A stretch of 64,000 bases of DNA from Dongia rigui. GTDB taxonomy: Bacteria > Pseudomonadota > Alphaproteobacteria > Dongiales > Dongiaceae. Position 1 is the first letter of the stretch; every line of letters starts with the position of its first letter. Below are positions 1 to 64,000 of the stretch, one piece after another. The stretch lies in NCBI RefSeq assembly GCF_034044635.1, contig NZ_JAXCLX010000003.1:1-64000 (forward strand), written 5' to 3'. A program made the translations under genes and the position numbers. Below the pieces are notes generated by a model. That model made no database searches, was not told the DNA's origin, and saw only the letters and a list, made by a program, of their open reading frames with translations.

Positions 1-26
1 GGATGAAACGCCGACCATAGCTGCCC

Positions 27-72
27 GAGCGATGACAGATGAGCGATGACAAATGAGCGATGAGATGAGCGG
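27..72. repeat. Short 14-bp tandem repeat
   Basis: About three and a half copies of a GAGCGATGACARAT-type unit run head to tail, the later ones degenerating. The tract lies in non-coding sequence beside a palindromic repeat element. It looks like simple replication-slippage sequence and no function is evident. Confidence 0.6.
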
Positions 73-100
73 ATGGATGGGAGAGAGCGAGACTGAAACC

Positions 101-209
101 GCCCCCCACCCAACCCTCCCCCTAAAGGGAGAGGGCTTTCTCACCGCGTTCGCACCAACACCTCGCTTCAATCCCCTCTCCCTTTAGGGGGAGAGTTAGG
201 GTGGGGGGC
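101..209. repeat. Palindromic intergenic repeat, family A, copy 1
   Basis: Two long arms rich in CCCTCTCC and GGGGTGGGG are inverted to each other around a central part of about 40 bp. Each arm also folds on itself through the sequence CCCTAAAGGG or its relative. Two further copies of this family lie near 50.3 and 54.1 kb, both between convergent genes. It probably acts as a bidirectional terminator or is a small non-autonomous mobile repeat. Confidence 0.75.
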
Positions 210-227
210 CACGTGATGGATCGCCCG

Positions 228-479
228 CTAAAAATACGGCTCCAGGAGTGTGATGAAGAACCGCACCGCCACCAGCCCCGCCGAGATCGCGGTTGCCAGT
301 GCCGCCCTTGCATTCAGAATCTGGCCGCGATTGATCGTGACGATGATGCGGTTGATATCCCGCGCATCGAGCACTTCCTTATATGAGATGCGCCGCAGCT
401 TTCTGCCGCTCGCCTTCCACCAGAACCAGGCGGAAAGCGCCGCCGAAATGAGGATCGCGATATCGACGGCGACGATCAA
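228..479 (-). CDS. Small two-helix membrane protein of unknown function
   Basis: An 83-residue protein with a hydrophobic segment near residues 3-21, a basic, charged middle (residues 24-50) and a second hydrophobic segment near residues 59-80, so a two-pass inner-membrane protein is likely. I do not recognise the family. It reads from a TTG codon that overlaps the TGA stop of polA, with a GAGG ribosome-binding sequence a few bases upstream. This implies translational coupling to polA. No in-frame ATG is available near the start. Confidence 0.55.
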   Translation of the reverse strand: MIVAVDIAILISAALSAWFWWKASGRKLRRISYKEVLDARDINRIIVTINRGQILNARAALATAISAGLVAVRFFITLLEPYF

Positions 480-3313
480 TGTGCCTCGGCCCAGTTCATC
501 CCCGTTCCCGCATCGGCGATGAGCGGGACCGAGATCTGCCGTGCCGGCAGATGCGCGCCTTCCATGATGGCGCGGGCGACGCGGGACGCCTCGTCCTTCT
601 CGGCCACCGGCACTTCGAAGAGGAGTTCGTCATGCACCTGCAGCAGCATGCGGCCCTTGAGTCCGGCCGCCGCGAATGCCGCCGGCATGCGGATCATGGC
701 GCGCTTGATGATGTCGGCAGCCGTCCCCTGCAGCGGCGCGTTGATCGCCGCACGCTCCATGAAGGAACGCCTTGCCGGGTTCTTGTCGTTGATCCCCGGC
801 ACATAGCACCGCCGGCCGAACAGCGTCTCCACATAGCCCTTCTCGCGCGCGATCTTCTTCATCCGGTCCATATAGTCGCGGATGCCGGGATAGCGTTTGA
901 AATAGGCCTCGATATAGGCCTTCGCCTCGCCTTGGCCGATGCCCAGCTGTTGCGACAGGCCGAAGGCCGAGATGCCATAGATGATGCCGAAATTGATCGC
1001 CTTCGCCTGGCGCCGCACCATCGGGTCCATGCCCTCGATCGGCACGCCGAAGACTTGGGACGCCGTCATGGCGTGGATGTCGGCGCCGTCGCGGAAGGCC
1101 TGCTTCAAGGGTTCGATCTCCGCCATCTCGGCAGCCAGGCGCAATTCGATCTGGCTGTAATCGACCGAGAGCAGGATGTGACCCGGCTCCGCCACGAAAG
1201 CGCGGCGGATCTTCCGCCCCTCTTCCGTGCGAATGGGAATGTTCTGCAGATTGGGATCGGTCGAGGCGAGGCGCCCGGTCGAGGTGGCGGCCAGCGCAAA
1301 GGACGTATGCACGCGGCCCGTTTCCGGGTTGATCGCCAGCGGCAGCGCATCGGCATAGGTGCTTTTGAGCTTCGAGAGCTGGCGCCAATCCAACACCTTC
1401 TGCGGCAGCGGATGGCCCGAGGTGACGGTCAGTTCCTCCAGCACATCGGCGCCGGTGGCATAGGCACCCGTCTTGCCCTTCTTGCCGCCCGGCAGCTTCA
1501 ACTGGTCGAACAGGATCTCGCCCAATTGCTTGGGCGAACCGACATTGAATTCGGTCCCGGCAATGCGGTGGATCTCGCGCTCGATCTCGCCCATGCGGCT
1601 CGCGAAATCCTGGCTGAGGCGCTGCAATTCCTTGGCGTCGATCTTGACGCCGTCGCGCTCCATCTGCGCCACCACCGGAATGAGCGGCCGCTCGATGGTC
1701 TCATAGATGGTCATCAGCCGCTCGGCGATGAGGCGGGGTTTCAGCGTTTCATGGAGGCGCCAGGTCACATCGGCATCCTCCGCCGCATAGGCCAGCGCCT
1801 TGTCGAGCGAGACGTGATCGAACGTCACCTGCTGCTTGCCCGTGCCGGCGACGTCGCCGAACTTGATCGTCGCATGGCCAAGATGGAGCTCGGAAAGCTC
1901 ATCCATCCCGTGCCCATGCGCGCCACCTTCCAGCACATAGGAAATGAGCATGGAATCATCGATCGGTGCGATGGTGACGCCGTAACGCGCCATCACCGCC
2001 ATATCGTATTTGATGTTGTGACCGATCTTCAGCACCGCCGCATCTTCAAGGAGCGGTTTGAGCAATTCGATGGCGCGCGCCAGCGGAATCTGCTTCGGTG
2101 CTTCCGCCCCACCGCCCAGCAGATCGCCGGTGGTGCCGATATGGCCGACCGGCACATAGCAGGCCTTGCCGGCCTGGGTGGCAAGCGACATGCCGACCAG
2201 CTTGGCCTCGTTCACATTGAGCGAGGTGGTCTCGATGTCGAAGGCAAGCGCGCCGCTCTTATTGGCAGCCTCGATCCAGCGCAGCAGCGCCGCCTCGTTC
2301 TGCACCAGTTCGTAACCTTCGCCGATTTTCACGGCCGGTGCCGTCGCGGCACTGGGCGTGGCTGCCGGCGCGGCACTGGGCGTGGCCACCGGCGCCGTGA
2401 AGCCACCCGCCGCCCGGGTGGCCTTGATCGATGCCTCGCCAAGGCGCGCATTGAGCTTGGCGGCCAGCGAGCGGAATTCGTTCTTGGTGACGAACTCCAT
2501 CACCGCGCCGTCGATCTCGCGTTTCACGAATTCGTCGAGGCCATGCTCGACCGGCACGTCGCGCTTCAAGGTCACCAGATCGCGGCTGATCCGCGCCAGC
2601 TCGGCATTGTTGACCAGATTCTCGCGCCGCTTGGGCTGCTTGATCTCGCCGGCTTTGGCGAGCAGCGTATCGAGATCGCCATAGGTGTTGATGAGTTCGG
2701 CGGCCGTCTTGATGCCGATGCCAGGCACCCCCGGGACGTTGTCAGAGGAATCGCCCGCCAGCGATTGCACATCGACGACCTTGTCCGGCTTCACGCCGAA
2801 CTTCTCCAGCACCTCCGCCTCGCCGATCTTGCGGTTCTTCATCGGATCGAAGAGGGCGATGCGATCGCCGACCAGCTGCATCAGATCCTTGTCGGACGAA
2901 ACGATGGTAACCTCATTGCCCCGCGCCGCCGCCTGTGTGGCGTAAGTGGCGATGAGGTCGTCCGCCTCGTAACCCGGCATTTCGATCGCCGACACGTTGA
3001 AGGCGCGCGTCGCCTCGCGGATGAGGGCGAATTGCGGAATGAGTTCCGGCGGCGCCTCCGGCCGGTGCGCCTTGTAATCGGCATAGATATCGTTGCGGAA
3101 GGTCTTCCTGCCCGCATCAAAGATGACCGCGATGTATTCGGCGTCCGAATCCTCGACCAGCTTCAGCAGCATGTTGCAGAAGCCCAGCACCGCATTGGTC
3201 GGCGTCCCGTCGCTGCGCGACAGCGGCGGCAGGGCGTGGAAGGCACGGAAGATGTAGCCCGACCCGTCGACGAGATAGACGTGGTCCGGCTTCTTGGACG
3301 CTGCTGCGGTCAT
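476..3313 (-). CDS. polA: DNA polymerase I
   Basis: A 945-residue PolA that fills gaps and removes RNA primers in replication and repair. The N-terminal 290 residues are the 5'-3' exonuclease/FEN domain (VDGSGYIFRAFHAL, SSDKDLMQL, GDSSDNVPGVPGIG). A Pro/Ala-rich linker near residues 305-330 carries a short in-frame duplication. The 3'-5' proofreading domain looks active, with FDIETT, HNIKYDM and YAAEDADVTWRL supplying the acidic residues. The polymerase domain has DYSQIELRLAA, RRQAKAINFGIIYG and QVHDELLFEV. It starts with ATG nine bases after the stop of the zinc-finger gene, so the two are probably co-transcribed. Confidence 0.98.
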   Translation of the reverse strand: MTAAASKKPDHVYLVDGSGYIFRAFHALPPLSRSDGTPTNAVLGFCNMLLKLVEDSDAEYIAVIFDAGRKTFRNDIYADYKAHRPEAPPELIPQFALIREATRAFNVSAIEMPGYEADDLIATYATQAAARGNEVTIVSSDKDLMQLVGDRIALFDPMKNRKIGEAEVLEKFGVKPDKVVDVQSLAGDSSDNVPGVPGIGIKTAAELINTYGDLDTLLAKAGEIKQPKRRENLVNNAELARISRDLVTLKRDVPVEHGLDEFVKREIDGAVMEFVTKNEFRSLAAKLNARLGEASIKATRAAGGFTAPVATPSAAPAATPSAATAPAVKIGEGYELVQNEAALLRWIEAANKSGALAFDIETTSLNVNEAKLVGMSLATQAGKACYVPVGHIGTTGDLLGGGAEAPKQIPLARAIELLKPLLEDAAVLKIGHNIKYDMAVMARYGVTIAPIDDSMLISYVLEGGAHGHGMDELSELHLGHATIKFGDVAGTGKQQVTFDHVSLDKALAYAAEDADVTWRLHETLKPRLIAERLMTIYETIERPLIPVVAQMERDGVKIDAKELQRLSQDFASRMGEIEREIHRIAGTEFNVGSPKQLGEILFDQLKLPGGKKGKTGAYATGADVLEELTVTSGHPLPQKVLDWRQLSKLKSTYADALPLAINPETGRVHTSFALAATSTGRLASTDPNLQNIPIRTEEGRKIRRAFVAEPGHILLSVDYSQIELRLAAEMAEIEPLKQAFRDGADIHAMTASQVFGVPIEGMDPMVRRQAKAINFGIIYGISAFGLSQQLGIGQGEAKAYIEAYFKRYPGIRDYMDRMKKIAREKGYVETLFGRRCYVPGINDKNPARRSFMERAAINAPLQGTAADIIKRAMIRMPAAFAAAGLKGRMLLQVHDELLFEVPVAEKDEASRVARAIMEGAHLPARQISVPLIADAGTGMNWAEAH

Positions 3314-3322
3314 CAGGCGCGC

Positions 3323-3499
3323 TCAGTGCGCGCCGGCGCCGGCACCCTCTTTGAGGATGAAGGTCTTGCCGCAATAGGGGCACTCGACCGACCCCTCCTT
3401 GCCGAGATTGAGATAGACCCGCGGATGCCCAGAGGGGTCGCCACCGCCATCGCAGGCGACGCGGGTTTCGGTGACGATTTGGGTTTCATTAGATTTCAT
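3323..3499 (-). CDS. zf-CHCC zinc-finger protein
   Basis: A 58-residue protein with the pattern C-D-G-G-G-D-x-x-G-H-P followed by VECPYCG, which is the Cys-His-Cys-Cys zinc site of the zf-CHCC family related to mitochondrial complex I subunit NDUFS6. Its role in bacteria is not settled. A complex I link is suggested by homology only, since no nuo genes are present here. It starts at ATG and ends nine bases before polA on the same strand. The C-terminal tail is Gly/Ala-rich. Confidence 0.85.
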
Positions 3500-3558
3500 A
3501 GGGTTACTCGGCTTTGGATTGACGCTTCACGTGCTGCAATGATAGGCAGGCCGGAAGG

Positions 3559-4554
3559 TTGAATCAATCCCGCGAAGTCCCCATGGTCTCCCAAGCCGCT
3601 GCCGCCCTTCCCGACCTCGCCGTATCCGTCAAAGGCCTGGTCAAGATCTATGCCGGCAACAAGGCGAACCGCACGCCCAAGCTGGCGCTGGATCATGTCG
3701 ATCTCGCCATTCCCCGGGGCGGCATCTTCGGCCTGCTCGGCCCCAATGGTGCCGGGAAGTCGACCCTCATCAACATTCTGGCGCAGCTGGTCCGCAAGAC
3801 GGAAGGGACCGTAAAGATCTGGGACATCGACCTCGACAAGGATCCCCGCCATGCCGCGGCGGCGATCGGCGTCGTGCCGCAGGAGCTCAACATCGACCCC
3901 TTCTTCACGCCGAAGGATTTGCTCGATTTGCAGGCCGGCATGTATGGCGTGCCCAAGGCCGAGCGGCGCAGCATGGAACTCTTGGAGGCACTCTCGCTGG
4001 CCGACAAGGCGCAATCCTATGCCCGCACCCTTTCGGGCGGCATGCGCCGCCGCCTGATGGTGGCCAAGGCCATGGTGCACAACCCGCCGGTTCTGGTGCT
4101 CGACGAGCCCACCGCCGGTGTCGATGTGGAACTCCGGCAGCAGCTCTGGGCCTATGTGCGCGAACTCAACAAGGCCGGCGTTACCGTGCTCCTCACCACG
4201 CATTACCTCGAGGAAGCCGAGGAGCTTTGTGACAACATCGCCATCATCAATCACGGCAAGGTCATCGCCTGCGAGCCGACGGCCCAGCTTTTGGGGCGCC
4301 TCGACAGCAAGGAAGTGGTGATCACACTGGCATCCGATCTCGCCACCGCCCCGGCCAGTTTGGCCGAGTTCCATCCGCAAATGCTGGGCCCGCGGCGCCT
4401 GAAGCTGCATTATCGCCCCAGCCAGGCCAAGGTTGGCGCCATCCTCGATGCCATCCGCCGCGCCGAGCTCGAGATCGTCGATCTCTCGACGCTCGAATCC
4501 GATCTCGAGGACATCTTCCTCGAACTGACGCGCCGCCAGCCCGCCAATTCATGA
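3559..4554 (+). CDS. ABC transporter ATPase, ABC-2 export type
   Basis: A 331-residue ATPase with Walker A (GPNGAGKST), signature LSGGMRRRL, Walker B (LVLDEPTAG) and the switch His in TTHYLEEAEE. The order, the GGMRR signature and the C-terminal extension of about 90 residues fit ATPases that pair with ABC-2 permeases in drug, polysaccharide or lipid export. No permease gene is adjacent, so the substrate is unknown. The start is uncertain. TTG is preceded by AGGCAGG at good spacing, and an ATG eight codons later has no clear ribosome-binding site. The stop overlaps the next gene by four bases. Confidence 0.88.
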   Translation: MNQSREVPMVSQAAAALPDLAVSVKGLVKIYAGNKANRTPKLALDHVDLAIPRGGIFGLLGPNGAGKSTLINILAQLVRKTEGTVKIWDIDLDKDPRHAAAAIGVVPQELNIDPFFTPKDLLDLQAGMYGVPKAERRSMELLEALSLADKAQSYARTLSGGMRRRLMVAKAMVHNPPVLVLDEPTAGVDVELRQQLWAYVRELNKAGVTVLLTTHYLEEAEELCDNIAIINHGKVIACEPTAQLLGRLDSKEVVITLASDLATAPASLAEFHPQMLGPRRLKLHYRPSQAKVGAILDAIRRAELEIVDLSTLESDLEDIFLELTRRQPANS

Positions 4555-5525
4555 TCCAACGCCTCGCCTGCCTGGGTTTGCTGGTCCTGCTCGCGGCCTG
4601 CACGCCGCATTGGCAGGAGATCGGGGCGCCGGTCGACCAGCCGCGTTTCACCGCCAAGGCCTTCCACACCGCCGACGGCGCCGATCTGCCGATGACCACC
4701 TGGACGCCTTGGGACAGGCCGATCGAAGCCTCGATCATCGGCCTCCATGGCTTCAACGATTATAAGCGCGCCTTCGATGCACCGGGGAAGGCCATGGCGC
4801 GGCGCGGCTTCATCCTCTACGCCTTCGACCAGCGCGGGTTCGGCGGATCGCCGCAGCGGGGCCTGTGGTCCAGCACCGATCAGATGGTGAAGGATCTCAG
4901 CGAAGCCACCAGGCTCGCCAAGGCCGCGCATCCGGACAAGCCGGTCTATCTGCTCGGTGAAAGCATGGGTGCTGCCGTGATCCTCGCCGCTGTCGCGCGT
5001 CATGCGGAGATGCCGGTCGACGGCATCATCCTCGCCGCACCCGCGATCTGGGGTTGGCAGACGCAGCCTGCCATCAACCGGTGGATCTTCGACTTGGCCA
5101 TGCAGGTGATGCCGCGCATCACCGTGCAGCCCAACGGCGTCTATCGCGAGGCCTCGAACAATCACTACATGCTGCGCCAGATGTGGTACGACCCCAACAT
5201 CATCAAGGCAACACGTGTCGACACCGCCTTCGGCCTCGTCGAGCTGATGACCGAGGCCTATGATGCCGGCGCCAAGCTCACCAGGAACCCGCGCTGGCTG
5301 ATCATGTTCGGCGGGCGCGAGGATATCCTCACCACCAGTTCGGTTTCCGGATTCATCGGGCAATTGCCCAAGCTGCAGCCGGCCCAGGGCCGCATCGCGT
5401 TCTATCCGAAGGCGCATCACATGATGCTGCGCGATCTCGGGGCACAGCTGCTTTATGACGATATCGCCGCCTGGATCCGCCATCCCGAGGCGCCATTGCC
5501 ATCGGGCACGGAACTCGCGCGCTAG
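4551..5525 (+). CDS. Alpha/beta hydrolase lipoprotein, monoacylglycerol lipase-like
   Basis: A 324-residue protein with a lipoprotein signal peptide ending in the lipobox LLAAC, so it should be lipid-anchored in the envelope. The mature part is an alpha/beta hydrolase of the serine aminopeptidase/monoacylglycerol lipase type. It has GLHGFNDY as oxyanion region, a nucleophile elbow GESMGA, an acid in the GGREDIL segment and a late His in PKAHHMML. The natural substrate is unknown. ATGA overlap with the ABC ATPase gene implies translational coupling, so both may serve one envelope lipid or export process (inference). Confidence 0.85.
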   Translation: MIQRLACLGLLVLLAACTPHWQEIGAPVDQPRFTAKAFHTADGADLPMTTWTPWDRPIEASIIGLHGFNDYKRAFDAPGKAMARRGFILYAFDQRGFGGSPQRGLWSSTDQMVKDLSEATRLAKAAHPDKPVYLLGESMGAAVILAAVARHAEMPVDGIILAAPAIWGWQTQPAINRWIFDLAMQVMPRITVQPNGVYREASNNHYMLRQMWYDPNIIKATRVDTAFGLVELMTEAYDAGAKLTRNPRWLIMFGGREDILTTSSVSGFIGQLPKLQPAQGRIAFYPKAHHMMLRDLGAQLLYDDIAAWIRHPEAPLPSGTELAR

Positions 5526-5813
5526 CTAGCTGGGCAGCTTGCGGCGCTGGGTGGCGATGATGGCAGCCTCCACCCCGATCTCGGTCGCGAATTCCAGCAG
5601 CAGGGGTTCGAACCCCAAAAGATAATCGAGCACCGCGCCAAGGCCGTGTTGCGTCGTGGCAATCGCACGCAACTGATCGCCCTGGATCCCGGTCAGGGCC
5701 AGGAAGCGGTTGCGGCGATCGTCATCGGCAACGAGAAACGCCAGGGCCTGCAACCCCAGTGTTTCCGCATCCGGTGGCGGTGATTTGGGCGATTTCAACA
5801 GCATAGCGGCCAT
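5526..5813 (-). CDS. DUF3572 family protein
   Basis: A 95-residue alphaproteobacterial conserved protein (DUF3572) of unknown function, recognised by the segment ETLGLQALAFLVADDDRRNRF and the later LGAVLDYLLGFEPLLLEF. It is acidic, helical and has no signal peptide. I chose the ATG preceded by AAGGTG. An upstream extension of the frame would run towards the tRNA gene and has no better start signal. It converges on the lipoprotein hydrolase, with the two stop codons abutting. Confidence 0.8.
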   Translation of the reverse strand: MAAMLLKSPKSPPPDAETLGLQALAFLVADDDRRNRFLALTGIQGDQLRAIATTQHGLGAVLDYLLGFEPLLLEFATEIGVEAAIIATQRRKLPS

Positions 5814-5875
5814 TCTAGCACCTTGCGCCAATCGCCTCCCACAGCTATGTTCCGCGCAAGCCGCCAAGACGGCAT

Positions 5876-5952
5876 GCACCCGTAGCTCAGCTGGATAGAG
5901 CGTTGCCCTCCGAAGGCAAAGGTCGTACGTTCGAATCGTATCGGGTGCGCCA
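5876..5952 (+). tRNA. tRNA-Arg (anticodon CCG)
   Basis: A 77-nt cloverleaf with acceptor stem GCACCCG/CGGGTGC and an encoded CCA end. The D-arm reads AGCTCAGCTGGATAGAGC. The anticodon stem-loop has the loop CTCCGAA and hence anticodon CCG, and the T-arm contains GTTCGAATC. It decodes CGG, a codon well used in this GC-rich genome. The sequence downstream is less GC-rich and carries only small or orphan genes. Confidence 0.97.
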
Positions 5953-6168
5953 GTCTTTTCAAATAGTTAGAGATCGATCCCGAGACGGGATAAGGCCGCT
6001 GGTGCTGCCGCGCCGATGGATCTCTGGCCTTCCCTGAACACTTCCCAAAACGCCGGCATCCAAATGGTTCTGCGATAGGCAGCCCTTCCGGCTCCGTGTT
6101 TCTACGGACTGCCGCAGGCAAGGACAATTGCGCAGGTTGATGCGGTTCCCTCAACCGCTGCTGATGCC

Positions 6169-6372
6169 ATGTCCCGACTAAAGTCGCCCCCCTTCAGAAC
6201 GCGCGCCGAAGACATACAACGAGCCGTGGAGCTTGGCCGGACGATGGCAAAGCAAGGCTGCGAAATGCATGAGTTCGATCATGTCGCGGAGAAAGAATGG
6301 CCGCTCAAGCCTGATATCCGCTACCTGTTCTATATGTCCGCGTCGCGCGCGTTTGCGGGCGAGCCGGACTGA
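6169..6372 (+). CDS. Small hypothetical protein
   Basis: A 67-residue soluble protein rich in charged residues, with a likely helix over residues 13-30 (AEDIQRAVELGRTMAKQG). I do not recognise the family. It begins at ATG about 215 bases after the tRNA gene and ends one base before the convergent regulator gene. Codon use looks plausible for a gene, but length and isolation keep confidence moderate. Confidence 0.45.
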   Translation: MSRLKSPPFRTRAEDIQRAVELGRTMAKQGCEMHEFDHVAEKEWPLKPDIRYLFYMSASRAFAGEPD

Positions 6373-6373
6373 T

Positions 6374-7048
6374 CTAGAAAGACGCGCGCAAGACATGCAA
6401 CGCCACAGCATGCGCTATGTTGCGGGCGTTCATCTTCTTCTTGATCGAAACCAGATGGGTTTCCACCGTTCGCGGTGATGAGCCGATCTCACGCGCGATC
6501 TCCTTGGTGGTGAGGCCGTTTGCGACAAAGTTGAGAATCTCCGCCTCGCGACCGCTGAGATTTCTAACATCGCCCTCAGTCGGCGCTATGATGAAGCGCG
6601 GCTTGGACAGTGCAATGGCATGGCGCGGGCGTTTGGTGCGCGGATCAATGTCCACGGGAAGAATCACACGGTCATAGTGTGCGTAATGATTCCAGATCAC
6701 ATCGCGAATGGAATCAACCCGCATCTCTCCGGATTGGGCCACGTGATGGTATTGCGGCGCGAGGTCTCGGCTCACATGCACCCGATCGGGATGATTGCCG
6801 AGAAAATCTCCGGGCTCACTGCCGACGCGAATATCAAAATTGTTCACCAGAAACCGGAAACCGAAATGTTCCGGATCTTCGTCATCGAAGGATGTCAGGT
6901 AAACATTGGTACTGTTGTCGACAAATTGCACCGCGCGAGCAATGAACGCGGCAACCGCATCATCAGACCCAAGGCTGGCATCCTTCCAGGCCTCGACCGC
7001 TCGGCGAAATGCGACTGATACCTGCTCCACTACAGCAAGAGCCCGCAA
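6374..7048 (-). CDS. LuxR-type transcriptional regulator with PAS-like N-terminus
   Basis: About 224 residues. The last 65 form a LuxR/FixJ-type helix-turn-helix: LSGREAEILNFVANGLTTKEIA, then SPRTVETHLVSIKKKMN. The N-terminal 150 residues resemble a small PAS-like sensor (GDFLGNHPDRVHVSRDL, HYDRVILPVDID), not a receiver domain, because the expected Asp and Lys positions are missing. No luxI or kinase gene is adjacent, so it is an orphan regulator. The start is unclear: the longest frame opens with TTG, and a GTG lies six codons inside. Base composition is lower in GC than the neighbours. Confidence 0.8.
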   Translation of the reverse strand: MRALAVVEQVSVAFRRAVEAWKDASLGSDDAVAAFIARAVQFVDNSTNVYLTSFDDEDPEHFGFRFLVNNFDIRVGSEPGDFLGNHPDRVHVSRDLAPQYHHVAQSGEMRVDSIRDVIWNHYAHYDRVILPVDIDPRTKRPRHAIALSKPRFIIAPTEGDVRNLSGREAEILNFVANGLTTKEIAREIGSSPRTVETHLVSIKKKMNARNIAHAVALHVLRASF

Positions 7049-7134
7049 AAATTGTCGTCACTGACAACTATCGCGCCCTCCGTGGCCATTCAAGACAAAA
7101 ATACTATTAATCAAATGCGCAACATGCGCGTTGG

Positions 7135-7176
7135 AAGATCGACCTGTCCCCGCAAGCTGCAGAGCAGGTCGATCTT
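7135..7176. repeat. Perfect 12-bp inverted repeat (stem-loop)
   Basis: Arms AAGATCGACCTG and CAGGTCGATCTT flank an 18-nt loop. It lies about 60 bases beyond the stop of the chemoreceptor gene on the minus strand and just upstream of the LuxR-type gene end region. There is no T-run directly after the stem on either strand. It could be a factor-assisted terminator or part of a small RNA. Confidence 0.55.
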
Positions 7177-7235
7177 GACTGAGAGTCATCAGTGATCCGT
7201 CACGCGTTGCGGATCGGCTGAGGCCGCGACGGCGG

Positions 7236-9329
7236 CTATGCCACCCGGATCTCGGTGAGGAACGCGTCGACCTGGCTGCGCAGCTTTTCCGCCTGGGCGC
7301 CGAGGCTTTCGGCGGCGGTGCGGACACCTTGGGCGGCGGCACCGGTGGCGTCTGCCTCGTTGGTGACGCCGGCGATGTTTTCCGAAACGTCGCGGGTACG
7401 TTGGGCCGCTTCATGGGTGTTGCGCGTGATTTCCTGGGTCGCCGCACCCTGCTGCGTCACCGAGGAGGCGATGGAGCTGGCGATCGAGTTCACCTCGGCA
7501 ATCGTGCCGCCGATGCGCTTGATGGCATCGACCGCTTCGCGCGTCACACCCTGGACCGCGGCGATCTGGGCCGAGATGTCGTCGGTCGCCTTGGCGGTCT
7601 GGTTGGCGAGGCTTTTGACTTCGGACGCAACGACGGCGAAGCCCTTGCCGGCTTCACCCGCGCGGGCTGCTTCGATGGTGGCATTCAAGGCCAAGAGGTT
7701 CGTCTGCCCGGCGATGTCGTTGATGAGGCCCACCACCTCGCCGATCTTCGCGGCGATATCGACGAGACTCTGCACCGTGCGGTCCGTTTCCTTGGTTTCG
7801 GCGACGGCGCGGCCGGCGATTTCGGCAGCGGTCGAGACCTGGCGGCTGATCTCGTTGATCGAGGCGCTGAGTTCTTCCGATGCGGCCGCCACGGTTTCGA
7901 CATTGGACGAGGCTTCGCTCGAGGCCGAGGCAACGACCTTGACCTGGGCGTTGCTGCGCTCGGCGGCCTGCGACATGCTGTGGGAGGTATCGAGCATCTG
8001 GCGCGAGGATTGGCTCAAGGCATCGAGCGCCGCCTTCACATCACGCTCGAAGCCACGAATGCTTGCCTCGACCGATTTCTGGCGAGCCTCGGTCTTGGCA
8101 TGGAGCTCTCGCTGTTCGGCTTCGGCCCGGGCCTTGTCGACAGCGTTCTGTTTGAAGGTACCGAGCGCCCCCGCGAGTGCGCCGATTTCATCCTGACGAT
8201 GCGGGAACGCCGCTTCGCCGGTGAGATCGCCGGCTGCCACCTGCAGCATCGCGTCGCGGATGATGTGAAGGGGTCGCACGATATGGCGGCCGATGACGAG
8301 GCCAGCGCCGATGGCGAGCACCAAGGCGCCGATGAGCAGCCCAAGCTGAAGCGCCAACGCCTGAGTGGCCTTCGAATGATTCTCCGCCGCATGCTGCTTG
8401 GCGGCTTCCAGCGCACCCTCGGCGAGCGTCACCAGAGAGGCAAGACGGCCAACCGTGACCTCGGTCCAAGCGTCAACATTCATCGACGGCGCCTCGCCCT
8501 TGGCCATTTGGTCGATGAGGCCGGCACGCGTCTCCATATACGACTTGTCGAAATACTTCTCCTTCGCCGTGGCGATGGCGTCGGTGAGAACCGCCGGCAG
8601 GGTGATGCCATAGGTCTGCGCTTCAAGCGCGCTCCAGGCAGCTTCCGAACCCGCGACCGAACTGTTGTATTTGGCAACCAGTGCGGCGTCGGCCTTGCCG
8701 GCGCCCATGGCGTTGGAGACCATCAGCGAGGCATCGCCGCCGATATTGCGCACCATCCAGGCCAATTGGCGCATGGAGAGCATCTGGTCGATGAATGCGT
8801 CCTGATGCTTGACTGAAGCCGTGAGGCTTTGCGAGGTGGCATCGAGCGTGGTGATGAGGTCGGTTGCGACCTTTTTATACTGGGCGGAGAGATCGGCCGG
8901 GCGCTCGGCCTTGGGCTTCTTTGCGGCCTCGAGCGAGAGCGGCTGCAGCTTGCGGATTTCCTCAGCCGCGGCCTGAAGCTGCGGCAACAGCTTGTCCTTA
9001 TCCGGATAGTCGAGATCGGGCAGCAAGGCGAGTGCTGCATCCAATGCCGGCATCTCGGCGCCGCGATATTTGTCGAGCGAGGCGAGAGCCGCGGGCGTGA
9101 TCGGCCCCTCGCCGTCGAGGCCGCGGAGCGTGGTCGAACGGTCGGTGCGCAGATTATGCATCGCCCGGAAACCGTAGGTCGCGGCCTCCGCCACCTTCGA
9201 GATGTGCGCGGCGGCACCGACCCGCTGCCAGGATTGCCAGGCATCAAGCGCCAGCAGCAGCGTCACGATGCTGGCCAGCAGCACGACGACGGATTTCAAA
9301 ATGACATTGACCGACAGACGATCGAGCAT
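7236..9329 (-). CDS. Methyl-accepting chemotaxis protein
   Basis: A 697-residue chemoreceptor. Transmembrane helix 1 spans about residues 9-29, a mostly helical periplasmic sensor domain follows to about residue 325, and helix 2 is near residues 328-348 ([16 protein letters not shown]). A HAMP linker comes next, then the cytoplasmic signalling domain, whose hairpin tip reads [20 protein letters not shown]. The ligand is unknown. It stands alone with no che genes nearby, so it must feed a chemotaxis complex encoded elsewhere. The start ATG is followed directly by the first hydrophobic helix, which supports the choice. Confidence 0.95.
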
Positions 9330-9438
9330 GGGAACCCCCGAGTTCGGATTTTCGTCTTATGTTGTCGGTTTGCGGGACTTAAAAAACCGTTAGCGGCCAC
9401 ACTGCCGATGTATGAAATCCTCGGCGCCCACGCGATAT

Positions 9439-9467
9439 CGTGGCGAACCTGTGTCAGGTTCGCCACG
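9439..9467. repeat. Perfect 13-bp palindrome with 3-nt loop
   Basis: Arms CGTGGCGAACCTG and CAGGTTCGCCACG are exactly complementary around TGT. The element lies in the gap between the chemoreceptor start and the helicase end, upstream of the chemoreceptor. It may be an operator, a terminator for the helicase read-through or a processed hairpin. No T-run follows. Confidence 0.6.
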
Positions 9468-9507
9468 GTTTCGCTGCGTTCCAATCGCTGGAATTGTATT
9501 GGCAGAG

Positions 9508-9547
9508 GAGGTCACGCAAGCCGCAGTTGCAGCGTTGGCGTGACCTC
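9508..9547 (-). terminator. Stem-loop after the helicase gene, possible terminator
   Basis: Ten-base perfect arms (GAGGTCACGC and GCGTGACCTC) enclose 20 bases, beginning seven bases after the helicase stop. The place suits a transcript end. The lack of a downstream T-run means either Rho-dependent termination or an mRNA 3' stabilising hairpin. Confidence 0.4.
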
Positions 9548-9554
9548 GGTGGGA

Positions 9555-11786
9555 TCAGGCCGGGCGGCGCTGGCCCTTGCGGTGCGGCTTCTTGCCCTTG
9601 CCGGCTTCGAATTTCGGCCGGTCGGGACGCGGGCCTTCGAAGCGGGTCTTTTCGAACGGCTTCTTGTCAGGACGGCCCTTGTCGAAAGGCTTCTTGTCGA
9701 AGGCGGCACGCTCGCCGGATTCGACCGGCACGGCATTGGCGAATTTCGGGTTGTTGGAGCGCTTGCCAAGATAGGTGTCGCCACCTTCATTGCCGAAAGG
9801 CTTGCGCTCGTCGCGCGGCGGGCGGGCATAGCCCTCGTTGCGCTTGGCAGCGAACGGACGCTTGGCCCCGTCTTCACGCGGCCGGAACTCGCGGGGGCGG
9901 TCGTCACGCGGGCGATCATCGCGGGGACGGAACTCGCGCGGACGGTCTTCGCGGGGCCGGTCTTCGCGGGGACGATCTTCACGGGGACGATCCGAGCGCG
10001 GGCGGTCACCGAAGGAACGCTCGCCACGCGGTCGTTCGCTGCGTTCACCGCGGAAGCCTTCACTGCGCTCACCACGGAAGGAATCGCTGCGCTCGGGCTT
10101 GAACGACCTGCGCGGGCGCTCCAGGCGGCCGGCATTGGCGCTGTCGCCCTTCTCGAACGGCGTCGTCGGTTCGATGCGGTTTTCTTCATTGCCGGATGAC
10201 TTGGCAATGGCGGCCTGGAAGCGCTCGGCCACCTCGGCAATGATCTCGAACTTCGTCTCGCGGTCGAAGATCTTGATGAAGCCGATCTCGCGCTTGGTGA
10301 TGTGGCCACGGCGGCAGATCAGGGGAATGAGCCATTTCGGATCGGCGTTGTTCTCGCGGCCGACATCGAGGCGGAACCAGGAAACGGGGCCGATCTCGCG
10401 CGGCGCGCGTTCCGGACGCTCGAACGGCTCGCGCCCTTCACGATCGCCACGCTCGAAGCGGCGGTCGGTGAAGTCGGGCGCGTCGAAGAGATCTTCCGGC
10501 GCCGGCAAACGCACGCGGTAGAGGCGGATGAGCGCTGCGGCGATATCCTCGGCCGAACGGCTTTCCAGCAGGGTCTTGGCGAGCGTCTGATCTTCCGGCG
10601 TCGTCTCTTCCTTGAGGAAAGCCTCGTCCAGCATGCGTTCCTGGTCGCGGGCGCGGATTTCCTCGGCCTTGGGCGGGTCCTGCCAGATGGCCTTGATGTT
10701 GGCCAGCGCCAGCAGGCGCTCCAACTGGCGGCGGCGCGGGAACGGCACCATCAGCGCGCAGATGCCCTTGCGGCCGGCGCGGCCGGTACGGCCCGAACGG
10801 TGCAGCAGCGTTGCCTTCTCACGCGGCAGGTCGGCATGGATGACGAGGCTGAGATCGGGGAGATCGAGGCCACGCGCGGCGACGTCGGTTGCGACACAGA
10901 CACGGGCGCGGCCGTCACGCAGGGCCTGCAGCGCATGGGTGCGCTCGGCCTGGCTGAGCTCACCCGAGAGCGCCACGGCCAAGAAGCCGCGTTCACTGAG
11001 GCTGGCATGGAGATGGCGCACGGCCTCGCGCGTGTGGCAGAAGATGATGGCGGCACGCGCTTCATAAAAGCGCAGTAGGTTGACGATGGCGTGGTCGACA
11101 TCGGTCGGCGCCACGCGGACGGCACGGTATTCGATATCGCCATGGGCCTGGTTGCGCACCTGGGTGTCGATGCGCAGCGCGTTTTCCTGATAGGTGCGCG
11201 CCAGCGTCGCGATCTCGTTGGCGATGGTGGCCGAAAAGAGCAGCGTGCGGCGCGATTTCGGCGTCGCGTCGAGAATGAATTCGAGATCCTCGCGGAAGCC
11301 GAGATCGAGCATCTCATCCGCCTCATCCAGCACGACGGCGCGCAAGGCTGAGATGTCGAGGCGGCCGCGCTCGAGATGGTCGCGCAGGCGACCCGGCGTG
11401 CCGACGACGATATGGGCACCCATGTTGAGCTGGCGCTGTTCGGCACGGGCGTCCATGCCACCGACGCAGGAGATGACGCGGGCGCCGGCTTCGGCATAAA
11501 GCCAGGAAAGCTCGGCATGCACCTGCATCGCCAGTTCGCGCGTCGGCGCGATGATGAGGGCCAAGGGCTCGGCCGCGCGCTCGAAGCGCTCGGCATCGCC
11601 CAGAAGCGTCGCCGCCATGGCGAGGCCAAAGGCGACGGTCTTGCCCGAGCCGGTCTGGGCCGAGACGAGCAGGTCGCGGCCGGCGGCATCTTCCGCCAGC
11701 ACCGCGGATTGGACGGCGGTGGGTTCGTTATAGGCGCGCGCGGTCAAGGCTCGTTCGAGCGCCGGATGGGTCGTGGGGAATGGCAT
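9555..11786 (-). CDS. DEAD-box ATP-dependent RNA helicase (DeaD/CsdA/DbpA group)
   Basis: A 743-residue RNA helicase with Q-motif region, Walker A AQTGSGKT, PTRELA, DEAD (VLDEADEMLDLGF), SAT and HRSGRTGRAGRKG, so both RecA-like domains are intact. After about residue 440 comes a DbpA-type RNA-binding domain (ADPKWLIPLICRRGHITKR). A disordered tail of roughly 200 residues follows, full of GERSE/FRGERS and RPREDRPRE repeats. The family remodels structured RNA in ribosome assembly and cold adaptation. I chose the ATG before PFPTTHPALERAL, because the frame upstream of it is not protein-like and overlaps the divergent yaiI gene. Confidence 0.95.
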   Translation of the reverse strand: MPFPTTHPALERALTARAYNEPTAVQSAVLAEDAAGRDLLVSAQTGSGKTVAFGLAMAATLLGDAERFERAAEPLALIIAPTRELAMQVHAELSWLYAEAGARVISCVGGMDARAEQRQLNMGAHIVVGTPGRLRDHLERGRLDISALRAVVLDEADEMLDLGFREDLEFILDATPKSRRTLLFSATIANEIATLARTYQENALRIDTQVRNQAHGDIEYRAVRVAPTDVDHAIVNLLRFYEARAAIIFCHTREAVRHLHASLSERGFLAVALSGELSQAERTHALQALRDGRARVCVATDVAARGLDLPDLSLVIHADLPREKATLLHRSGRTGRAGRKGICALMVPFPRRRQLERLLALANIKAIWQDPPKAEEIRARDQERMLDEAFLKEETTPEDQTLAKTLLESRSAEDIAAALIRLYRVRLPAPEDLFDAPDFTDRRFERGDREGREPFERPERAPREIGPVSWFRLDVGRENNADPKWLIPLICRRGHITKREIGFIKIFDRETKFEIIAEVAERFQAAIAKSSGNEENRIEPTTPFEKGDSANAGRLERPRRSFKPERSDSFRGERSEGFRGERSERPRGERSFGDRPRSDRPREDRPREDRPREDRPREFRPRDDRPRDDRPREFRPREDGAKRPFAAKRNEGYARPPRDERKPFGNEGGDTYLGKRSNNPKFANAVPVESGERAAFDKKPFDKGRPDKKPFEKTRFEGPRPDRPKFEAGKGKKPHRKGQRRPA

Positions 11787-12105
11787 GATGGTCCGATCTG
11801 GAAAAATAAGGGCGCCAGCCTGGCGTGAAGCGCGCAAGGTTGGTTGAGGTGCCGGTTCAAACATGACGGGGCACCTTCTCAACCGGCCCACCCGACGATC
11901 CTTACGCCCCTTTGGTTGGCATGATCGATTTAGCGGATGTCTGACCCGTTCGGCGGCGCGCCTATCGGTTAAGCGCGCTTGATACAGGTTTGCGGACAAA
12001 AGTGCCATGATTGTTATCGGCGGGCGGCGCGGCAAAACGCGCATGGCTCGCGGCAGCGATACAAAAGCCTTTGAAAACAGGGCGCTACGCGCTAGGTGAA
12101 GAGTC
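11787..12105. other. Divergent intergenic region between helicase and yaiI
   Basis: A 319-base stretch with no convincing gene. It must hold the promoters for both divergent genes. The long distance would leave room for an extended 5' untranslated leader on the helicase mRNA, as is common for cold-shock RNA helicases, but I see no clear -35/-10 pair or conserved RNA structure. Confidence 0.5.
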
Positions 12106-12576
12106 ATGACAAACGAAACATCCCGCCCAAGCGAAATCTTCGTCGATGCCGATGCCTGCCCGGTGAAGGCGGAAATCAACCGCGTCGCCGAACGGCACGG
12201 GATGGTGACACATGTCGTCAGCAATAGCGGCTTTCGCCCCAGCGGCAACCCACTCATCCGCAATGTGGTGGTGAGCGACAAGTTCGATGCCGCCGATGAC
12301 TGGATCGTCGAGCGCGTCCAGCCCGGGGACATTGTGATCACGGCGGATATTCAATTGGCCGATCGCTGCATCAAGGCGGGCGCCCAGGTGCTGGGCATGA
12401 CGGGGAAGCCCTTCACCGAAAACAGCATCGGCACGGCGCTGGCCATGCGCGAGCTATCCAGCCAGCTGCGCGACATGGGCGAGATCAAGGGTGGTGGACC
12501 GGGCTTCAGTGCGGCCGATCGATCACGATTTCTGAACGCATTGGAAGCGATGGTGCAGAAGGCGAAGCGCAGCTAG
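12106..12576 (+). CDS. yaiI: YaiI/YqxD family protein (DUF188)
   Basis: A 156-residue conserved protein of the YaiI/YqxD family, which has a PIN-like nuclease fold but no settled function. Diagnostic stretches are FVDADACPVKAEI, SNSGFRPSG, GDIVITADIQLADRCI and a C-terminal GGPGFSAADRSRF. The acidic residues of FVDADACP and VITADI are present. It starts at ATG after a GGTGAAGAG sequence. Its TAG stop overlaps that of the convergent nitrile hydratase accessory gene in a shared CTAG. Confidence 0.92.
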   Translation: MTNETSRPSEIFVDADACPVKAEINRVAERHGMVTHVVSNSGFRPSGNPLIRNVVVSDKFDAADDWIVERVQPGDIVITADIQLADRCIKAGAQVLGMTGKPFTENSIGTALAMRELSSQLRDMGEIKGGGPGFSAADRSRFLNALEAMVQKAKRS

Positions 12577-13028
12577 CAGCTGCCGCCGCCATTGCCGCCA
12601 CAGCCACCGCTGTCGGCCATGCCGCCCCAGCCCACCGTCGCGTTGCCGAGGGTGCTGCCGTGCTCATGCGGATGTTGCGCGCCATCCAGAGTCACTGGCT
12701 GGCCATGCGGTGTGTTTTCATAAGCCTCGATCCAGGCCAGCTTGCGCGCCTTGAGTTCGGCGGCGCTGGCGAGTTCCGCCTGCTTCACCAGGGTTTCGAA
12801 GGTTGCCAACACGCATTTATAATAGGTCGCCGTGTCATCGGGCTTGCCTGCTGCCAAAGACTGACGGATTTCGGTACCCAAGGTGGCCGACCAGTCGTTG
12901 AGGCTGAAGCGGCCCTTCTCGACCATGGCGGTTGCCATTGCCACGATCTGCGCCTGCCAGGGTTCGGAGAAGAGAGGTTCCCCGTCGCGGCCGATGAGCG
13001 GACCGGGCTTGGCGATGGCACTCAGCAT
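12573..13028 (-). CDS. Nitrile hydratase accessory protein (activator/metallochaperone)
   Basis: A 151-residue member of the nitrile hydratase accessory family, with the usual PLFSEPWQAQIVAMA, GRFSLNDWSATLG and YYKCVLATFETLV segments. Such proteins deliver cobalt to the alpha subunit or help oxidise its cysteine ligands. The start is an ATG one base after the beta-subunit stop. The odd part is the last 35 residues: a His cluster (HPHEHG, residues 119-124) and a Gly-rich end with Cys143 and Cys151 (GGCGGNGGGSC), which looks like an added metal-binding tail. Confidence 0.88.
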   Translation of the reverse strand: MLSAIAKPGPLIGRDGEPLFSEPWQAQIVAMATAMVEKGRFSLNDWSATLGTEIRQSLAAGKPDDTATYYKCVLATFETLVKQAELASAAELKARKLAWIEAYENTPHGQPVTLDGAQHPHEHGSTLGNATVGWGGMADSGGCGGNGGGSC

Positions 13029-13029
13029 A

Positions 13030-13683
13030 TCAGGCGCGCTCAAGATAGCTCTCCCACAAATCGGCGTTGAAGCGATCTTTATCGCGGCCTTCACCGGGCC
13101 AGAGATCGGCGCCGGAGAAGGTGACGGTATAGAGATGCTGCGCCACATGACGACCCTTGGCACCTTCGTCCGGCAGCAAATGATTGCCGCGATGGGCGTG
13201 GATGATGCCGGTCCGGTTCATCAGATAGCCGGGGAGGCGCGTGTGGAAACCTTCGGGGAAGGTCTTGGTGCGCACCTTGTTGCCGGATGTGAAGGCGGGC
13301 TTCTGGTCGGCGGGGCGACGGAAGTCGCGGGTGATGGCGGAGACCTTCGCGACATCGCCCGGCCCCATCGGTTTGCGGAGGTCGGGCTTCCGGCCGCCGG
13401 TGCCGCGCGCGATTTCAGCGGGCGTTGCCAGGCCGGAATCGACCATCATCGCCGCATAGACCTGCATCCACTGATCGAAATAGGGCCGGGTCAGATAGTC
13501 GTCGGCCTGGATCAGTTCGCGCACATAGCGCCACCAATCGAGGGACCAGCTTGCCGGCCCCTCCAGCGCCTCGTTGATGCCCCACATGCGGGCTTCCCAA
13601 TCGGCATGGAAGGGATGGTCGTCGGGGTCCATGACGATGCGCCCCTGGCCGGGCAGACCACCCATATCGTGCACGCGGGCCAT
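13030..13683 (-). CDS. nthB: Nitrile hydratase beta subunit
   Basis: A 217-residue beta subunit that pairs with the alpha subunit to convert nitriles to amides. Recognisable features are the opening MARVHDMGGLPGQG, FHADWEARMWGINEAL, YYEHW-like WWRYVRELI and the C-terminal SH3-like barrel (VRTKTFPEGFHTRLPGY, GADLWPGEG). Length matches the family. It begins two bases after the alpha-subunit stop, and the accessory gene follows one base after its own stop, giving a tight alpha-beta-activator operon. Confidence 0.95.
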   Translation of the reverse strand: MARVHDMGGLPGQGRIVMDPDDHPFHADWEARMWGINEALEGPASWSLDWWRYVRELIQADDYLTRPYFDQWMQVYAAMMVDSGLATPAEIARGTGGRKPDLRKPMGPGDVAKVSAITRDFRRPADQKPAFTSGNKVRTKTFPEGFHTRLPGYLMNRTGIIHAHRGNHLLPDEGAKGRHVAQHLYTVTFSGADLWPGEGRDKDRFNADLWESYLERA

Positions 13684-13685
13684 GA

Positions 13686-14327
13686 TTACCTCGCTACCTT
13701 CAGCACGCGATCGGTGCCGATCATGGAGTTGCGCGTGACCAATGCGGCCAGCTGATCTTCATTGAGGTTGTCGGTCCCAGCGGGGCGTTGCGGCAGAACG
13801 AGATAGCGCAGTTCCGCCGTTGAATCCCAGACCCGCACCTCGACCTCGTCACCAACGCTGACGCCGAATTCCTTGAGCACGCCGCGCGGATCACGCACGG
13901 CGCGGGCGCGGTATTCCTGCGACTTGTACCAGCCCGGCGACATGCCCAGGAGCGCGAAGGGATAGCAGGAGCACAAGGTACAGACGACGAGGTTGTGCAC
14001 CACCGGCGTATTCTCGACGGCGACGACATGGCCGGTGGCATGGCCCTGATAGCCGAACTCGGAAATCGCCGCCGTACCGTCGGCGAGCAACCGCGCCTTG
14101 AAGGCGGGATCGGTCCAGGATTTGGCGACGACACGGGCGCCGCGCTTGGGGCCGATCTCCTCGGCGTAAAGATCGATCCAGGCATCGATGGCGGCACTGT
14201 CGACCATGCCCTTCTCGACCAGCAGGCTTTCCAGCGCCTTGACCCGCAAGGCGGGATCGCTCGGCAATTCGCTGTGGAGATGTTCGTGGATCTCGGTGAT
14301 CTTCTTGGGATCGTAGCTGCTGGTCAT
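13686..14327 (-). CDS. nthA: Nitrile hydratase alpha subunit, cobalt type
   Basis: A 213-residue alpha subunit holding the metal centre. The claw motif VCTLCSCY puts ligand cysteines at 116, 119 and 121. Thr between the first two cysteines is the hallmark of the cobalt form, where the iron form has Ser. The two outer thiols are normally oxidised to sulfinic and sulfenic acids. The N-terminal helix ([14 protein letters not shown]) and the segment after the claw ([12 protein letters not shown]) fit the family. No amidase or aldoxime dehydratase gene is adjacent, so the amide product must be handled by enzymes encoded elsewhere. Confidence 0.97.
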
Positions 14328-14397
14328 CTTGCGTGCCGTCCTTGGGTGAGGTCGGTATTATCGACGCAGGAAAGCCGCGGCGTCTAGCCCACTCTTC

Positions 14398-14519
14398 CGT
14401 CATCCCCGGGCCCTGTCGGCGCATGCCGACATGCGTCGGCGGGGACCCGGGGATCCACTGCTTGCCTGGAGGGAGTGGATGCCCGGCCAGTAGGATCAAC
14501 GCTGGGCCCGGGCATGACG
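14398..14519. repeat. Palindromic intergenic repeat, family B, long copy
   Basis: The element opens with CGTCATCCCCGGG and closes with CCCGGGCATGACG, and contains the inner pair GGATCCACT/AGTGGATG around TTGCCTGGAG. The same inner core and ends occur in a shorter copy near 18.1 kb. This copy carries an extra CGGCGCATGCCGACATGCG segment in its left arm. It lies upstream of the nitrile hydratase operon. Confidence 0.75.
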
Positions 14520-14551
14520 AAAGAAAAATGGACGCGCAACGCAAACTGAAA

Positions 14552-15460
14552 CTAGAGATGATCGCGCAGTTTGAGGAGGTCGATGAGGAAACGGTCGCGT
14601 TCGGCCTCGAGATCGGCGACCGAACGGCCGTTTGCTTCGCGTTCGATACCATCAATGAGCATTTTCTTCACATCAGATGTGAGCTGAACTTTGCCGAGGC
14701 TGGCCCAGCGCCGCTCCTGGCTGGGGCCGAGATGGTCGAGGTAATGGCGGATGCCGCCCGGCCCGCCGCCCAAATGGTAAGTGAGATGCGTTCCCTGCAC
14801 CGCCCAGCGCATGGCTGGACCGTGGATGAGGGCCGTGTCGATATCGGCCACATCCGCGACACCGCTTGCCACGAGATGCACGGCTTCCTGCCAAAGGGCG
14901 GCACCGAGGCGGTTGGCGATATGACCCGGCACTTCCTTCTTCAGGCGGATCGTGACCTTGCCCAGCGCCCGGAAGAATGCATCGGCGCGCTCGAGGATGG
15001 CCGCATCGTGGCCGAAGAGTTCCACCAGCGGCATGAGATGCGGCGGGTTGAAGGGATGCGCGACGATGAAGCGACCCTTCAGTTTGCAATCGCGCGTCAT
15101 GTCGCTGAGCAGCAGTGAGGATGTGCTGGTGGCGATGATGGCACCCGGCTTCGCCAGCGCATCGATTTCAGCCAGCAGCGCGACTTTGAGATCGAGGCGT
15201 TCGGGTGCCGATTCGACGATGATATCGGCGTGCGCGAGCGCTGCCGCGATGTCGCCGCAGATGACGAGCGCACCGCCCTGGTCCGGGGTCAGATCCTGCA
15301 ATTGCCGGCGCAACGACCGGACCCGCGCGGCGAGATCCGCGCGGCGCGGTGGGTCCGGCTCGAAGATGGCAGCCGCATGGCCGTGATGCGCGAACAATGC
15401 CGCCCAGGCAGCACCGATCAACCCGCCGCCAATCACGGCAGTTGCCACGGGCGCGGTCAT
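14552..15460 (-). CDS. 3-hydroxyacyl-CoA dehydrogenase-like NAD-dependent dehydrogenase (lambda-crystallin group)
   Basis: A 302-residue oxidoreductase with an N-terminal Rossmann fold (AVIGGGLIGAAWAALFA) and the family motif HPFNPPHLMPLVEL, followed by GHIANRLGAALWQEAV in the C-terminal helical domain. This fits the lambda-crystallin branch, which includes L-gulonate 3-dehydrogenase and carnitine 3-dehydrogenase. I cannot separate these by eye. The start ATG is one base after the stop of the preceding binding-protein gene, so the two form an operon. The earlier part of the open frame overlaps that gene and is not coding. Confidence 0.85.
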   Translation of the reverse strand: MTAPVATAVIGGGLIGAAWAALFAHHGHAAAIFEPDPPRRADLAARVRSLRRQLQDLTPDQGGALVICGDIAAALAHADIIVESAPERLDLKVALLAEIDALAKPGAIIATSTSSLLLSDMTRDCKLKGRFIVAHPFNPPHLMPLVELFGHDAAILERADAFFRALGKVTIRLKKEVPGHIANRLGAALWQEAVHLVASGVADVADIDTALIHGPAMRWAVQGTHLTYHLGGGPGGIRHYLDHLGPSQERRWASLGKVQLTSDVKKMLIDGIEREANGRSVADLEAERDRFLIDLLKLRDHL

Positions 15461-15461
15461 G

Positions 15462-16235
15462 TCAGTTGATCGGGGCCTGGCCGTAGCGGCGCTGGATGGC
15501 GTCGAAGGTACCGTCGGCATGCATCGCGGCAATGGCGGCGTTGATCTTGGGCAGCATCGCCGCCGTATCCGGCCGTTTTTTGCTGAGGCAGATGAAGTAA
15601 GGCGAGCTGCGCAATTCCTGGTAGGGCGCATTCTTGCCGCCGTTCTGGCGGGCGATGAAGTCGATCGGCGCACGGAAGGAATAGAGATGATCGATGCGGC
15701 CATTGGCCAGCATCTCATAGGCCTGCTCATCGCCGCTCACCGTCACATGCGGCACCTTGGCGTCGTCGAGTTCGGCCTCGAGATTGTAGCCCTTGACGAC
15801 GCCGATCTTGCCGACAGGCGCGCTGGTGAGATCGGCTAGCGAGGCAATGGCTTCGGGCGTGCTGCCCGGGCGACGGAACACACCGACCGAGGTTTGGCCG
15901 ATGGCGTCAGAGAAATGGAACAGGGCGGCGCGGTCTTCGCGATAGGAGCAGCTGCACAAGCCGTCGATGGTGCCGTCGGCGGCTTCGGCATAGCCGCGCT
16001 TCCAGGGCATGAAGCGCTGTTCGATCTGCAGCCCGGCGCGGCGTGCGATGTCGGCGATGGCATCGACATCGGTGCCCTTCAGGCCGTCGGTGCCGGGGTG
16101 TTCGATTTTGAGCGGCGGGAAATCATTGCAGGCGAGGACGACACGGCGTTCCTCGGCCTGCGCCAGGCGCGCCTCGCCCAGGAACAGAAAGCTCACAAGG
16201 GCCACGCAAATCAGCAATGGCAGCGCGCGCTGCAT
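15462..16235 (-). CDS. Periplasmic solute-binding protein, family 3 (amino-acid type)
   Basis: A 257-residue protein with a cleavable signal peptide (hydrophobic residues 4-20, cleavage likely after ARLAQA). The mature part has the bacterial family 3 binding-protein layout: FPPLKIE, GLKGTDVDAIADIARRAGL, RGYAEAADGTIDGLCS, VGKIGVVKGYN and a late GTFDAIQRRYG. No permease or ATPase gene is adjacent, so it may serve a distant transporter or work as a sensor partner. It precedes the dehydrogenase gene by one base, suggesting that both act on one small organic acid or carnitine-like compound (inference). Confidence 0.85.
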   Translation of the reverse strand: MQRALPLLICVALVSFLFLGEARLAQAEERRVVLACNDFPPLKIEHPGTDGLKGTDVDAIADIARRAGLQIEQRFMPWKRGYAEAADGTIDGLCSCSYREDRAALFHFSDAIGQTSVGVFRRPGSTPEAIASLADLTSAPVGKIGVVKGYNLEAELDDAKVPHVTVSGDEQAYEMLANGRIDHLYSFRAPIDFIARQNGGKNAPYQELRSSPYFICLSKKRPDTAAMLPKINAAIAAMHADGTFDAIQRRYGQAPIN

Positions 16236-16354
16236 GTCCTACCCCGGTTCGGCGATGATCGGATGGAATACCCGACCATCTAGCTAAACCGATAGGCATT
16301 AACGAACCAATAATCATACAAGCGCTACCTGTGCGCGCCGAGTGAGGTACTGTC

Positions 16355-17230
16355 TCAACCGAGGGATTTATGCAGGAAGGCGACGGTTCGCGACCAGGCG
16401 AGATCGGCGGCTTTCTTGTCATAGCGCGCGGCGTTGGTGTCGTTGTTGAAGGCATGGTTGACGCCTTCATAGGTGTGCAGCTCGAAATTCGTGCCAGCGG
16501 CTTTGAGTGCTGCTTCGTAGGCCGGGATGCCGGCATTGATGCGGTCATCGATGCCGGCATAGTGGAGCAGCAACGGCGCCTTGATCTGGGGCACGTCCTT
16601 GGGGTCGGGCTGCATGCCGTAATAAGCCACACCGGCATCAAGCGTTGGATCGGTGACGGCCAATCGATTGACCAGACCGCCGCCCCAGCAAAAGCCGATG
16701 GCACCGACCTTGCCGTTGCTGTCGGGCCGTGCGCGCAAGGCGGCCACCACATCGCGTGCCGCCGCTTCGGTCGCCGGTTTGTCGAGGGCGCCGATCATCT
16801 CGCGGGCCTTGTCCGCGTCGGCCGGCGTGCCGCCGGCTTGGCTCAGGAAATCGGCACCGCCGGCGAGGAAGCCTTCGGCGGCGAGCCGGCGCGTCACGTC
16901 CTTGATGTGCGGGTTGAGGCCACGGTTTTCGTGGATGACGAGGACCGCCGGCCATTTCGCGCCGCCGGTGGGGCTTGCCAGATAGACCTTGGTGCCCTTG
17001 ACGTCGATGGTCTCGGTCTTGATGCGGGGATCGCCTTCGGGGAGCAGGTCCGCCTTGGCGTAATTGTTTTCAAGGACGGGGAGCAGCGCCATCGCCGCCG
17101 CTGAACTGCCGGCCAGCACGGTGAGCTTTTCCAGGAACTGTCGACGATCCATGCCGCCATGGGTAAAGCGGTCGAAAAGATCGATGACGCGCTGGTTGGG
17201 ACGGTGGCCGCCCTCTTGATGCCCGGTCAT
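16355..17230 (-). CDS. Secreted dienelactone hydrolase family protein
   Basis: A 291-residue alpha/beta hydrolase. The N-terminus carries a Tat-type signal, DRRQFLEKL followed by a hydrophobic stretch ending near NNYAKA, so it is exported folded. The DLH domain has VIHENRGLNPHIKDV, the Cys nucleophile in GFCWGGG, an Asp in AGIDDRI and a His in GVNHAFNND. Length and Tat leader match the YghX/DLH-like exported group. The substrate is unknown. It stands alone, with about 120 bases on each side. Confidence 0.9.
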   Translation of the reverse strand: MTGHQEGGHRPNQRVIDLFDRFTHGGMDRRQFLEKLTVLAGSSAAAMALLPVLENNYAKADLLPEGDPRIKTETIDVKGTKVYLASPTGGAKWPAVLVIHENRGLNPHIKDVTRRLAAEGFLAGGADFLSQAGGTPADADKAREMIGALDKPATEAAARDVVAALRARPDSNGKVGAIGFCWGGGLVNRLAVTDPTLDAGVAYYGMQPDPKDVPQIKAPLLLHYAGIDDRINAGIPAYEAALKAAGTNFELHTYEGVNHAFNNDTNAARYDKKAADLAWSRTVAFLHKSLG

Positions 17231-17307
17231 GGAAATCTCCCCTGCTGTTGCGATTTCTGCCCGTGCGGGAGGCAGTCAGGGGGATATAGATCGGGAAGCC
17301 GCGATAT

Positions 17308-17342
17308 CCAGGCCGCCTGCGAACTTTTCGCAGGCGGCCTGG
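17308..17342 (-). terminator. Perfect 16-bp hairpin after hemP
   Basis: Sixteen-base arms (opening CCAGGCCGCCTGCGAA) with a 3-nt loop and no mismatch sit 12 bases beyond the hemP stop. On the minus strand no T-run follows. It is a likely transcript end or RNA-stabilising hairpin for hemP, and its stem is unusually long for a plain terminator. Confidence 0.6.
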
Positions 17343-17354
17343 CAAAAGACGGGG

Positions 17355-17609
17355 TTATTTCGTCAGGATCAGGCGATGGTTGCGGGTGATGCGCAAACGA
17401 TAGGCAGAGCCTTCGAAATCGATGATCGCCTCGCGGGCGCCCTTGAGGATCGACTGCAGGTTCACGGTCTGAACGGGCTGGCGCGCCGGCGTCGCCGGGC
17501 GCTGTGAACTGCGCGGCAGAAGATGATTCCGCAGGCTGCGCACCTCGACCTCGACCGAAGGTGCCGAATGGGTGGTGGGGCGATGAAAGTCGATACCGTC
17601 TCTGTCCAT
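17355..17609 (-). CDS. hemP: Hemin uptake protein HemP
   Basis: An 84-residue protein. The last 35 residues (ILKGAREAIIDFEGSAYRLR, then ITRNHRLILTK) are the conserved HemP domain found with haem and iron uptake genes. Its biochemical role is unresolved, but in several bacteria it activates haem-receptor expression. The N-terminal half is poorly conserved and Pro/Arg-rich, making this a long family member. It faces bfd across a 250-base region that holds a Fur-type box, so iron repression is likely. No haem receptor gene is adjacent. Confidence 0.88.
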   Translation of the reverse strand: MDRDGIDFHRPTTHSAPSVEVEVRSLRNHLLPRSSQRPATPARQPVQTVNLQSILKGAREAIIDFEGSAYRLRITRNHRLILTK

Positions 17610-17672
17610 ATTCCACTCCCTAGGGCTGTCTGTGGGCGACCGGCCTTTTGGCTGGCGGCCGGCTCGCCGCTA

Positions 17673-17691
17673 GTTGCGAATGGTTCGCAAC
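17673..17691. promoter_or_regulatory. Perfect 8-3-8 inverted repeat upstream of hemP
   Basis: GTTGCGAA-TGG-TTCGCAAC is a perfect dyad about 65 bases upstream of the hemP start, in the divergent hemP-bfd region. It does not match the classic Fur box and may bind a second regulator or be a weaker iron-regulator site. Confidence 0.5.
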
Positions 17692-17723
17692 AACGACAGG
17701 GATATCAAATCACCAGGATGCCC

Positions 17724-17748
17724 GCAAGTGATAATTATTCTCATTTGC
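17724..17748. promoter_or_regulatory. Fur-type iron box between hemP and bfd
   Basis: A 25-base imperfect palindrome, bounded by GCAA and TTGC and centred on TGATAATTATTCTCA, closely matches the Fur consensus of alternating GATAAT/ATTATC half sites. It sits between divergent iron genes, where a Fur-family repressor would shut off both when iron is plentiful. Confidence 0.75.
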
Positions 17749-17791
17749 AGAGAAATTCGGGCGGTGAGACGGATGTCACGCAGACGTGTTA

Positions 17792-17821
17792 TTGACAATC
17801 ATTCGCAAGATGAACAAATAT
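17792..17821 (+). promoter_or_regulatory. Probable bfd promoter overlapping a second Fur-like site
   Basis: A perfect -35 TTGACA is followed after 18 bases by AAATAT, about 40 bases ahead of the bfd start. The spacer region reads AATCATTCGCAA, which resembles a Fur half-palindrome, so repressor binding would occlude the polymerase. Confidence 0.5.
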
Positions 17822-17862
17822 GGGTTCGTTGACCCAATGCCCCAAGGCAGGCCCGAGTACCG

Positions 17863-18081
17863 ATGTACGTCTGTATTTGTAACGGCTATCGCGAAAGCGA
17901 AATCGAACAGACCGCCCGTTCCGGCGGCCTGTCCTGCCCTGTCAAAGTCTATGAGGCGCTAGGCAGCGGCCCCTGCTGCGGGATGTGCCTGCCTACGGCG
18001 CAGGACGTCATCGACGGCGCGTTGAAGTCGTGCGGCCGCGCGGCGGCGAACGACGACGTGCTGCCGCTCGCTGCGGAATAA
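17863..18081 (+). CDS. bfd: Bacterioferritin-associated ferredoxin
   Basis: A 72-residue [2Fe-2S] protein with ligands C4, C6, C39 and C42 (MYVCICNG and PCCGMC). It reduces ferric iron inside bacterioferritin so that stored iron is released when iron is scarce. Length matches the family. It is followed by a palindromic repeat and then by convergent bfr, its partner. Opposite control of bfd (Fur-repressed) and bfr is the usual logic. Confidence 0.95.
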   Translation: MYVCICNGYRESEIEQTARSGGLSCPVKVYEALGSGPCCGMCLPTAQDVIDGALKSCGRAAANDDVLPLAAE

Positions 18082-18105
18082 AGCCGCTACTCAAATCTCA
18101 CAAGA

Positions 18106-18183
18106 CGTCATGCCCGGGCTTGACCCGGGGATCCACTGATTGCCTGGAGAGAGTGGATGCCCGGGTCAAGCCCGGGCATGACG
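18106..18183. repeat. Palindromic intergenic repeat, family B, short copy
   Basis: Outer arms of 23 bases (CGTCATGCCCGGGCTTGACC and on, against its exact complement) enclose the inner GGATCCACT/AGTGGATG pair. The whole 78-bp element can form one long hairpin. It shares core and ends with the long copy near 14.4 kb. It lies between convergent bfd and bfr, where it may terminate both transcripts. Confidence 0.8.
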
Positions 18184-18217
18184 AAACCAATGGGGATGTA
18201 AGAGGCCGGGAACCGGC

Positions 18218-18706
18218 TCAGGAGCCGCCGCCCTCACCCGCTTCGTATTGCGACTGAATGTAGTTCTGCAGGCCCATCTTGCCGAGGATGTCGAGCTGCG
18301 TCTCGAGGAAGTCGATATGCTCTTCCTCTGATTCCAGAATGTCGACCAGCAGCTCGCGGCTGACGAAATCGCCGATCTCTTCGCAGAGGCGAATGCCGGT
18401 CTTGAGTTCCGGATGGCCCTGCATTTCGAGCTTCAGGTCGCAGGTGAGGATTTCCTGCACGTTCTCGCCGATCATCAGCTTGCCGAGATCCTGCAGATTG
18501 GGCAGGCCTTCGAGGAACAGGATGCGCTCGATCAGCTTGTCGGCGTGTTTCATCTCGTCGATCGATTCGTGATACTCGTGCTCGCCGAGCTTCTTCATGC
18601 CCCAGTTCTTCAGCATGCGGGCATGCAGGAAGTATTGATTGATGGCGGTCAGCTCGTTCTTCAGAATCTTGTTGAGCATCTGGATGACTTTTTTGTCGCC
18701 CTTCAT
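18218..18706 (-). CDS. bfr: Bacterioferritin
   Basis: A 162-residue haem-containing ferritin that oxidises and stores iron in a 24-mer shell. All di-iron ferroxidase ligands are in place: E18, Y25, E51, H54, E94, E127 and H130. The haem ligand M52 is present in [13 protein letters not shown]. The C-terminal tail is Gly/Ser-rich. It lies convergent to bfd, which encodes its reductase partner. Confidence 0.97.
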
Positions 18707-18861
18707 GGCCGCCTCACTTTATGGAACCTGGGTTCGGTTGGATTCGTCAGCCACATTACCCGCATCTAACCCGTTCTAAAAGCTCGATTTTTCTGCAATT
18801 GCAACGCATAGTCAGTTGCGTAAGGCAGGATTGTGTTCGCACGGACGGGGTGGCGCCCAAG

Positions 18862-18890
18862 AAAAAGGCCGGGCTTTTGGGCCCGGCCTT
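18862..18890 (-). terminator. Intrinsic terminator of the glycerol operon
   Basis: On the minus strand an 8-bp stem (GGCCGGGC/GCCCGGCC) with loop CCAAAA is followed by TTTTTC. It lies 40 bases after the glpV stop, so it ends the long glpD-to-glpV transcript. Confidence 0.85.
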
Positions 18891-18930
18891 CAGTTTGGAG
18901 CAGCAAGCTGTTCCTATGACGCTAACTGAT

Positions 18931-20655
18931 TTACTGCTTGGGCGGGGTCGCCGGCCAGCTCTTGATCAGGGTGTCGTAGTCGATGGTCTCGCCTTTGGGC
19001 TTCTCGTTGGCGAGTTTCGGGTACGGCGCACCCGGGGCGTCGAACCATTCCTGGGCCGACTTCTTCGGGTTCATCTTCGGGCCGCATTCCTTCTGCACGC
19101 CGGACTTCTCGAGACGCTCGAGGACCTTGTCCTGAGCGGCGGCGAGGCTGTCCATGGCCGCCTGCGCGGTCTTGGCGCCAGACGAGGCGTCACCAATGTT
19201 CTGCCACCAGAGCTGAGCCAGCTTCGGATAGTCAGGAATGTTGGTGCCGGTCGGGCTCCACTGCACGCGGGCCGGCGAGCGGTAGAATTCGACCAGACCG
19301 CCAAGCTGCGGTGCACGTTCCGTAAAGCTCTTGTCCCAGATGTCGCTCTCGCGGATGAAGGTCAGGCCGACATGGCTCTTCTTCAAGCTGACCGTCTTCG
19401 ACGTGACGAACTGGGCATAGAGCCAGGCAGCCTTGCGGCGATCGACCGGGGTCGACTTCAGCAGGGTCCACGAACCGGCGTCCTGATAACCGAGCTTCAT
19501 GCCTTCCTGCCAATAGGCACCGTGCGGTGACGGGGCCATGCGCCATTTCGGCGTGCCGTCGGCATTCATGACCGGCAGACCCGGCTTCACCATGTCGGCG
19601 GTGAAGGCGGTATACCAGAACATCTGCTGGGCAATGGCACCCTGCGCCGGGACCGGGCCCGATTCAGAGAAGGTCATGCCAGCGGCATTGGCGGGAGCGT
19701 ACTTCTTCAGCCAGTCAACATACTTCTCGATCGAGTAGACGGCGGCCGGACCGTTGGTGTCGCCACCACGTTCGACCGTCGAGCCCGCCGGATGGCAGTC
19801 TTCGACGCGGATACCCCATTCGTCGACCGGCAGACCGTTCGGAATGCCCTTGTCGCCGGAGCCCGCCATCGACAGCCAGGCGTCGGTGAAACGCCAGCCG
19901 AGCGACGGATCTTTCTTGCCGTAGTCCATGTGGCCATAGACTTTGACGCCGTCGATTTCCTTGATGTCGTTGGTGAAGAATTCGGCGATGTCTTCATAGG
20001 CCGACCAGTTGACCGGCACGCCGAGCTCGTAGCCGTATTTGGCCTTGAACTTCGCCTTGATGTCCGGGTTGGTGAACCAGTCATAGCGGAACCAATAGAG
20101 GTTCGCGAACTGCTGGTCGGGCAGCTGGTAGACCTTGCCATCGGGCGCGGTCGTGAAGGACAGGCCGATGAAGTCCTTGAGGTCGAGTGTCGGGCTGGTG
20201 ACATCCTTGCCCTCGCCCGCCATCCAGTCGGTCAGCGGAATCGCCTGCTTGTAGCGGTAATGCGTGCCGATGAGATCGGAATCGTTGACCCAGGCGTCGT
20301 AGATGTTCTTGCCAGACTGCATCTGCGTCTGGATCTTTTCAACGACATCGCCTTCCTGGATGAGATCGTGCTTCAGCTTGATCCCGGTGATTTCAGTGAA
20401 GGCCTTGGCCAAGGTCTCTGACTCATAGGCGTGAGTCGTGATGGTTTCGGAGACGACGTTGATCTCCATGCCCTTGAAGGGTTCAGCGGCTTTAATGAAC
20501 CACTGCATTTCCTTCAACTGATCTTCTTTGGACAGGGTCGAAGGCTGGAACTCGGAATCGATCCACTTCTTCGCGGCGGCTTCATCAGCCATCGCGTGGA
20601 CCGGACCGAGGACCAGCAGCAGGACCGCTGCCGACACCCCTGAACGGATTTTCAT
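18931..20655 (-). CDS. glpV: Glycerol ABC transporter substrate-binding protein
   Basis: A 574-residue periplasmic binding protein, large for a sugar-type binding protein but right for GlpV. The signal peptide ends near VHAMADEA. Family 1 binding-protein features include EITGIKLKHDLIQEGDVVE, TQMQSGKNIYDAWVNDSDL and the late KSTPVDRRKAAWLYAQFV. The start ATG follows AAGGAGG. It is the last gene of an operon laid out glpD-S-T-P-Q-U-V, the order of the rhizobial glycerol transporter, and precedes an intrinsic terminator. Glycerol as substrate is inferred from that context. Confidence 0.9.
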   Translation of the reverse strand: MKIRSGVSAAVLLLVLGPVHAMADEAAAKKWIDSEFQPSTLSKEDQLKEMQWFIKAAEPFKGMEINVVSETITTHAYESETLAKAFTEITGIKLKHDLIQEGDVVEKIQTQMQSGKNIYDAWVNDSDLIGTHYRYKQAIPLTDWMAGEGKDVTSPTLDLKDFIGLSFTTAPDGKVYQLPDQQFANLYWFRYDWFTNPDIKAKFKAKYGYELGVPVNWSAYEDIAEFFTNDIKEIDGVKVYGHMDYGKKDPSLGWRFTDAWLSMAGSGDKGIPNGLPVDEWGIRVEDCHPAGSTVERGGDTNGPAAVYSIEKYVDWLKKYAPANAAGMTFSESGPVPAQGAIAQQMFWYTAFTADMVKPGLPVMNADGTPKWRMAPSPHGAYWQEGMKLGYQDAGSWTLLKSTPVDRRKAAWLYAQFVTSKTVSLKKSHVGLTFIRESDIWDKSFTERAPQLGGLVEFYRSPARVQWSPTGTNIPDYPKLAQLWWQNIGDASSGAKTAQAAMDSLAAAQDKVLERLEKSGVQKECGPKMNPKKSAQEWFDAPGAPYPKLANEKPKGETIDYDTLIKSWPATPPKQ

Positions 20656-20742
20656 GCCAGTTCCTCCTTGCGTGCGATTGACTTCACGACCCACCCGAGA
20701 TGCACGCCCACCCGGATTGGTCTTCTTGTCCCCTTTAAGACG

Positions 20743-21069
20743 TCAGACCCAGCGGAAGATGCCGCCGGCCAGCCCCAGGGAAATCAGTGTGGCGATCCAT
20801 ACACTCGTCACCTCGAACCCTTCCTCGCCGATGGGCAGCGTGGTCAGCGGATTGTTGCCCATGAGGTAGATCCAGAAGATGTGAATGAAGGCCGCGCAAA
20901 GCAGCGAAATGAACAGCCGGTCGCCGCGCGTCGTGGGAATGCGCAACACACCCACGCGCTCGGTTTCCGGCTTGAAGATCGCCAGCAGCGTCATGACGGT
21001 GAGCACACTGGCGAGCAAGGCGAAGAAGAGACCCGTTTGCCAGGTCCAGGCCATCCAAGCTGTTTCCAT
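20743..21069 (-). CDS. glpU: Small membrane protein GlpU (DUF2160)
   Basis: A 108-residue protein with three hydrophobic segments: about residues 8-30 (WQTGLFFALLASVLTVMTLL), 50-69 (LFISLLCAAFIHIFWIYLMG) and 88-104. It matches DUF2160, which occurs almost only inside glycerol ABC transporter operons, where its role is unproved. It may help assemble or tune the permease. The ATG start opens METAWMAWTWQ. Earlier sequence in the frame overlaps glpQ and is not coding. Confidence 0.88.
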   Translation of the reverse strand: METAWMAWTWQTGLFFALLASVLTVMTLLAIFKPETERVGVLRIPTTRGDRLFISLLCAAFIHIFWIYLMGNNPLTTLPIGEEGFEVTSVWIATLISLGLAGGIFRWV

Positions 21070-21086
21070 GGGATGTGGCCCTCCTC

Positions 21087-21878
21087 TTAGACGCGGCCCA
21101 GGGCAAAGCCCTTGGCGATGTAGTTGCGGACGAACCAGATGACGAGCGCGCCGGGGATGAGTGTCAGCACGCCGGCCGCCGACAACAGCCCCCAATCGAC
21201 ACCGGACGCGGAGACCGTGCGGGTCATGATCGAGGAGATCGCCTGGTTGTTGGTGAGGGTGCGGGCCAGCAAGAGCTCGACCCACGAGAACATGAAGCAG
21301 AAGAAGGCGGCGACGCCGATGCCGGAGGCAATCAGCGGCACGAAGATCTTCACGAAGAAGCGCGGGAAGGAATAGCCGTCGAGATAGGCCGTCTCGTCGA
21401 TCTCACGCGGGACGCCGGACATGAAGCCTTCCAAGATCCACACCGCCAGCGGCACATTGAAGATGCAATGTGCCAACGCCACGGCCCAGGGCGTGTCGAA
21501 GAGGCCCACTGCCGAATAGAGATTGAAGAAGGGCAGCGCGAAGACGGCCGGGGGCGCCATGCGGTTGGTGAGCAGCCAGAAGAAGAGATGCTTGTCGCCC
21601 ATGAAGCGGTAGCGCGAGAAGGCATAGGCTGCCGGCAGCGCCACCAGGATCGAGATCACGGTGTTGATCGCGACATAGGTGAGCGAGAAGACGAAGCCGT
21701 CGAACCACGCCGGATTAGTGAAAATCTCGTGGTAGTTCTGCAAGGTCGGCGCGGTCGGGAACAAGGTCATCGACGTCGTGATCTCGGTCGTCGTCTTGAA
21801 GCTCATATTGATGAGCCAGTAGATCGGCAGCATCAGGAAGATGAGATAGAGAGCGAGGATGAGGTGGCGGCTTTTCAT
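21087..21878 (-). CDS. glpQ: Glycerol ABC transporter permease
   Basis: A 263-residue inner-membrane permease with six predicted helices and the cytoplasmic coupling loop EIDETAYLDGYSFPRFFVKI, an EAA-type motif that docks onto the ATPase. It belongs to the MalG-like group of sugar permeases. The start chosen is the ATG at KSRHLILALY, four bases after the glpP stop. It pairs with GlpP to form the channel. Confidence 0.92.
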   Translation of the reverse strand: MKSRHLILALYLIFLMLPIYWLINMSFKTTTEITTSMTLFPTAPTLQNYHEIFTNPAWFDGFVFSLTYVAINTVISILVALPAAYAFSRYRFMGDKHLFFWLLTNRMAPPAVFALPFFNLYSAVGLFDTPWAVALAHCIFNVPLAVWILEGFMSGVPREIDETAYLDGYSFPRFFVKIFVPLIASGIGVAAFFCFMFSWVELLLARTLTNNQAISSIMTRTVSASGVDWGLLSAAGVLTLIPGALVIWFVRNYIAKGFALGRV

Positions 21879-21882
21879 GGCC

Positions 21883-22785
21883 TCACGCCTCCTTGGGCGT
21901 TGCTTCGCGGTCTGCATCGACATTCGTCATGACTGTGTAGAACAGCCAGCAGGCAGCGAGGATGATGAGGTTGTAGACGATCGACATGGCAGCGGCGGAG
22001 CCGAGGTCGAACTGACCCAAGGCGAGCTTCACCAGATCGATCGAGAGGATGGTGGTGGAATTGCCCGGGCCGCCGCCGGTGACGACGAAGGGCTCGGTAT
22101 AGATCATGAAGCTGTCCATGAAGCGGAGCAGCACGCCGATGAGGAGCACGCGGCGGAGCTTCGGCAGTTCGATGGTCATGAAGACCGCAAAGCGCGAGGC
22201 GCCGTCGATCTTGGCGGCCTGGTAATAGGCGTCGGGGATCGAGCGCAGGCCCGCATAAGAGAGGAGTGCGATGAGCGAGGTCCAGTGCCAGACGTCCATG
22301 ACGACGATGGTGATCCAGGCAGAGAGTGGCCCCAGCGTGTAATTGTAGTCGATGCCGAGGTGATTGACGATCCAGCCCAGCAAGCCGATGTCCTCACGCG
22401 CGAAGATCTGCCAGATGGTGCCGACCACGTTCCAGGGCACCAGCAGCGGCAGTGCCATGACGACCAGGGTGAAGGCTACGCCCGCACCCTTTTTGGGCAT
22501 GCAGAGGCCCACAAGCACACCCAGCGGCACTTCGACGGCAAGGATGATCGCCGAGAACAGCGCATTGCGGCCGAGCGAGTCGAAGAAACGGCCGCCGAGA
22601 TCGGTCGAGGGGTCGAGCAGTTCCTGGAACCAGCCGAGGCCGTTCCAGAAGAACTCGTTATTGCCGAAGGTATCCTGGACCGAATAGTTGACGACCGTCA
22701 TCAGCGGCACGATCGCGTTGAAGGCGACGATGAGCACCACCGGCAGAGCCAGGAACCAGGCGCGATTATCGATTGGCTTGTCCAT
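21883..22785 (-). CDS. glpP: Glycerol ABC transporter permease
   Basis: A 300-residue MalF-like permease. Hydrophobic helices begin near residue 10 (WFLALPVVLIVAFNAIVPL), and the coupling loop reads DAYYQAAKIDGASRFAVFMT. It forms a heterodimer with GlpQ. It starts six bases after the glpT stop and lies within a tightly packed operon. Confidence 0.92.
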   Translation of the reverse strand: MDKPIDNRAWFLALPVVLIVAFNAIVPLMTVVNYSVQDTFGNNEFFWNGLGWFQELLDPSTDLGGRFFDSLGRNALFSAIILAVEVPLGVLVGLCMPKKGAGVAFTLVVMALPLLVPWNVVGTIWQIFAREDIGLLGWIVNHLGIDYNYTLGPLSAWITIVVMDVWHWTSLIALLSYAGLRSIPDAYYQAAKIDGASRFAVFMTIELPKLRRVLLIGVLLRFMDSFMIYTEPFVVTGGGPGNSTTILSIDLVKLALGQFDLGSAAAMSIVYNLIILAACWLFYTVMTNVDADREATPKEA

Positions 22786-22791
22786 GGTCCC

Positions 22792-23868
22792 TTACCCTTC
22801 CACCAGATGCCCGTCGGCATAGACATGGAGATGTTTCTGATCGACGCTGAGGCGCGCCACATCGCCATCGATGCGCGCATCTTCCGGCATGATGACGGCA
22901 AGCGGCATGCCTTCGAGCTCGACACGGGCGATCTGGAAGCGGCCGGTATCCTCGACCCGCTTCACCTTCACGGGAATGCCGTCGGCCGTGCCGTTGAGCG
23001 TGATGAATTCCGGACGGATGCCAAGCTCGATCTTCTTCGCACCGGCGGGTGCGGTGACGGGCCGGCCCAAAGCGATCTGGTGTGGGCCGATGCGGGCGAC
23101 ATCGCCGGCAACCTCGGCCGCAATGACGTTCATGCCGGGGGAGCCGATGAAATAGCCGACGAAGGTATGGGCGGGCCGCTCGAACAGTTCCTGCGGCGTG
23201 CCGATCTGCACGACCTCGCCGTCATACATGACGATGACCTTGTCGGCGATGGTGAGGGCTTCGGTCTGGTCATGCGTCACATAGACCATGGTGACGTTGG
23301 ATTGCTCATGCACCCGCTTCAACTGCGCCCTGAGCTGCCATTTCATATGCGGATCGATGACGGTGAGCGGCTCGTCGAACAGGATGGCGCCGACATCGGC
23401 GCGCACCAGGCCGCGGCCCAGCGAGATTTTCTGCTTCATGTCGGCGGTGAGGCCGCGCGCCTTGCGCGTTAGATCGCGCTCGAGATCCAGCATCTTGGCC
23501 ACTTCCTTCACGCGCGCATCGATGGCGGCGGCCGGGACATGGCGGTTTTTGAGGGGGAAGGCGAGATTCTGATAGACGGTCATGGTGTCGTAGATGACCG
23601 GAAACTGGAACACCTGGGCGATGTTGAGCTGCTCGGTCGGCAGCGCCGTCACATCCTTGCCGTCGAAGAAGATTTGCCCCTGGCTTGGCTTCACCAGGCC
23701 GGAGACGATGTTGAGAAGCGTGGTCTTGCCGCAGCCCGAGGGGCCGAGGAGCGCATAGGCACCGCCCTGCTCCCAGGTCATGTTCATGGGTTTCAGCGCA
23801 TAATCCGACGGCTGGGTCGGATTGGGCTTGTAGGAATGGGCGAGGTTCTTGAGTTCGATCTTGGCCAT
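22792..23868 (-). CDS. glpT: Glycerol ABC transporter ATPase with degenerate signature motif
   Basis: A 358-residue ATPase with Walker A GPSGCGKT (42-49), Walker B ILFDEP (162-167) and the switch His at 199 in VTHDQTEA. The ABC signature, normally LSGGQ, reads LTADMKQ (about 140-146). The C-terminal regulatory domain resembles MalK (ELGIRPEFITL). Next to GlpS, which has the opposite defect, it should form one normal and one degenerate ATP site. The gene follows glpS by five bases. Confidence 0.93.
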   Translation of the reverse strand: MAKIELKNLAHSYKPNPTQPSDYALKPMNMTWEQGGAYALLGPSGCGKTTLLNIVSGLVKPSQGQIFFDGKDVTALPTEQLNIAQVFQFPVIYDTMTVYQNLAFPLKNRHVPAAAIDARVKEVAKMLDLERDLTRKARGLTADMKQKISLGRGLVRADVGAILFDEPLTVIDPHMKWQLRAQLKRVHEQSNVTMVYVTHDQTEALTIADKVIVMYDGEVVQIGTPQELFERPAHTFVGYFIGSPGMNVIAAEVAGDVARIGPHQIALGRPVTAPAGAKKIELGIRPEFITLNGTADGIPVKVKRVEDTGRFQIARVELEGMPLAVIMPEDARIDGDVARLSVDQKHLHVYADGHLVEG

Positions 23869-23873
23869 GGCGC

Positions 23874-24968
23874 TTACCGGCCCCCTTCCGATTGCGGAGC
23901 ACGCACCAGACGGCCATTGCCGTCGAAGACGAAGAAGCGCGCGGGGTCGAGATAGATGGTGAGGTCGGTGCCGGGGTTGAGCTCGTAGACGCCGGCCTCC
24001 AGCGCGATCCAGCGGAAGCCGCCGACATCGACATGGATGAAGCTTTCCGAGCCGGTGATTTCGCTGACCGCCGTCTTGGCGGCGAGCGGCACCAGGCCGG
24101 GGCGGTTGTTGACGGCGACATGGTTCGGACGGAAACCAACCACATAACTGCCGGCAGCCAGGCCCTGCAGCGTACCGACCTGCGGGACGTGCTGCCCGTT
24201 GGGGAGATGCGCGTGCGAACCGTCGAGTTCGAGATCGACGAAATTCATCGGCGGGTCGGAGAAGACCTCAGCAGTGATGCGATCATGCGGCTGGCGATAG
24301 ACGTCGACGGTGCGGCCGTATTGCGTGACGCGGCCCTCATGCAGGGTTGCCGTGTTGCCGCCAAGGAGCAGCGCTTCCGAAGGTTCGGTCGTTGCATAGA
24401 CGAAGACCGCGCCGCTCTCGCTGAAAATGCGCGGCAATTCGGCGCGGAGTTCCTCGCGCAGCTTGTAATCGAGATTGGCGAGCGGCTCGTCGAGGAGGAC
24501 GAGATCGGCCCCTTTCACCAGCGCGCGGGCAATCGCGGTGCGCTGCTGCTGGCCGCCGGAAAGTTCCAAGGGCGTGCGTTGCAGATAGGGCTCGAGGCGC
24601 AGAAGCGAGGCGGCGCGCGCCACCTTGGCCTCGATCTCGGCCTTCGGCACGCCCTGGACGCGCAAGGGAGAGGCGATGTTCTCGTAGACGCTCAAGGCCG
24701 GGTAGTTGATGAACTGCTGATAGACCATGGCGACATTGCGCTTCCTGACCGGCACGCGGGTCATGTCGCGACCGTCATAGGAAACGCGCCCGGCACTGGG
24801 TTGATCGAGGCCAGCCAGCAAGCGCATCAAGGTCGTCTTGCCGGAGAGTGTCGCCCCCAGCAACACGTTGATGGTGCCGCGCTCCAGGCGCAACGAGGTG
24901 GGGTGGATGTGCACCGCACCCCGCACCGTCAGGCCGACATTTTCAAGTTCAACTGCCACGAAGATCAC
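23874..24968 (-). CDS. glpS: Glycerol ABC transporter ATPase lacking the switch histidine
   Basis: About 364 residues. Walker A is GATLSGKT (38-45), the signature LSGGQ is canonical (136-140) and Walker B is LVLLDEP. The H-loop reads VYATTEPSEA, so Thr194 replaces the switch His. The C-terminal MalK-like domain is present. The open frame begins at a GTG that overlaps the glpD stop. A second GTG three codons later has AGGTGA at proper spacing and could be the true start. With GlpT it forms the ATP-binding pair of the glycerol transporter. Confidence 0.92.
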   Translation of the reverse strand: MIFVAVELENVGLTVRGAVHIHPTSLRLERGTINVLLGATLSGKTTLMRLLAGLDQPSAGRVSYDGRDMTRVPVRKRNVAMVYQQFINYPALSVYENIASPLRVQGVPKAEIEAKVARAASLLRLEPYLQRTPLELSGGQQQRTAIARALVKGADLVLLDEPLANLDYKLREELRAELPRIFSESGAVFVYATTEPSEALLLGGNTATLHEGRVTQYGRTVDVYRQPHDRITAEVFSDPPMNFVDLELDGSHAHLPNGQHVPQVGTLQGLAAGSYVVGFRPNHVAVNNRPGLVPLAAKTAVSEITGSESFIHVDVGGFRWIALEAGVYELNPGTDLTIYLDPARFFVFDGNGRLVRAPQSEGGR

Positions 24969-26500
24969 CTACCCGTTAATGCGGTTGGCGCGGTCGCGTG
25001 AAGGCGACCGGCGATATAGGTCTGCAGCGCGTCGATATCCGTCGCTGCCATATGCAGGCCCAATTTGGAGCGGCGCCAGACGATGTCTTCGGCGCTTCTG
25101 GCCCATTCCTGGTCCATGAGATAATTAACCTCCGCCTCGGTCAAGCTGGGACCGAAACGGCGGCCGAGATCGGCAGCGCTTTTGGCGTTGTTGAGAATGC
25201 GCTCGGCACGCGTGCCATAGGCACGGATCAGCCGGCGCGCCTGTTTAAGCTCTAGGAATGGGTATTTCTGCTGCAACGCACCCGCCTGTGCGGCAAAGGC
25301 ATTGACGGGGAAATCGCCGCCCGGAAGCGTCGATTGCGCCGTCCAGGGCGCCTTCATGCCGGCGAAGAAGGGCTGCAGCTTTTCCAGCGCCGCTTCGGCC
25401 AAACGGCGATAGGTGGTGATCTTGCCGCCGAAGACGGAGAGCAAAGGTGCCTCGCCCGATTTCTGGTCGAGCCGCAGCACATAGTCGCGCGTCGCGTCCT
25501 GCGCCTTGCTGGCGCCGTCGTCGTAAAGCGGGCGGATGCCGGCATAGGTCCAGCGGATATTGGCGCGCGTGATGGCCGCCTGGAAATATTCGTTGGCGGC
25601 CGCAATCAGGTAATCGGTCTCGGCATCCGAAATGGCGACCTTGCCCGGCTCGCCCTGATAGTCGGCATCGGTGGTGCCGATCAGCGTGAAGTCCTGCTCA
25701 TAGGGGATGGCAAAGCAGATGCGACCGTCGGCGTTCTGGAAGATATAGGCGCGGTCATGGTCGAAGAGCTTTTCAACGACGATATGGCTGCCCTTCACGG
25801 TGCGGATCTTGTCAGGCGCATTCATGCCGACAGCACCGCCGAGGAAGCTCGAGACCCAGGGGCCGGCGGCGTTAACGAGCGCCCGCGCCTTGGCATCGAT
25901 AACCTGACCGTCGGGACCTTCCAGTCTCAGGCGCCACAGATCGCCCTCGCGGCGGGCCGATGTGCAGCGGGTGCGCACATGGATGTCGGCGCCGCGCTCG
26001 GCAGCGTCACGGGCATTCAACGCGACGAGGCGCGCGTCCTCGACCCAGCAATCGGAATACTCAAAAGCGTGCGTGAAACCGGGCTTCAAGGGTGCCCCCG
26101 CCGCGTCGTGGCGCAGATCGATGGAGCGCGTGCCGGGCAGGATCTTGCGACCGCCGAGATTGTCGTAAAGAAAGAGACCGATGCGGATGAGCCAGCGGGG
26201 CCGGAGGCCCTTGTGATGCGGCAGGATGAAGCGCAGCGGCCAGATGATATGCGGTGCCGCATTCAAGAGCACTTCGCGCTCGATCAGCGCTTCGCGCACC
26301 AGGCGGAATTCGTAATGCTCGAGATAGCGCAGGCCGCCATGGATGAGCTTGGTCGAGGCGGATGACGTGCCGCTGGCCAGGTCGTTCTGCTCAGTCAGCA
26401 GGACCTTGAGACCGCGGCCGACCGCATCGCGCGCAATCCCGCAACCGTTGATGCCGCCACCGATGACGGCGATGTCGTAGATGTCGGCCGTATTGGCCAT
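24965..26500 (-). CDS. glpD: Aerobic glycerol-3-phosphate dehydrogenase
   Basis: A 511-residue FAD enzyme of the inner membrane that oxidises glycerol 3-phosphate to dihydroxyacetone phosphate and feeds electrons to quinone. The FAD-binding motif is at residues 10-30 (IAVIGGGINGCGIARDA), followed by LASGTSSASTKLIHGGLRYL. The family's C-terminal domain is present. It is the first gene of the transport operon, after a 270-base leader with the predicted GlpR operator. The kinase GlpK, needed between uptake and this step, is not in the window. Confidence 0.96.
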   Translation of the reverse strand: MANTADIYDIAVIGGGINGCGIARDAVGRGLKVLLTEQNDLASGTSSASTKLIHGGLRYLEHYEFRLVREALIEREVLLNAAPHIIWPLRFILPHHKGLRPRWLIRIGLFLYDNLGGRKILPGTRSIDLRHDAAGAPLKPGFTHAFEYSDCWVEDARLVALNARDAAERGADIHVRTRCTSARREGDLWRLRLEGPDGQVIDAKARALVNAAGPWVSSFLGGAVGMNAPDKIRTVKGSHIVVEKLFDHDRAYIFQNADGRICFAIPYEQDFTLIGTTDADYQGEPGKVAISDAETDYLIAAANEYFQAAITRANIRWTYAGIRPLYDDGASKAQDATRDYVLRLDQKSGEAPLLSVFGGKITTYRRLAEAALEKLQPFFAGMKAPWTAQSTLPGGDFPVNAFAAQAGALQQKYPFLELKQARRLIRAYGTRAERILNNAKSAADLGRRFGPSLTEAEVNYLMDQEWARSAEDIVWRRSKLGLHMAATDIDALQTYIAGRLHATAPTALTGR

Positions 26501-26611
26501 GATCGGGCATTCCTCCGCTGCTGATCACGGCCGACCCCCGCTGGCGCCATAGGCGGTACAGGGCTTTGGCTCACCCGACCGAAGCCGGGCGGCGTCGTCA
26601 CACATGACCAG

Positions 26612-26656
26612 TTTCGTTACTTTCGCTGGCAATCGTTAAACGAAACCAAACGAAAG
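26612..26656 (-). promoter_or_regulatory. Predicted GlpR operator upstream of glpD
   Basis: Four copies of the half-site TTTCG are arranged as two direct repeats on one strand (TTTCGTTACTTTCG) and two on the other (CGAAACCAAACGAAA), forming an overall dyad. The cluster lies 110-160 bases upstream of glpD, directly after the DeoR-type regulator gene. TTTCG-type direct repeats are typical DeoR/GlpR-family targets. Confidence 0.6.
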
Positions 26657-26771
26657 ACAAGAGAAAATATCGGCGTGATTGGCGTTCGATTCAGCACAAA
26701 TTCGCTGTCGAAACGCACGAAATGAACCGGCCGAGTTGCGCATTTCGCAAATGCGAAAGAGCGCTAAGCCG

Positions 26772-27566
26772 TTAGGCCGTTTCGCTTTCTTCGGCAGGAG
26801 CGCCGGGCGCCACAGCCACGGTGGTGCCGCTGTGGCGGCAGATCTCGACGATCTTTTCCGGCGGCGCACGGTCGGTGACGAACATGTTGATCTCGGACAA
26901 ATGGCCGATGCGAACGGGCGCGGTGCGCTCGAACTTCATCGAATCAGCAACCAGGATGACATTGCGCGCATTGGCGATGATCGCCTGCGCTACGCGCACC
27001 TCGCGGTAGTCGAAATCGAGCAGCGAGCCGTCATCGTCGATGGCCGAGACGCCGATGACGGCGTAATCGACCTTGAACTGAGACATGAAATCGACCGCCT
27101 GCTCGCCGACGATGCCGCCATCGGCCCGGCGCAGCATGCCACCCGCCACGATGACGTCGATGCGCTGCGAGGGCAGCAGGATGCCGGCCACATGGATGTT
27201 GTTGGTGATGACCAGCAGCCCTTCATGGCCGCGCAAGGCCCGCGCCACTTCTTCCGTGGTGGTGCCGATATTGATGAAAAGCGAGGAACCGTTGGAGATG
27301 AGCGAGGCGGCGTGTTCGCCGATGCGCCGCTTCTCGGTATCGGCCAAATGCCGGCGCGCCTCATAGGCGACGTTCTCGACACCAGACGCCAGGATGGCCC
27401 CGCCATGGGTGCGCGTCAGCAGCCGCTGATCGCACAGATCGTTCAAGTCCTTGCGGATGGTCTGCGGTGTCACGTCGAATTTGGCAGCCAGTTCCTCGAC
27501 ATTCACCCGCCCATTGAGGCGGGCAAGGCCAAGGATATCGTTCTGACGGGGCGTCGGCGTGAACAT
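26772..27566 (-). CDS. glpR: DeoR-family glycerol regulator
   Basis: A 264-residue repressor. The N-terminal DeoR helix-turn-helix reads RQNDILGLARLNGRVNVEEL, then VTPQTIRKDLNDL. The C-terminal sugar-phosphate sensor has FINIGTTTEEVARAL, LVITNNIHVA and VAGGMLRRADGGIVG. GlpR proteins usually release DNA on binding glycerol 3-phosphate. It is encoded just upstream of glpD on the same strand but separated by a 270-base gap with its predicted operator. Confidence 0.92.
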   Translation of the reverse strand: MFTPTPRQNDILGLARLNGRVNVEELAAKFDVTPQTIRKDLNDLCDQRLLTRTHGGAILASGVENVAYEARRHLADTEKRRIGEHAASLISNGSSLFINIGTTTEEVARALRGHEGLLVITNNIHVAGILLPSQRIDVIVAGGMLRRADGGIVGEQAVDFMSQFKVDYAVIGVSAIDDDGSLLDFDYREVRVAQAIIANARNVILVADSMKFERTAPVRIGHLSEINMFVTDRAPPEKIVEICRHSGTTVAVAPGAPAEESETA

Positions 27567-27636
27567 GGGCGGGTCCGGTCGTCAAGTGATCGCGAGGCCG
27601 GCAGCTTAGTCGGTGGCGTGCCGCCCTGCCAATTGC

Positions 27637-27720
27637 CTTTAACGCTGGTACGGCAGATAAGCGCCTTCAGCGCCGGTACTGCAGATTGGCGCTTTCAGCG
27701 CCGGCGCCGCAGATTGCGCA
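27637..27720. repeat. Three tandem 28-bp repeats at the end of murJ
   Basis: Three adjacent 28-base units (core TCAGCGCCGGTACTGCAGATT, copies starting at 27637, 27665 and 27693) run from the gap after murJ into its last codons. The murJ-proximal copy encodes the Arg-rich C-terminus. The other two lie beyond the stop. The period is not a multiple of three, so they were probably duplicated from the gene end. Confidence 0.75.
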
Positions 27721-29236
27721 GTTCGGCAATGCCGACGACGCGGAACAGCAACGCAAGTGCCGCAAAGGCCACCGCACCCACGGCAATGATGCCAATGAGG
27801 GAGAGCGCCTGCAATTCGGTCCCCGCCTGTTGCCCCGGCCAGATGACGTAGACGGCACCCCAGGTGGCACCGCCGAGGGCGATGCAGGCGAGGAGAAGAC
27901 GCGGCAAGGTGCGCTTCGAGCGCGCATCGAGGACCAGGAAGCCGCGGCGATAAAGAATGGTGCCAAGGAGGATGGCATTGACCCAGGCCGACACCATGGC
28001 GCCGATGGCGACGCCGATATAGCCGAAGGGCAAGGTGAGCGAGAAGCTGATGGCGATGTTGACGGCAACCGAGATCGCCGCCTGGCGGAACGGTGTCGTC
28101 GTATCCTCGCGCGCCAGGAAGGCAGCGGTGAGCGCCTTGTTGGCGACATAGGCCGGAAGCCCCGCCGACATGATCATGAGGGCGATCGAGACCGCTTCGG
28201 CATCGTCATAGGTGAAGGCGCCGCGATGGTAGACCGTGGTGACGATGGGAAGTGCCGCGACGATGAGGCCCACCATCGAGGGCAGCGACAGGACGAGGCC
28301 CAGTTCCAGGGCGCGGTTCTGCATGTGCATGGCGGCCTGCGGATCGCCGCTACGTAAGGCCCGCGTCAATGCCGGCAGCAGAACGACACCGATCGCCGAG
28401 CCGATGAGCGCCAAGGGCAGCTGATAGAGCCGGTCGGCGTAATAGATGAAGGAGACCGATCCCGCATGCAGCGAGGCGAGGATGGTGGAAACGGCGAGGT
28501 TGATCTGCACCACGCTGGCGCCGAAGAGACCGGGGATCATCAGCTTGAAAAGCTGCACGGCATCGGGTGTGAGGCGCGGTAGCGGCAGTCTTAGCGCGAG
28601 CCCGGCGCGCCTGCAGGCATTGGCGAGCCACAGGAACTGCACGAGGCCGGATAGCGTGACCGACCAGGCCAGCGCTTCGCCGACGAAGAGCGCATCGCCC
28701 TTGATGAACCACATGGTGGCGATGAGGATCGCGTTGAGGATGACCGGTGCCACCGCATTCTCGGCGAATTTGTGGAGGCCGTTGAGCATGCCGCCCTGCA
28801 AGGCACAGAGCGACATGAAGACGATGTAGGGAAAGGTGATGCTGGTGAAGAGCACCGCCGCCTGGAACTTCATCGGGTCGGCATCGAAGCCAGGGGCGAA
28901 GATGTGGATGAGCCAGGGCATGGCAAGCTCCGCCGCCACCAGCACGATGAGCAGCGCCACCAGCAGCAGCGCCATCACCTGTTCGGCAAAGATGCGGGCG
29001 CCGGACATGCCGCGCTCGGTGAGATGCCGGGTGAAGACCGGGACGAAGGCCGCCGAGAAGGCCCCTTCCGCAAAGACCTGGCGCAACAGATTGGGCAGGC
29101 GCATGGCGACGATAAAGGCATCGGCGATGGGGCCGGTGCCAAAGAGCTGGGCGATCATCACCTCGCGCACGAAGCCCAAGATTCGGCTCAACAGGGTCAT
29201 GCCGCCAACGGTGGCGAAGGAGCGCAAGGAAAACAT
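27695..29236 (-). CDS. murJ: Lipid II flippase MurJ
   Basis: A 513-residue polytopic membrane protein of the MOP superfamily with about 14 helices. It moves lipid II across the inner membrane for peptidoglycan synthesis. Family landmarks are GGMTLLSRILGFVREVMIA, GPIADAFIVAMRLPNLLRQ, FAEGAFSAAFVPVF and YRGAF-like VYHRGAFTYDDAEAV. The C-terminus ends in LRNLRRRR within the 28-bp repeat. It is monocistronic or co-transcribed with glpR 128 bases downstream. Confidence 0.96.
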   Translation of the reverse strand: MFSLRSFATVGGMTLLSRILGFVREVMIAQLFGTGPIADAFIVAMRLPNLLRQVFAEGAFSAAFVPVFTRHLTERGMSGARIFAEQVMALLLVALLIVLVAAELAMPWLIHIFAPGFDADPMKFQAAVLFTSITFPYIVFMSLCALQGGMLNGLHKFAENAVAPVILNAILIATMWFIKGDALFVGEALAWSVTLSGLVQFLWLANACRRAGLALRLPLPRLTPDAVQLFKLMIPGLFGASVVQINLAVSTILASLHAGSVSFIYYADRLYQLPLALIGSAIGVVLLPALTRALRSGDPQAAMHMQNRALELGLVLSLPSMVGLIVAALPIVTTVYHRGAFTYDDAEAVSIALMIMSAGLPAYVANKALTAAFLAREDTTTPFRQAAISVAVNIAISFSLTLPFGYIGVAIGAMVSAWVNAILLGTILYRRGFLVLDARSKRTLPRLLLACIALGGATWGAVYVIWPGQQAGTELQALSLIGIIAVGAVAFAALALLFRVVGIAELRNLRRRR

Positions 29237-29337
29237 GGGGGCGCGGGTGCTTTCGGAGAGAGAAGTAGAATCGCCAGATTTATGAGGTGTTTAGCATAAC
29301 AGGCCCGATTTTCATCCTGTCGGCCAAACGCGGCAGC

Positions 29338-29401
29338 CTTAAGAAAAACTTGTGGCCTTTTCAAGCGAAGCTCGTTTGTCTACTATGTCGATAGAGATTT
29401 A
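29338..29401 (+). promoter_or_regulatory. Sulfur-regulon type promoter element, copy upstream of the sulfate-binding gene
   Basis: This 64-base segment aligns without gaps, at about 50 of 64 positions, to the segment upstream of the TauD-like gene. Blocks kept in both are AAGAAAAACTTG, GTTTGTCTACTA and TAGAGATTTA, with a dyad CTACT-N5-RRTAG inside. It lies 75 bases before the start codon. Shared control of two sulfur-scavenging operons is the simplest reading. Confidence 0.65.
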
Positions 29402-29476
29402 GTATTTCCGGCAACCAGACACCCGTCTGGGGGACAGAAACCAGCGCGGGCCAAGTCGCGCTTCAGGAGGCTCAAG

Positions 29477-30499
29477 ATGTTGATTTCGAGACGTTCTTTG
29501 TCGGTCGCCGCGGTGCTGGCGACACTCCTTGCCAGTGCCCTGCCGGGCCTGGCCCAGGCGGAAACCAAGCTGCTCAACGTGTCCTATGACCCGACGCGCG
29601 AGCTTTATAAGGAATTCAACACGGCCTTCGCCGCGCATTGGAAGAAGGAGACGGGCGAAGACCTCTCCATCGAAGCCTCGCATGGCGGGTCGGGCAAGCA
29701 GGCCCGCGCCGTGATCGACGGGCTCGAAGCCGATGTCGTCACCCTGGCGCTTGCCTACGACATCGACGAGATCGCCGCCAAGGCCAAGCTCCTCCCCGCC
29801 GATTGGCAGGCCCGCCTGCCGCACAACTCGTCGCCCTATACCTCGACCATCGTGTTCCTGGTGCGTAAGGGCAACCCCAAGGGCATCAAGGATTGGGGCG
29901 ATCTGACCAAGGAAGGCGTCGAGGTGATCACGCCCAATCCGAAGACCTCGGGCGGTGCGCGCTGGAATTATCTGGCGGCCTGGGGCTGGGCGCTGAAGCA
30001 GCCGGGCGGTTCGGCCGATACGGCCAAGGCCTTCGTCAAGGATCTCTATAAGCATGTGCCGGTGCTCGACAGCGGCGCCCGCGGCTCCACCACCACCTTC
30101 GTCCAGCGCGGCATCGGCGACGTGTTGCTGGCCTGGGAGAACGAAGCGTTCCTGGCGGTGAAGGAACTGGGCCCGGATCAGTTCGACATCGTCGTCCCCA
30201 GCGTCAGCATCCTCGCCGAGCCGCCGGTCGCGGTGGTCGACACGGTCGTCGACAAGCACGGCACGCGCAAAGTGGCGGAAGCCTATCTCAACTATCTCTA
30301 CACGCCGGAAGGCCAGGAGATCGCTGCGAAGAACTTCTATCGCCCGACCGACCCCAAGGTGGCCGCCGCGCATGAGAAGGACTTCCCCAAGGTCAACCTC
30401 ATCACCATCGACGACACGTTCGGTGGCTGGAAGAAGGCGCAGCCGGAGCATTTCGGCGACGGCGGGACCTTCGACCAGATCTATCAGCCGACCAATTGA
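29477..30499 (+). CDS. sbp: Periplasmic sulfate-binding protein
   Basis: A 340-residue sulfate/thiosulfate-binding protein (Sbp/CysP family) with a signal peptide cleaved near GLAQAETK. Diagnostic stretches are [53 protein letters not shown] and [13 protein letters not shown]. It supplies sulfate to a CysTWA transporter, whose other genes are not in this window. AGGAGG sits just ahead of the ATG. Its promoter matches that of the dioxygenase operon, so both are probably induced by sulfur limitation. Confidence 0.95.
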
Positions 30500-30524
30500 T
30501 CATCGGCTGAAATAGACGACATGG

Positions 30525-30555
30525 AAACGGGGCCAGAAATGGCCCCGTTTTTGTT
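30525..30555 (+). terminator. Intrinsic terminator after the sulfate-binding gene
   Basis: The stem AAACGGGGCCA/TGGCCCCGTTT around GAAA is followed by TTGTTT, 26 bases after the stop. It is a clear Rho-independent terminator, indicating a single-gene transcript. Confidence 0.85.
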
Positions 30556-30576
30556 TGTCTAACTGCGATCTCAATC

Positions 30577-30666
30577 CGTCATGGTCGGCGCAGGCCGACC
30601 ATCCATGAGTTTCTTTCTTCGGCGATAGGCAAAGTCGTGGATGGTCGGCCTTCGCCGACCATGACG
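30577..30666. repeat. Double-hairpin intergenic repeat, family C, copy 1
   Basis: A 90-bp element bounded by CGTCATGG and CCATGACG. It carries two small hairpins: GGTCGGC/GCCGACC with loop GCAG, and GGTCGGC/GCCGACC with loop CTTC. The second copy near 46.7 kb has exactly the same length. Both lie between convergent genes. Confidence 0.8.
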
Positions 30667-30684
30667 AGAGGGTTCGGGCAGCCG

Positions 30685-32067
30685 CTACAGCAGACGCTCC
30701 GCCAGTGCCGCGCAGGCGATGCGGAGATCGGGGACGGCGATGATCTCCCAGAAGGTGCCTTTGGTGATGGGGCCGATGGCGTGGAGATCGGGGGTTACAT
30801 GGCCTTGCCTGTCGATCACATTGCCGGCTGGATCGACGTCGAGCCCGAGGCGCAAGGGATCGGGCCGGACCTGGCCGGATGCCAGCAGCTGCTGGATGAG
30901 CTTCTGGTCGAGCCTGGTGGCATCGGAGCGCGGGCCGGAGCAGTCGATGACGCGGTCTACGACCAGCTCGCGCCGACCGCTGTCGCCGCGCAGGTTGACG
31001 TGAACCACGCTCGTTTCGTCGAGGCGCGTGGTCTCACCGATGCGGCCCTTGATGATCTCGATCTGGCCAGCGGCGATGGCTGCTTCGATCCGCGCCATGA
31101 CCTGGGGGGCGGCACGGTGGCGATGCACGTCCCACCAGGGGCGTAAGTGACGCAGGAAACGCGCGCGCTCGGGGAGCGACATTTCCTGCCACAGGCGCTG
31201 CGTATGCGGCCGCAATCCGTCGATCGCGGCACGCCTCCCGGCCCCGGTCTTCTCGGCAATGCGCGCAATGGTCCGAACCTGCCGCAGCAGTTTGACGAGA
31301 TTGCGGCCCGAGGGCGGCGCTTCGTATTTCCAGGGCGCGGGGACGGCGGCATGGACGCGCGGCAGCAGGCCACGGCGCGAAAGCGCATAGATCTTGCCCG
31401 TGTGGCCGCGGTCGAGCAGCGACAGGACCGTGTCGATGAAGGTGAGCCCGGTGCCCAGAATCAGGACCGGGGCATCGGGGGCGAGCCCGTCGAGACAGGC
31501 CGGATTCCAAGGGTCGCCGAAATAGCCGGGCGTCGAAGCCGTGGGCGGGAAATTGCCGACCGCAAGGACCGCATGGTCGATGGGGTAACGCCGCCCGACG
31601 GCGAGTTCCAGCGAGAGGCCGTCACTGTCACGGTGCAGCGCCACCGCTTCGTCGGTGAGGAGGAAGAGGTTATGGCTCTGCCCCTCGCGCCAGATCTTGT
31701 CGCCCAGCAGTTCCTGAATGTAATTCCCGTAGACCCGGCGCGGCACGAAGGTCGATGCGCCCAAGTTCGCCACATTGGGGTCGCCGATCTCGGCCCTTTG
31801 GTCGGCCGGCAGATTCTGCAGCCAGCGGACGAAATGATCGGGCTCGTCCGGGAAAGCACTCATATTGCCGGCGCGGACGTTCAGCAGATGGTTGGGATTG
31901 CCGGTCGCATAGGCGAGGCCGCGACCGAAATTCTGGTTGCGCTCGACAAGGTAAATGCGGTCCTCGGGCCGACATCGCCGCAACAGGTGGAGGGCCAGCA
32001 AAGAACCGCTGAACCCGGCACCGATGATGGCGATGCGGCGACCGCTCTGGTCACCGATGGCGGTCAT
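30685..32067 (-). CDS. FAD/NAD(P)-binding oxidoreductase (NAD_binding_9 type)
   Basis: A 460-residue flavoprotein with an N-terminal dinucleotide fold (IAIIGAGFSGSLLALHLLRR) and the segment RGLAYATGNPNHLLNVRAGN typical of the YdhS/HpyO-like group. A second nucleotide site is near VLILGTGLTFID. It lacks a recognisable substrate domain, so the reaction is unknown. It starts 25 bases after the TauD-like gene on the same strand, in an operon driven by the sulfur-type promoter. A role in processing organosulfur compounds, perhaps as a reductase partner, is inference. Confidence 0.82.
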   Translation of the reverse strand: MTAIGDQSGRRIAIIGAGFSGSLLALHLLRRCRPEDRIYLVERNQNFGRGLAYATGNPNHLLNVRAGNMSAFPDEPDHFVRWLQNLPADQRAEIGDPNVANLGASTFVPRRVYGNYIQELLGDKIWREGQSHNLFLLTDEAVALHRDSDGLSLELAVGRRYPIDHAVLAVGNFPPTASTPGYFGDPWNPACLDGLAPDAPVLILGTGLTFIDTVLSLLDRGHTGKIYALSRRGLLPRVHAAVPAPWKYEAPPSGRNLVKLLRQVRTIARIAEKTGAGRRAAIDGLRPHTQRLWQEMSLPERARFLRHLRPWWDVHRHRAAPQVMARIEAAIAAGQIEIIKGRIGETTRLDETSVVHVNLRGDSGRRELVVDRVIDCSGPRSDATRLDQKLIQQLLASGQVRPDPLRLGLDVDPAGNVIDRQGHVTPDLHAIGPITKGTFWEIIAVPDLRIACAALAERLL

Positions 32068-32092
32068 GATGGGATCAGAATGGCATGACGGA

Positions 32093-32947
32093 TCAGAACG
32101 GCCGATCGCCAAGGATGGTGGCGCGGTGCATCACGCGCCGGTGCGGCAGATAATCGGCCACCGCGTAATGCTGCGTCGAGCGGTTGTCCCACATCGCGAC
32201 GTCATTGGTCTTCCAGCGATGGCGCACCTGGAAATCGGGCTTGCCGATATGCTTGAAGAGCAGATCAAGCACAGCGCGGCTTTCGCTGGCCGAGAGTTCG
32301 TTGATATGGGTGGTGAAGCCCTCGTTGACGAATAGGCCCTTGGCGCCGCTCACGGGATGGGTGCGGATGACGGGGTGCTTCACCGGCCGGTTCTTGGCCT
32401 TGGCCGCCAGCCATTGCTTCTCCTCGGCTGGCGTGCGCGCATAGCGCTCGGCCGGGAAGGATTTGGCAAAATCATGGGTCGCGGTCAGGCGCTCGAGAAA
32501 GGCGCGGAAAGCCGGCGACAGCGCGTTGAAGGCCGCCTCGTTATTGACCCAGAGCGTATCACCACCGCTCGGCGGCAATTCCTTGGCATAGAGCACGGCG
32601 CCCAAGGGTGGCGTCTCGATGAAGGTCACGTCCGTGTGCCAATTGTCGTTGTCGGGCAGGTTCTGCGTGCTGGTATCGATGATGATGATTTCCGGCGTGT
32701 CGGCGACCTGCGGATAGATGGGATGGATATGCAGCTTGCCGAAGGCTGCGGCGAAATTGCGCTGCTGCTGCGGCGTGATGATCTGGTTTTCGAAGAACAG
32801 GACCTTGTGGGCGATGAGGGCGTCGCCAAGCTTGGCACGGCTCGCCGCATCGATCGTCCGGGCGAGATCGATGCCCTCGACGCGCGCGCCGATGACGGGA
32901 CCGAGGGGTTCGACCTTGATCAGGTCGGCGACGATGCGGTTGCTCAT
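32093..32947 (-). CDS. TauD/AtsK-type Fe(II)/2-oxoglutarate dioxygenase
   Basis: A 284-residue dioxygenase. The iron ligands are H and D of NWHTDVTF and the late His of DNRSTQHYAV. The 2-oxoglutarate-binding Arg is in MHRATI. Family stretches include RVEGIDLAR, VLFFENQIITPQQQ and PPSGGDTLWVNNEAAF. Relatives cleave taurine or alkyl sulfates to release sulfite or sulfate, and which of these applies is not clear. GAGAGGTGG precedes the ATG. Its promoter closely matches that of the sulfate-binding gene, supporting a sulfur-scavenging role. Confidence 0.92.
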   Translation of the reverse strand: MSNRIVADLIKVEPLGPVIGARVEGIDLARTIDAASRAKLGDALIAHKVLFFENQIITPQQQRNFAAAFGKLHIHPIYPQVADTPEIIIIDTSTQNLPDNDNWHTDVTFIETPPLGAVLYAKELPPSGGDTLWVNNEAAFNALSPAFRAFLERLTATHDFAKSFPAERYARTPAEEKQWLAAKAKNRPVKHPVIRTHPVSGAKGLFVNEGFTTHINELSASESRAVLDLLFKHIGKPDFQVRHRWKTNDVAMWDNRSTQHYAVADYLPHRRVMHRATILGDRPF

Positions 32948-33022
32948 GAAACCACCTCTCCGTTCTTTTCAATTCCGGTCCAGCGGGGCAGACTTTCGCG
33001 GCCCTCTGTTGGGACAGGACAA

Positions 33023-33086
33023 TAAATCTCTACTGATTTAGTAGACAAACAAGCCTTTCTTGCCAGGGGCGCAAGTTTTTCTCAAG
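33023..33086 (-). promoter_or_regulatory. Sulfur-regulon type promoter element, copy upstream of the TauD-like gene
   Basis: This is the minus-strand partner of the element near 29.4 kb. Here the inner dyad is perfect: CTACT-AAATC-AGTAG. Its proximal edge lies 75 bases upstream of the dioxygenase start, the same distance as in the other copy. Such 5-5-5 dyads fit a dimeric regulator, for example an Rrf2- or LysR-type protein, but the regulator is unknown. Confidence 0.65.
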
Positions 33087-33114
33087 AGCTTGCCGTAAAA
33101 ATAAGGAATTTCAA

Positions 33115-33510
33115 ATGGTTGCGAATAAGACGGGCGATGCCACCCTGGCCCTTGTGGCGCATGACCAGATGAAATCCCGTATGCGCGATTGGGCCGTGGC
33201 GCATGAAAGGCTGCTGGCGCGCTATCGCCTCTTTGCGACCGGCACGACCGGCGGGATCATCGGCGCCGCCTGCCCCAGCCTGAAGATCAAGCGATTGAAA
33301 AGCGGCCCGCTGGGCGGCGACCAGCAGATCGGGGCACTCATTGCCGAGAAAAAGGTCGCGGCGTTGATCTTCTTCATCGATCCGATGACCGCCCTGCCCC
33401 ATGACGTCGATGTCAAAGCGCTCATCCGCCTCAGCATCCTTTACGACATCCCCTTTGCCTGCAACGAGGCGACGGCGAGCCTCCTCATCACCGGCATGGC
33501 GAAAAAATAG
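33115..33510 (+). CDS. mgsA: Methylglyoxal synthase
   Basis: A 131-residue enzyme that turns dihydroxyacetone phosphate into methylglyoxal and phosphate. Family residues are present: LVAHDQMK, the phosphate-binding [22 protein letters not shown] with the catalytic Asp, and [15 protein letters not shown]. Length is standard. AAGGA precedes the ATG. It offers a bypass when the glycerol pathway encoded 6 kb away floods the cell with triose phosphate. It is a single gene facing the copper oxidase. Confidence 0.95.
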
Positions 33511-33541
33511 GCGGACCCGCCGCAACGGGGCCGCCCATCCT

Positions 33542-35008
33542 TCAGGCATAGACGACTTCCGTCATCATGCCGGTCGCCATGTGCAGGAGGTTGTGGCAGT
33601 GGAACGGCCAGCGGCCAGCGTTGTCGGCATCGAAGGCGATGCTGACCTTGCCGCCGATGGGGACCAGCACCGTGTCGCGCATGGCGCCCGAAAAGCTGCG
33701 GCCGTTGATGCCGACCACCTGGAAATGATGGCCGTGGAGATGCATGGGATGCGCCATCATGCTGTCATTGACCATGTCGATAACGACGCGCTCGCCCAGC
33801 CCCACCTCGAACGGATGATGCTGTCCGAAGGTCTCGCCATTGATCGACCACACGTAAGGTGACATGCCGCCGGTGAGCGTTGCGCGCAAGGTGCGGGCAA
33901 CGGGCTTTGCGGCCAAGGGTGTGACGGCGGCCAGTCGGGTTTCGAAATCGACCGTGACGGCGTCGGCCGGTGTTGTGCCCTGCTCCGCCACTTTGGCCAC
34001 CGTGGCACCCGGCGTTGCCAAGATGACGCCGGTGCGCTCTCTGCCCCCTTCCCGCACGGCAAGGATCGGGAAGGCGCCGCCGGATTCGGGGAGATCGACG
34101 AGAATGTCGAGGCGCTGGCCCATCGCCATGGGGAAGCGCCGGGCGCTGACCGGTTGGACGGCATTGCCATCGACCGCGATGACGCTGCCGGTCAATGAAC
34201 CGAGATCGATATGAAAGGCCGTGGATGTTGCGCCATTGATCAGCCGCAACCGCACGCGGCCCTTGCGCTCGGTGCGGATGACGAGCGGATCGGCAAGCGT
34301 GCGGTCATTGGCGAGATAAGCATCGTAGTCGACGTCGTTGAGGTCCATCGCCATGGCGCCACCACTCATGGCGCCCATATCCATGCCGCTCATATCCATA
34401 TTGCCCATGTCCATATTGCTCATGTCCATGTTGCCCATATTGGACATGTCGTGACCGGCATGGGACATGGCGCTGGCGCCAAGCCCCGCCAGAAGTTCGG
34501 CGGGATCCTTGAAGGTAAAATCGTGCAGCAACACGACGACCTCCTGCATGTCGGCCTTGAGATCGTCGGCCGAATGCACGATGAGGGGTGCCGCCATCAG
34601 ACGCTGTTCCTGCAAGCCGTGATGGGAATGCATCCAGTGGGTGCCGGTGCGCGGGGCGAAATCATAGCTGGCTGTTTTCCCCACTGCGATCAGCGGCCGG
34701 TCCTGGTCGGCAACACCGTCCTGCAGATAAGGCGGGGTCATGCCGTGCCAATGAATGACGGCATCCTCGCCCGCCTCATTGGCGAGGTCGACCCGGAAGC
34801 GCTGGCCGGGGTCGAGGGTGAGCCCGGCGGTGCCGTCGGGTTGCTGGATGCCAAAGACGCTGGCGGCTTTGCCGTTGACCACCAGTGTGCGGCGGGTGAT
34901 CGCCAGTTTGAAAGGTTCCGCCGACAAGGCGAAACGCGGCAGTGTGCCGCATGCGGCCAATGCTGTACCGCCCGCCATCAAGGCGCGGCGTGAGAAAAGC
35001 GTGGACAT
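33542..35008 (-). CDS. Periplasmic multicopper oxidase (CopA/CueO-like)
   Basis: A 488-residue oxidase with a Tat signal (SRRALMAGGTALAACG). The copper ligands are intact: IHWHGM, WMHSHHG, HPMHLHGH and FHCHNLLHMATGM, giving type 1, 2 and 3 centres. A Met-rich stretch near residues 185-215 repeats NMDMSNMDMGNMDMSGMD, typical of CopA/CueO copper-tolerance enzymes, where it binds Cu(I) before oxidation. Its partner gene upstream encodes a small His/Cys-rich secreted protein, so a copper detoxification pair is likely. Confidence 0.93.
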   Translation of the reverse strand: MSTLFSRRALMAGGTALAACGTLPRFALSAEPFKLAITRRTLVVNGKAASVFGIQQPDGTAGLTLDPGQRFRVDLANEAGEDAVIHWHGMTPPYLQDGVADQDRPLIAVGKTASYDFAPRTGTHWMHSHHGLQEQRLMAAPLIVHSADDLKADMQEVVVLLHDFTFKDPAELLAGLGASAMSHAGHDMSNMGNMDMSNMDMGNMDMSGMDMGAMSGGAMAMDLNDVDYDAYLANDRTLADPLVIRTERKGRVRLRLINGATSTAFHIDLGSLTGSVIAVDGNAVQPVSARRFPMAMGQRLDILVDLPESGGAFPILAVREGGRERTGVILATPGATVAKVAEQGTTPADAVTVDFETRLAAVTPLAAKPVARTLRATLTGGMSPYVWSINGETFGQHHPFEVGLGERVVIDMVNDSMMAHPMHLHGHHFQVVGINGRSFSGAMRDTVLVPIGGKVSIAFDADNAGRWPFHCHNLLHMATGMMTEVVYA

Positions 35009-35076
35009 GGTTCAATTCCCTGAATCGAGCGTGTTGCAAGGCGCGGGACAAGGTGTCCGCGCCGCGTGAGATCGGA

Positions 35077-35427
35077 TCAGAGAAGGCGTCGAGGCGGCCT
35101 CCGAGTCGGGCTCTCCATGATGCCACGATGGAGCGAAACCAGGACTGGGCGCAGCCGGCTTCCCTGGTTGGAGGGTTGCCCAATCGCCTCGGCCGGCATC
35201 AGGCCTTGGGTGAGCATCGGGCAATGGCCGTTGAGACAGCAGGACAAATCGGCATGGCCGGCATGCTTGTGCTCGAAGGGCTTGGATTGGCGGTCATGAT
35301 GCGCGCAATCCACCATGGGCGCGGCGCTAACACCGCCTTCATGGACCATCGGCGCCGCCATGACCGGCATCGCCCCGGCCAGGAACAACCCGGCCAGGAG
35401 ACTAACGGTCAGCAATGTGACAAACAT
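35077..35427 (-). CDS. Small secreted His/Cys-rich protein, probably copper-linked
   Basis: About 116 residues with a signal peptide (FVTLLTVSLLAGLFLAG, cleavage near VMAAP). The mature part holds DCAHHDRQ, EHKHAGH and CCLNGHCPM, clusters suited to binding copper. It resembles small proteins encoded ahead of copper-resistance genes, but I cannot name the family. The frame extends 18 codons upstream to a GTG. I prefer the ATG at the signal peptide, though neither has a good ribosome-binding site. The oxidase gene follows after 68 bases. Confidence 0.65.
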   Translation of the reverse strand: MFVTLLTVSLLAGLFLAGAMPVMAAPMVHEGGVSAAPMVDCAHHDRQSKPFEHKHAGHADLSCCLNGHCPMLTQGLMPAEAIGQPSNQGSRLRPVLVSLHRGIMESPTRRPPRRLL

Positions 35428-35495
35428 CCTGCGCAATGGGTCACTCGATCTTCCGGCCGATCTGCTAGCGGCTGAATGCACAATATAGAAACGAA

Positions 35496-35526
35496 AACGG
35501 CCGCGGCAAGCTCTGCCGCGGCCGTT
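35496..35526 (-). terminator. Terminator after the RND efflux operon
   Basis: A perfect 13-bp stem (AACGGCCGCGGCA with its complement) and 5-nt loop lies 19 bases beyond the RND pump stop. On the minus strand it is followed by TTCGTTTC. It separates the efflux operon from the copper genes that follow on the same strand. Confidence 0.75.
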
Positions 35527-35545
35527 AACTTAGGTTGATCCGGCG

Positions 35546-38500
35546 TCAGCCCTCGATCGTTGCCGGAAAGCTGGGACCGTCATGCGGCGTGCGGTGCACA
35601 TCCGCCTCACCCGGCTTCTGCTTGGCATGATTGGAAGCGAGGAAGGTGTAGAAGACCGGCAGCACGAAGAGCGTGAACAACGTACCCACACTCATGCCGG
35701 CGATGATCACGATGGCGATCGACATGCGGCTGGCGGCACCCGCACCGCTGGCAAACATCAGCGGGATGAGGCCGGCCACCATGGCGGCCGTCGTCATGAG
35801 GACGGGGCGCAGTCGCAGCCCAGCCGCCATTTCGACGGCTTCCAGTTTGGAAAGACCGAACTTCTCCTGCTGCTCCTTCGCCACTTCGCAGATGAGGATG
35901 CCGTGCTTGGTGATGAGACCCACCAGCGTCACGAGACCGACCTGGCTGTAGATGTTCATGGTCGAGAAGCCGAGGGCCATCGGGATCAACGCACCGCAGA
36001 TGGAGAGCGGCACGGAGATCATGATCACCAGCGGATCGCGCAGGCTTTCGAACTGCGCCGCCAGCACCAGATAGATGATGATGATGGCGAAGGCGATGGT
36101 GATGAAGAAGGCATTTCCCTCCTGGATATACTGGCGCGACTGGCCGGCATAATCGATGGTAAAGCCTTCGGGCAGAACGTCGGCAGCCACTTGCTGCATG
36201 GTGGCGAGCGAGGCACCCAGCGTCCCCATCGCCGCCATCTGGATCGTGGCCGAGTTCTGCTGGTTGAACTGATTGAGTGAGATCGGCTGCACTTCCTGGC
36301 GCAGGCTAATGAGGCTGCCCAGCGGAATGGGTTCGCCGCCCGACGCCTTCACATAGAAATCGCCGAGCTTCTCGGGATCCAGGCGATCGACACGGGCGAC
36401 CTGCGGAATGACCTGATAGCTCTTGTTATAGAGGTTGATCAGGTTCACGTAATTGCCGCCGGTCATGGTAGCGAGCGTCCGGGCGATCTCGCCCATGGTG
36501 ACGCCATAGGCTGCCGCCTTGTCACGGTCGATCTCGATGATCGTCTGCGGCTTTTCGAATTTGAGATCGATATCGGAGAAGAAGATCACCATGCCACGCT
36601 TCGTGAGTTCGGCCATGAAACGGGCAACGACGTCGTTCAAGGTGCGGTAGTCCGCCGTCGTATTGATGACGAACTGGATGGGAATCGGATCGACGCCGGG
36701 GATCGGCGGCACCGGCACAACGGCGGTGTTGAGCCCGGAAATCTGCGACAGCGAGGCGGTCAAATCTCCGATGATCGGCCCCTGGGTGCGCTCACGCTCC
36801 GACCAGGTTTTCATGACGGCAACACCGAAACCGTTATTGGTGCCGTCGGTGCCGTTGATGGTGAAGAAGCCGTTGAGCTCCGGAATGCTCTGGACGCCCT
36901 GCTTCATGGCATCGCCATAGCGATCCATGTAGTCGATATTGGCGTCGGTCGGGCCGTTGTAGATGATGAAGGCGGCACCCTGGTCTTCGCTGGGCGCCAA
37001 TTCCTTGCTCATCATGGTGATGAAGCCGAGGCCACCCATGGCAATCAACGCGATGATGCCGAAGACAACGGTCGCGGCCCGGTCACGCAAACTGGCGCTG
37101 AGCAGTTTGAGATAGAAGTTGCGCAGGCCATCGAAGGTTTTGTCGATGCGGTGCGCCAGGCCTTTCTTGTCCGTATCGTGCTTCAGGAACTTCGAGCACA
37201 TCATCGGCGACAATGTCAGCGCCACGACACCGGAGACGACGACGGCGCCGGCGAGCGTCAGCGCAAATTCCTTGAAGAGCGCGCCAGTAAGGCCCGTCAT
37301 GAAGGCGATTGGCGCATAGACCGCGACCAGCGTCACGGTCATCGAGATGACCGGGAGGGCAATTTCACGGGTACCGACCAGCGCCGCCTGGAAGGGACTT
37401 AACCCTTCATCGATATGTCGGTGGACGTTTTCGACGACGACGATGGCATCATCGACCACAAGGCCGATCGCCAGCACCATGGCGAGCAATGTCAGCAGAT
37501 TGATCGAAAAGCCGAGGATCAGCAGGAACAGGCAGACGCCGATCAGCGACAAGGGCATGGTGACGAGCGGGATGATGACCGAGCGCATCGAGCCCATGAA
37601 CATGAAGATCACGACCATGACGATGAGCGCCGCTTCGCCGATCGTCTTCATCACTTCCTCGATCGAGGCGCGGATGAAGATCGTCGAATCATAGGCGATC
37701 TGCAGGTTCATGGAGGACGGCAAATTGGCCTCCAGCGTCGGCAGCATGGCGCGTACATCGGTGACGACGGTGAGCGGGTTGGCATCCGGCGTCGTCTTGA
37801 TGCCGATGAACACCGCCTTTTCACCGTTCACATAGACCGAGCTATCGGAGCTTTCCGGCCCCAGTTCGACCGTCGCGACATCGGACATGCGCACCAGCTG
37901 GGTTCCGCGATTGCGGATCACCATGTCGCGGAATTCCTGCTCGCTCCTGAGATCAGTGCGGGCCGTCGTGCCGACGACGTCAAAATAGCCCTTCGCATTG
38001 CCGGCGGCCGCCAGATAGTTGTTGGATTCGATCGCCGCCTGTACTTCGGTCGCCGAGACGCTGTACTGCGCCATCTTGGTCGGGTTGAGCCAGATGCGCA
38101 TGGCGAATTTCTGGCCGCCGAACAGTTCCGGATCCGCCACACCCGGCACGGTCGAGAGCTTGGGCTGGATGACGCGCGTCACGTAATCGGTGATCTGGCC
38201 CGGATTCATGACCTTGCTGGAAAAGGCCAGATACATGGTGGCGAACTGGTCGCCGGTCGACTTCACGATGACCGGATCATTGATGCCGCGCGGCAGCAGT
38301 GAGCGCGTCTGGTTGACCTTGGCAGTCACCGCCGTCATGGCGGCGTCAGGGTCTTCGTTGAGGCGCACGTTGACCGTCACCACGCTGGTGCCGGCATAGG
38401 ATTTCGAGGTGAGATAGTCGATGCCGTCCGCCGTTGCCACCGCCTTCTGGATCGGATCGGTGATGAAGCCCTGCATCAGATCGGCGTCGGCACCCGGGAA

Positions 38501-38644
38501 GGTCGTCGTCACCGTGATGGTGGTGTTGAACATTTCCGGGTACTGGCGGATCTGCAGGGACAGGATCGACTGCAGGCCGAGGAGCAGGATCAGGAGACTG
38601 ATGACGGTCGCCAGGACCGGCCGCTTGATGAAAATATCGAACAT
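35546..38644 (-). CDS. RND efflux pump, HAE1 family inner-membrane transporter
   Basis: A 1032-residue proton-driven pump with the twelve-helix RND plan. Helix 1 (FIKRPVLATVISLLILLLG) and the first large periplasmic loop lead to the proton-relay helix AIGLVVDDAIVVVENV with both Asp residues. The second periplasmic loop follows, then helices 7-12 ending near VLPVFYTFLA. Sequence features place it with AcrB/MexB-like multidrug pumps and not with the metal CusA group. Its adaptor gene lies 13 bases upstream and a TetR regulator gene before that. No outer-membrane channel gene is adjacent. Confidence 0.95.
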   Translation of the reverse strand: MFDIFIKRPVLATVISLLILLLGLQSILSLQIRQYPEMFNTTITVTTTFPGADADLMQGFITDPIQKAVATADGIDYLTSKSYAGTSVVTVNVRLNEDPDAAMTAVTAKVNQTRSLLPRGINDPVIVKSTGDQFATMYLAFSSKVMNPGQITDYVTRVIQPKLSTVPGVADPELFGGQKFAMRIWLNPTKMAQYSVSATEVQAAIESNNYLAAAGNAKGYFDVVGTTARTDLRSEQEFRDMVIRNRGTQLVRMSDVATVELGPESSDSSVYVNGEKAVFIGIKTTPDANPLTVVTDVRAMLPTLEANLPSSMNLQIAYDSTIFIRASIEEVMKTIGEAALIVMVVIFMFMGSMRSVIIPLVTMPLSLIGVCLFLLILGFSINLLTLLAMVLAIGLVVDDAIVVVENVHRHIDEGLSPFQAALVGTREIALPVISMTVTLVAVYAPIAFMTGLTGALFKEFALTLAGAVVVSGVVALTLSPMMCSKFLKHDTDKKGLAHRIDKTFDGLRNFYLKLLSASLRDRAATVVFGIIALIAMGGLGFITMMSKELAPSEDQGAAFIIYNGPTDANIDYMDRYGDAMKQGVQSIPELNGFFTINGTDGTNNGFGVAVMKTWSERERTQGPIIGDLTASLSQISGLNTAVVPVPPIPGVDPIPIQFVINTTADYRTLNDVVARFMAELTKRGMVIFFSDIDLKFEKPQTIIEIDRDKAAAYGVTMGEIARTLATMTGGNYVNLINLYNKSYQVIPQVARVDRLDPEKLGDFYVKASGGEPIPLGSLISLRQEVQPISLNQFNQQNSATIQMAAMGTLGASLATMQQVAADVLPEGFTIDYAGQSRQYIQEGNAFFITIAFAIIIIYLVLAAQFESLRDPLVIMISVPLSICGALIPMALGFSTMNIYSQVGLVTLVGLITKHGILICEVAKEQQEKFGLSKLEAVEMAAGLRLRPVLMTTAAMVAGLIPLMFASGAGAASRMSIAIVIIAGMSVGTLFTLFVLPVFYTFLASNHAKQKPGEADVHRTPHDGPSFPATIEG

Positions 38645-38657
38645 GACGGTCTAAGCC

Positions 38658-39821
38658 TTACTCCACCGGGACCTGGTCGGGCAGCGCCAGGGTTTTCTCC
38701 TTGGCAATCGCCACGCGTGTGCCGCTGTCGAGCTTGATCTGGCCCGAGGTCACGACCATTTCGCCGACCTTCAGATCCTCTTCGACGATGATCTGGCCAT
38801 TGCGGCGTTCGCCGGTCTTGACGATGCGCCGTTCGACGGTGGTGATCGCCTCGCCCTGCTCCGACTTGCCTTCCTTGGCGACATAGATGAAGTCGCCATA
38901 AAGGCTGTAGCTGATGGCCGTCTGCGGCACGACGACGACATTCATGCGTGCCGGCAGCTGCACGGCGAGTTTGGCGAACATGCCAGGACGCAGCAGCCCG
39001 TCGGCATTGTCGAAGGTCCCCTGAACCTCGACCATGCCGGTCTGCTGGTTGACCAGCGGCTCGATGGCGGTGACCTTGCCCTCGAACGTGGTGATCGGAT
39101 AGGCGTCGGTCGTCATCCGCACGGCCTGGCCGACCTTGAGGTCGGAGAGTTCCTTCTGCGAGACGCTGAAATTCACCAGCATCTTGCTGAGATCCTGGAC
39201 GTTCACGATCGCATTGCCGGGATCGAGATACTGCCCGACATTGACCTTGCGGATACCGAGCACGCCGTTGAACGGCGCGGTGATCACCTTCTTCTCGATC
39301 TGCGCCGAGAGGGCCGCCACTTCGGCCGAGGCCACTTCATATTGCGACTGGCGCTGTTCCAGCGTCGCCTTCGAAATGTTGTCGGTCGAGCGCAGTGACT
39401 GGCCGCGCTCGAGATCGGCCTTGGCGAGCTTCAGCGAGGCCTGGGCGCTGGCGAGGTTGGCACGTTCGACATCGGCATCGAGCTGCACCAGCACCTGGCC
39501 CTGGGCCACCGTCTCGCCGGATTCGAACTTGATCTGCTGCACGAGGCCGCTGACCGAGGTGGTGACATCAACACCGCGATTGGCCTCGAGCACGCCGATG
39601 GCCGAGACCTCGACGCCCCATTCGGCGCTTTCGGCCGGCTGTGCCGTCACATTGACGACCGGGACCGGCATGTTGGCCATGGCGGCTTCCATGGCGGCGA
39701 AGCCCGAGAAGATCTTGAAGAAGACGCCGCCGAAAATGACTGCGCTGCCGATCAGCATGAACAGCATCTTCCAGCTGAAGATGCTGCGCAACACCATCTT
39801 GGTTCGGGTCGGGGCGGTCAT
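38658..39821 (-). CDS. RND efflux periplasmic adaptor (membrane fusion protein)
   Basis: A 387-residue adaptor anchored by one N-terminal helix (MLFMLIGSAVIFGGVFF). The lipoyl-like halves are near GVDVTTSVSGLVQQIKFESG and VITAPFNGVLGIRKVNVGQY, separated by a coiled-coil hairpin (residues about 110-170). A beta-barrel and membrane-proximal part follows. It links the RND pump to an outer-membrane channel. The ATG start lies 46 bases after the TetR gene stop. Confidence 0.93.
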   Translation of the reverse strand: MTAPTRTKMVLRSIFSWKMLFMLIGSAVIFGGVFFKIFSGFAAMEAAMANMPVPVVNVTAQPAESAEWGVEVSAIGVLEANRGVDVTTSVSGLVQQIKFESGETVAQGQVLVQLDADVERANLASAQASLKLAKADLERGQSLRSTDNISKATLEQRQSQYEVASAEVAALSAQIEKKVITAPFNGVLGIRKVNVGQYLDPGNAIVNVQDLSKMLVNFSVSQKELSDLKVGQAVRMTTDAYPITTFEGKVTAIEPLVNQQTGMVEVQGTFDNADGLLRPGMFAKLAVQLPARMNVVVVPQTAISYSLYGDFIYVAKEGKSEQGEAITTVERRIVKTGERRNGQIIVEEDLKVGEMVVTSGQIKLDSGTRVAIAKEKTLALPDQVPVE

Positions 39822-39867
39822 GTCGGTCTCCTGAACGTCTTGTCGTCTGTTTCTTGTCGTCGAATGC

Positions 39868-40443
39868 TTATCGTGCGGATTTGGCAAGTACCGCAGGCGC
39901 GGCAGCAACGCGGCCTTCGCCCAGCAGCTCCATGGCCTTCTCGCGAATGGAAAGACGCTGGGTCTCGTCCATCACCGGCGAGTTCACCAGGCGATGGAGC
40001 CACAACCCGTCCATCGCCAGCGCAACAAGGAGCGCCATGCTGGGATCTTCGGAATCGGCGGTGAGGCGGCGAAAAGCCGTGTCGATTGTGTCTTCCAGCG
40101 GCTCCATCAGACCAGGGTTGGTGGCGACGGCGGCCAGCAACGCACAGCCCGCGGGATCCGTGCTGGGTCCAGCTGGATCGAATGAGGTCTCGACCAGGGC
40201 CCGCGCCCAGCGATTGGGGCCGGGGCTGAGCCTGTCGTAATGCGCCTGTTGGAGGGTTTCGCACTGGCCCGCAAGCCGCGCGACCATGCCTTGGATCAGC
40301 GCTTCCTTGCTTTTGAAGTGGTAGAGCACGCCGCCCTTGCTGATGCCAGCAAGGCGCGCGGCTTCGTCCAATGTCAGCGCGGCAACGCCTTGGGTACGCA
40401 CGACGCTCAGAGCGGCGTCAATGATCTGTTCGCGGGTACTCAT
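39868..40443 (-). CDS. TetR-family repressor of the efflux operon
   Basis: A 191-residue regulator. The N-terminal helix-turn-helix is REQIIDAALSVVRTQGVAAL to ISKGGVLYHFKSKEALIQGM. The C-terminal part is a TetR_C-type ligand domain. It is the first gene of the regulator-adaptor-pump operon. A perfect palindrome 62 bases upstream is the likely operator, so it probably represses itself and the pump until a toxic ligand binds. Confidence 0.92.
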   Translation of the reverse strand: MSTREQIIDAALSVVRTQGVAALTLDEAARLAGISKGGVLYHFKSKEALIQGMVARLAGQCETLQQAHYDRLSPGPNRWARALVETSFDPAGPSTDPAGCALLAAVATNPGLMEPLEDTIDTAFRRLTADSEDPSMALLVALAMDGLWLHRLVNSPVMDETQRLSIREKAMELLGEGRVAAAPAVLAKSAR

Positions 40444-40504
40444 TTTTCAGGTAGCTGGCTTTGGGCTGCACTGGCCGGTTCAGTATATCCAGCGCCGGAA
40501 ACTA

Positions 40505-40520
40505 TACCGTCCAGACGGTA
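40505..40520. promoter_or_regulatory. TetR-type operator
   Basis: TACCGTC-CA-GACGGTA is a perfect 7-2-7 palindrome within ACTATACCGT context, upstream of the TetR gene and in the gap before the Gly-rich protein gene. Size and symmetry suit a TetR dimer. Confidence 0.7.
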
Positions 40521-40589
40521 CAGTAAAGTCAGATTGCATTAACCATATTTGGTCTTCTGCGCAGACTGAAAGCTGGCGCCGCGCGCTGT

Positions 40590-42107
40590 TTACTGAGTTC
40601 CGCCGCCGTCAGCACCGCCATCGCCACCGCCGCCAGATCCGCCGTCACCGCCACTACCAGTTCCGCCATCGCCGCCGTTGCCAGTTCCGCCGTCACCGCC
40701 GCTGTCAGTCCCGCCATCGCCGCCGCTGCCAGTCCCGCCATCGCCGCCGCTGCCGGAACCAGCGTCAGTGCCTGCGCCGGGATCACCGCCGCCAGCTGCT
40801 CCCGCTTGATCTACGCCGCTATCGTCGCGATCGCGTCCACGCCCAGCCGGCCCATCTTCATTGCCGGATGCAGGTTCGCTCGTCCCCGACGACGTCGGCA
40901 TGTCGCCGATATCATCGGTTGGTACCTCAGCAGTGATATCCTCCGGAACAAGTATCAGCGGCTGGCCCGCAGGAGGCGCTGACCGAACAACGCCGGCAAG
41001 CGGTTGCGGCTGGCCCCGATCGGATATGGCCGGATCCAATGCCAAGGGTCTTGGCGTCGGCGCGGCAGTGACAAACGGGGCTGCCCACGGTTTCGGTTCT
41101 GCCTTCTTGAAAACCAGCTGGGGCGGCGACGCTGCCGGTTTTGCAAACGTCTTCTGCACGCCCTTTTTAGGCGGCTTCGTGCTGGCATCGACAGCAACGC
41201 TCTCCACAGAGAAGGACGGTAGAGGCAGCGGTCGCAGCAAATCATCGGGGGTCGATTTCAACAAAGATAGTATGTCGTCCGCAGGCGTCACGGCGACGGC
41301 GAATGGAGCTGGCGCAGCCGTATCGGGCGCCGGGCCGGCAAGGAGTGTTGCGAGCTCGCCCGGAGCGGTTAGAGGCTGGAGCGGTGTCTGGGGGGCGGCG
41401 CCAGGCTCGTCCGACGGCGCTATCGACGTCGGCGCCATTGCCGGCAGCACCCTTGGTTTTGGCATGGGTGGCAGTTCCGGCACGGCCACCGCTGGGCCGA
41501 TCGCGCCGTCCTGGAAAGCCGCTAGGTTCGCTGCCGCAACGGTTCCGGCGCCGCCGGAGGTTGAATTGGAAAGAGTAATCACCAAGGCACAGGCGACACA
41601 GACGACCATACTGCTCGCGGCCAGCAACGCGCCTGTCGACAATCGCGCTGGTGCTGCGGGTTGCAAAGGCGCATCTCGCACAGCGGCCATTGGCGAAGAC
41701 ACCGCATAAGAAAAGGGCGACGGCTTTCCTCCCCCAATCTTGGGAACACCGGTCGTGGATGGCTTTGGCGCGCGCGGCGGCATCGGCGGATCGGCTCTGA
41801 TGTCGGGTGCAGCGCCAACATTGGGGGGCGTTGCAGCATGGCCCGAGGAACCGCGATCGAATGCAAGCAGGAAATCCTGATAAGATAGTTCACTTCCAGG
41901 CTTCAGCCCGGCAGCCAGCAGGGCCTCGTCGCTGATCCCGTTCTTGACGCGCAGATAGCGCTCATAGCTCGACGCCGCTTTTTCATCCCGGGGCCGCTTG
42001 GCAGCCGTCAAAATCGCGCGGACTTTCTCTTCGACTTCGATGCCGTGCCCGGCAAACGGTCCGGCGCTGGGCACCGTGCCAACGCGCCTGTTTTCACGAT
42101 GCGCCAT
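40590..42107 (-). CDS. Gly-rich repeat protein with one membrane helix, function unknown
   Basis: A 505-residue protein I do not recognise. Residues 20-85 look folded and helical (VEEKVRAILTAAKRPRDEKA, then SYERYLRVKNGI). Residues 158-180 form a single hydrophobic helix, followed by about 250 residues of Pro/Ala-rich low-complexity sequence. The final 75 residues are an acidic Gly-rich tail with seven or so copies of SGGDGGT-like octapeptides. The cytoplasm-in, tail-out orientation is likely, since no signal peptide precedes the helix. It follows the sensor kinase gene on the same strand after about 425 bases. The DNA encoding the tail is a 24-bp-type repeat prone to length change. Confidence 0.75.
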   Translation of the reverse strand: MAHRENRRVGTVPSAGPFAGHGIEVEEKVRAILTAAKRPRDEKAASSYERYLRVKNGISDEALLAAGLKPGSELSYQDFLLAFDRGSSGHAATPPNVGAAPDIRADPPMPPRAPKPSTTGVPKIGGGKPSPFSYAVSSPMAAVRDAPLQPAAPARLSTGALLAASSMVVCVACALVITLSNSTSGGAGTVAAANLAAFQDGAIGPAVAVPELPPMPKPRVLPAMAPTSIAPSDEPGAAPQTPLQPLTAPGELATLLAGPAPDTAAPAPFAVAVTPADDILSLLKSTPDDLLRPLPLPSFSVESVAVDASTKPPKKGVQKTFAKPAASPPQLVFKKAEPKPWAAPFVTAAPTPRPLALDPAISDRGQPQPLAGVVRSAPPAGQPLILVPEDITAEVPTDDIGDMPTSSGTSEPASGNEDGPAGRGRDRDDSGVDQAGAAGGGDPGAGTDAGSGSGGDGGTGSGGDGGTDSGGDGGTGNGGDGGTGSGGDGGSGGGGDGGADGGGTQ

Positions 42108-42285
42108 GACTTCACCCGACTTCCAGATTCTGATTTCTATGCGTCCGCGACGCCTAGATCGTCGCCCCGTGTGCGGAGGCGGGGCTTTTGCGCGAGATTA
42201 CGAAGGCGGGATCGCCGGCAAGGGCGCAAAACGCGCGCGCCGCGCGCCATGCTCTTCGCAGCAACGTCCGTGAGCAATAGCCGCG

Positions 42286-42483
42286 TCAAGCTGCGATGAT
42301 GACAGTGGCACCAACAGGCGACAAGGAACGTCCGCCCGACTCTGGAGAGAAAGGCCCGTATTTGCTGCATTCCTGCGGGCAGACCACAGCTTCAAGTTCG
42401 CCGCCTGCCGCGATGGCAAAGCGGAGATATCTGCCAGGTGCTGGATGGATGCCTCGAACCAGATCCAGCTCATCCAGGGACAA
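42286..42483 (-). CDS. Possible small hypothetical protein in the gap before the sensor kinase
   Basis: A 65-residue frame (SLDELDLVRGIHPAPGRYLR at its start, two cysteines in VCPQECSKYG) has a protein-like composition, but it opens with TTG, lacks a ribosome-binding site and has an in-frame stop just upstream. The rest of this 425-base gap shows no other gene, clear promoter or terminator. I rate it a weak candidate. Confidence 0.25.
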   Translation of the reverse strand: MSLDELDLVRGIHPAPGRYLRFAIAAGGELEAVVCPQECSKYGPFSPESGGRSLSPVGATVIIAA

Positions 42484-42532
42484 GGCCGCGGCGCTTTACG
42501 GCGTCATGCACTGACCTGAGAGGGCCGTCGAC

Positions 42533-44569
42533 TTATTCGGCCAGTCGCTGCACCGGCTCAATGGCGCCGGCGGCGTCAACCGGCTGATCGGCGGCAACAT
42601 CTCCCGGCAGAACGATCTCGGCGATGGTGCCGACATCCGGTACGCTCTGCAGCACCAGCGCGATACCGAAGCGCTCGCACAGCATCTTGGTGATGGGGAG
42701 GCCAAGACCGACGCCGCTATTGGCGGCGACATAGGGATTGCGCAGCGAGCGGGAAAACGGAACGAAGGCATTGCGCAGGTCGTCTGCATTCATGCCGACG
42801 CCGGTATCCTTGATGACGAGGCGCACGGCACCTCCGTCAAGCAAACCCGCCGCCAGGACGATCTCGCCACCGGGGCGGGTATACTTCACGGCATTGGTCA
42901 GCAGATTGGTGAGAATCTGGCGCAAGGGCGTCTCGTCGACCCGCACCCGTATGTCCCGGGGGACATCGCTGTGCCAGGCAATGCGCTTTTCCGACCATTG
43001 CCGCTCCAAGAGGCGCTTGATGCTGTCGGCGATATCGGCGAGGCAAACCGGCTCCGCCATGCTGGCATGGCTCTCGCCTTCCAACCGTGCGAATTCCAGG
43101 ACCTGTTCGATGAGGTGCTGCAAATGCCGGCCGAGCCCGACGATATCGGCCACGTAAGAGCGCTCGCGCTCGCTGAGTTTGGCCCCGACATTCATCTCGA
43201 GCAGTTCGGAAAAGCCGATGATGCCGTTGAGCGGAGTGCGCAATTCATGGCTCATATGGGCGAGAAATTCGGATTTGATCTGCCCTGCGCGGATCGCCTC
43301 ATCAAGCGCCAGCTGCGTTGCCTGCATTTGCGATTCGAGGTTGTGAGCCATGTCGAGCAGGGTTTCTTCGGTCTGGCGGATTTCCTTGAAGCCGCCGACG
43401 GGGATCGCGAGGGCGCGAAATTCGCCGGCCTGCACCTTCAACGCGTTGCGCTCCAGGCGGCGCAGGCCCGCGACGATCGGCTGCGACAGGGCCATGGCCG
43501 AGAGCACCGTCACCGCGGAAATGCCGATGACGAGCCAGATGATCGAATCCTGTGCCTCCGTCAGCCAGCCGAGCGGCCCCGCCCGCGGCACGGCAACACC
43601 GACCAGCCAGGAGAGACCGTGGAAGTCGATCGGCGCGATTTCGGCAAGATAGGCGGTCTTGTCGTATTCGAGGGCGCGGAAGCCGATCGGATGCGAGCCA
43701 GCCGGCGACATGGCGGCCTTCCACACTGCGAGCAGCAGGGTCGAGCCGATATCGGCAATGGCCGGCAAGGCATGGACCCGATTGCGCATCAGGCTGCGTC
43801 CCACCTCGCCGCCGGTCAGCTCGGATGCCGCGATCACGCGGCCTTCATCGGTCAGCAGAAAGGCGCGGCCGCCGATCTCGCTCTCCAATTGCCCGAAAAA
43901 TTGCGACAGACCCGCCAGCGTGATGTCGACGCCCACGACGCAGGCGCCACTCACACACTTCGCCTTCCGGGCGACGCTGATGCCGGGTTGGCGAGACGCC
44001 CAGAACACATAGGGTTCGGTCCAGCCGCCATTGAGGTCACGCGTCGCGGAGGCGTACCAGGGGCGCAGGCGCGGGTCGAAGCCATCGATCATGCCTTCCT
44101 CCGGCGTGATCACCTCGTAATAGACATCGCGCCAGGTGACGGTGACGTCGCGCGCGCGACGCTGGACATCGATCGATTTGAACATGAACTGGTCGCCGGC
44201 GACCGTGTTGACGCGCATCACATAGTTGAAGCTGCCGTCATCATAGCCGACATACATGCCGGACAGGGTTGGGCGCGCCATCAGCTGTTGCCACATGTAG
44301 CGCATCAGGGTGTTGCGGTCCTGGGAGACGAGGCTCTGATCGGTGATGAGGCGCGCCGTCGCATCGGCAGTGCGCTCCGCCTCGGTCAGGAAGCCCAATG
44401 TGCGGGACGTAATGTGGTCGTTGGCGCTCTTCATCAGCACCTGGGCCGCAGCAACGGCCGCTCGCTGTGCAATGAAGACACCACCGATGCTGACCACAAC
44501 GGCAGCAAAGCCAACCAGCAGAGGCAGCGCAATCAGCAGCGCCTTGCGAACGGACCAGAACGGACGCAT
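42533..44569 (-). CDS. Membrane sensor histidine kinase with dCache-type sensor
   Basis: A 678-residue kinase. Helix 1 is near residues 10-35, followed by a periplasmic double-Cache sensor (PTLSGMYVGYDDGSFNYVMR, DPRLRPWYASATRDLNGGWT, GISVARK) and helix 2 near residues 345-365. The cytoplasmic part has a linker, HisKA with phospho-acceptor His in SHELRTPLNGIIGFSELLEM, and an ATPase domain (NLLTNAVKYTRPGG, IKDTGVGM, GVGLGLPITKML). No response regulator is adjacent, so its partner is elsewhere. Cache domains of this type often bind small organic acids or amines. The ATG chosen is seven codons inside the longest frame, which starts with TTG. Confidence 0.92.
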   Translation of the reverse strand: MRPFWSVRKALLIALPLLVGFAAVVVSIGGVFIAQRAAVAAAQVLMKSANDHITSRTLGFLTEAERTADATARLITDQSLVSQDRNTLMRYMWQQLMARPTLSGMYVGYDDGSFNYVMRVNTVAGDQFMFKSIDVQRRARDVTVTWRDVYYEVITPEEGMIDGFDPRLRPWYASATRDLNGGWTEPYVFWASRQPGISVARKAKCVSGACVVGVDITLAGLSQFFGQLESEIGGRAFLLTDEGRVIAASELTGGEVGRSLMRNRVHALPAIADIGSTLLLAVWKAAMSPAGSHPIGFRALEYDKTAYLAEIAPIDFHGLSWLVGVAVPRAGPLGWLTEAQDSIIWLVIGISAVTVLSAMALSQPIVAGLRRLERNALKVQAGEFRALAIPVGGFKEIRQTEETLLDMAHNLESQMQATQLALDEAIRAGQIKSEFLAHMSHELRTPLNGIIGFSELLEMNVGAKLSERERSYVADIVGLGRHLQHLIEQVLEFARLEGESHASMAEPVCLADIADSIKRLLERQWSEKRIAWHSDVPRDIRVRVDETPLRQILTNLLTNAVKYTRPGGEIVLAAGLLDGGAVRLVIKDTGVGMNADDLRNAFVPFSRSLRNPYVAANSGVGLGLPITKMLCERFGIALVLQSVPDVGTIAEIVLPGDVAADQPVDAAGAIEPVQRLAE

Positions 44570-44684
44570 CTTGAGGACAATACTCCTCAAACTTGATCAT
44601 TGTCGGGCATATTCCCGCGTCGGACCTTACATGAGCCGATCGCCCCAGCAAACGGGCAAATCGGCGCGTTAGCTAACGCCGAAT

Positions 44685-45245
44685 TCAATCTTCGAACTCC
44701 GTATCGATGTCGATGCCGCTGCCGAGCACGCGCTTGGCGAGGTCGTAACTGAAGCCGGCGCGCGCCATGGCGGCAAGATCGCGCTTGGCCTGTTCCAGCC
44801 GCTGCTCGCCGGCGATGTGCCGCGCCCGGTAGCGCCCCAGGCGCCGGCGCTTGGCATAGGCGATGGCCGCTGCCTCGTCGACATTGCCGAACTCTTCCCT
44901 TAGCCCATCGATCGCCGCACCGCGCGTCTCGGCAGCCACACCCAGTTGCGCGAGCTTGGCGCCGATCTGTCTTTTCGATGTGCCGCGGCGCGTCAGGCTC
45001 GCGGCCTTCATCCCGGCAAAGGCCGCATCATCCAGGAAACGGTTTCGCTGCAGTTTGGCGATGACGACCGGGATCGCGGCAAGGAGTGGCGCCGGATCGT
45101 CGCCATGGAAATGCGCCGATCTGCGGATGCGCCGCGTCAGCATGTCCTCGACCCGCTTGGCACTGGTGGCAAAGCGCGCGAGATAGTCGAGGGCGATCTG
45201 GTCGAGATCCGGGATCGCCAGGCGCTTTGGCCGCCGTTCGGTCAT
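44685..45245 (-). CDS. recX: RecA regulator RecX
   Basis: A 186-residue helical protein of the RecX family, which caps or disassembles RecA filaments. It has three RecX-type repeats: LDYLARFATSAKRVEDMLTR, RFLDDAAFAGMKAASLTRRG and AIAYAKRRRLGRYRARH. It is basic and cytoplasmic. It is not next to recA here, which is common in alphaproteobacteria. Divergent from the FAD oxidase gene. Confidence 0.88.
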   Translation of the reverse strand: MTERRPKRLAIPDLDQIALDYLARFATSAKRVEDMLTRRIRRSAHFHGDDPAPLLAAIPVVIAKLQRNRFLDDAAFAGMKAASLTRRGTSKRQIGAKLAQLGVAAETRGAAIDGLREEFGNVDEAAAIAYAKRRRLGRYRARHIAGEQRLEQAKRDLAAMARAGFSYDLAKRVLGSGIDIDTEFED

Positions 45246-45406
45246 GGTGACGCTCTTGTCATTCCTTCACGCCACCATTGCAGATTCCGCTGGGCTGCAC
45301 AAATGTCGCGGCCTGGAAACGGCGCGCGATCCGGTCTATCAATTTGCTCCGCAGGCGTGGCAATTTGCCCCTGCGAGGGGTGCGCTTTTGGGGGAACAGA
45401 GATCAC

Positions 45407-46705
45407 ATGTCCGAGTCCATTTTTGCCGCCGGCTACAAGAACGAGGCCTATTGGTGGGAAGATGCCCCACGGCCCGAGCGGCGCGCCGCCAGCCTGCCGG
45501 CCAAAATTGACGTCCTCGTCATCGGGTCTGGCTATACCGGCCTGATGGCCGCGCGCGAGACAGCCAAGGGCGGACGCTCGACACTGGTACTCGATGCGGA
45601 AGCCGCGGGCTTCGGCTGTTCCAGCCGCAATGGCGGGCAGGTCTCGACCAGCATCAAGCCGAGCTTCGGCGAGCTTTCCGGCAAGCATAACGCCGACCTC
45701 GCCCGCGGCATTCGGCGCGAGGGGCTGAACGCCCTCGACTACATCACCGATCTGATGGCGACCGAAAAGCTCGATTGCGATTGGGAGGTCTGCGGCCGCT
45801 TCCACGCCGCACACAATCCGAAACAATACGATGCGCTGGGCAAGGCCCTCGCCGCAGCACCCAAGGATCTCTCCAGCCCCTATTACATGGTGCCTAAGGC
45901 CGAGCAGGCCAAGGAGATCGACAGCCCGTTCTATCATGGCGGCGCCGTGCACACGAAACACGCCTCGCTGCATCCGGGGAAGTATCACCTGGAACTGCTG
46001 CGTCTGGCGGAAACTGCCGGCGCCCAGGTCGTCGCCCATTGCCCGGTGACCGGCCTTGAAAAGACATCCGCTGGCTTCAGGGTGACAACGTCTTTGGGCC
46101 AGGTCGCGGCGCGCGACGTGATCGTCGCCACAAATGGCTATACCGGGCCGCTCACCCCCTGGCATCGCCGCCGCGTCATTCCGATCGGGTCCTATATCAT
46201 CGCGACCGAGGAGCTGCCGCTGGATGTCACAGCCCGCCTGCTGCCGACCAATCGCATGATTTCCGACACGCGCAAGCTGGTGTTCTATTACCGCCTGTCG
46301 CCGGACAAGCGGCGCATCATCTTCGGCGGCCGCGTCGCCTATAAGGAGAACGACCCCAAGGTCAGTGCACCGCGCCTTCACAACTGGATGTCGCTGATTT
46401 TCCCGGAGACCAGCACGGTCAAGGTGACGCATAGCTGGATGGGCTACGTCGCCTATACCTTCGACACGTTGCCGCATATCGGTAAGCAGGACGGCCTCTG
46501 GTACGCCATGGGCTATTGCGGCTCCGGCATTTCGCTCGCCACCTATTTCGGGGCAAAGATCGGCCAGCAGGTGCTGGGCAAGGCGGAAGGCAAGGGCCCG
46601 CTTGATAACGTGCCGTTCCAGACCCGGCCGCTCTATGAAGGCAATCCGTGGTTCCTGGCGCCGTCGATCTTCTATTACCGGATCAAGGATTCGCTGCCGA
46701 TTTAA
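45407..46705 (+). CDS. FAD-dependent amine oxidase (PuuB/DadA-like)
   Basis: A 432-residue flavin oxidoreductase of the DAO family. The FAD motif is IDVLVIGSGYTGLMAARETA, and GFGCSSRNGGQVSTSIKP follows. The N-terminal YWWEDAPRPE resembles gamma-glutamylputrescine oxidases. A C-terminal GLWYAMGYCGSGISLATYFG closes the FAD site. Relatives oxidise gamma-glutamylputrescine or other N-substituted amines. A PuuD-like hydrolase gene about 0.7 kb downstream supports polyamine use. The ATG chosen precedes SESIFAAGYKN. Confidence 0.88.
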   Translation: MSESIFAAGYKNEAYWWEDAPRPERRAASLPAKIDVLVIGSGYTGLMAARETAKGGRSTLVLDAEAAGFGCSSRNGGQVSTSIKPSFGELSGKHNADLARGIRREGLNALDYITDLMATEKLDCDWEVCGRFHAAHNPKQYDALGKALAAAPKDLSSPYYMVPKAEQAKEIDSPFYHGGAVHTKHASLHPGKYHLELLRLAETAGAQVVAHCPVTGLEKTSAGFRVTTSLGQVAARDVIVATNGYTGPLTPWHRRRVIPIGSYIIATEELPLDVTARLLPTNRMISDTRKLVFYYRLSPDKRRIIFGGRVAYKENDPKVSAPRLHNWMSLIFPETSTVKVTHSWMGYVAYTFDTLPHIGKQDGLWYAMGYCGSGISLATYFGAKIGQQVLGKAEGKGPLDNVPFQTRPLYEGNPWFLAPSIFYYRIKDSLPI

Positions 46706-46720
46706 GACGGTAGATTTACG

Positions 46721-46810
46721 CGTCATGGTCGGCGGAGGCCGACCATCCACCACTTCCGTACGTCAGTTGCCACCAAACTCGTGGATGGTACGCCTTCGCG
46801 TACCATGACG
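46721..46810. repeat. Double-hairpin intergenic repeat, family C, copy 2
   Basis: The same 90-bp frame as copy 1, with ends CGTCATGG and CCATGACG. The left hairpin is GGTCGGC/GCCGACC. The right is GGTACGC/GCGTACC, where both arms have changed in step relative to copy 1, keeping the pairing. It lies between convergent genes. Confidence 0.8.
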
Positions 46811-46822
46811 ATGAAGGTGGGG

Positions 46823-47293
46823 TTACCGCCGCGCCTTGAAGAAGCTCCTGAGCAATTCGGCGCTGCGGTCTTCGCCGCTGCCGCCGATGACCTGCGGGCG
46901 GTGGTGGCAGGTGGGGAGGGTGTAGAGCCTTGGCCCGCTGTCGATGCCGCCACCCTTGGGGTCGGGGGCGCCGTAGATCACGCGCCGGAGACGCGCGAAG
47001 GAAATGGCGGTCGCACACATCGGGCAAGGCTCCAGCGTGACATAGAGATCGGCAAAAGGCAGGCGCTTCTCGCGCCGGCTGGTGGCAACCGCCTGGATCA
47101 CCAGCATTTCGGCATGGGCCGTCGGGTCGTGGCGTTCCTCGACCCGGTTATGGTCAGCCGCCAGGACCTCGCCGCTTGCCGGGTCGACCAGGACGGCGCC
47201 GATCGGCACCTCGCCCTTCTCATAGGCGGCTTCGGCCTGGCGAAAGGCCAGATCCATGAAATTGACGGGCGGATGGGGGTGGATTTCAGTCAT
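46823..47293 (-). CDS. tadA: tRNA-specific adenosine deaminase
   Basis: A 156-residue zinc deaminase that makes inosine at the wobble position of tRNA-Arg(ACG). The catalytic HAE is in TAHAEMLVIQ and the zinc cysteines in LEPCPMCATAI. GEVPIGAVLVD and YGAPDPKGGG complete the family pattern. It starts at the ATG before TEIHPHPPVNFMDLA, in a short gap divergent from the PuuD-like gene. Confidence 0.95.
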   Translation of the reverse strand: MTEIHPHPPVNFMDLAFRQAEAAYEKGEVPIGAVLVDPASGEVLAADHNRVEERHDPTAHAEMLVIQAVATSRREKRLPFADLYVTLEPCPMCATAISFARLRRVIYGAPDPKGGGIDSGPRLYTLPTCHHRPQVIGGSGEDRSAELLRSFFKARR

Positions 47294-47441
47294 TGCGCCA
47301 GTCTCCCCGGCCCTTTTGCGTGGGTCAAGCGGGGCAGCCATGCCGGGACGGGTCTTGTGTCCCTGGGGAGGCTGTGGAATAGCTTGCCCCAATCAGCCGC
47401 GCCGCGAGGCGCCGCAGCCATTTTCCGGAGCCTCATTACCC

Positions 47442-48158
47442 ATGACGACACCCCTCATCGGCCTTACCCTCGACGTCGATGCCCCGCGCGGCCTGTCCAA
47501 GGCGCCGCATTATTCCCTGCGCGCCACCTATACCCAGGCCGTCACCAGCGCCGGTGGCATGCCGATCTGCCTGCCGCATGAAGCGGCGATGATCGACGCT
47601 TACGCCGACACAATCGCAGGTCTTGTCGTCACCGGTGGCGGCTTCGACGTCAACCCGGCGCTCTATGGCGACAATACCAAGCATGCGACGGTGACGACCA
47701 AGGAAGGCCGCACCCATTTCGAGTTCGGCATCGTCAAGGCTATGCTGAAGCGCAACAAGCCCGTGCTCGGCATCTGCGGTGGCGAGCAGCTGATCAATGT
47801 CATTCTCGGCGGCACCCTCATCCAGCATATCGAGGATGAGGTGACGGATTCACTGCTGCACGAGCAGCCCAACCCGCGCACCGAAGCCGGCCACAAGGTG
47901 ACGCTGACGGAAGGCTCGCTGCTGCAGCGGATCGTTGGTGCTGCCGAACTGCCGGTGAACTCCGCCCACCACCAGGCGGTGAAATCGGTCGGTGCCGGCG
48001 TTGTCGTCAATGCGACGGCACCCGACGGCGTCATCGAGGGGATCGAGGACCCGCGCTATAAATTCTGCCTCGGCGTGCAATGGCACCCGGAACTCAACGT
48101 GACCTCGGGCGATGGCAAGATCCTTACCGCCTTCGTCGCCGCCACGAAGGCCGCGTGA
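47442..48158 (+). CDS. Class I glutamine amidotransferase-like hydrolase (PuuD group)
   Basis: A 238-residue peptidase C26 family enzyme. The nucleophile Cys is in GICGGEQLINV, and the His-Glu pair is in GVQWHPEL. VTGGGFDVNPALYG is typical of gamma-glutamyl-GABA hydrolases. It would release GABA from gamma-glutamyl-GABA in putrescine breakdown, matching the nearby PuuB-like oxidase. GGAG precedes the ATG. Its stop overlaps the possible GTG start of the pseudouridine synthase gene. Confidence 0.9.
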   Translation: MTTPLIGLTLDVDAPRGLSKAPHYSLRATYTQAVTSAGGMPICLPHEAAMIDAYADTIAGLVVTGGGFDVNPALYGDNTKHATVTTKEGRTHFEFGIVKAMLKRNKPVLGICGGEQLINVILGGTLIQHIEDEVTDSLLHEQPNPRTEAGHKVTLTEGSLLQRIVGAAELPVNSAHHQAVKSVGAGVVVNATAPDGVIEGIEDPRYKFCLGVQWHPELNVTSGDGKILTAFVAATKAA

Positions 48159-49753
48159 GCACGATGGAAAAGACGAGAAAGAGTGAGCTGCCGAAGACCG
48201 GCCAGGCCGGCGAGCGTATCGCCAAGGTGATGGCCCGCGCCGGCCTCTGTTCGCGGCGCGATGCGGAGGCGTGGATTGCCAATGGCCGCGTCACCCTCAA
48301 TGGCAAGGTGCTGACATCGGCTGCGATCAATGTCGGCAAGAAGGATACCGTGCTGGTCGACGGCCAGCCGCTGCCGGAGAAGCAGCTGACCCGCGTCTGG
48401 CTCTATTACAAGCCCAAGGGGCTGATGACGACCTCCTACGACCCGGAGGGCCGCGCGACGGTTTTCGACAATCTGCCGGCGGAGATGCCGCGCGTGATTT
48501 CGGTAGGCCGGCTCGATCTCAATTCCGAAGGCCTGCTGCTCCTCACCAATGATGGTGAGTTGGCGCGCAAGCTGGAGCTGCCGACGACGGCGTGGATCCG
48601 GCGCTACCGCGTGCGCGTCAATGGCCGCTTCGATCCCAAACTGCTCGAGGGCCTCAAGGACGGCATCGAGATCGACGGCGTGCGCTATGGCTCGATCGAA
48701 GCCGCGTTTGAGCGCCAGCAGGGCGCCAATGCCTGGCTGACCATGGCCCTGACCGAGGGCAAGAATCGCGAAATCCGCCGCATCTGCCAGCATTTCGGCT
48801 GGCCGGTCAGCCGCCTGATCCGTGTCGGCTATGGCCCCTTCGTGCTGGGCGAGATGGAGCCCGGCCAGGTGCAGGAAGTGAAGGGCAAGCTGCTGCAGAC
48901 GCAGCTGCGCTTTGGCAATGACTGGCGGGCGGAAAAAGCGGCGGAAGTGGAAGTGGCGCCATCGCGCCCGGTCTTCAACCGCGGCCCCGACAAGAAGACC
49001 CGCGAGAAGCTGCGCGATGCACCGCGCGAGGAACGCGGCAAGCCGGCCGAGAGATCGGAACGCCGCGCCCCGCGTCCCCAGCAGGTCGAAGAAGAAGCAC
49101 CGCGCCCGCGCCGCCTGCAGCGTGCGGACCTGCCGCGCTGGTCGGAGCGGCCGCGACAGGAAGAAGCGGCGACAGGCGAGCGCCCGCAGCGGCACCGCAT
49201 TGAGCTGAAGCCGAAGGAACGTCGCGAGCAGAAACCACGCACAGAATCCGGCGACCGGCCACGCTGGTCGGAGAGACCACGGCAGGATGTGCGGACGGAT
49301 GGCGAGCGCCCGCAACGCCGGCAGGCCGAATTCAAGCCGAAGGAACCCCGGGCGCAGAAGTCGCGCGATGAATCCGGTGACCGCCCGCAAAAGCCCGGCT
49401 TCAAGGCCGGCTGGGCCAAGAACAAGGCCAAGAAGGCGCAGCCGGGCAGCCATCATGGCTTCAAGCACAAACCCCGTGACGCGGAAGATGGCGCTGACGC
49501 GCGGCCGCCGCGGAAAGCCAAGGCCGCAGCCAGGTACGAGCAGCCACCCCGTGACAATGCCCCGTCAGGCAGCAAGATTCCGGCGCGTGAGAATGCACCC
49601 ATGCGTCATGCCGGGACCCGCAGCAACGCCAAGCCGCGCGGGCGCAATGACCAACGCGGCCCGGACAAGCCGCGAGACAAGCAGGGCGACAAACCGCGCG
49701 GGGACAAGCCGCGCGGCAAGCCGGCATCGGGCCATGCGCGTCGATTCAGGTAG
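48155..49753 (+). CDS. 23S rRNA pseudouridine synthase, RluB-like, with long basic tail
   Basis: About 532 residues. An S4 domain (RIAKVMARAGLCSRRDAEAW) precedes an RsuA/RluB catalytic domain with the Asp in SVGRLDLNSEGLLLLTNDGEL and GKNREIRRICQHFG. The enzyme modifies a uridine in rRNA. The last 270 residues are an Arg/Lys/Pro-rich disordered tail with a duplicated 42-residue unit (PRWSERPRQ, GERPQR, SGDRP). I prefer the GTG that overlaps the puuD-like stop and has AAGG four bases before it. An ATG lies three codons in. The last codons overlap rsmD. Confidence 0.92.
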   Translation: MSTMEKTRKSELPKTGQAGERIAKVMARAGLCSRRDAEAWIANGRVTLNGKVLTSAAINVGKKDTVLVDGQPLPEKQLTRVWLYYKPKGLMTTSYDPEGRATVFDNLPAEMPRVISVGRLDLNSEGLLLLTNDGELARKLELPTTAWIRRYRVRVNGRFDPKLLEGLKDGIEIDGVRYGSIEAAFERQQGANAWLTMALTEGKNREIRRICQHFGWPVSRLIRVGYGPFVLGEMEPGQVQEVKGKLLQTQLRFGNDWRAEKAAEVEVAPSRPVFNRGPDKKTREKLRDAPREERGKPAERSERRAPRPQQVEEEAPRPRRLQRADLPRWSERPRQEEAATGERPQRHRIELKPKERREQKPRTESGDRPRWSERPRQDVRTDGERPQRRQAEFKPKEPRAQKSRDESGDRPQKPGFKAGWAKNKAKKAQPGSHHGFKHKPRDAEDGADARPPRKAKAAARYEQPPRDNAPSGSKIPARENAPMRHAGTRSNAKPRGRNDQRGPDKPRDKQGDKPRGDKPRGKPASGHARRFR

Positions 49754-50297
49754 TCACCGCGGCACCAAGCTGGCGGTGCCAGAGGGGAAGGACGTCCGCC
49801 CAACCTCCGACCGCGCCCGGCAGGCGATCTTCAACATCCTGGCCCATGGCCATGATGCGATCGCGGATGCGCGGGTGCTCGATGTTTTTGCGGGATCCGG
49901 CGCCTTGGGACTTGAGGCGCTGTCGCGTGGTGCGCAATCGCTGGCGGCCTTCGAACAGGACCGCCTTGCCGCCGATTGCATCAAGCGCAATGCGGTCGCC
50001 TGCCATGAGAGCGAACGTACCGTCATCATCCTCGGCGATGCCACGCGCCCGCCAGAGGCGCATCGTCATCCGCGCTTCAGCCCGGCCGATCTGGTCTTTC
50101 TCGATCCGCCTTATGGGCAGGATCTCATCATCCCGGCACTCACGGCACTCGACGCGCGTGGCTGGATTGCCGGCAATGCGCTGGTCGTTGCCGAGATGGC
50201 GGAGCGCGATCGCTTTGCCCCACCCGCCGGTTTCGTGGCCGTCGACGAACGTCGCTATGGCAAAGCGCACATCGTCATGTTGCGAAAATCGAGCTAA
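49734..50297 (+). CDS. rsmD: 16S rRNA (guanine(966)-N2)-methyltransferase
   Basis: A 187-residue methyltransferase that modifies G966 of 16S rRNA. The opening MRVDSGSHRGTKLAVPEG and TSDRARQAIFNIL are typical. The SAM site is VLDVFAGSGALGLEALSRG and the catalytic motif FLDPPYGQ. The start overlaps the end of the pseudouridine synthase gene by 20 bases, so the two rRNA-modification genes are co-translated. Confidence 0.95.
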   Translation: MRVDSGSHRGTKLAVPEGKDVRPTSDRARQAIFNILAHGHDAIADARVLDVFAGSGALGLEALSRGAQSLAAFEQDRLAADCIKRNAVACHESERTVIILGDATRPPEAHRHPRFSPADLVFLDPPYGQDLIIPALTALDARGWIAGNALVVAEMAERDRFAPPAGFVAVDERRYGKAHIVMLRKSS

Positions 50298-50298
50298 A

Positions 50299-50403
50299 CC
50301 CCTCACCCCGACCCTCTCCCCGCTATCGCGGGGCGAGGGAGTTCTGACCGAGTTTGCGACAAGCCCCTCGCCCCTCTGGGGGGAGGGGTTGGTGTGAGGG
50401 GGG
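50299..50403. repeat. Palindromic intergenic repeat, family A, copy 2
   Basis: Outer arms CCCCTCACCCCGACCCTC and the G-rich complement GAGGGGTTGGTGTGAGGGG flank two inner hairpins, CCCCGCTATCGCGGGG and CCCCTCTGGGGGG. It fills the gap between convergent rsmD and the MFS gene and may terminate both. Confidence 0.75.
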
Positions 50404-50407
50404 CGCC

Positions 50408-51574
50408 TCAGGCTCTGCGCGACAGCAGGAAGAGAACGAGGCCGAGCGCGTTGACGGCGGCAGCCAAGGCAAAAGCCGTGCCGGCACCGAGCTGGTCCCA
50501 GGCAAAGCCCATCGCCGCCGAGCCGACGAAGATGGCGATGCCGGCGGCGAGGTTGAAGACGCCAAAAGCCGTGCCGCGCAAATGCGCCGGGGCGTGATCG
50601 GCCACCAGCGCCGAGAAGATGCCTTGGGTCAATGCAAGGTGCACGCCCCAGATGCCGGCACCGATCCAGACCAGCATCGGCCCGGTGGCAAGCGCCATTG
50701 CGACATGCGAGGCGATGAGCAGCAGGAAGCCAAGACCGATCACCTTGTTGCGCCCGACGCGGTCGGACCAGCTGCCGGCCAAGGGTGTCAGTGGCACAGA
50801 GACCAAATTCATCACCACCAGCGCCATCGGCGCCCAGGCGGCGGGTACGCCTACATCCTGGGCCCGCAATATCTGAAAGGCTTCGGAGAAGCGCGGCAGC
50901 AGCAGGATGAACAGGAAACCCATCGCCAGCCAGAACGGCCGCCCCAGCTGGCGCAATTCGCTGGCCTTGAGCGGGAACGGCCGCGCGACGCGGGGAGCAT
51001 CGCTTTGCGCTTCCTGGACGCCGATCATCATGACCGACACGGACAGAACCGCCGGCACCACCGCCCACCACAAAACCGGTGTCACATCGCCGGCATAAAG
51101 CTGCAGCAGCAGGATGGCGAGCAAGGGGCCGATGACGGCACCCATATTGTCCATCGCCTGGCGCACGCCATAGGCATAGCCACGATGTTCCGGCGCCACC
51201 CAATCGGCCACCAGCGCATCGCGCGGCGCGCCGCGAATGCCCTTGCCGAGGCGGTCGGCAAAGCGGCCGAAGAAGACTGCGAGCGGCGTCGCGGCGATCG
51301 GAAACAGCGCCTTCGAGCAGGCAGAGAGCCCATAGCCGAAGGCGGCGATCCATTTGCGGCTTTGCCAATGATCGCTGAGGGCGCCGGAAAAGATCTTGGT
51401 CACCGACGCGGTCGCTTCGGCGAGGCCATCGATGATGCCGACCAGGAAGACGCTGGCCCCCAGCCCGTTCACCAGCAGCAGCGGCAGCACGGCATGCACG
51501 ATCTCGCTGGAGCCATCCATCAGCAGGCTGGTCAGGCCCAGCATCCAGATCGTTCGCGGCAGCTTTGGGCGCAT
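50408..51574 (-). CDS. MFS transporter
   Basis: A 388-residue major facilitator with twelve predicted helices. The loop 2-3 motif is ALSDHWQSRKW, with GRFADRLGKGIRGAPRDALV in the region after helix 4 and GSWSDRVGRNKV after helix 8. The RGAPRDAL segment is shared by a group of putative drug or organic-anion exporters. The substrate is unknown. It follows mutL by 15 bases in the same direction, so both are likely on one mRNA. Confidence 0.9.
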   Translation of the reverse strand: MRPKLPRTIWMLGLTSLLMDGSSEIVHAVLPLLLVNGLGASVFLVGIIDGLAEATASVTKIFSGALSDHWQSRKWIAAFGYGLSACSKALFPIAATPLAVFFGRFADRLGKGIRGAPRDALVADWVAPEHRGYAYGVRQAMDNMGAVIGPLLAILLLQLYAGDVTPVLWWAVVPAVLSVSVMMIGVQEAQSDAPRVARPFPLKASELRQLGRPFWLAMGFLFILLLPRFSEAFQILRAQDVGVPAAWAPMALVVMNLVSVPLTPLAGSWSDRVGRNKVIGLGFLLLIASHVAMALATGPMLVWIGAGIWGVHLALTQGIFSALVADHAPAHLRGTAFGVFNLAAGIAIFVGSAAMGFAWDQLGAGTAFALAAAVNALGLVLFLLSRRA

Positions 51575-51589
51575 GATTTTGCCGGTTCG

Positions 51590-53443
51590 TCAGCGACGGC
51601 CGAAGAGGCGTTCGATGTCGCTGAGCTTCAGTTCCACATACGTGGGCCGGCCATGATTGCATTGGCCGGAATGGGGTGTCGCTTCCATCTGGCGCAAGAG
51701 CGCGTCCATCTCGGCCGGCAGCAATTGCCGCCCGGCACGGACCGAGCCGTGGCAAGCCATGGTGCCGCAGATATCCTCAAGCTTTTCCTTCAAGGAGAAG
51801 GCTGCACCCAGTTCGAAGATTTCTTCGGCCAGATCCCGCACCAGGCCTTTGACATCGCTCTGGCCAAGGAGCGCCGGCACTTCGCGCACCGCGACGGCGT
51901 CGTGGCCGAAGGGTTCGATGGCAAGACCCAGTTCTTCCAGCTCGCCGGCACGGCCGAGGATGGCGGTTGCGAGTTTCACCGGCAGTTCGACGATTTCCGG
52001 AATGAGCAGCGCCTGGCGCTTGACGCCGCCATCGGCGAGCGCCGCCTTCATGCGTTCCAGGACGAGGCGTTCATGTGCGGCATGCTGGTCGACGATGACC
52101 ATGCCGTCCTGCGTCTGCGCCACGATATAGGTGCCGAATATCTGGGCCCGGGCGATGCCCAACGGGTAATTCTGTGGCGGCGTTTCCGGCTGCGGCGCCG
52201 GCGCGGCGCCACTCGGCCGCGCCATCTCCGGCGACAGTGTGCCAAACGTCGCCTCCGGCGACAGGGGGGCAAAGGCTGCCATGGCTTGCGCCACGACACC
52301 GGCGTTGAAGCGATTGATCTGGCCATTGCCCGCATGCATTGCCTGATAAGGCGTTTGCATCGGTGAAGCGACTCCAGGCAGCGCATCGAAGGCCGCGAGT
52401 GTCGCATTGGCAACGGTGGTCGAGGCGCGGTGCCCGGCGGCATCGAGCGCACGCCGGATGGCGCCGACAATGAGGCCGCGCACCAAGGCTGCGTCCTGGA
52501 AGCGCACTTCGGCCTTGGCCGGATGCACGTTGACGTCGACCAGTTCCGGCGGGCAATCGAGGAACAGCGCCACCAGCGGATGACGATCGCGCGCCAGAAA
52601 ATCCTGATAGGCGCCGCGGATGGCACCCTGGAGCAGGCGATCACGGACCGGGCGGCCATTGACGAAGAGATATTGCGAGGACGCCGTGGCGCGGTTGAGC
52701 GTCGGCAAACCGGCAAAGCCGGTGAGGCGGTGTCCGTCCCGCTCGACATCGAGTGCCACGGCATTGTCGGCAAAGTCGCGGCCCATGACATCGCCGAGGC
52801 GCTTCAGCCGGGCGGCGTCGGGCTTGTCCATGAGATCCGCCTGCGCCGCATCGAGCCGCAGCACGTTGCGGCCGTCATCGCTCACCGCAAAGGCAACCTC
52901 GGGATGGGCCATGGCGAGGCGTTCCAGAATTTCGACCACCGCATTCTGTTCCGAGCGCGCTGTTTTCAGGAATTTGAGGCGCGCCGGCACCGCGAAGAAA
53001 AGATCGCGGAGTTCCACCCGCGTACCGCCACTCAAGGCCGCGGGCTCCGGTCCGGTCTTCTCGCCACCCTCGACACGGACGACCCAGGCCTGGTCGCTGC
53101 CCCGCGCGCGGCTGGTGATGGAAAGGCGGCCAACGGCGCCGATCGAGGGCAAGGCCTCGCCCCGAAAACCGAAGAACCCGATATGGACCAGGTCGTCATC
53201 GGGCAGTTTCGAGGTGGCATGCCGCTGGATAGCGAGATCAAGGGCCGCGCGGTCCATGCCATGGCCGTCGTCGGTGACGCTGATGAAGCTCTTGCCGCCT
53301 TCGCGCAGCTCGACGACGACGCGGCTGGCACCCGCATCGACGGCATTCTCGACCAGTTCCTTCACCACGGAGGCGGGTCGTTCGATGACCTCGCCAGCGG
53401 CGATCTGGTTGACGAGATTGGGAGGCAAAAGGCGAATCGGCAT
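51590..53443 (-). CDS. mutL: DNA mismatch repair protein MutL
   Basis: A 617-residue MutL. The N-terminal GHKL ATPase has [27 protein letters not shown] and [16 protein letters not shown]. The C-terminal part carries the metal-dependent endonuclease motif [12 protein letters not shown] and the zinc-linked CNHGRPTY, so this MutL should nick DNA itself, unlike the E. coli protein. That is usual in bacteria without MutH. The linker near residues 340-430 is Ala/Pro-rich. Confidence 0.97.
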
Positions 53444-53561
53444 GGGTGCAGTCTAGCACCCAAATATCGCCCGATTGTACCGCCACAAGCTCGGGCTTGC
53501 CCGGCGCGCGGCGCAATGGCTGAATGGCGCCAACTTCACAACCAGCGCGGGCCAGCCGATC

Positions 53562-54017
53562 ATGAGTTCAAGCCAAGGTGAATTCCCCAGTGCCGAGGAT
53601 TATGGCCGTTCTCTCAAGGGTTTCGGCGTCAACCTGCTGGTGCGCGACGTGCTGCGCGCAGTCGATTTCGCCCGCGACATTCTTCAGGCGGAAACCGTTA
53701 CGGCCGATAAGGACTTTGCGGTCCTGCGCCACCGCGTGAATGGCCAAATCCTGGCGGAATGGATGCTGCATGCCGACGGCACCTATCACAGCAACCCGCT
53801 TCTGGGCCTGCTGCCGGAAAACGGCCCGCGCGGTGCCGGGGCCGAATTGCGACTCTATCACCTTGACCCGGATGCGGCTGTGGCCCGCGCCAAGAAACGC
53901 GAGGACGTCGTCCTCATGGAACCGGCGGACAAGCCGCACGGCATGCGCGAGGCCTACATCCTCGACCCCGACGGTTATTGCTGGGTGGTCAGCCTGCCGC
54001 TGCCGAAGAAGGGCTGA
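53562..54017 (+). CDS. VOC (glyoxalase/bleomycin-resistance) superfamily protein
   Basis: A 151-residue protein with the paired beta-alpha-beta-beta-beta modules of the VOC fold: GVNLLVRDVLRAVDFARDIL in the first half and MREAYILDPDGYCWVVSLP in the second. Family members bind a metal and act as glyoxalases, dioxygenases or drug binders. The exact role is unknown. The ATG at SSSQGEFPSAED was chosen, since upstream codons are not protein-like. It is divergent from mutL. Confidence 0.82.
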   Translation: MSSSQGEFPSAEDYGRSLKGFGVNLLVRDVLRAVDFARDILQAETVTADKDFAVLRHRVNGQILAEWMLHADGTYHSNPLLGLLPENGPRGAGAELRLYHLDPDAAVARAKKREDVVLMEPADKPHGMREAYILDPDGYCWVVSLPLPKKG

Positions 54018-54023
54018 GAGATG

Positions 54024-54133
54024 CCCCCCTCTCTAACTCTCCCCCTCAAGGGGGGAGAGGACTAGAGCGAGGTTGGTGCGACCACTCGTTCTCATCTCCC
54101 TCCCCCCTTGAGGGGGAGGGTCGGGGTGGGGGG
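54024..54133. repeat. Palindromic intergenic repeat, family A, copy 3
   Basis: Arms CCCCCCTCTCTAACTCTCCC and GGGAGGGTCGGGGTGGGGGG are inverted, with inner hairpins CCCCCTCAAGGGGGG and CCCCCCTTGAGGGGG. It lies between the VOC gene and the convergent epimerase gene. Confidence 0.8.
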
Positions 54134-54152
54134 TGAGCGACTGAAGACTCTC

Positions 54153-55133
54153 TCAAACCTTGGCGTAATCGCGATACCAGGCGACGAATTTCTCCAGCCC
54201 TTCAGCGAGGCTGGTCTTCGGGTCGTAGCCGAGATCGGCGCGGCTGCGGGTGAGATCGGCCCATGTGGCTTTCACATCGCCGGCGGCCGGCGGCTGCACG
54301 TCGCGCTCGGCTTTTTTCCCGCAAGCCTGTTCTACCAGGTCGATGAGGTGGTTGAGCTTCACCGGCCGATCGGTGCCGAGATTATAGAGGCGGTGCGGCA
54401 ATTCCTCGGTCCTTGCCGGCGGCCGGTCGAGGGCCGCGATCACGCCGGACACGATGTCGTCGATATAGGTGAAGTCGCGCTCGACGCTACCGTCGCCGAA
54501 CACTTCGATTTTCTTGCCCGCCAGGATCGCCTGGGTGAAGCGGTAATAGGCCATGTCCGGCCGACCCCAGGGACCAAAGACGGTGAAGAAGCGCAGGCCC
54601 GTCAGCGGCAGCTTGTAGAGATGGGCGTAGGATGCGCTCATCAGCTCGTCCGATCGCTTGGTGGCGGCATAAAGCGAGGCGGGCCGCTCGACCGGATCGG
54701 TTTCCGCGAAGGGGACCTTGGTGTTGTTGCCATAGACCGAGCTAGAACTGGCATAGACCATATGTTTTAGCTGCGGCGCGTGGCGGGCGACCTCCAGCAC
54801 ATTGAGATGGCCGGAGAGATTGGCATGCACGTAATCGGTCGGGTGCTCGATGGAATGGCGCACGCCGGCTTGGGCAGCCAGATGCACGATGCCGATGAGA
54901 TCCTTGATATGATGCGCCACGGCCGCATTGAGCGCCGGGGCGCGGCCGAGATCGGCAAAGACATAACGGAAGTTGGGATGCCGTTCCAACCGGTGCAGAC
55001 GCGCCTGCTTCAGCTTGGTGTCGTAATAGGCGTTCATGTTGTCGAGGCCCAGCACGCGTTCGCCACGCGCCAGCAGGACTTCAGCCGTGTGGTAACCGAT
55101 AAAACCGGCAACGCCGGTTACAAGAATGGTCAT
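54153..55133 (-). CDS. NAD-dependent nucleotide-sugar epimerase (UDP-glucuronate 4-epimerase type)
   Basis: A 326-residue extended short-chain dehydrogenase. The NAD motif is VTGVAGFIGYHTAEVLL, the Ser of YASSSSVYG and the YAATK pair form the catalytic triad, and RFFTVFGPWGRPDMAYYRFT is typical of UDP-glucuronate 4-epimerases. It would supply UDP-galacturonate for surface polysaccharide. The dehydrogenase gene upstream ends eight bases before it, so they are co-transcribed. Confidence 0.92.
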   Translation of the reverse strand: MTILVTGVAGFIGYHTAEVLLARGERVLGLDNMNAYYDTKLKQARLHRLERHPNFRYVFADLGRAPALNAAVAHHIKDLIGIVHLAAQAGVRHSIEHPTDYVHANLSGHLNVLEVARHAPQLKHMVYASSSSVYGNNTKVPFAETDPVERPASLYAATKRSDELMSASYAHLYKLPLTGLRFFTVFGPWGRPDMAYYRFTQAILAGKKIEVFGDGSVERDFTYIDDIVSGVIAALDRPPARTEELPHRLYNLGTDRPVKLNHLIDLVEQACGKKAERDVQPPAAGDVKATWADLTRSRADLGYDPKTSLAEGLEKFVAWYRDYAKV

Positions 55134-55141
55134 GGACTATC

Positions 55142-56500
55142 TCAGGCCTTGATGACATTGCGGCCACGCCAGCCGGCGCGCGCCATGGTGTTGCGGGTAT
55201 CGACGATGAGTTTTGCGGCCTTGCCGACGCGCTTGAAATCGATGGCGTCGTGATCGGTGACGATGAGGACGACGTCGGCGCGTTTGAGGTTGGTGTCAGA
55301 CAAGGCAATCGAGCGGCGGCCGGCAAGATGCGGATGCTCGCGCGAGGGCTTGATGGCCGCGATGATGGGGTCGTGATAATCGACCTTCGCCCCCTGCGCT
55401 TCCAGCATCTCGATCAATGTCAGCGCCGGGCTTTCGCGCATGTCGTCGACATTCTTCTTGTAAGCCAAGCCGATCACCAGGATGCGGGCGCCTTTCAAGG
55501 CCTTTCCGGCACGTTCGCTCAGGGCACCGACCAACCGATCGACCACATAGCGCGGCATCAGGGTATTGATCTCGCCGGCGAGTTCGATGAAGCGGGTGGT
55601 GATGCCGAATTCCCGCGCCTTCCAGGTGAGATAGAAGGGATCGATCGGGATGCAATGCCCGCCGAGGCCGGGGCCTGGATAGAAGGGCATGAAGCCGAAG
55701 GGTTTGGTTTTGGCCGCGTCGATCACTTCCCAGACGTCGATGCCCATGGCGTCGAAGATGACCTTGAGCTCATTCACCAGCGCAATGTTCACTGAGCGGA
55801 AGATGTTCTCGGTGAGCTTGACGGCTTCCGCCGTCGCGGGGCTCGAGGCCGGCACGGTCTTCACCACTGCCGCATCATAGAGTGCCAAGGCAAGTTCGAG
55901 GGCTGCCGGACCGTCGCCGCCGACGACTTTGGGTATGGCTGCGGTGCCATAAGTCTCGTTGCCGGGATCTTCGCGTTCCGGCGAATAGGCGAGGAAGAAA
56001 TCACGCCCGCTTTTGAGCTTCTTTGTCTCCAGCGCCGGGCGCACGACTTCGTCCGTGGTGCCCGGATAGGTGCTGGATTCAAGGACCACCAATTGACCGG
56101 CCTTCAAATGCTTGCCGATCTCCGTGGCGGTGTTGGCGACAAACGAAAGATCAGGCTCGCGCTGCTTCGAGAGCGGGGTGGGGACGCAGATGATGATGCA
56201 ATCCATGGCCTTGAGGCCGCGGAAATCGGCACTGGCCCGCAAGCCGCCCGCTTTCACCAGCGGGGCGATGCGCTTGCCCGGAATGTGCCGGATGTAGGAG
56301 CGCCCCATATTGAGCTTGTCGGTCTTCATGACATCGACATCGAAGCCGGTGACGGCAAAGCCTTTTTCGGCAAAGAGGCAGGCCAAGGGGAGGCCGACAT
56401 AGCCCAGGCCGATGATGCCGATTTTGGCTCTGCGTGCGTCGATCCGGCGCAGAAGGGTCCTGGCGGCTGGATTGAGGCCGGATTTTCTCTGTTCTGTCAT
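55142..56500 (-). CDS. UDP-sugar 6-dehydrogenase (UDP-GlcNAc/ManNAc type)
   Basis: A 452-residue enzyme that oxidises the C6 alcohol of a UDP-sugar to the acid using NAD. The Rossmann motif is IGIIGLGYVGLPLACLFAEK and the catalytic Cys is in GLGGHCIPIDPFYLTWKA. The sequence around the Cys fits the WbpA/WecC branch, acting on N-acetylhexosamines, more than UDP-glucose dehydrogenase. Substrate is therefore uncertain. Coupled with the epimerase gene, it suggests acidic sugar supply for a capsule or O-antigen. Confidence 0.9.
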   Translation of the reverse strand: MTEQRKSGLNPAARTLLRRIDARRAKIGIIGLGYVGLPLACLFAEKGFAVTGFDVDVMKTDKLNMGRSYIRHIPGKRIAPLVKAGGLRASADFRGLKAMDCIIICVPTPLSKQREPDLSFVANTATEIGKHLKAGQLVVLESSTYPGTTDEVVRPALETKKLKSGRDFFLAYSPEREDPGNETYGTAAIPKVVGGDGPAALELALALYDAAVVKTVPASSPATAEAVKLTENIFRSVNIALVNELKVIFDAMGIDVWEVIDAAKTKPFGFMPFYPGPGLGGHCIPIDPFYLTWKAREFGITTRFIELAGEINTLMPRYVVDRLVGALSERAGKALKGARILVIGLAYKKNVDDMRESPALTLIEMLEAQGAKVDYHDPIIAAIKPSREHPHLAGRRSIALSDTNLKRADVVLIVTDHDAIDFKRVGKAAKLIVDTRNTMARAGWRGRNVIKA

Positions 56501-56572
56501 GGTTTAGCTGTGCCTTACGCGGTTGCGGCACCCTAGCAAATCGCCCCACCCCGCTACAATTTGTATCGTCGC

Positions 56573-56603
56573 TTGACCTTCCCATGATTGGAAGGACCAT
56601 ATG
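56573..56603 (+). promoter_or_regulatory. CueR-type promoter of the copA-cueR operon
   Basis: A -35 TTGACC and -10 CATATG are separated by 19 bases, the over-long spacing that MerR-family activators untwist. The dyad ACCTTCC-N7-GGAAGGA fills the spacer and closely matches CueR operators of enterobacterial copA promoters. It lies 32 bases upstream of the copA start. Confidence 0.9.
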
Positions 56604-56634
56604 GGGGAGGCGCGAAGCCCCAAGGAGTAGCGAC

Positions 56635-58788
56635 ATGACCGCCAGCGCCACCGAATATCGCTTGAAAGTCAGCGGCATGACCTGTGCCGCCTGCGCCAGC
56701 CGGATCGAAAAGGTGCTGCGGCGCCTGCCCGGCGTTGCCACGGCCGATGTCAACCTGGCGAGCGAGGAGGCGGTGGTGGCCGGCAGCGATGCGGTCACCA
56801 GGGCCGCCATCCAGCAGGCTGTCGAGAAGGCCGGCTATGGCATTCGCGACGACAAGGCGGCGGTGACAGTCGATCATGAAGGTTGGCTGATCCTGGGCGG
56901 TGCCGCCCTGACCCTGCCGCTGCTGCTGCCGATGCTGGTGGAGCTTGTCACCGGCGGCATGTGGATGCTGGATCCCTGGGTGCAGTTGACCCTGGCCCTG
57001 CCAGTGCAGTTCGGCCTCGGCCTGCCCTTCTATCTCGGCGCCTGGCGGGCCTTGCGCGGGTTCAGCGGCAATATGGATCTGCTGGTTTCGATCGGCACCA
57101 GCGCCGCCTTCGGCCTCAGCCTCTTCATGATGGCGCAGGGCAATCTGCACCATCTCTATTTCGAATCCGCCGCCGTCATCATCGTGCTGGTGCGGCTGGG
57201 GAAATGGCTGGAGAAGCGCGCCAAGAAACGGACCCTGTCGGCTTTGACCGCCCTTAATGCCCTGTGGCCGGCGCAAGCGCGCGTGCGGCGTGCGGATAAG
57301 GAGATCGATATCCCGCTGCAGCAGGTGACGATCGGCGATATCGCGTTGGTGCGGGCGGGCGAGCGGATCCCGGCCGATGGCAGGATTATCAGCGGCGAAA
57401 GCGAGATCGACGAATCCCTCATCACCGGTGAAAGCCGGCCACGGGCCGTCGCTGTCGGCGACCGGGTCATCGGCGGCGCGGTCAATGGCATGGGCGCCCT
57501 GGAGATTGCCGTGGCAGCCGTCGGCGCCGAAACGACACTGGCACGCATCATCCGCATGGTGACGGCGGCGCAAGGTGCCAAGGCGCCGATCCAGCGCCTC
57601 GCTGACCGCGTCTCCGCCATCTTCGTCCCCGTGGTGCTGGTGATCGCCGCGATCACGGTGGCTGGCTGGCTGCTGGCGGGTGCCGGCATCGAGACGGCGC
57701 TGATCAATGCGGTCGCTGTGCTGGTCATCGCCTGCCCCTGCGCGCTGGGCCTTGCGACACCCGCCGCCATCATGGTCGGCGTCGGGGCCGGCGCCAGGCA
57801 CGGCATCCTGATCCGTGACGCCGCCGCCCTTGAAACGGCCGGCGACATCACGCTGGTGGCCTTCGACAAGACAGGTACGCTCACCGAAGGCAAGCCGCGT
57901 GTTGCTGGCATCAAAACGACCGGCGCGAACGACGAAACATCGGCACTGCTGCTGGCGACGGCCTTGCAGGCCGGCAGCACCCACGCCCTGGCCGATGCCT
58001 TGCGGACAGCTTCCGGCGACCGCCCCATCCCGGCGGCGCGCGGGGCCCATGTCATTGCCGGACGCGGGGTTGCGGCAGAAATCGACGGCCGTCAATACAT
58101 CCTCGGCACGGCCAAGATGCTGCGCGAAGCTGGTGTCGACATAGCGGCGCTGGCAGAGGCCGCAGCGCAATTCGCGGCGGAGGGTGCCAGCGTTTCCTAT
58201 CTTGCGGAAACAGCCCCGGCGCGGCGCCTCATTGCGGTTTTTGCCTTTGCCGACCAGGTGAAGGCGAGCGCCAAGGCGGCGATTGCCATGCTGCATGATC
58301 TGGGTGTGCGCTCGCTGATGCTGACCGGCGACAACAGGGGTGCTGCCGCCAAGATCGCCGCGGCGCTCGGCCTTGATGACGTGCGCGCCGAATTGCTGCC
58401 GGACGACAAGACCCATGCGGTCGGCGATCTGCAGCGGGACGGCGCCAAGGTCGCGATGGTGGGTGACGGCGTCAACGATGCGCCAGCCCTCGCCGCCGCC
58501 GATCTTGGCCTCGCCATGGCAACCGGCACAGACGTCGCCATCGAAACGGCGGGCATTGCGCTGATGCGCGGCGATCCGGCCCTGGTCCCGCAGGCGATCG
58601 CCCTGGCGCGTGCGACCACGCGCAAGATCAAGGAGAACCTCGCCTGGGCCTTCATCTTCAATCTGCTGGGCATTCCCCTGGCGGCCTTCGGCTATCTCAG
58701 CCCGATCATCGCCGGTGGCGCCATGGCGCTGTCATCGGTCGCGGTCATCACCAATGCCCTCACTCTCAATCGCTGGAGATTTCGATGA
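56635..58788 (+). CDS. copA: Copper-exporting P1B-type ATPase
   Basis: A 717-residue Cu(I) exporter. One N-terminal metal-binding domain has GMTCAAC (C17, C20). Membrane helices include the CPC site (VLVIACPCALGLATPAA). The phosphorylation motif is DKTGTLTEG, the hinge is GDGVNDAPALAAAD and the A-domain has ITGES. The seventh helix reads NLAWAFIFN, with Phe where Cu(I) ATPases usually have Tyr, while the eighth helix keeps MALSSV. AAGGAG precedes the ATG. The stop overlaps cueR in ATGA. Confidence 0.95.
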   Translation: MTASATEYRLKVSGMTCAACASRIEKVLRRLPGVATADVNLASEEAVVAGSDAVTRAAIQQAVEKAGYGIRDDKAAVTVDHEGWLILGGAALTLPLLLPMLVELVTGGMWMLDPWVQLTLALPVQFGLGLPFYLGAWRALRGFSGNMDLLVSIGTSAAFGLSLFMMAQGNLHHLYFESAAVIIVLVRLGKWLEKRAKKRTLSALTALNALWPAQARVRRADKEIDIPLQQVTIGDIALVRAGERIPADGRIISGESEIDESLITGESRPRAVAVGDRVIGGAVNGMGALEIAVAAVGAETTLARIIRMVTAAQGAKAPIQRLADRVSAIFVPVVLVIAAITVAGWLLAGAGIETALINAVAVLVIACPCALGLATPAAIMVGVGAGARHGILIRDAAALETAGDITLVAFDKTGTLTEGKPRVAGIKTTGANDETSALLLATALQAGSTHALADALRTASGDRPIPAARGAHVIAGRGVAAEIDGRQYILGTAKMLREAGVDIAALAEAAAQFAAEGASVSYLAETAPARRLIAVFAFADQVKASAKAAIAMLHDLGVRSLMLTGDNRGAAAKIAAALGLDDVRAELLPDDKTHAVGDLQRDGAKVAMVGDGVNDAPALAAADLGLAMATGTDVAIETAGIALMRGDPALVPQAIALARATTRKIKENLAWAFIFNLLGIPLAAFGYLSPIIAGGAMALSSVAVITNALTLNRWRFR

Positions 58789-59204
58789 GCGAGAACCTCA
58801 ACATCGGCGCTGCCGCGAAGGCGAGCGGCGTGTCGGCCAAGATGATCCGTCATTATGAAAGCATCGGCCTGCTGCCGGAGGCCCAGCGCAGCAACGGTAA
58901 TTACCGGCTTTATGGCGCCCAGGACGTGCACAATCTGCGCTTCATTCACCGTGCCCGGTCGCTGGGTTTTCCGCTGGAGACGATCCGCGAACTGCTGGCC
59001 CTTTGGCGTAACCGCCAGCGTTCCAGCGGGCAGGTGAAGAAGCTGGCCCTCACCCATGTCGAGAGCCTGGAAGCCAAGATCAAGGAAATGCAGGAGATGG
59101 CGGCGGCCCTGAAGCACCTCGCCCATAACTGCCATGGCGACGACCGGCCCGATTGCCCGATCCTCGACGGGTTGGCAAAGGGTGACGGCACCCCATGCCA
59201 TTGA
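58785..59204 (+). CDS. cueR: Copper-responsive MerR-family activator
   Basis: A 139-residue regulator. The helix-turn-helix is NIGAAAKASGVSAKMIRHYE, then the wing SNGNYRLYGAQDV. A dimerisation coiled coil follows. The C-terminal metal loop NCHGDDRPDCPIL supplies the two cysteines that bind Cu(I). It sits downstream of copA with a four-base overlap, so it is made from the promoter it activates. Confidence 0.95.
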   Translation: MSENLNIGAAAKASGVSAKMIRHYESIGLLPEAQRSNGNYRLYGAQDVHNLRFIHRARSLGFPLETIRELLALWRNRQRSSGQVKKLALTHVESLEAKIKEMQEMAAALKHLAHNCHGDDRPDCPILDGLAKGDGTPCH

Positions 59205-59207
59205 CGG

Positions 59208-59870
59208 TCAGATGCGGATCGCCCGCTGCAGGATCGGCATCGGGTTGTCGGTCGCTTCCTTGCCGACACGGAAGGTGATGATCTTCGCACCCGCGGTCAG
59301 CCGGTAAAGCCCGCCCTGGTCGAGCAGGCCCCGATCCGCGGTCAGATCGGCCACACCTTTCGTCACCTTGATCGTGCGACTTGAATGCGTCGTTTCGAGC
59401 TGCTCCAGCGTCACTTCCGTAACGTCCGGCGCAATGACAATCGGCTGCCGGGTTTTCAATAGGAAATCGATGCCCTTCTCCTTGAGCGGATCGCGGAACA
59501 CCAGCGTGGCGCTCTGATTGGCCTGCTCCGGCGTGAGATTGAGGGCCGCTGCGTCGCAGGGGACGCGCCGGCGGGAGACCTCGCCACCCTTCACATCGGA
59601 CTGGACCTCGCCGATCACGACCTTGCCGCCGCGGATATTCTCGCGCTGGCAGGAATTGAGATAGGAGACGATGAGGCCGGAATCGGCGTTGAGCACGATC
59701 TCGCGGCCCGCGCGCAGCAAATCGAGCGGCTCGACGCCGACGACATGCCCGCTGGTATCCTCGACGATAGCCACCGTGCGGTCCTGCGCCACGGCCACGC
59801 CGCCGCTTGCCAGCAGGGCCAGAAGGACCGCAACAGCCGTTCGTCGTCGCCTGACCCATTGGGTCGTCAT
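59208..59870 (-). CDS. Secreted protein of unknown function
   Basis: A 220-residue protein with a signal peptide (basic RRRR, then TAVAVLLALLASGGVAVA). The mature part is mainly beta-type and contains two cysteines (NSCQREN and VPCDAAA) that could pair. I do not recognise the family. The ATG chosen has AGAGG eight bases before it, and a GTG two codons upstream is less well placed. It ends four bases after the convergent cueR gene. Confidence 0.75.
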   Translation of the reverse strand: MTTQWVRRRRTAVAVLLALLASGGVAVAQDRTVAIVEDTSGHVVGVEPLDLLRAGREIVLNADSGLIVSYLNSCQRENIRGGKVVIGEVQSDVKGGEVSRRRVPCDAAALNLTPEQANQSATLVFRDPLKEKGIDFLLKTRQPIVIAPDVTEVTLEQLETTHSSRTIKVTKGVADLTADRGLLDQGGLYRLTAGAKIITFRVGKEATDNPMPILQRAIRI

Positions 59871-60152
59871 GATCACTGCCTCTGATTAAGCCTGCCCCCG
59901 ACCGACCCCATTTGGGTCGTGCCAACCGGCCGCCCAAGTGACTGCGGTCACCCCGAAGCCTGCTCGGTCATATTTTCAGCTTTGCTCGCGCGCTACCACA
60001 CCTCCTTTGCGCGAAATCTGACCGGTCGTACAGGCAAAGAAGCACGGTTGCGGCGCGGGAAAGCGGGTGGCAAGATCAGCTGTACACAGGAATAATAAGA
60101 TGCCGGCAAAAGACCGGCACCAAAAATGAACCGGGACAGGAGGGATTGCGTG

Positions 60153-61259
60153 ATGGAGACCCAAGATTTTCTGAAAGCGATGAAATCCGGCCGCATGTCG
60201 CGTCGCGACATTTTGCAGATGCTGACCGCCGCGGGCCTGACCATGACCATGCTGCCGGTCGGCCGCGCCAACGCGGCCGATGGCGAAGTCATCTATTTTA
60301 CCTGGGAAGGCTATAACGACCCAGGCTTCCACCCTGGCTATACCGCCAAGCACAATGCCGAGCCGGAAGGCCCGGTTTTCGGCGATGTCGAGGAAGCGCT
60401 GACGAAGGTCAGGAGCGGCTTCAAGGTCGACATCGTGCATCCTTGCAACCTCGACCTCAAACGCTGGCGGGATGCCGACGTGCTGCAGCCGATTGACACC
60501 AGCCGCCTCAGCAATTTCGCCAACCTCTTCCCCGGCCTAACCAAGCTGCCCTACGCGCAGGGTGACAAGGGCGAGCAGTTCTTCATTCCTGTCGACTGGG
60601 GCAATACCTCGATCCTCTATCGACCGGATCTCTTCGATGTGAAGGAAGAATCCTGGACCATGCTGTGGGACGAGCGATATACGGGCCAGCTCTCCATGTC
60701 GGCCGACGCCACCGAAGCCGTGGCCATTGCCGGTATCGTGGTCGGGGCCAAGGACCCGTTCAATCTGACCGACGATGAATTGGCCAAGGCCAAGGAATTG
60801 CTGGTCAAGCAGAAGCCGCTGATGCGCTTTTATTGGGACAGCAATTCGGCCGTCGAACAGGCCCTTGCCTCCGGCGAACTCGTTGCCGCGACGGGCTGGA
60901 ACAGCTCGGTCGTCACGCTGTCGGGCCAAGGCGTCAACATCAAGTTCGCCAACCCCAAGGAAGGCATCATGAGCTATTGCTGCGGCCTGGTGCTGACCAA
61001 GGATGCGCCGCACATCGACAAAGCCTATGACCTGATCGATGCCATGATCGCGCCGGAAGCCGGCAAATGGCTGATTGAGGCGCAAGGTTACGGCCATTCC
61101 AACGCCAAGACCTTCGAACTGGTCGATGACAAGATTCTGGCTGAGCGCGGCCTGCCGAAGGACCCCTCGGAATTCTTCGCCAAGGGCATCTTCCAGCAGC
61201 CGACGATGGAAGTCGAACGAGTTCAGAAGATCTTTGAAGAAGTGAAGGCCGGCGCTTGA
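60153..61259 (+). CDS. Polyamine-type ABC transporter substrate-binding protein
   Basis: A 368-residue PotD-like binding protein with a Tat-type leader (MSRRDILQMLTAAG, cleavage near RANAADG), so it is probably exported folded. Mature features are VIYFTWEGYNDPGF, GDVEEALTKVRSGFKVDIVH, FFIPVDWGNTSILYRPDL and SYCCGLVLTKDAPH. The ligand is probably a polyamine or related cation, not proved. AGGAGGG precedes a GTG and, three bases on, the ATG used here. It is the first gene of a four-gene transport operon. Confidence 0.9.
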   Translation: METQDFLKAMKSGRMSRRDILQMLTAAGLTMTMLPVGRANAADGEVIYFTWEGYNDPGFHPGYTAKHNAEPEGPVFGDVEEALTKVRSGFKVDIVHPCNLDLKRWRDADVLQPIDTSRLSNFANLFPGLTKLPYAQGDKGEQFFIPVDWGNTSILYRPDLFDVKEESWTMLWDERYTGQLSMSADATEAVAIAGIVVGAKDPFNLTDDELAKAKELLVKQKPLMRFYWDSNSAVEQALASGELVAATGWNSSVVTLSGQGVNIKFANPKEGIMSYCCGLVLTKDAPHIDKAYDLIDAMIAPEAGKWLIEAQGYGHSNAKTFELVDDKILAERGLPKDPSEFFAKGIFQQPTMEVERVQKIFEEVKAGA

Positions 61260-61334
61260 TGTAGCGATGGTGTCGTGGCCGAGGGGATTGGTGGCCATGG
61301 CCGCCGGTCCCCTCGCCTGACCGGCTCCCTGATC

Positions 61335-62243
61335 ATGACCGTGCAAAGCTCGTCACTCACCTCGGAACACAAATCAATCCGGCCGGAATGGCTGGATGGT
61401 TTGTGGCTGATCCTGCCCACCCTGCTCATCGTCGTCGGCCTGATGGTGGTGCCGCTGGCGGGCATCGTCATCGTCAGCTTCTGGACACAGACCGGTTTCG
61501 ACATCAACGCGAACTGGAATCTCGACAACTACAGAATCCTCTTCACGCCGGAAGGTGCGCTCTATCGCATCCTCATTGTCAAATCGCTGTGGATGTCGCT
61601 GATCGCGACCACCGCCGTGGTGCTGCTCGCTTATCCGATGGCCTATTTCATGGCCTTCCGCATCGAGAAATCCAAACTGATCTGGATCATCCTGCTGACC
61701 GTGCCGTTCTGGACCAGCTATCTGCTGCGCATCTTTGCCTGGAAGGTCATTCTTGGCTTCAACGGCGTCATCAATTCAGGCCTCAAATCCGTGGGCCTCA
61801 TCGAGAAGCCGCTGGAGTTCCTGCTCTATAACCCCACCGCCGTCACCATCACACTGGCGCATGCCTGGGCCGCTTATGCTGTGCTGCCGATCTATGTGAG
61901 CCTCGAAAAGATCGACCGCTCTTATCTCGAAGCGGCTCAGGATCTGGGCGATTCGAAGTGGAAACGCTTCTGGCGCATCACCTTCCCGCTGTCGCTGCCG
62001 GGGACGATTTCGGCCACTTTGCTCGTCTTTATTCCGACGGTCGGTGATTACATCACGCCGACGCTGGTCGGTGGCACGTCCGGCATCATGATCGGCAATT
62101 CGATCGTCACCCAGTTCGGCAAGGCCAACAACGCCCCACTAGGCGCGGCACTTTCTTGCCTGATGATGCTGGCGATCACCTTGGCGGTCTGCGCGTTCTT
62201 AGGGCTTATCGGGCGCAAGCGCCTCAAAGCAACGAACATCTAG
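61335..62243 (+). CDS. Polyamine-type ABC transporter permease (PotB-like)
   Basis: A 302-residue permease with six predicted helices, the first near residues 24-45 (LWLILPTLLIVVGLMVVPLA). The coupling loop reads YLEAAQDLGDSKWKRFWRIT. It starts at ATG about 75 bases after the binding-protein gene and pairs with the next permease. Confidence 0.93.
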   Translation: MTVQSSSLTSEHKSIRPEWLDGLWLILPTLLIVVGLMVVPLAGIVIVSFWTQTGFDINANWNLDNYRILFTPEGALYRILIVKSLWMSLIATTAVVLLAYPMAYFMAFRIEKSKLIWIILLTVPFWTSYLLRIFAWKVILGFNGVINSGLKSVGLIEKPLEFLLYNPTAVTITLAHAWAAYAVLPIYVSLEKIDRSYLEAAQDLGDSKWKRFWRITFPLSLPGTISATLLVFIPTVGDYITPTLVGGTSGIMIGNSIVTQFGKANNAPLGAALSCLMMLAITLAVCAFLGLIGRKRLKATNI

Positions 62244-62246
62244 CCC

Positions 62247-63059
62247 ATGGAAATGATCCGCAAGCATTTCAACCTGCTGTCGCTCTTCGCGGTGCTGTAC
62301 CTGGCCTTTCTCTATGTGCCGGTGCTGCTGCTGCCGCTGTTCTCGTTCAACGACAACATCTATGTGACCTTGCCGTTCAAGGGCTTCACCTTGAAATGGT
62401 ATCAGAACCTGATGGCCAATTCCTCGCTGCAGGCAGCCCTTTGGGCCAGCGTCAAGGTCGGTGTCGGCGTCTCGGTCGTCAGTACCTTTTTCGGCCTGCT
62501 GGCGGCCCGTGCCATGACGCGCTACCACATCCCATTCCGGCGTTCGATCTATGCACTGATCATGCTGCCGCTCGTCATCCCATACATGGTCATCGGTGTT
62601 TCGACGCTGGTCATTTTGCGTCGGGCGCTCGATCTCGATCTGTCGCTGTGGACGGTGGGTCTGTCGCATGTGCTGATCACGGTGCCGCTCTCGATGCTGG
62701 TGCTCATCGCCCGCATGGAAGGTTTCGACCGCAGCCTTGAGGAGGCGTCACGCGACCTTGGCGATTCGGCGTGGCGAAGCTTCCGGCGCGTGACCTTGCC
62801 GCTGGTGATGCCGGGCATCGTCTCCAGCCTGCTGCTTTGCTTCATTACGTCTTTTGATGAATACCTGCTGGCCTTCTTCCTCGCCGGCAGTGAATCGACC
62901 TTGCCCATTTTCATTTTCAGCAGCCTGCGCTTCCCGTCGAAAATTCCCGACGTACTGGCGCTGGGCTCACTCATTCTGATGGTTTCGATCGTGCTTGTGG
63001 TGTTTGCCGAATGGCTGCGCCGCCGCGGTGTTTCCGGCAGCGACTCATCCGTGATCTGA
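62247..63059 (+). CDS. Polyamine-type ABC transporter permease (PotC-like)
   Basis: A 270-residue permease with six helices, beginning LLSLFAVLYLAFLYVPVLLL. The coupling loop reads SLEEASRDLGDSAWRSFRRV. It starts three bases after the PotB-like stop. With that protein it forms the membrane channel. Confidence 0.93.
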   Translation: MEMIRKHFNLLSLFAVLYLAFLYVPVLLLPLFSFNDNIYVTLPFKGFTLKWYQNLMANSSLQAALWASVKVGVGVSVVSTFFGLLAARAMTRYHIPFRRSIYALIMLPLVIPYMVIGVSTLVILRRALDLDLSLWTVGLSHVLITVPLSMLVLIARMEGFDRSLEEASRDLGDSAWRSFRRVTLPLVMPGIVSSLLLCFITSFDEYLLAFFLAGSESTLPIFIFSSLRFPSKIPDVLALGSLILMVSIVLVVFAEWLRRRGVSGSDSSVI

Positions 63060-63066
63060 GGTTCCT

Positions 63067-64000
63067 ATGGCAGCGCCCATGATTTCCCTGAAATCGGTCA
63101 GCAAGAGGTTCGGCACCTTTGCGGCGGTCGACGCGGCGACCTTCGACATCGCGCCGGGCGAGTTCTTCTCGCTGCTGGGGCCATCGGGCTGCGGCAAGAC
63201 AACGTTGCTGCGCATGATTGGCGGTTTCGAGCGGCAGACCGAGGGCGACATCCTCATCGACGGAGAGGCCATGGGCATCCGGCCGCCCAACCAGCGCCCG
63301 ACCAACATGGTGTTCCAGTCCTATGCGATCTTTCCGCATCTCGATATCGCCGAGAACATCGCCTATGGCCTGGTCAATCGCGGGCTCGACAAGGCCAGCA
63401 TCGCCAAGAAAGTGGGCCAGGCGCTGGGGATGGTGCGCCTCACCGGCCTCGGCAATCGCCGCGCCAACCAGCTGTCGGGCGGTCAACGGCAGCGCGTGGC
63501 CCTGGCACGCGCGATCGTCTGCGAGCCAAAGGTGCTGCTGCTCGACGAACCCTTGGGTGCGCTCGACAAGAAGCTGCGCGAGGAGATGCAGATCGAATTG
63601 CGGCAGTTGCAGAAATCTCTCGGCATCACTTTCATTTTCGTGACGCATGACCAGGAAGAAGCGCTGTCGCTCTCCGACCGCATCGCCGTCATGGCGCGCG
63701 GCAAGGTTCTGCAGATCGACACAGCCGCATCCCTTTACGAGCATCCGAACTGCCGCGAGGTCGCGGGCTTCATCGGCAACATGAACTTCTTCGAAGGCCG
63801 CATCGCCAGCATCAGCGGCGGCGTCGCCGCGATCGAGATCGCCCCCGGCCAGCATGTGCGCGTACCGGCAACAAATGGCTTGGCCCCCGGCCAGGCGGCG
63901 ATTGTCGCGGTCCGCCCCGAAAAGATCGATGCTGTGGCGACGCCGCCACAGGGGTCCGATAATGTCGTTTCAGGGCGGGCCCTGGCCGGTTCTTATCTGG
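63067..64000 (+). CDS. Polyamine-type ABC transporter ATPase (PotA-like), truncated by the window end
   Basis: The first 311 codons of an ATPase gene run to the last base of the window. Visible are Walker A GPSGCGKTT, the signature LSGGQRQRVALARAI, Walker B LLLDEPLGALD, the switch His in FVTHDQEEAL and the start of the TOBE-type domain (AIVAVRPEKID). It starts at ATG seven bases after the PotC-like stop. A second ATG four codons later is possible. The 3' end is missing because of the window edge, not by mutation. Confidence 0.93.
   Translation, partial: MAAPMISLKSVSKRFGTFAAVDAATFDIAPGEFFSLLGPSGCGKTTLLRMIGGFERQTEGDILIDGEAMGIRPPNQRPTNMVFQSYAIFPHLDIAENIAYGLVNRGLDKASIAKKVGQALGMVRLTGLGNRRANQLSGGQRQRVALARAIVCEPKVLLLDEPLGALDKKLREEMQIELRQLQKSLGITFIFVTHDQEEALSLSDRIAVMARGKVLQIDTAASLYEHPNCREVAGFIGNMNFFEGRIASISGGVAAIEIAPGQHVRVPATNGLAPGQAAIVAVRPEKIDAVATPPQGSDNVVSGRALAGSYL

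Follow-up and report, generated by a model that had tools for sequence, protein, structure and literature searches.

A duplicated 64-bp promoter element at a sulfate-binding protein and taurine dioxygenase locus of Dongia rigui: a likely two-module operator of sulfur limitation

Introduction

Sulfur uptake in Bacillus and Staphylococcus is repressed by CymR, an Rrf2-family protein that forms a complex with CysK as its sensor. In gamma- and betaproteobacteria the genes for sulfonate sulfur are controlled by the LysR-type regulators CysB/Cbl and SsuR, with CysB placed over Cbl. IscR, RirA and NsrR are Rrf2 regulators that sense Fe-S or NO and act at dyad operators over promoters. No description of an Rrf2 sulfur regulon in alphaproteobacteria was found in the full-text literature, which was surveyed by titles and abstract openings, partly among the top-ranked matches, and with subscription journals mostly outside it. 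No sulfur master regulator for the group was found among the same titles and abstract openings either.

Here a 64-bp repeat from a window of D. rigui DNA (the whole stretch that was analysed, 64,000 nucleotides) is interpreted as a likely sulfur-limitation operator-promoter of two modules, with an Rrf2 repressor on a core dyad and a LysR-type activator (LTTR) on upstream boxes. An unexplained repeat is thereby turned into a testable regulon with two candidate regulators.

The Dongia Rrf2 protein is like CymR in its family and in its predicted sulfur-uptake targets; CymR was its best-scoring named equivalog model (NF047409) and the CymR chain 2y75 ranked third among its PDB matches. It differs from CymR in that its score of 81.6 bits lies far below the cut-off of 195, in that the aligned CymR chain lacks the C-x8-C-x2-C-x5-C motif that the Dongia protein bears, and in that a LysR activator seems to be layered on top in Dongia. 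With IscR, RirA and NsrR it shares the superfamily, cysteines in the C-terminal part and, by prediction, dyad operators over promoters. It scored below all three equivalog cut-offs (80.2 against 207.55, 62 against 193 and 61.9 against 182 bits, respectively), its cysteine spacing is unlike that of IscR and its neighbours are sulfate-uptake genes. The predicted activator resembles CysB/Cbl and SsuR in that it would act on tau and sulfate/sulfonate promoters in sulfur starvation under hierarchical control, and differs from them in passing the GcvA subfamily model and in that its own promoter bears a dyad of the Rrf2 type. LTTR also matched the choline-sulfate LysR regulator model TIGR03418, and one regulon candidate lies beside a choline-sulfatase gene; the score of 233.8 bits is, however, under the cut-off of 324.8.

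Results and Discussion

Behind one copy of the repeat lies sbp (29477-30499, plus strand), encoding a sulfate ABC transporter substrate-binding protein that passed NF008022 with 522.8 bits (cut-off 288) and was also above the cut-off of TIGR00971. The CysP model NF008106 was passed as well (360.9 against 308 bits), so thiosulfate stays a possible substrate. The gene was the sole match in its own genome at E ≤ 0.001. Behind the other copy lies tauD (32093-32947, minus strand), the product of which passed the taurine dioxygenase model NF007104 with 440.1 bits (cut-off 313). The sulfate-binding protein and the TauD/AtsK-like dioxygenase of the first-pass annotation were thus both borne out, the latter as TauD. 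The genes had been described as divergent-facing; they are convergent, since sbp is on the plus strand and tauD and the FAD/NAD(P)-binding protein gene are on the minus strand.

The FAD/NAD(P)-binding protein gene (30685-32112, minus strand; PF13454, NAD_binding_9) is probably the second gene of the tauD transcript, and its true start may be an internal ATG near 32067. It was located 3′ of tauD in five genomes (G000, G003, G005, G007 and G013), 3′ of sbp in two (G004 and G009) and 3′ of rrf2 in G189, a member of another family; it was not found in the examined pieces of G002, G011 and G012. These neighbours support its earlier assignment to the regulon and give a conserved protein a predicted role.

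The two copies of the composite element, 29338-29401 on the plus strand (sbp side) and 33023-33086 on the minus strand (tauD side), aligned without gaps at 50 of 64 positions. When the copies were compared with other 64-mers of the whole window on both strands, the next best match had 34 identities against a background mean of ∼15 (sd 3.3), and 20,000 composition shuffles gave a top score of 32, which confirms the similarity of the two copies. The distance from element to start codon, estimated previously at about 75 bases, is exactly 75 in both copies (29402-29476 and 32948-33022). The CTACT-N5 dyad reported for each copy was present as CTACT-N5-GATAG on the sbp side and as a perfect CTACT-N5-AGTAG on the tauD side. 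As both leaders are ∼75 nt long, an RNA leader element of the riboswitch type was considered for the control of sbp and tauD. The likeness of the copies ends where such a leader would start and no Rfam family reached its cut-off within 29200-33600; this explanation was rejected on both grounds as extremely improbable.

Sequences, conservation, positions and gene contexts were observed directly. Four Dongia genomes have copies of the element before sbp and tauD (the sbp copy is kept in G003, G005 and G007), and more diverged copies precede sbp, tauA or the LTTR gene in Dongia and other genomes of the family. Profile R1 was built from seven close sbp/tauD copies only, and scored the sbp and tauD copies of the window at 69.2 and 73.7 bits. 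The genome scan with a copy-based profile that had been suggested earlier was run with R1 over 17 family genomes and yielded nine further matches at E ≤ 0.5. Eight of these precede sulfur genes (sbp, tauD, tauA) or the regulator genes (LTTR, one rrf2 gene); the ninth is partial and adjoins another LysR gene. In profile searches of single genomes or of the family, at most 150 of roughly 150-590 first-look candidates were scored per genome. The composite element was absent from G002 and G006.

The copies are highly alike within one 4-kb locus, and a single stretch of DNA might have been duplicated there recently, carrying no regulatory function other than that of a promoter. Against this, each of the sbp and tauD copies keeps its own signature in the other Dongia genomes, and the leaders and the inter-box linker vary from genome to genome while the boxes and the core persist. 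Recent duplication is largely refuted by this per-gene conservation and by the R1 matches, and is considered very improbable.

A class-wide search of 289 genomes gave strong matches to the composite element only in G000, G005 and G007, and a wide distribution in the class was not found. Two weak matches, in G036 (1.7 Mb) and G286 (0.9 Mb), were taken as chance. This search used 18 first-look candidates per genome and stricter filters, and could therefore lose weak sites.

The 64 bp probably comprise two separable sites for two proteins, a division that the first-pass annotation had overlooked. The upstream module contains LysR-type boxes, AG-N5-CT twice at a distance of 22 bp, and the downstream module is a dyad, TCTA-N9-TAGAGATT, across the −35 to −10 promoter region. 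On the sbp side (plus strand) putative box 1 (AAG-N5-CTT, 29341-29351) is centred at about −65 if TTGTCT is taken as the −35, and putative box 2 (CAAG-N5-CTCG, 29362-29374) follows 22 bp after it. The core dyad, TTTGTCTA-N9-TAGAGATT (29375-29399), is the proposed Rrf2 operator and was matched at 29374-29401 by R3, a profile of the core dyad; it starts at the −35-like TTGTCT (29376-29381) and extends toward the −10 region. On the tauD side (minus strand) the sequence contains putative box 1 as GAG-N5-CTT (33073-33083), putative box 2 as a perfect CAAG-N5-CTTG (33050-33062) and the core as a perfect CTACTAAATCAGTAG (33025-33049; R3 match 33023-33050 on both strands). The −35 and −10 were placed by eye, since a sigma-70 search gave no strong match. 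The box centres are predicted near −65 and −43; in a LysR-activated promoter a pair of boxes is expected, one near −65 and the other near −40, with about two helical turns between them.

Of the 15 composite elements, 13 had RAG-N5-CTY at the place of box 1 and 10 had it at the place of box 2; the held-out tauD promoter of G013 also had it at the latter place. In most composite copies the boxes stand at a constant distance from the core, 38/37 and 16 bases before TCTA. This fixed spacing would also suit a single LysR-type regulator covering all 64 bp, with the core as activator site and promoter and with no Rrf2 action, and LysR regulators commonly protect 50-60 bp. Such a single regulator appears unlikely, as the core occurs without boxes: 14 of 15 rrf2 promoters (dyad clear in 8) had no RAG-N5-CTY in the 90 bases that precede the dyad, and no such box was found at the LTTR core of G012 or the sbp core of G002. 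The modules are regarded as separable for this reason.

The rrf2 gene (G000:C2:65738-66181) is the first gene of rrf2-cysT-cysW-cysA-tauE, and its product belongs to the Rrf2 superfamily (TIGR00738, 127.4 bits, cut-off 73.3; PF02082 above cut-off). Orthologs were found in 15 of 17 family genomes, all followed by sulfate-uptake genes (cysT-cysW, cysA-tauE or sbp-cysT) and all with TTGAC upstream. A dyad without boxes is clear before rrf2 in eight of the 15 (all seven Dongia genomes and G012), 5-9 bases before the start codon and with scores of 11-13 of 13 that none of 2000 shuffles each reached. In the other seven (G001, G008-G011, G013 and G014) the dyad was not above chance (best 7-9 of 13, shuffle fraction 0.06-0.64). 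R3 found the held-out, near-identical promoter of G005, missed the held-out rrf2 promoters of G001, G008, G010, G013 and G014, and gave no match at E ≤ 1 over 23 more distant rrf2 loci; a class-wide core was not found. The pairing of dyad and Rrf2 is therefore firm only in Dongia and G012.

Another sulfur regulator might bind the core, its site before rrf2 then serving that regulator's control of the sulfate operon and not autoregulation. The dyad is linked to Rrf2 by inference, the own genome holds 47 LysR matches and five Rrf2 genes above cut-off, and the dyad is at chance level in the seven promoters named. The eight clear dyads, however, keep their place close before rrf2 whichever gene follows it (cysT, cysA or sbp), and a different core-binding regulator was assigned a low probability.

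The promoter of the LTTR gene (G000:C1:59274-60245) carries a diverged version of the entire element, and LTTR promoter copies occur in G000, G005 and G007. In G009 and G011 the gene is transcribed divergently from sbp, and in G013 it is so arranged with tauD; the element or core lies in between. LTTR passed the GcvA subfamily model as its best match (319.1 bits, cut-off 288), and the CysB/Cbl models were not in the best 25 of 55 families matched.

In the two-module model, the Rrf2-family repressor most likely binds the downstream core and the GcvA-like LysR activator the upstream boxes. With sufficient sulfur the Rrf2 protein would shut these promoters, its own operon included; the positions of the dyads in Dongia would fit repression through CymR-type operators over promoters. 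When reduced sulfur is short it would release the DNA, and the sulfate transporter and LTTR would be produced. LTTR, itself under the dyad, would then activate sbp and tauD with the FAD/NAD(P)-binding gene and, in a relative, tauA with tauD. Rrf2 over LTTR over the scavenging promoters would form a feed-forward loop. The pairing of proteins with modules, the signal, and whether control is negative or positive are predictions from sequence.

More tentatively, the protein may represent an unnamed alphaproteobacterial Rrf2 sulfur repressor that heads a sulfate-transport operon in several families, with C-x8-C-x2-C-x5-C perhaps forming an Fe-S or metal sulfur sensor. In Dongiaceae it could stand over a GcvA-like LysR feed-forward cascade replacing CysB/Cbl. 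This raises the question by what means a four-cysteine Rrf2 protein senses sulfur status.

In the own genome, where 150 of 390 first-look candidates were scored, R3 gave five places at E ≤ 2, four of which had already entered the R3 model. They are sbp, tauD, LTTR, rrf2-cysTWA-tauE and a rhodanese-like gene that adjoins the choline-sulfatase gene. Each of the five belongs to a sulfur gene or to one of the two regulators, which argues for the operator-promoter of a sulfur-limitation regulon proposed in the first-pass annotation. In the 17 genomes R3 gave 14 places that were not part of its model, and 11 of them were sulfur-linked. Eleven of the 14 held-out core matches had E-values of only 0.19-1.5. 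The R3 matches at G003:C69:1835 and G013:C1:2436811 had no assigned target. Two weak R2 matches in the own genome, C2:504407 and C3:293150 (E 0.317 each), showed no clear sulfur promoter.

The rhodanese-like promoters of G002 and G007 had no RAG-N5-CTY box. In three of the five genomes (G000, G003 and G005) the box lies 18, not 16, bases before TCTA, and an extra RAG-N5-CTY was found at 40 bases before TCTA in G003 and at 29 in G000. By eye, C2:504407 lies near a TauE-like gene, and the distant rrf2 loci L119, L120 and L130 resemble the core.

Sequence of the duplicated element

The stretches at 29338-29401 (plus strand) and 33023-33086 (minus strand) were aligned without gaps and were identical at 50 of 64 positions. 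Any other 64-mer of the window matched either copy at no more than 34 positions and the maximum over 20,000 shuffles was 32, so the duplication reported in the first-pass annotation is real. Both copies end exactly 75 bases before a start codon, the first before a sulfate-binding protein gene (sbp) and the second before a taurine dioxygenase gene (tauD), behind which lies a gene for an FAD/NAD(P)-binding protein (PF13454). The two genes, originally described as divergent, face each other. A methylglyoxal synthase gene (33115-33510, plus strand) is divergent from tauD and starts 28 bases past the upstream end of the tauD element; its promoter may overlap that element.

Three blocks were constant in seven Dongia copies: TNAGNAAAACT, a second AG-N5 word leading into GTTTGTCTA, and TAGAGATTTA; the linker was variable. 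Among 15 composite elements, 13 have an upstream box of the form RAG-N5-CTY starting 37-38 bases before TCTA, and 10 have one starting at 16 bases. In the tauD promoter of G013, which is part of no model, AAG-N5-CTT lies exactly 16 bases ahead of TCTA, the distance seen in the composites. Taking TTGTCT as the -35 hexamer would centre the boxes near -65 and -43, where LysR-type activators usually sit, and would lay the dyad TCTA-N9-TAGA (the core) over the stretch needed for RNA polymerase entry. No strong sigma-70 site came out of a promoter scan, a result that would be consistent with, but is not proof of, dependence on an activator.

Conservation and profile searches

The 27-letter pattern TTTGTCTACTA-N6-TAGAGATTTA was found exactly in three stretches (two labelled Dongia, one 'Proteobacteria bacterium') of an 84,980-species collection, which may lack records very close to the window's genome. 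Allowing up to 2 mismatches, a 24-letter core pattern was present in only four of 17 family genomes, all of the same genus as the window: before sbp and tauD in G000 (the window's own genome, 4.66 Mb, in which the window is C3:1-64000), G003 and G005, and before sbp in G007, whose more diverged tauD copy was recovered by profile search. A fresh duplication of the pair was rejected because the signature peculiar to the sbp copy and that peculiar to the tauD copy are both conserved from genome to genome. The tblastn match to sbp in G003 (L016, 3252-4267) falls into two pieces in different frames, and may reflect a frameshift or an assembly error.

The profile scan proposed in the first-pass annotation was run on the 17 family genomes with a profile (R1) of seven sbp and tauD copies (E ≤ 0.5, up to 150 first-look candidates scored per genome). 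It gave 16 matches, the seven building copies and nine others. Eight of the new matches lie before tauA (G012, with tauB-like and tauD genes behind), tauD (G007), sbp (G004, G009, G011), a LysR gene (G005, G007) or an rrf2 gene (G011, core part only); the ninth, in G015, is partial and lies beside another LysR gene.

A core profile (R3) was built from 24 cores. Searched against the 64-kb window, it returned the two elements and nothing else. Five places were found in the own genome (E ≤ 2): sbp, tauD, the candidate LysR and rrf2 genes described below, whose cores are all part of the model, and C1:2108765, which is outside it (E 0.298). Over the 17 genomes 14 places were outside the model set, 11 of them with E 0.19-1.5. 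Sulfur-linked places numbered 11 of 14: five rhodanese-like genes, tauD/LysR in G013, LysR in G012, sbp in G002, the rrf2-sbp gap in G009 and G010, and rrf2 in G005 (almost the same sequence as one row of the model). A further one, a core-like dyad, precedes a GST-like gene (G005:C6:51457, L110) and two had no assignment. At the rrf2 promoters of G001, G008, G010, G013 and G014, none of which is in the model, R3 gave no match; this counts against the model.

The fifth place (G000:C1:2108765-2108791, L106) precedes a rhodanese-like gene (PF00581, 22.9 bits, cut-off 22.2). A fatty-acid-hydroxylase-family gene is also downstream of the dyad, a LysR gene adjoins, and the locus holds a choline-sulfatase gene (TIGR03417, 721 bits). 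With equivalently placed dyads in G002, G003, G005 and G007, five Dongia genomes share this arrangement. Box words stand 18 bases before TCTA in G000, G003 and G005, with further words at 40 in G003 (22 apart, as in composites) and at 29 in G000; the promoters of G002 and G007 have none.

A further profile (R2) picked up three strong composite sites in the own genome, then a weak site (E 0.149), then two at E 0.317. The weak site (G000:C1:785359-785411; L021, L044) lies in the gap that separates metQ (methionine uptake) from a cystine-binding-protein-like gene, beyond which is a homocysteine S-methyltransferase-family gene. It was also the third R1 match in the own genome (E 0.82) and is the best own-genome R1/R2 match after the strong sites; its membership of the regulon is suggestive only.

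Candidate LysR activator

In G009 and G011 the element lies between sbp and a divergently oriented LysR gene. Among six own-genome LysR proteins compared (out of 47 matches), that of G000:C1:59274-60245 ranked first against the LysR proteins of both genomes, with 53-54% identity. Its identity to the LysR protein of G005 is 88%, and the promoter of its gene holds the entire element in diverged form. The protein passed the GcvA subfamily model, whereas no CysB or Cbl model was among the best 25 of 55. With moderate confidence, it is predicted to bind the boxes. A second GcvA-like LysR gene (G000:C1:61002-61898, L037) lies ∼0.76 kb downstream; its product has 58% identity to the G005 query, and a dyad-like stretch was seen upstream by eye.

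Candidate Rrf2 repressor

The G011 Rrf2 protein has its own-genome ortholog at G000:C2:65738-66181, encoded by the first gene of rrf2-cysT-cysW-cysA-tauE. Orthologs were present in 15 of 17 family genomes, all 15 with sulfate-uptake genes downstream: cysT-cysW (G000, G003, G004, G005, G007), cysA-tauE (G002, G006) or sbp-cysT (G001, G008-G014). A dyad with 11-13 of 13 letters lies 5-9 bases before the rrf2 start codon in seven Dongia genomes and G012, and none of 2000 shuffles per promoter equalled its score. The other seven promoters scored at best 7-9 of 13, equalled in 6-64% of shuffles. TTGAC occurs upstream in 15/15; RAG-N5-CTY was absent within 90 bases in 14 of 15, G006 having one at another distance.

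The protein scored 127.4 bits against the Rrf2 superfamily model (cut-off 73.3) and was below the cut-offs of the CymR, IscR, RirA and NsrR models. In Firmicutes, CymR is an Rrf2-family protein that represses sulfur uptake; the protein described here may work in a CymR-like manner but, scoring below the cut-off, is not classed as CymR. By script, C-x8-C-x2-C-x5-C was found in 32 of 38 proteins (15/15 family orthologs, 17/23 others), and three of the remaining six also show the motif. The cysteines may ligate a metal or Fe-S site.

Proposed regulation

The element very probably marks a sulfur regulon, as first proposed: the own-genome R3 places are sbp, tauD, the LysR gene, rrf2 and the rhodanese-like gene by choline-sulfatase. 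From the sequence comparisons, binding of the Rrf2 protein to the core is predicted with good confidence, and repression at high sulfur is an equally likely prediction. In ample sulfur, core-bound Rrf2 protein would probably shut its own operon, the LysR gene, sbp and tauD. In sulfur starvation it would release the core, and the LysR protein would build up and then activate box-bearing promoters. A search of titles and the openings of abstracts found no description of such a regulon. New here are the reading of the element as two modules, the pair of candidate regulators and the enlarged gene set.

Rrf2 loci outside the family

Close Rrf2 proteins (E ≤ 1e-36) were found in 25 of 289 class genomes, four Dongia. 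At 23 loci outside the family, the downstream 1.5-kb flank held sbp at eight (at L121 a TauE gene intervenes); one locus had a CysA-like gene, one a distant tauD divergent from rrf2 and one an FAD/NAD gene next to rrf2. The remaining 12 showed none of these within the piece examined, so the link to sulfur genes is broad and not universal. The R3 search traced no operator sequence at these loci. The FAD/NAD-binding protein gene behind tauD had been assigned to the regulon, and this assignment is supported. At L134 (G189, another family) its counterpart (46% identity) directly follows rrf2, an independent link to the regulator. In three other class genomes (L125, L131, L138) rrf2 is followed by a gene that by eye resembles an outer-membrane porin, possibly a sulfate-regulated one.
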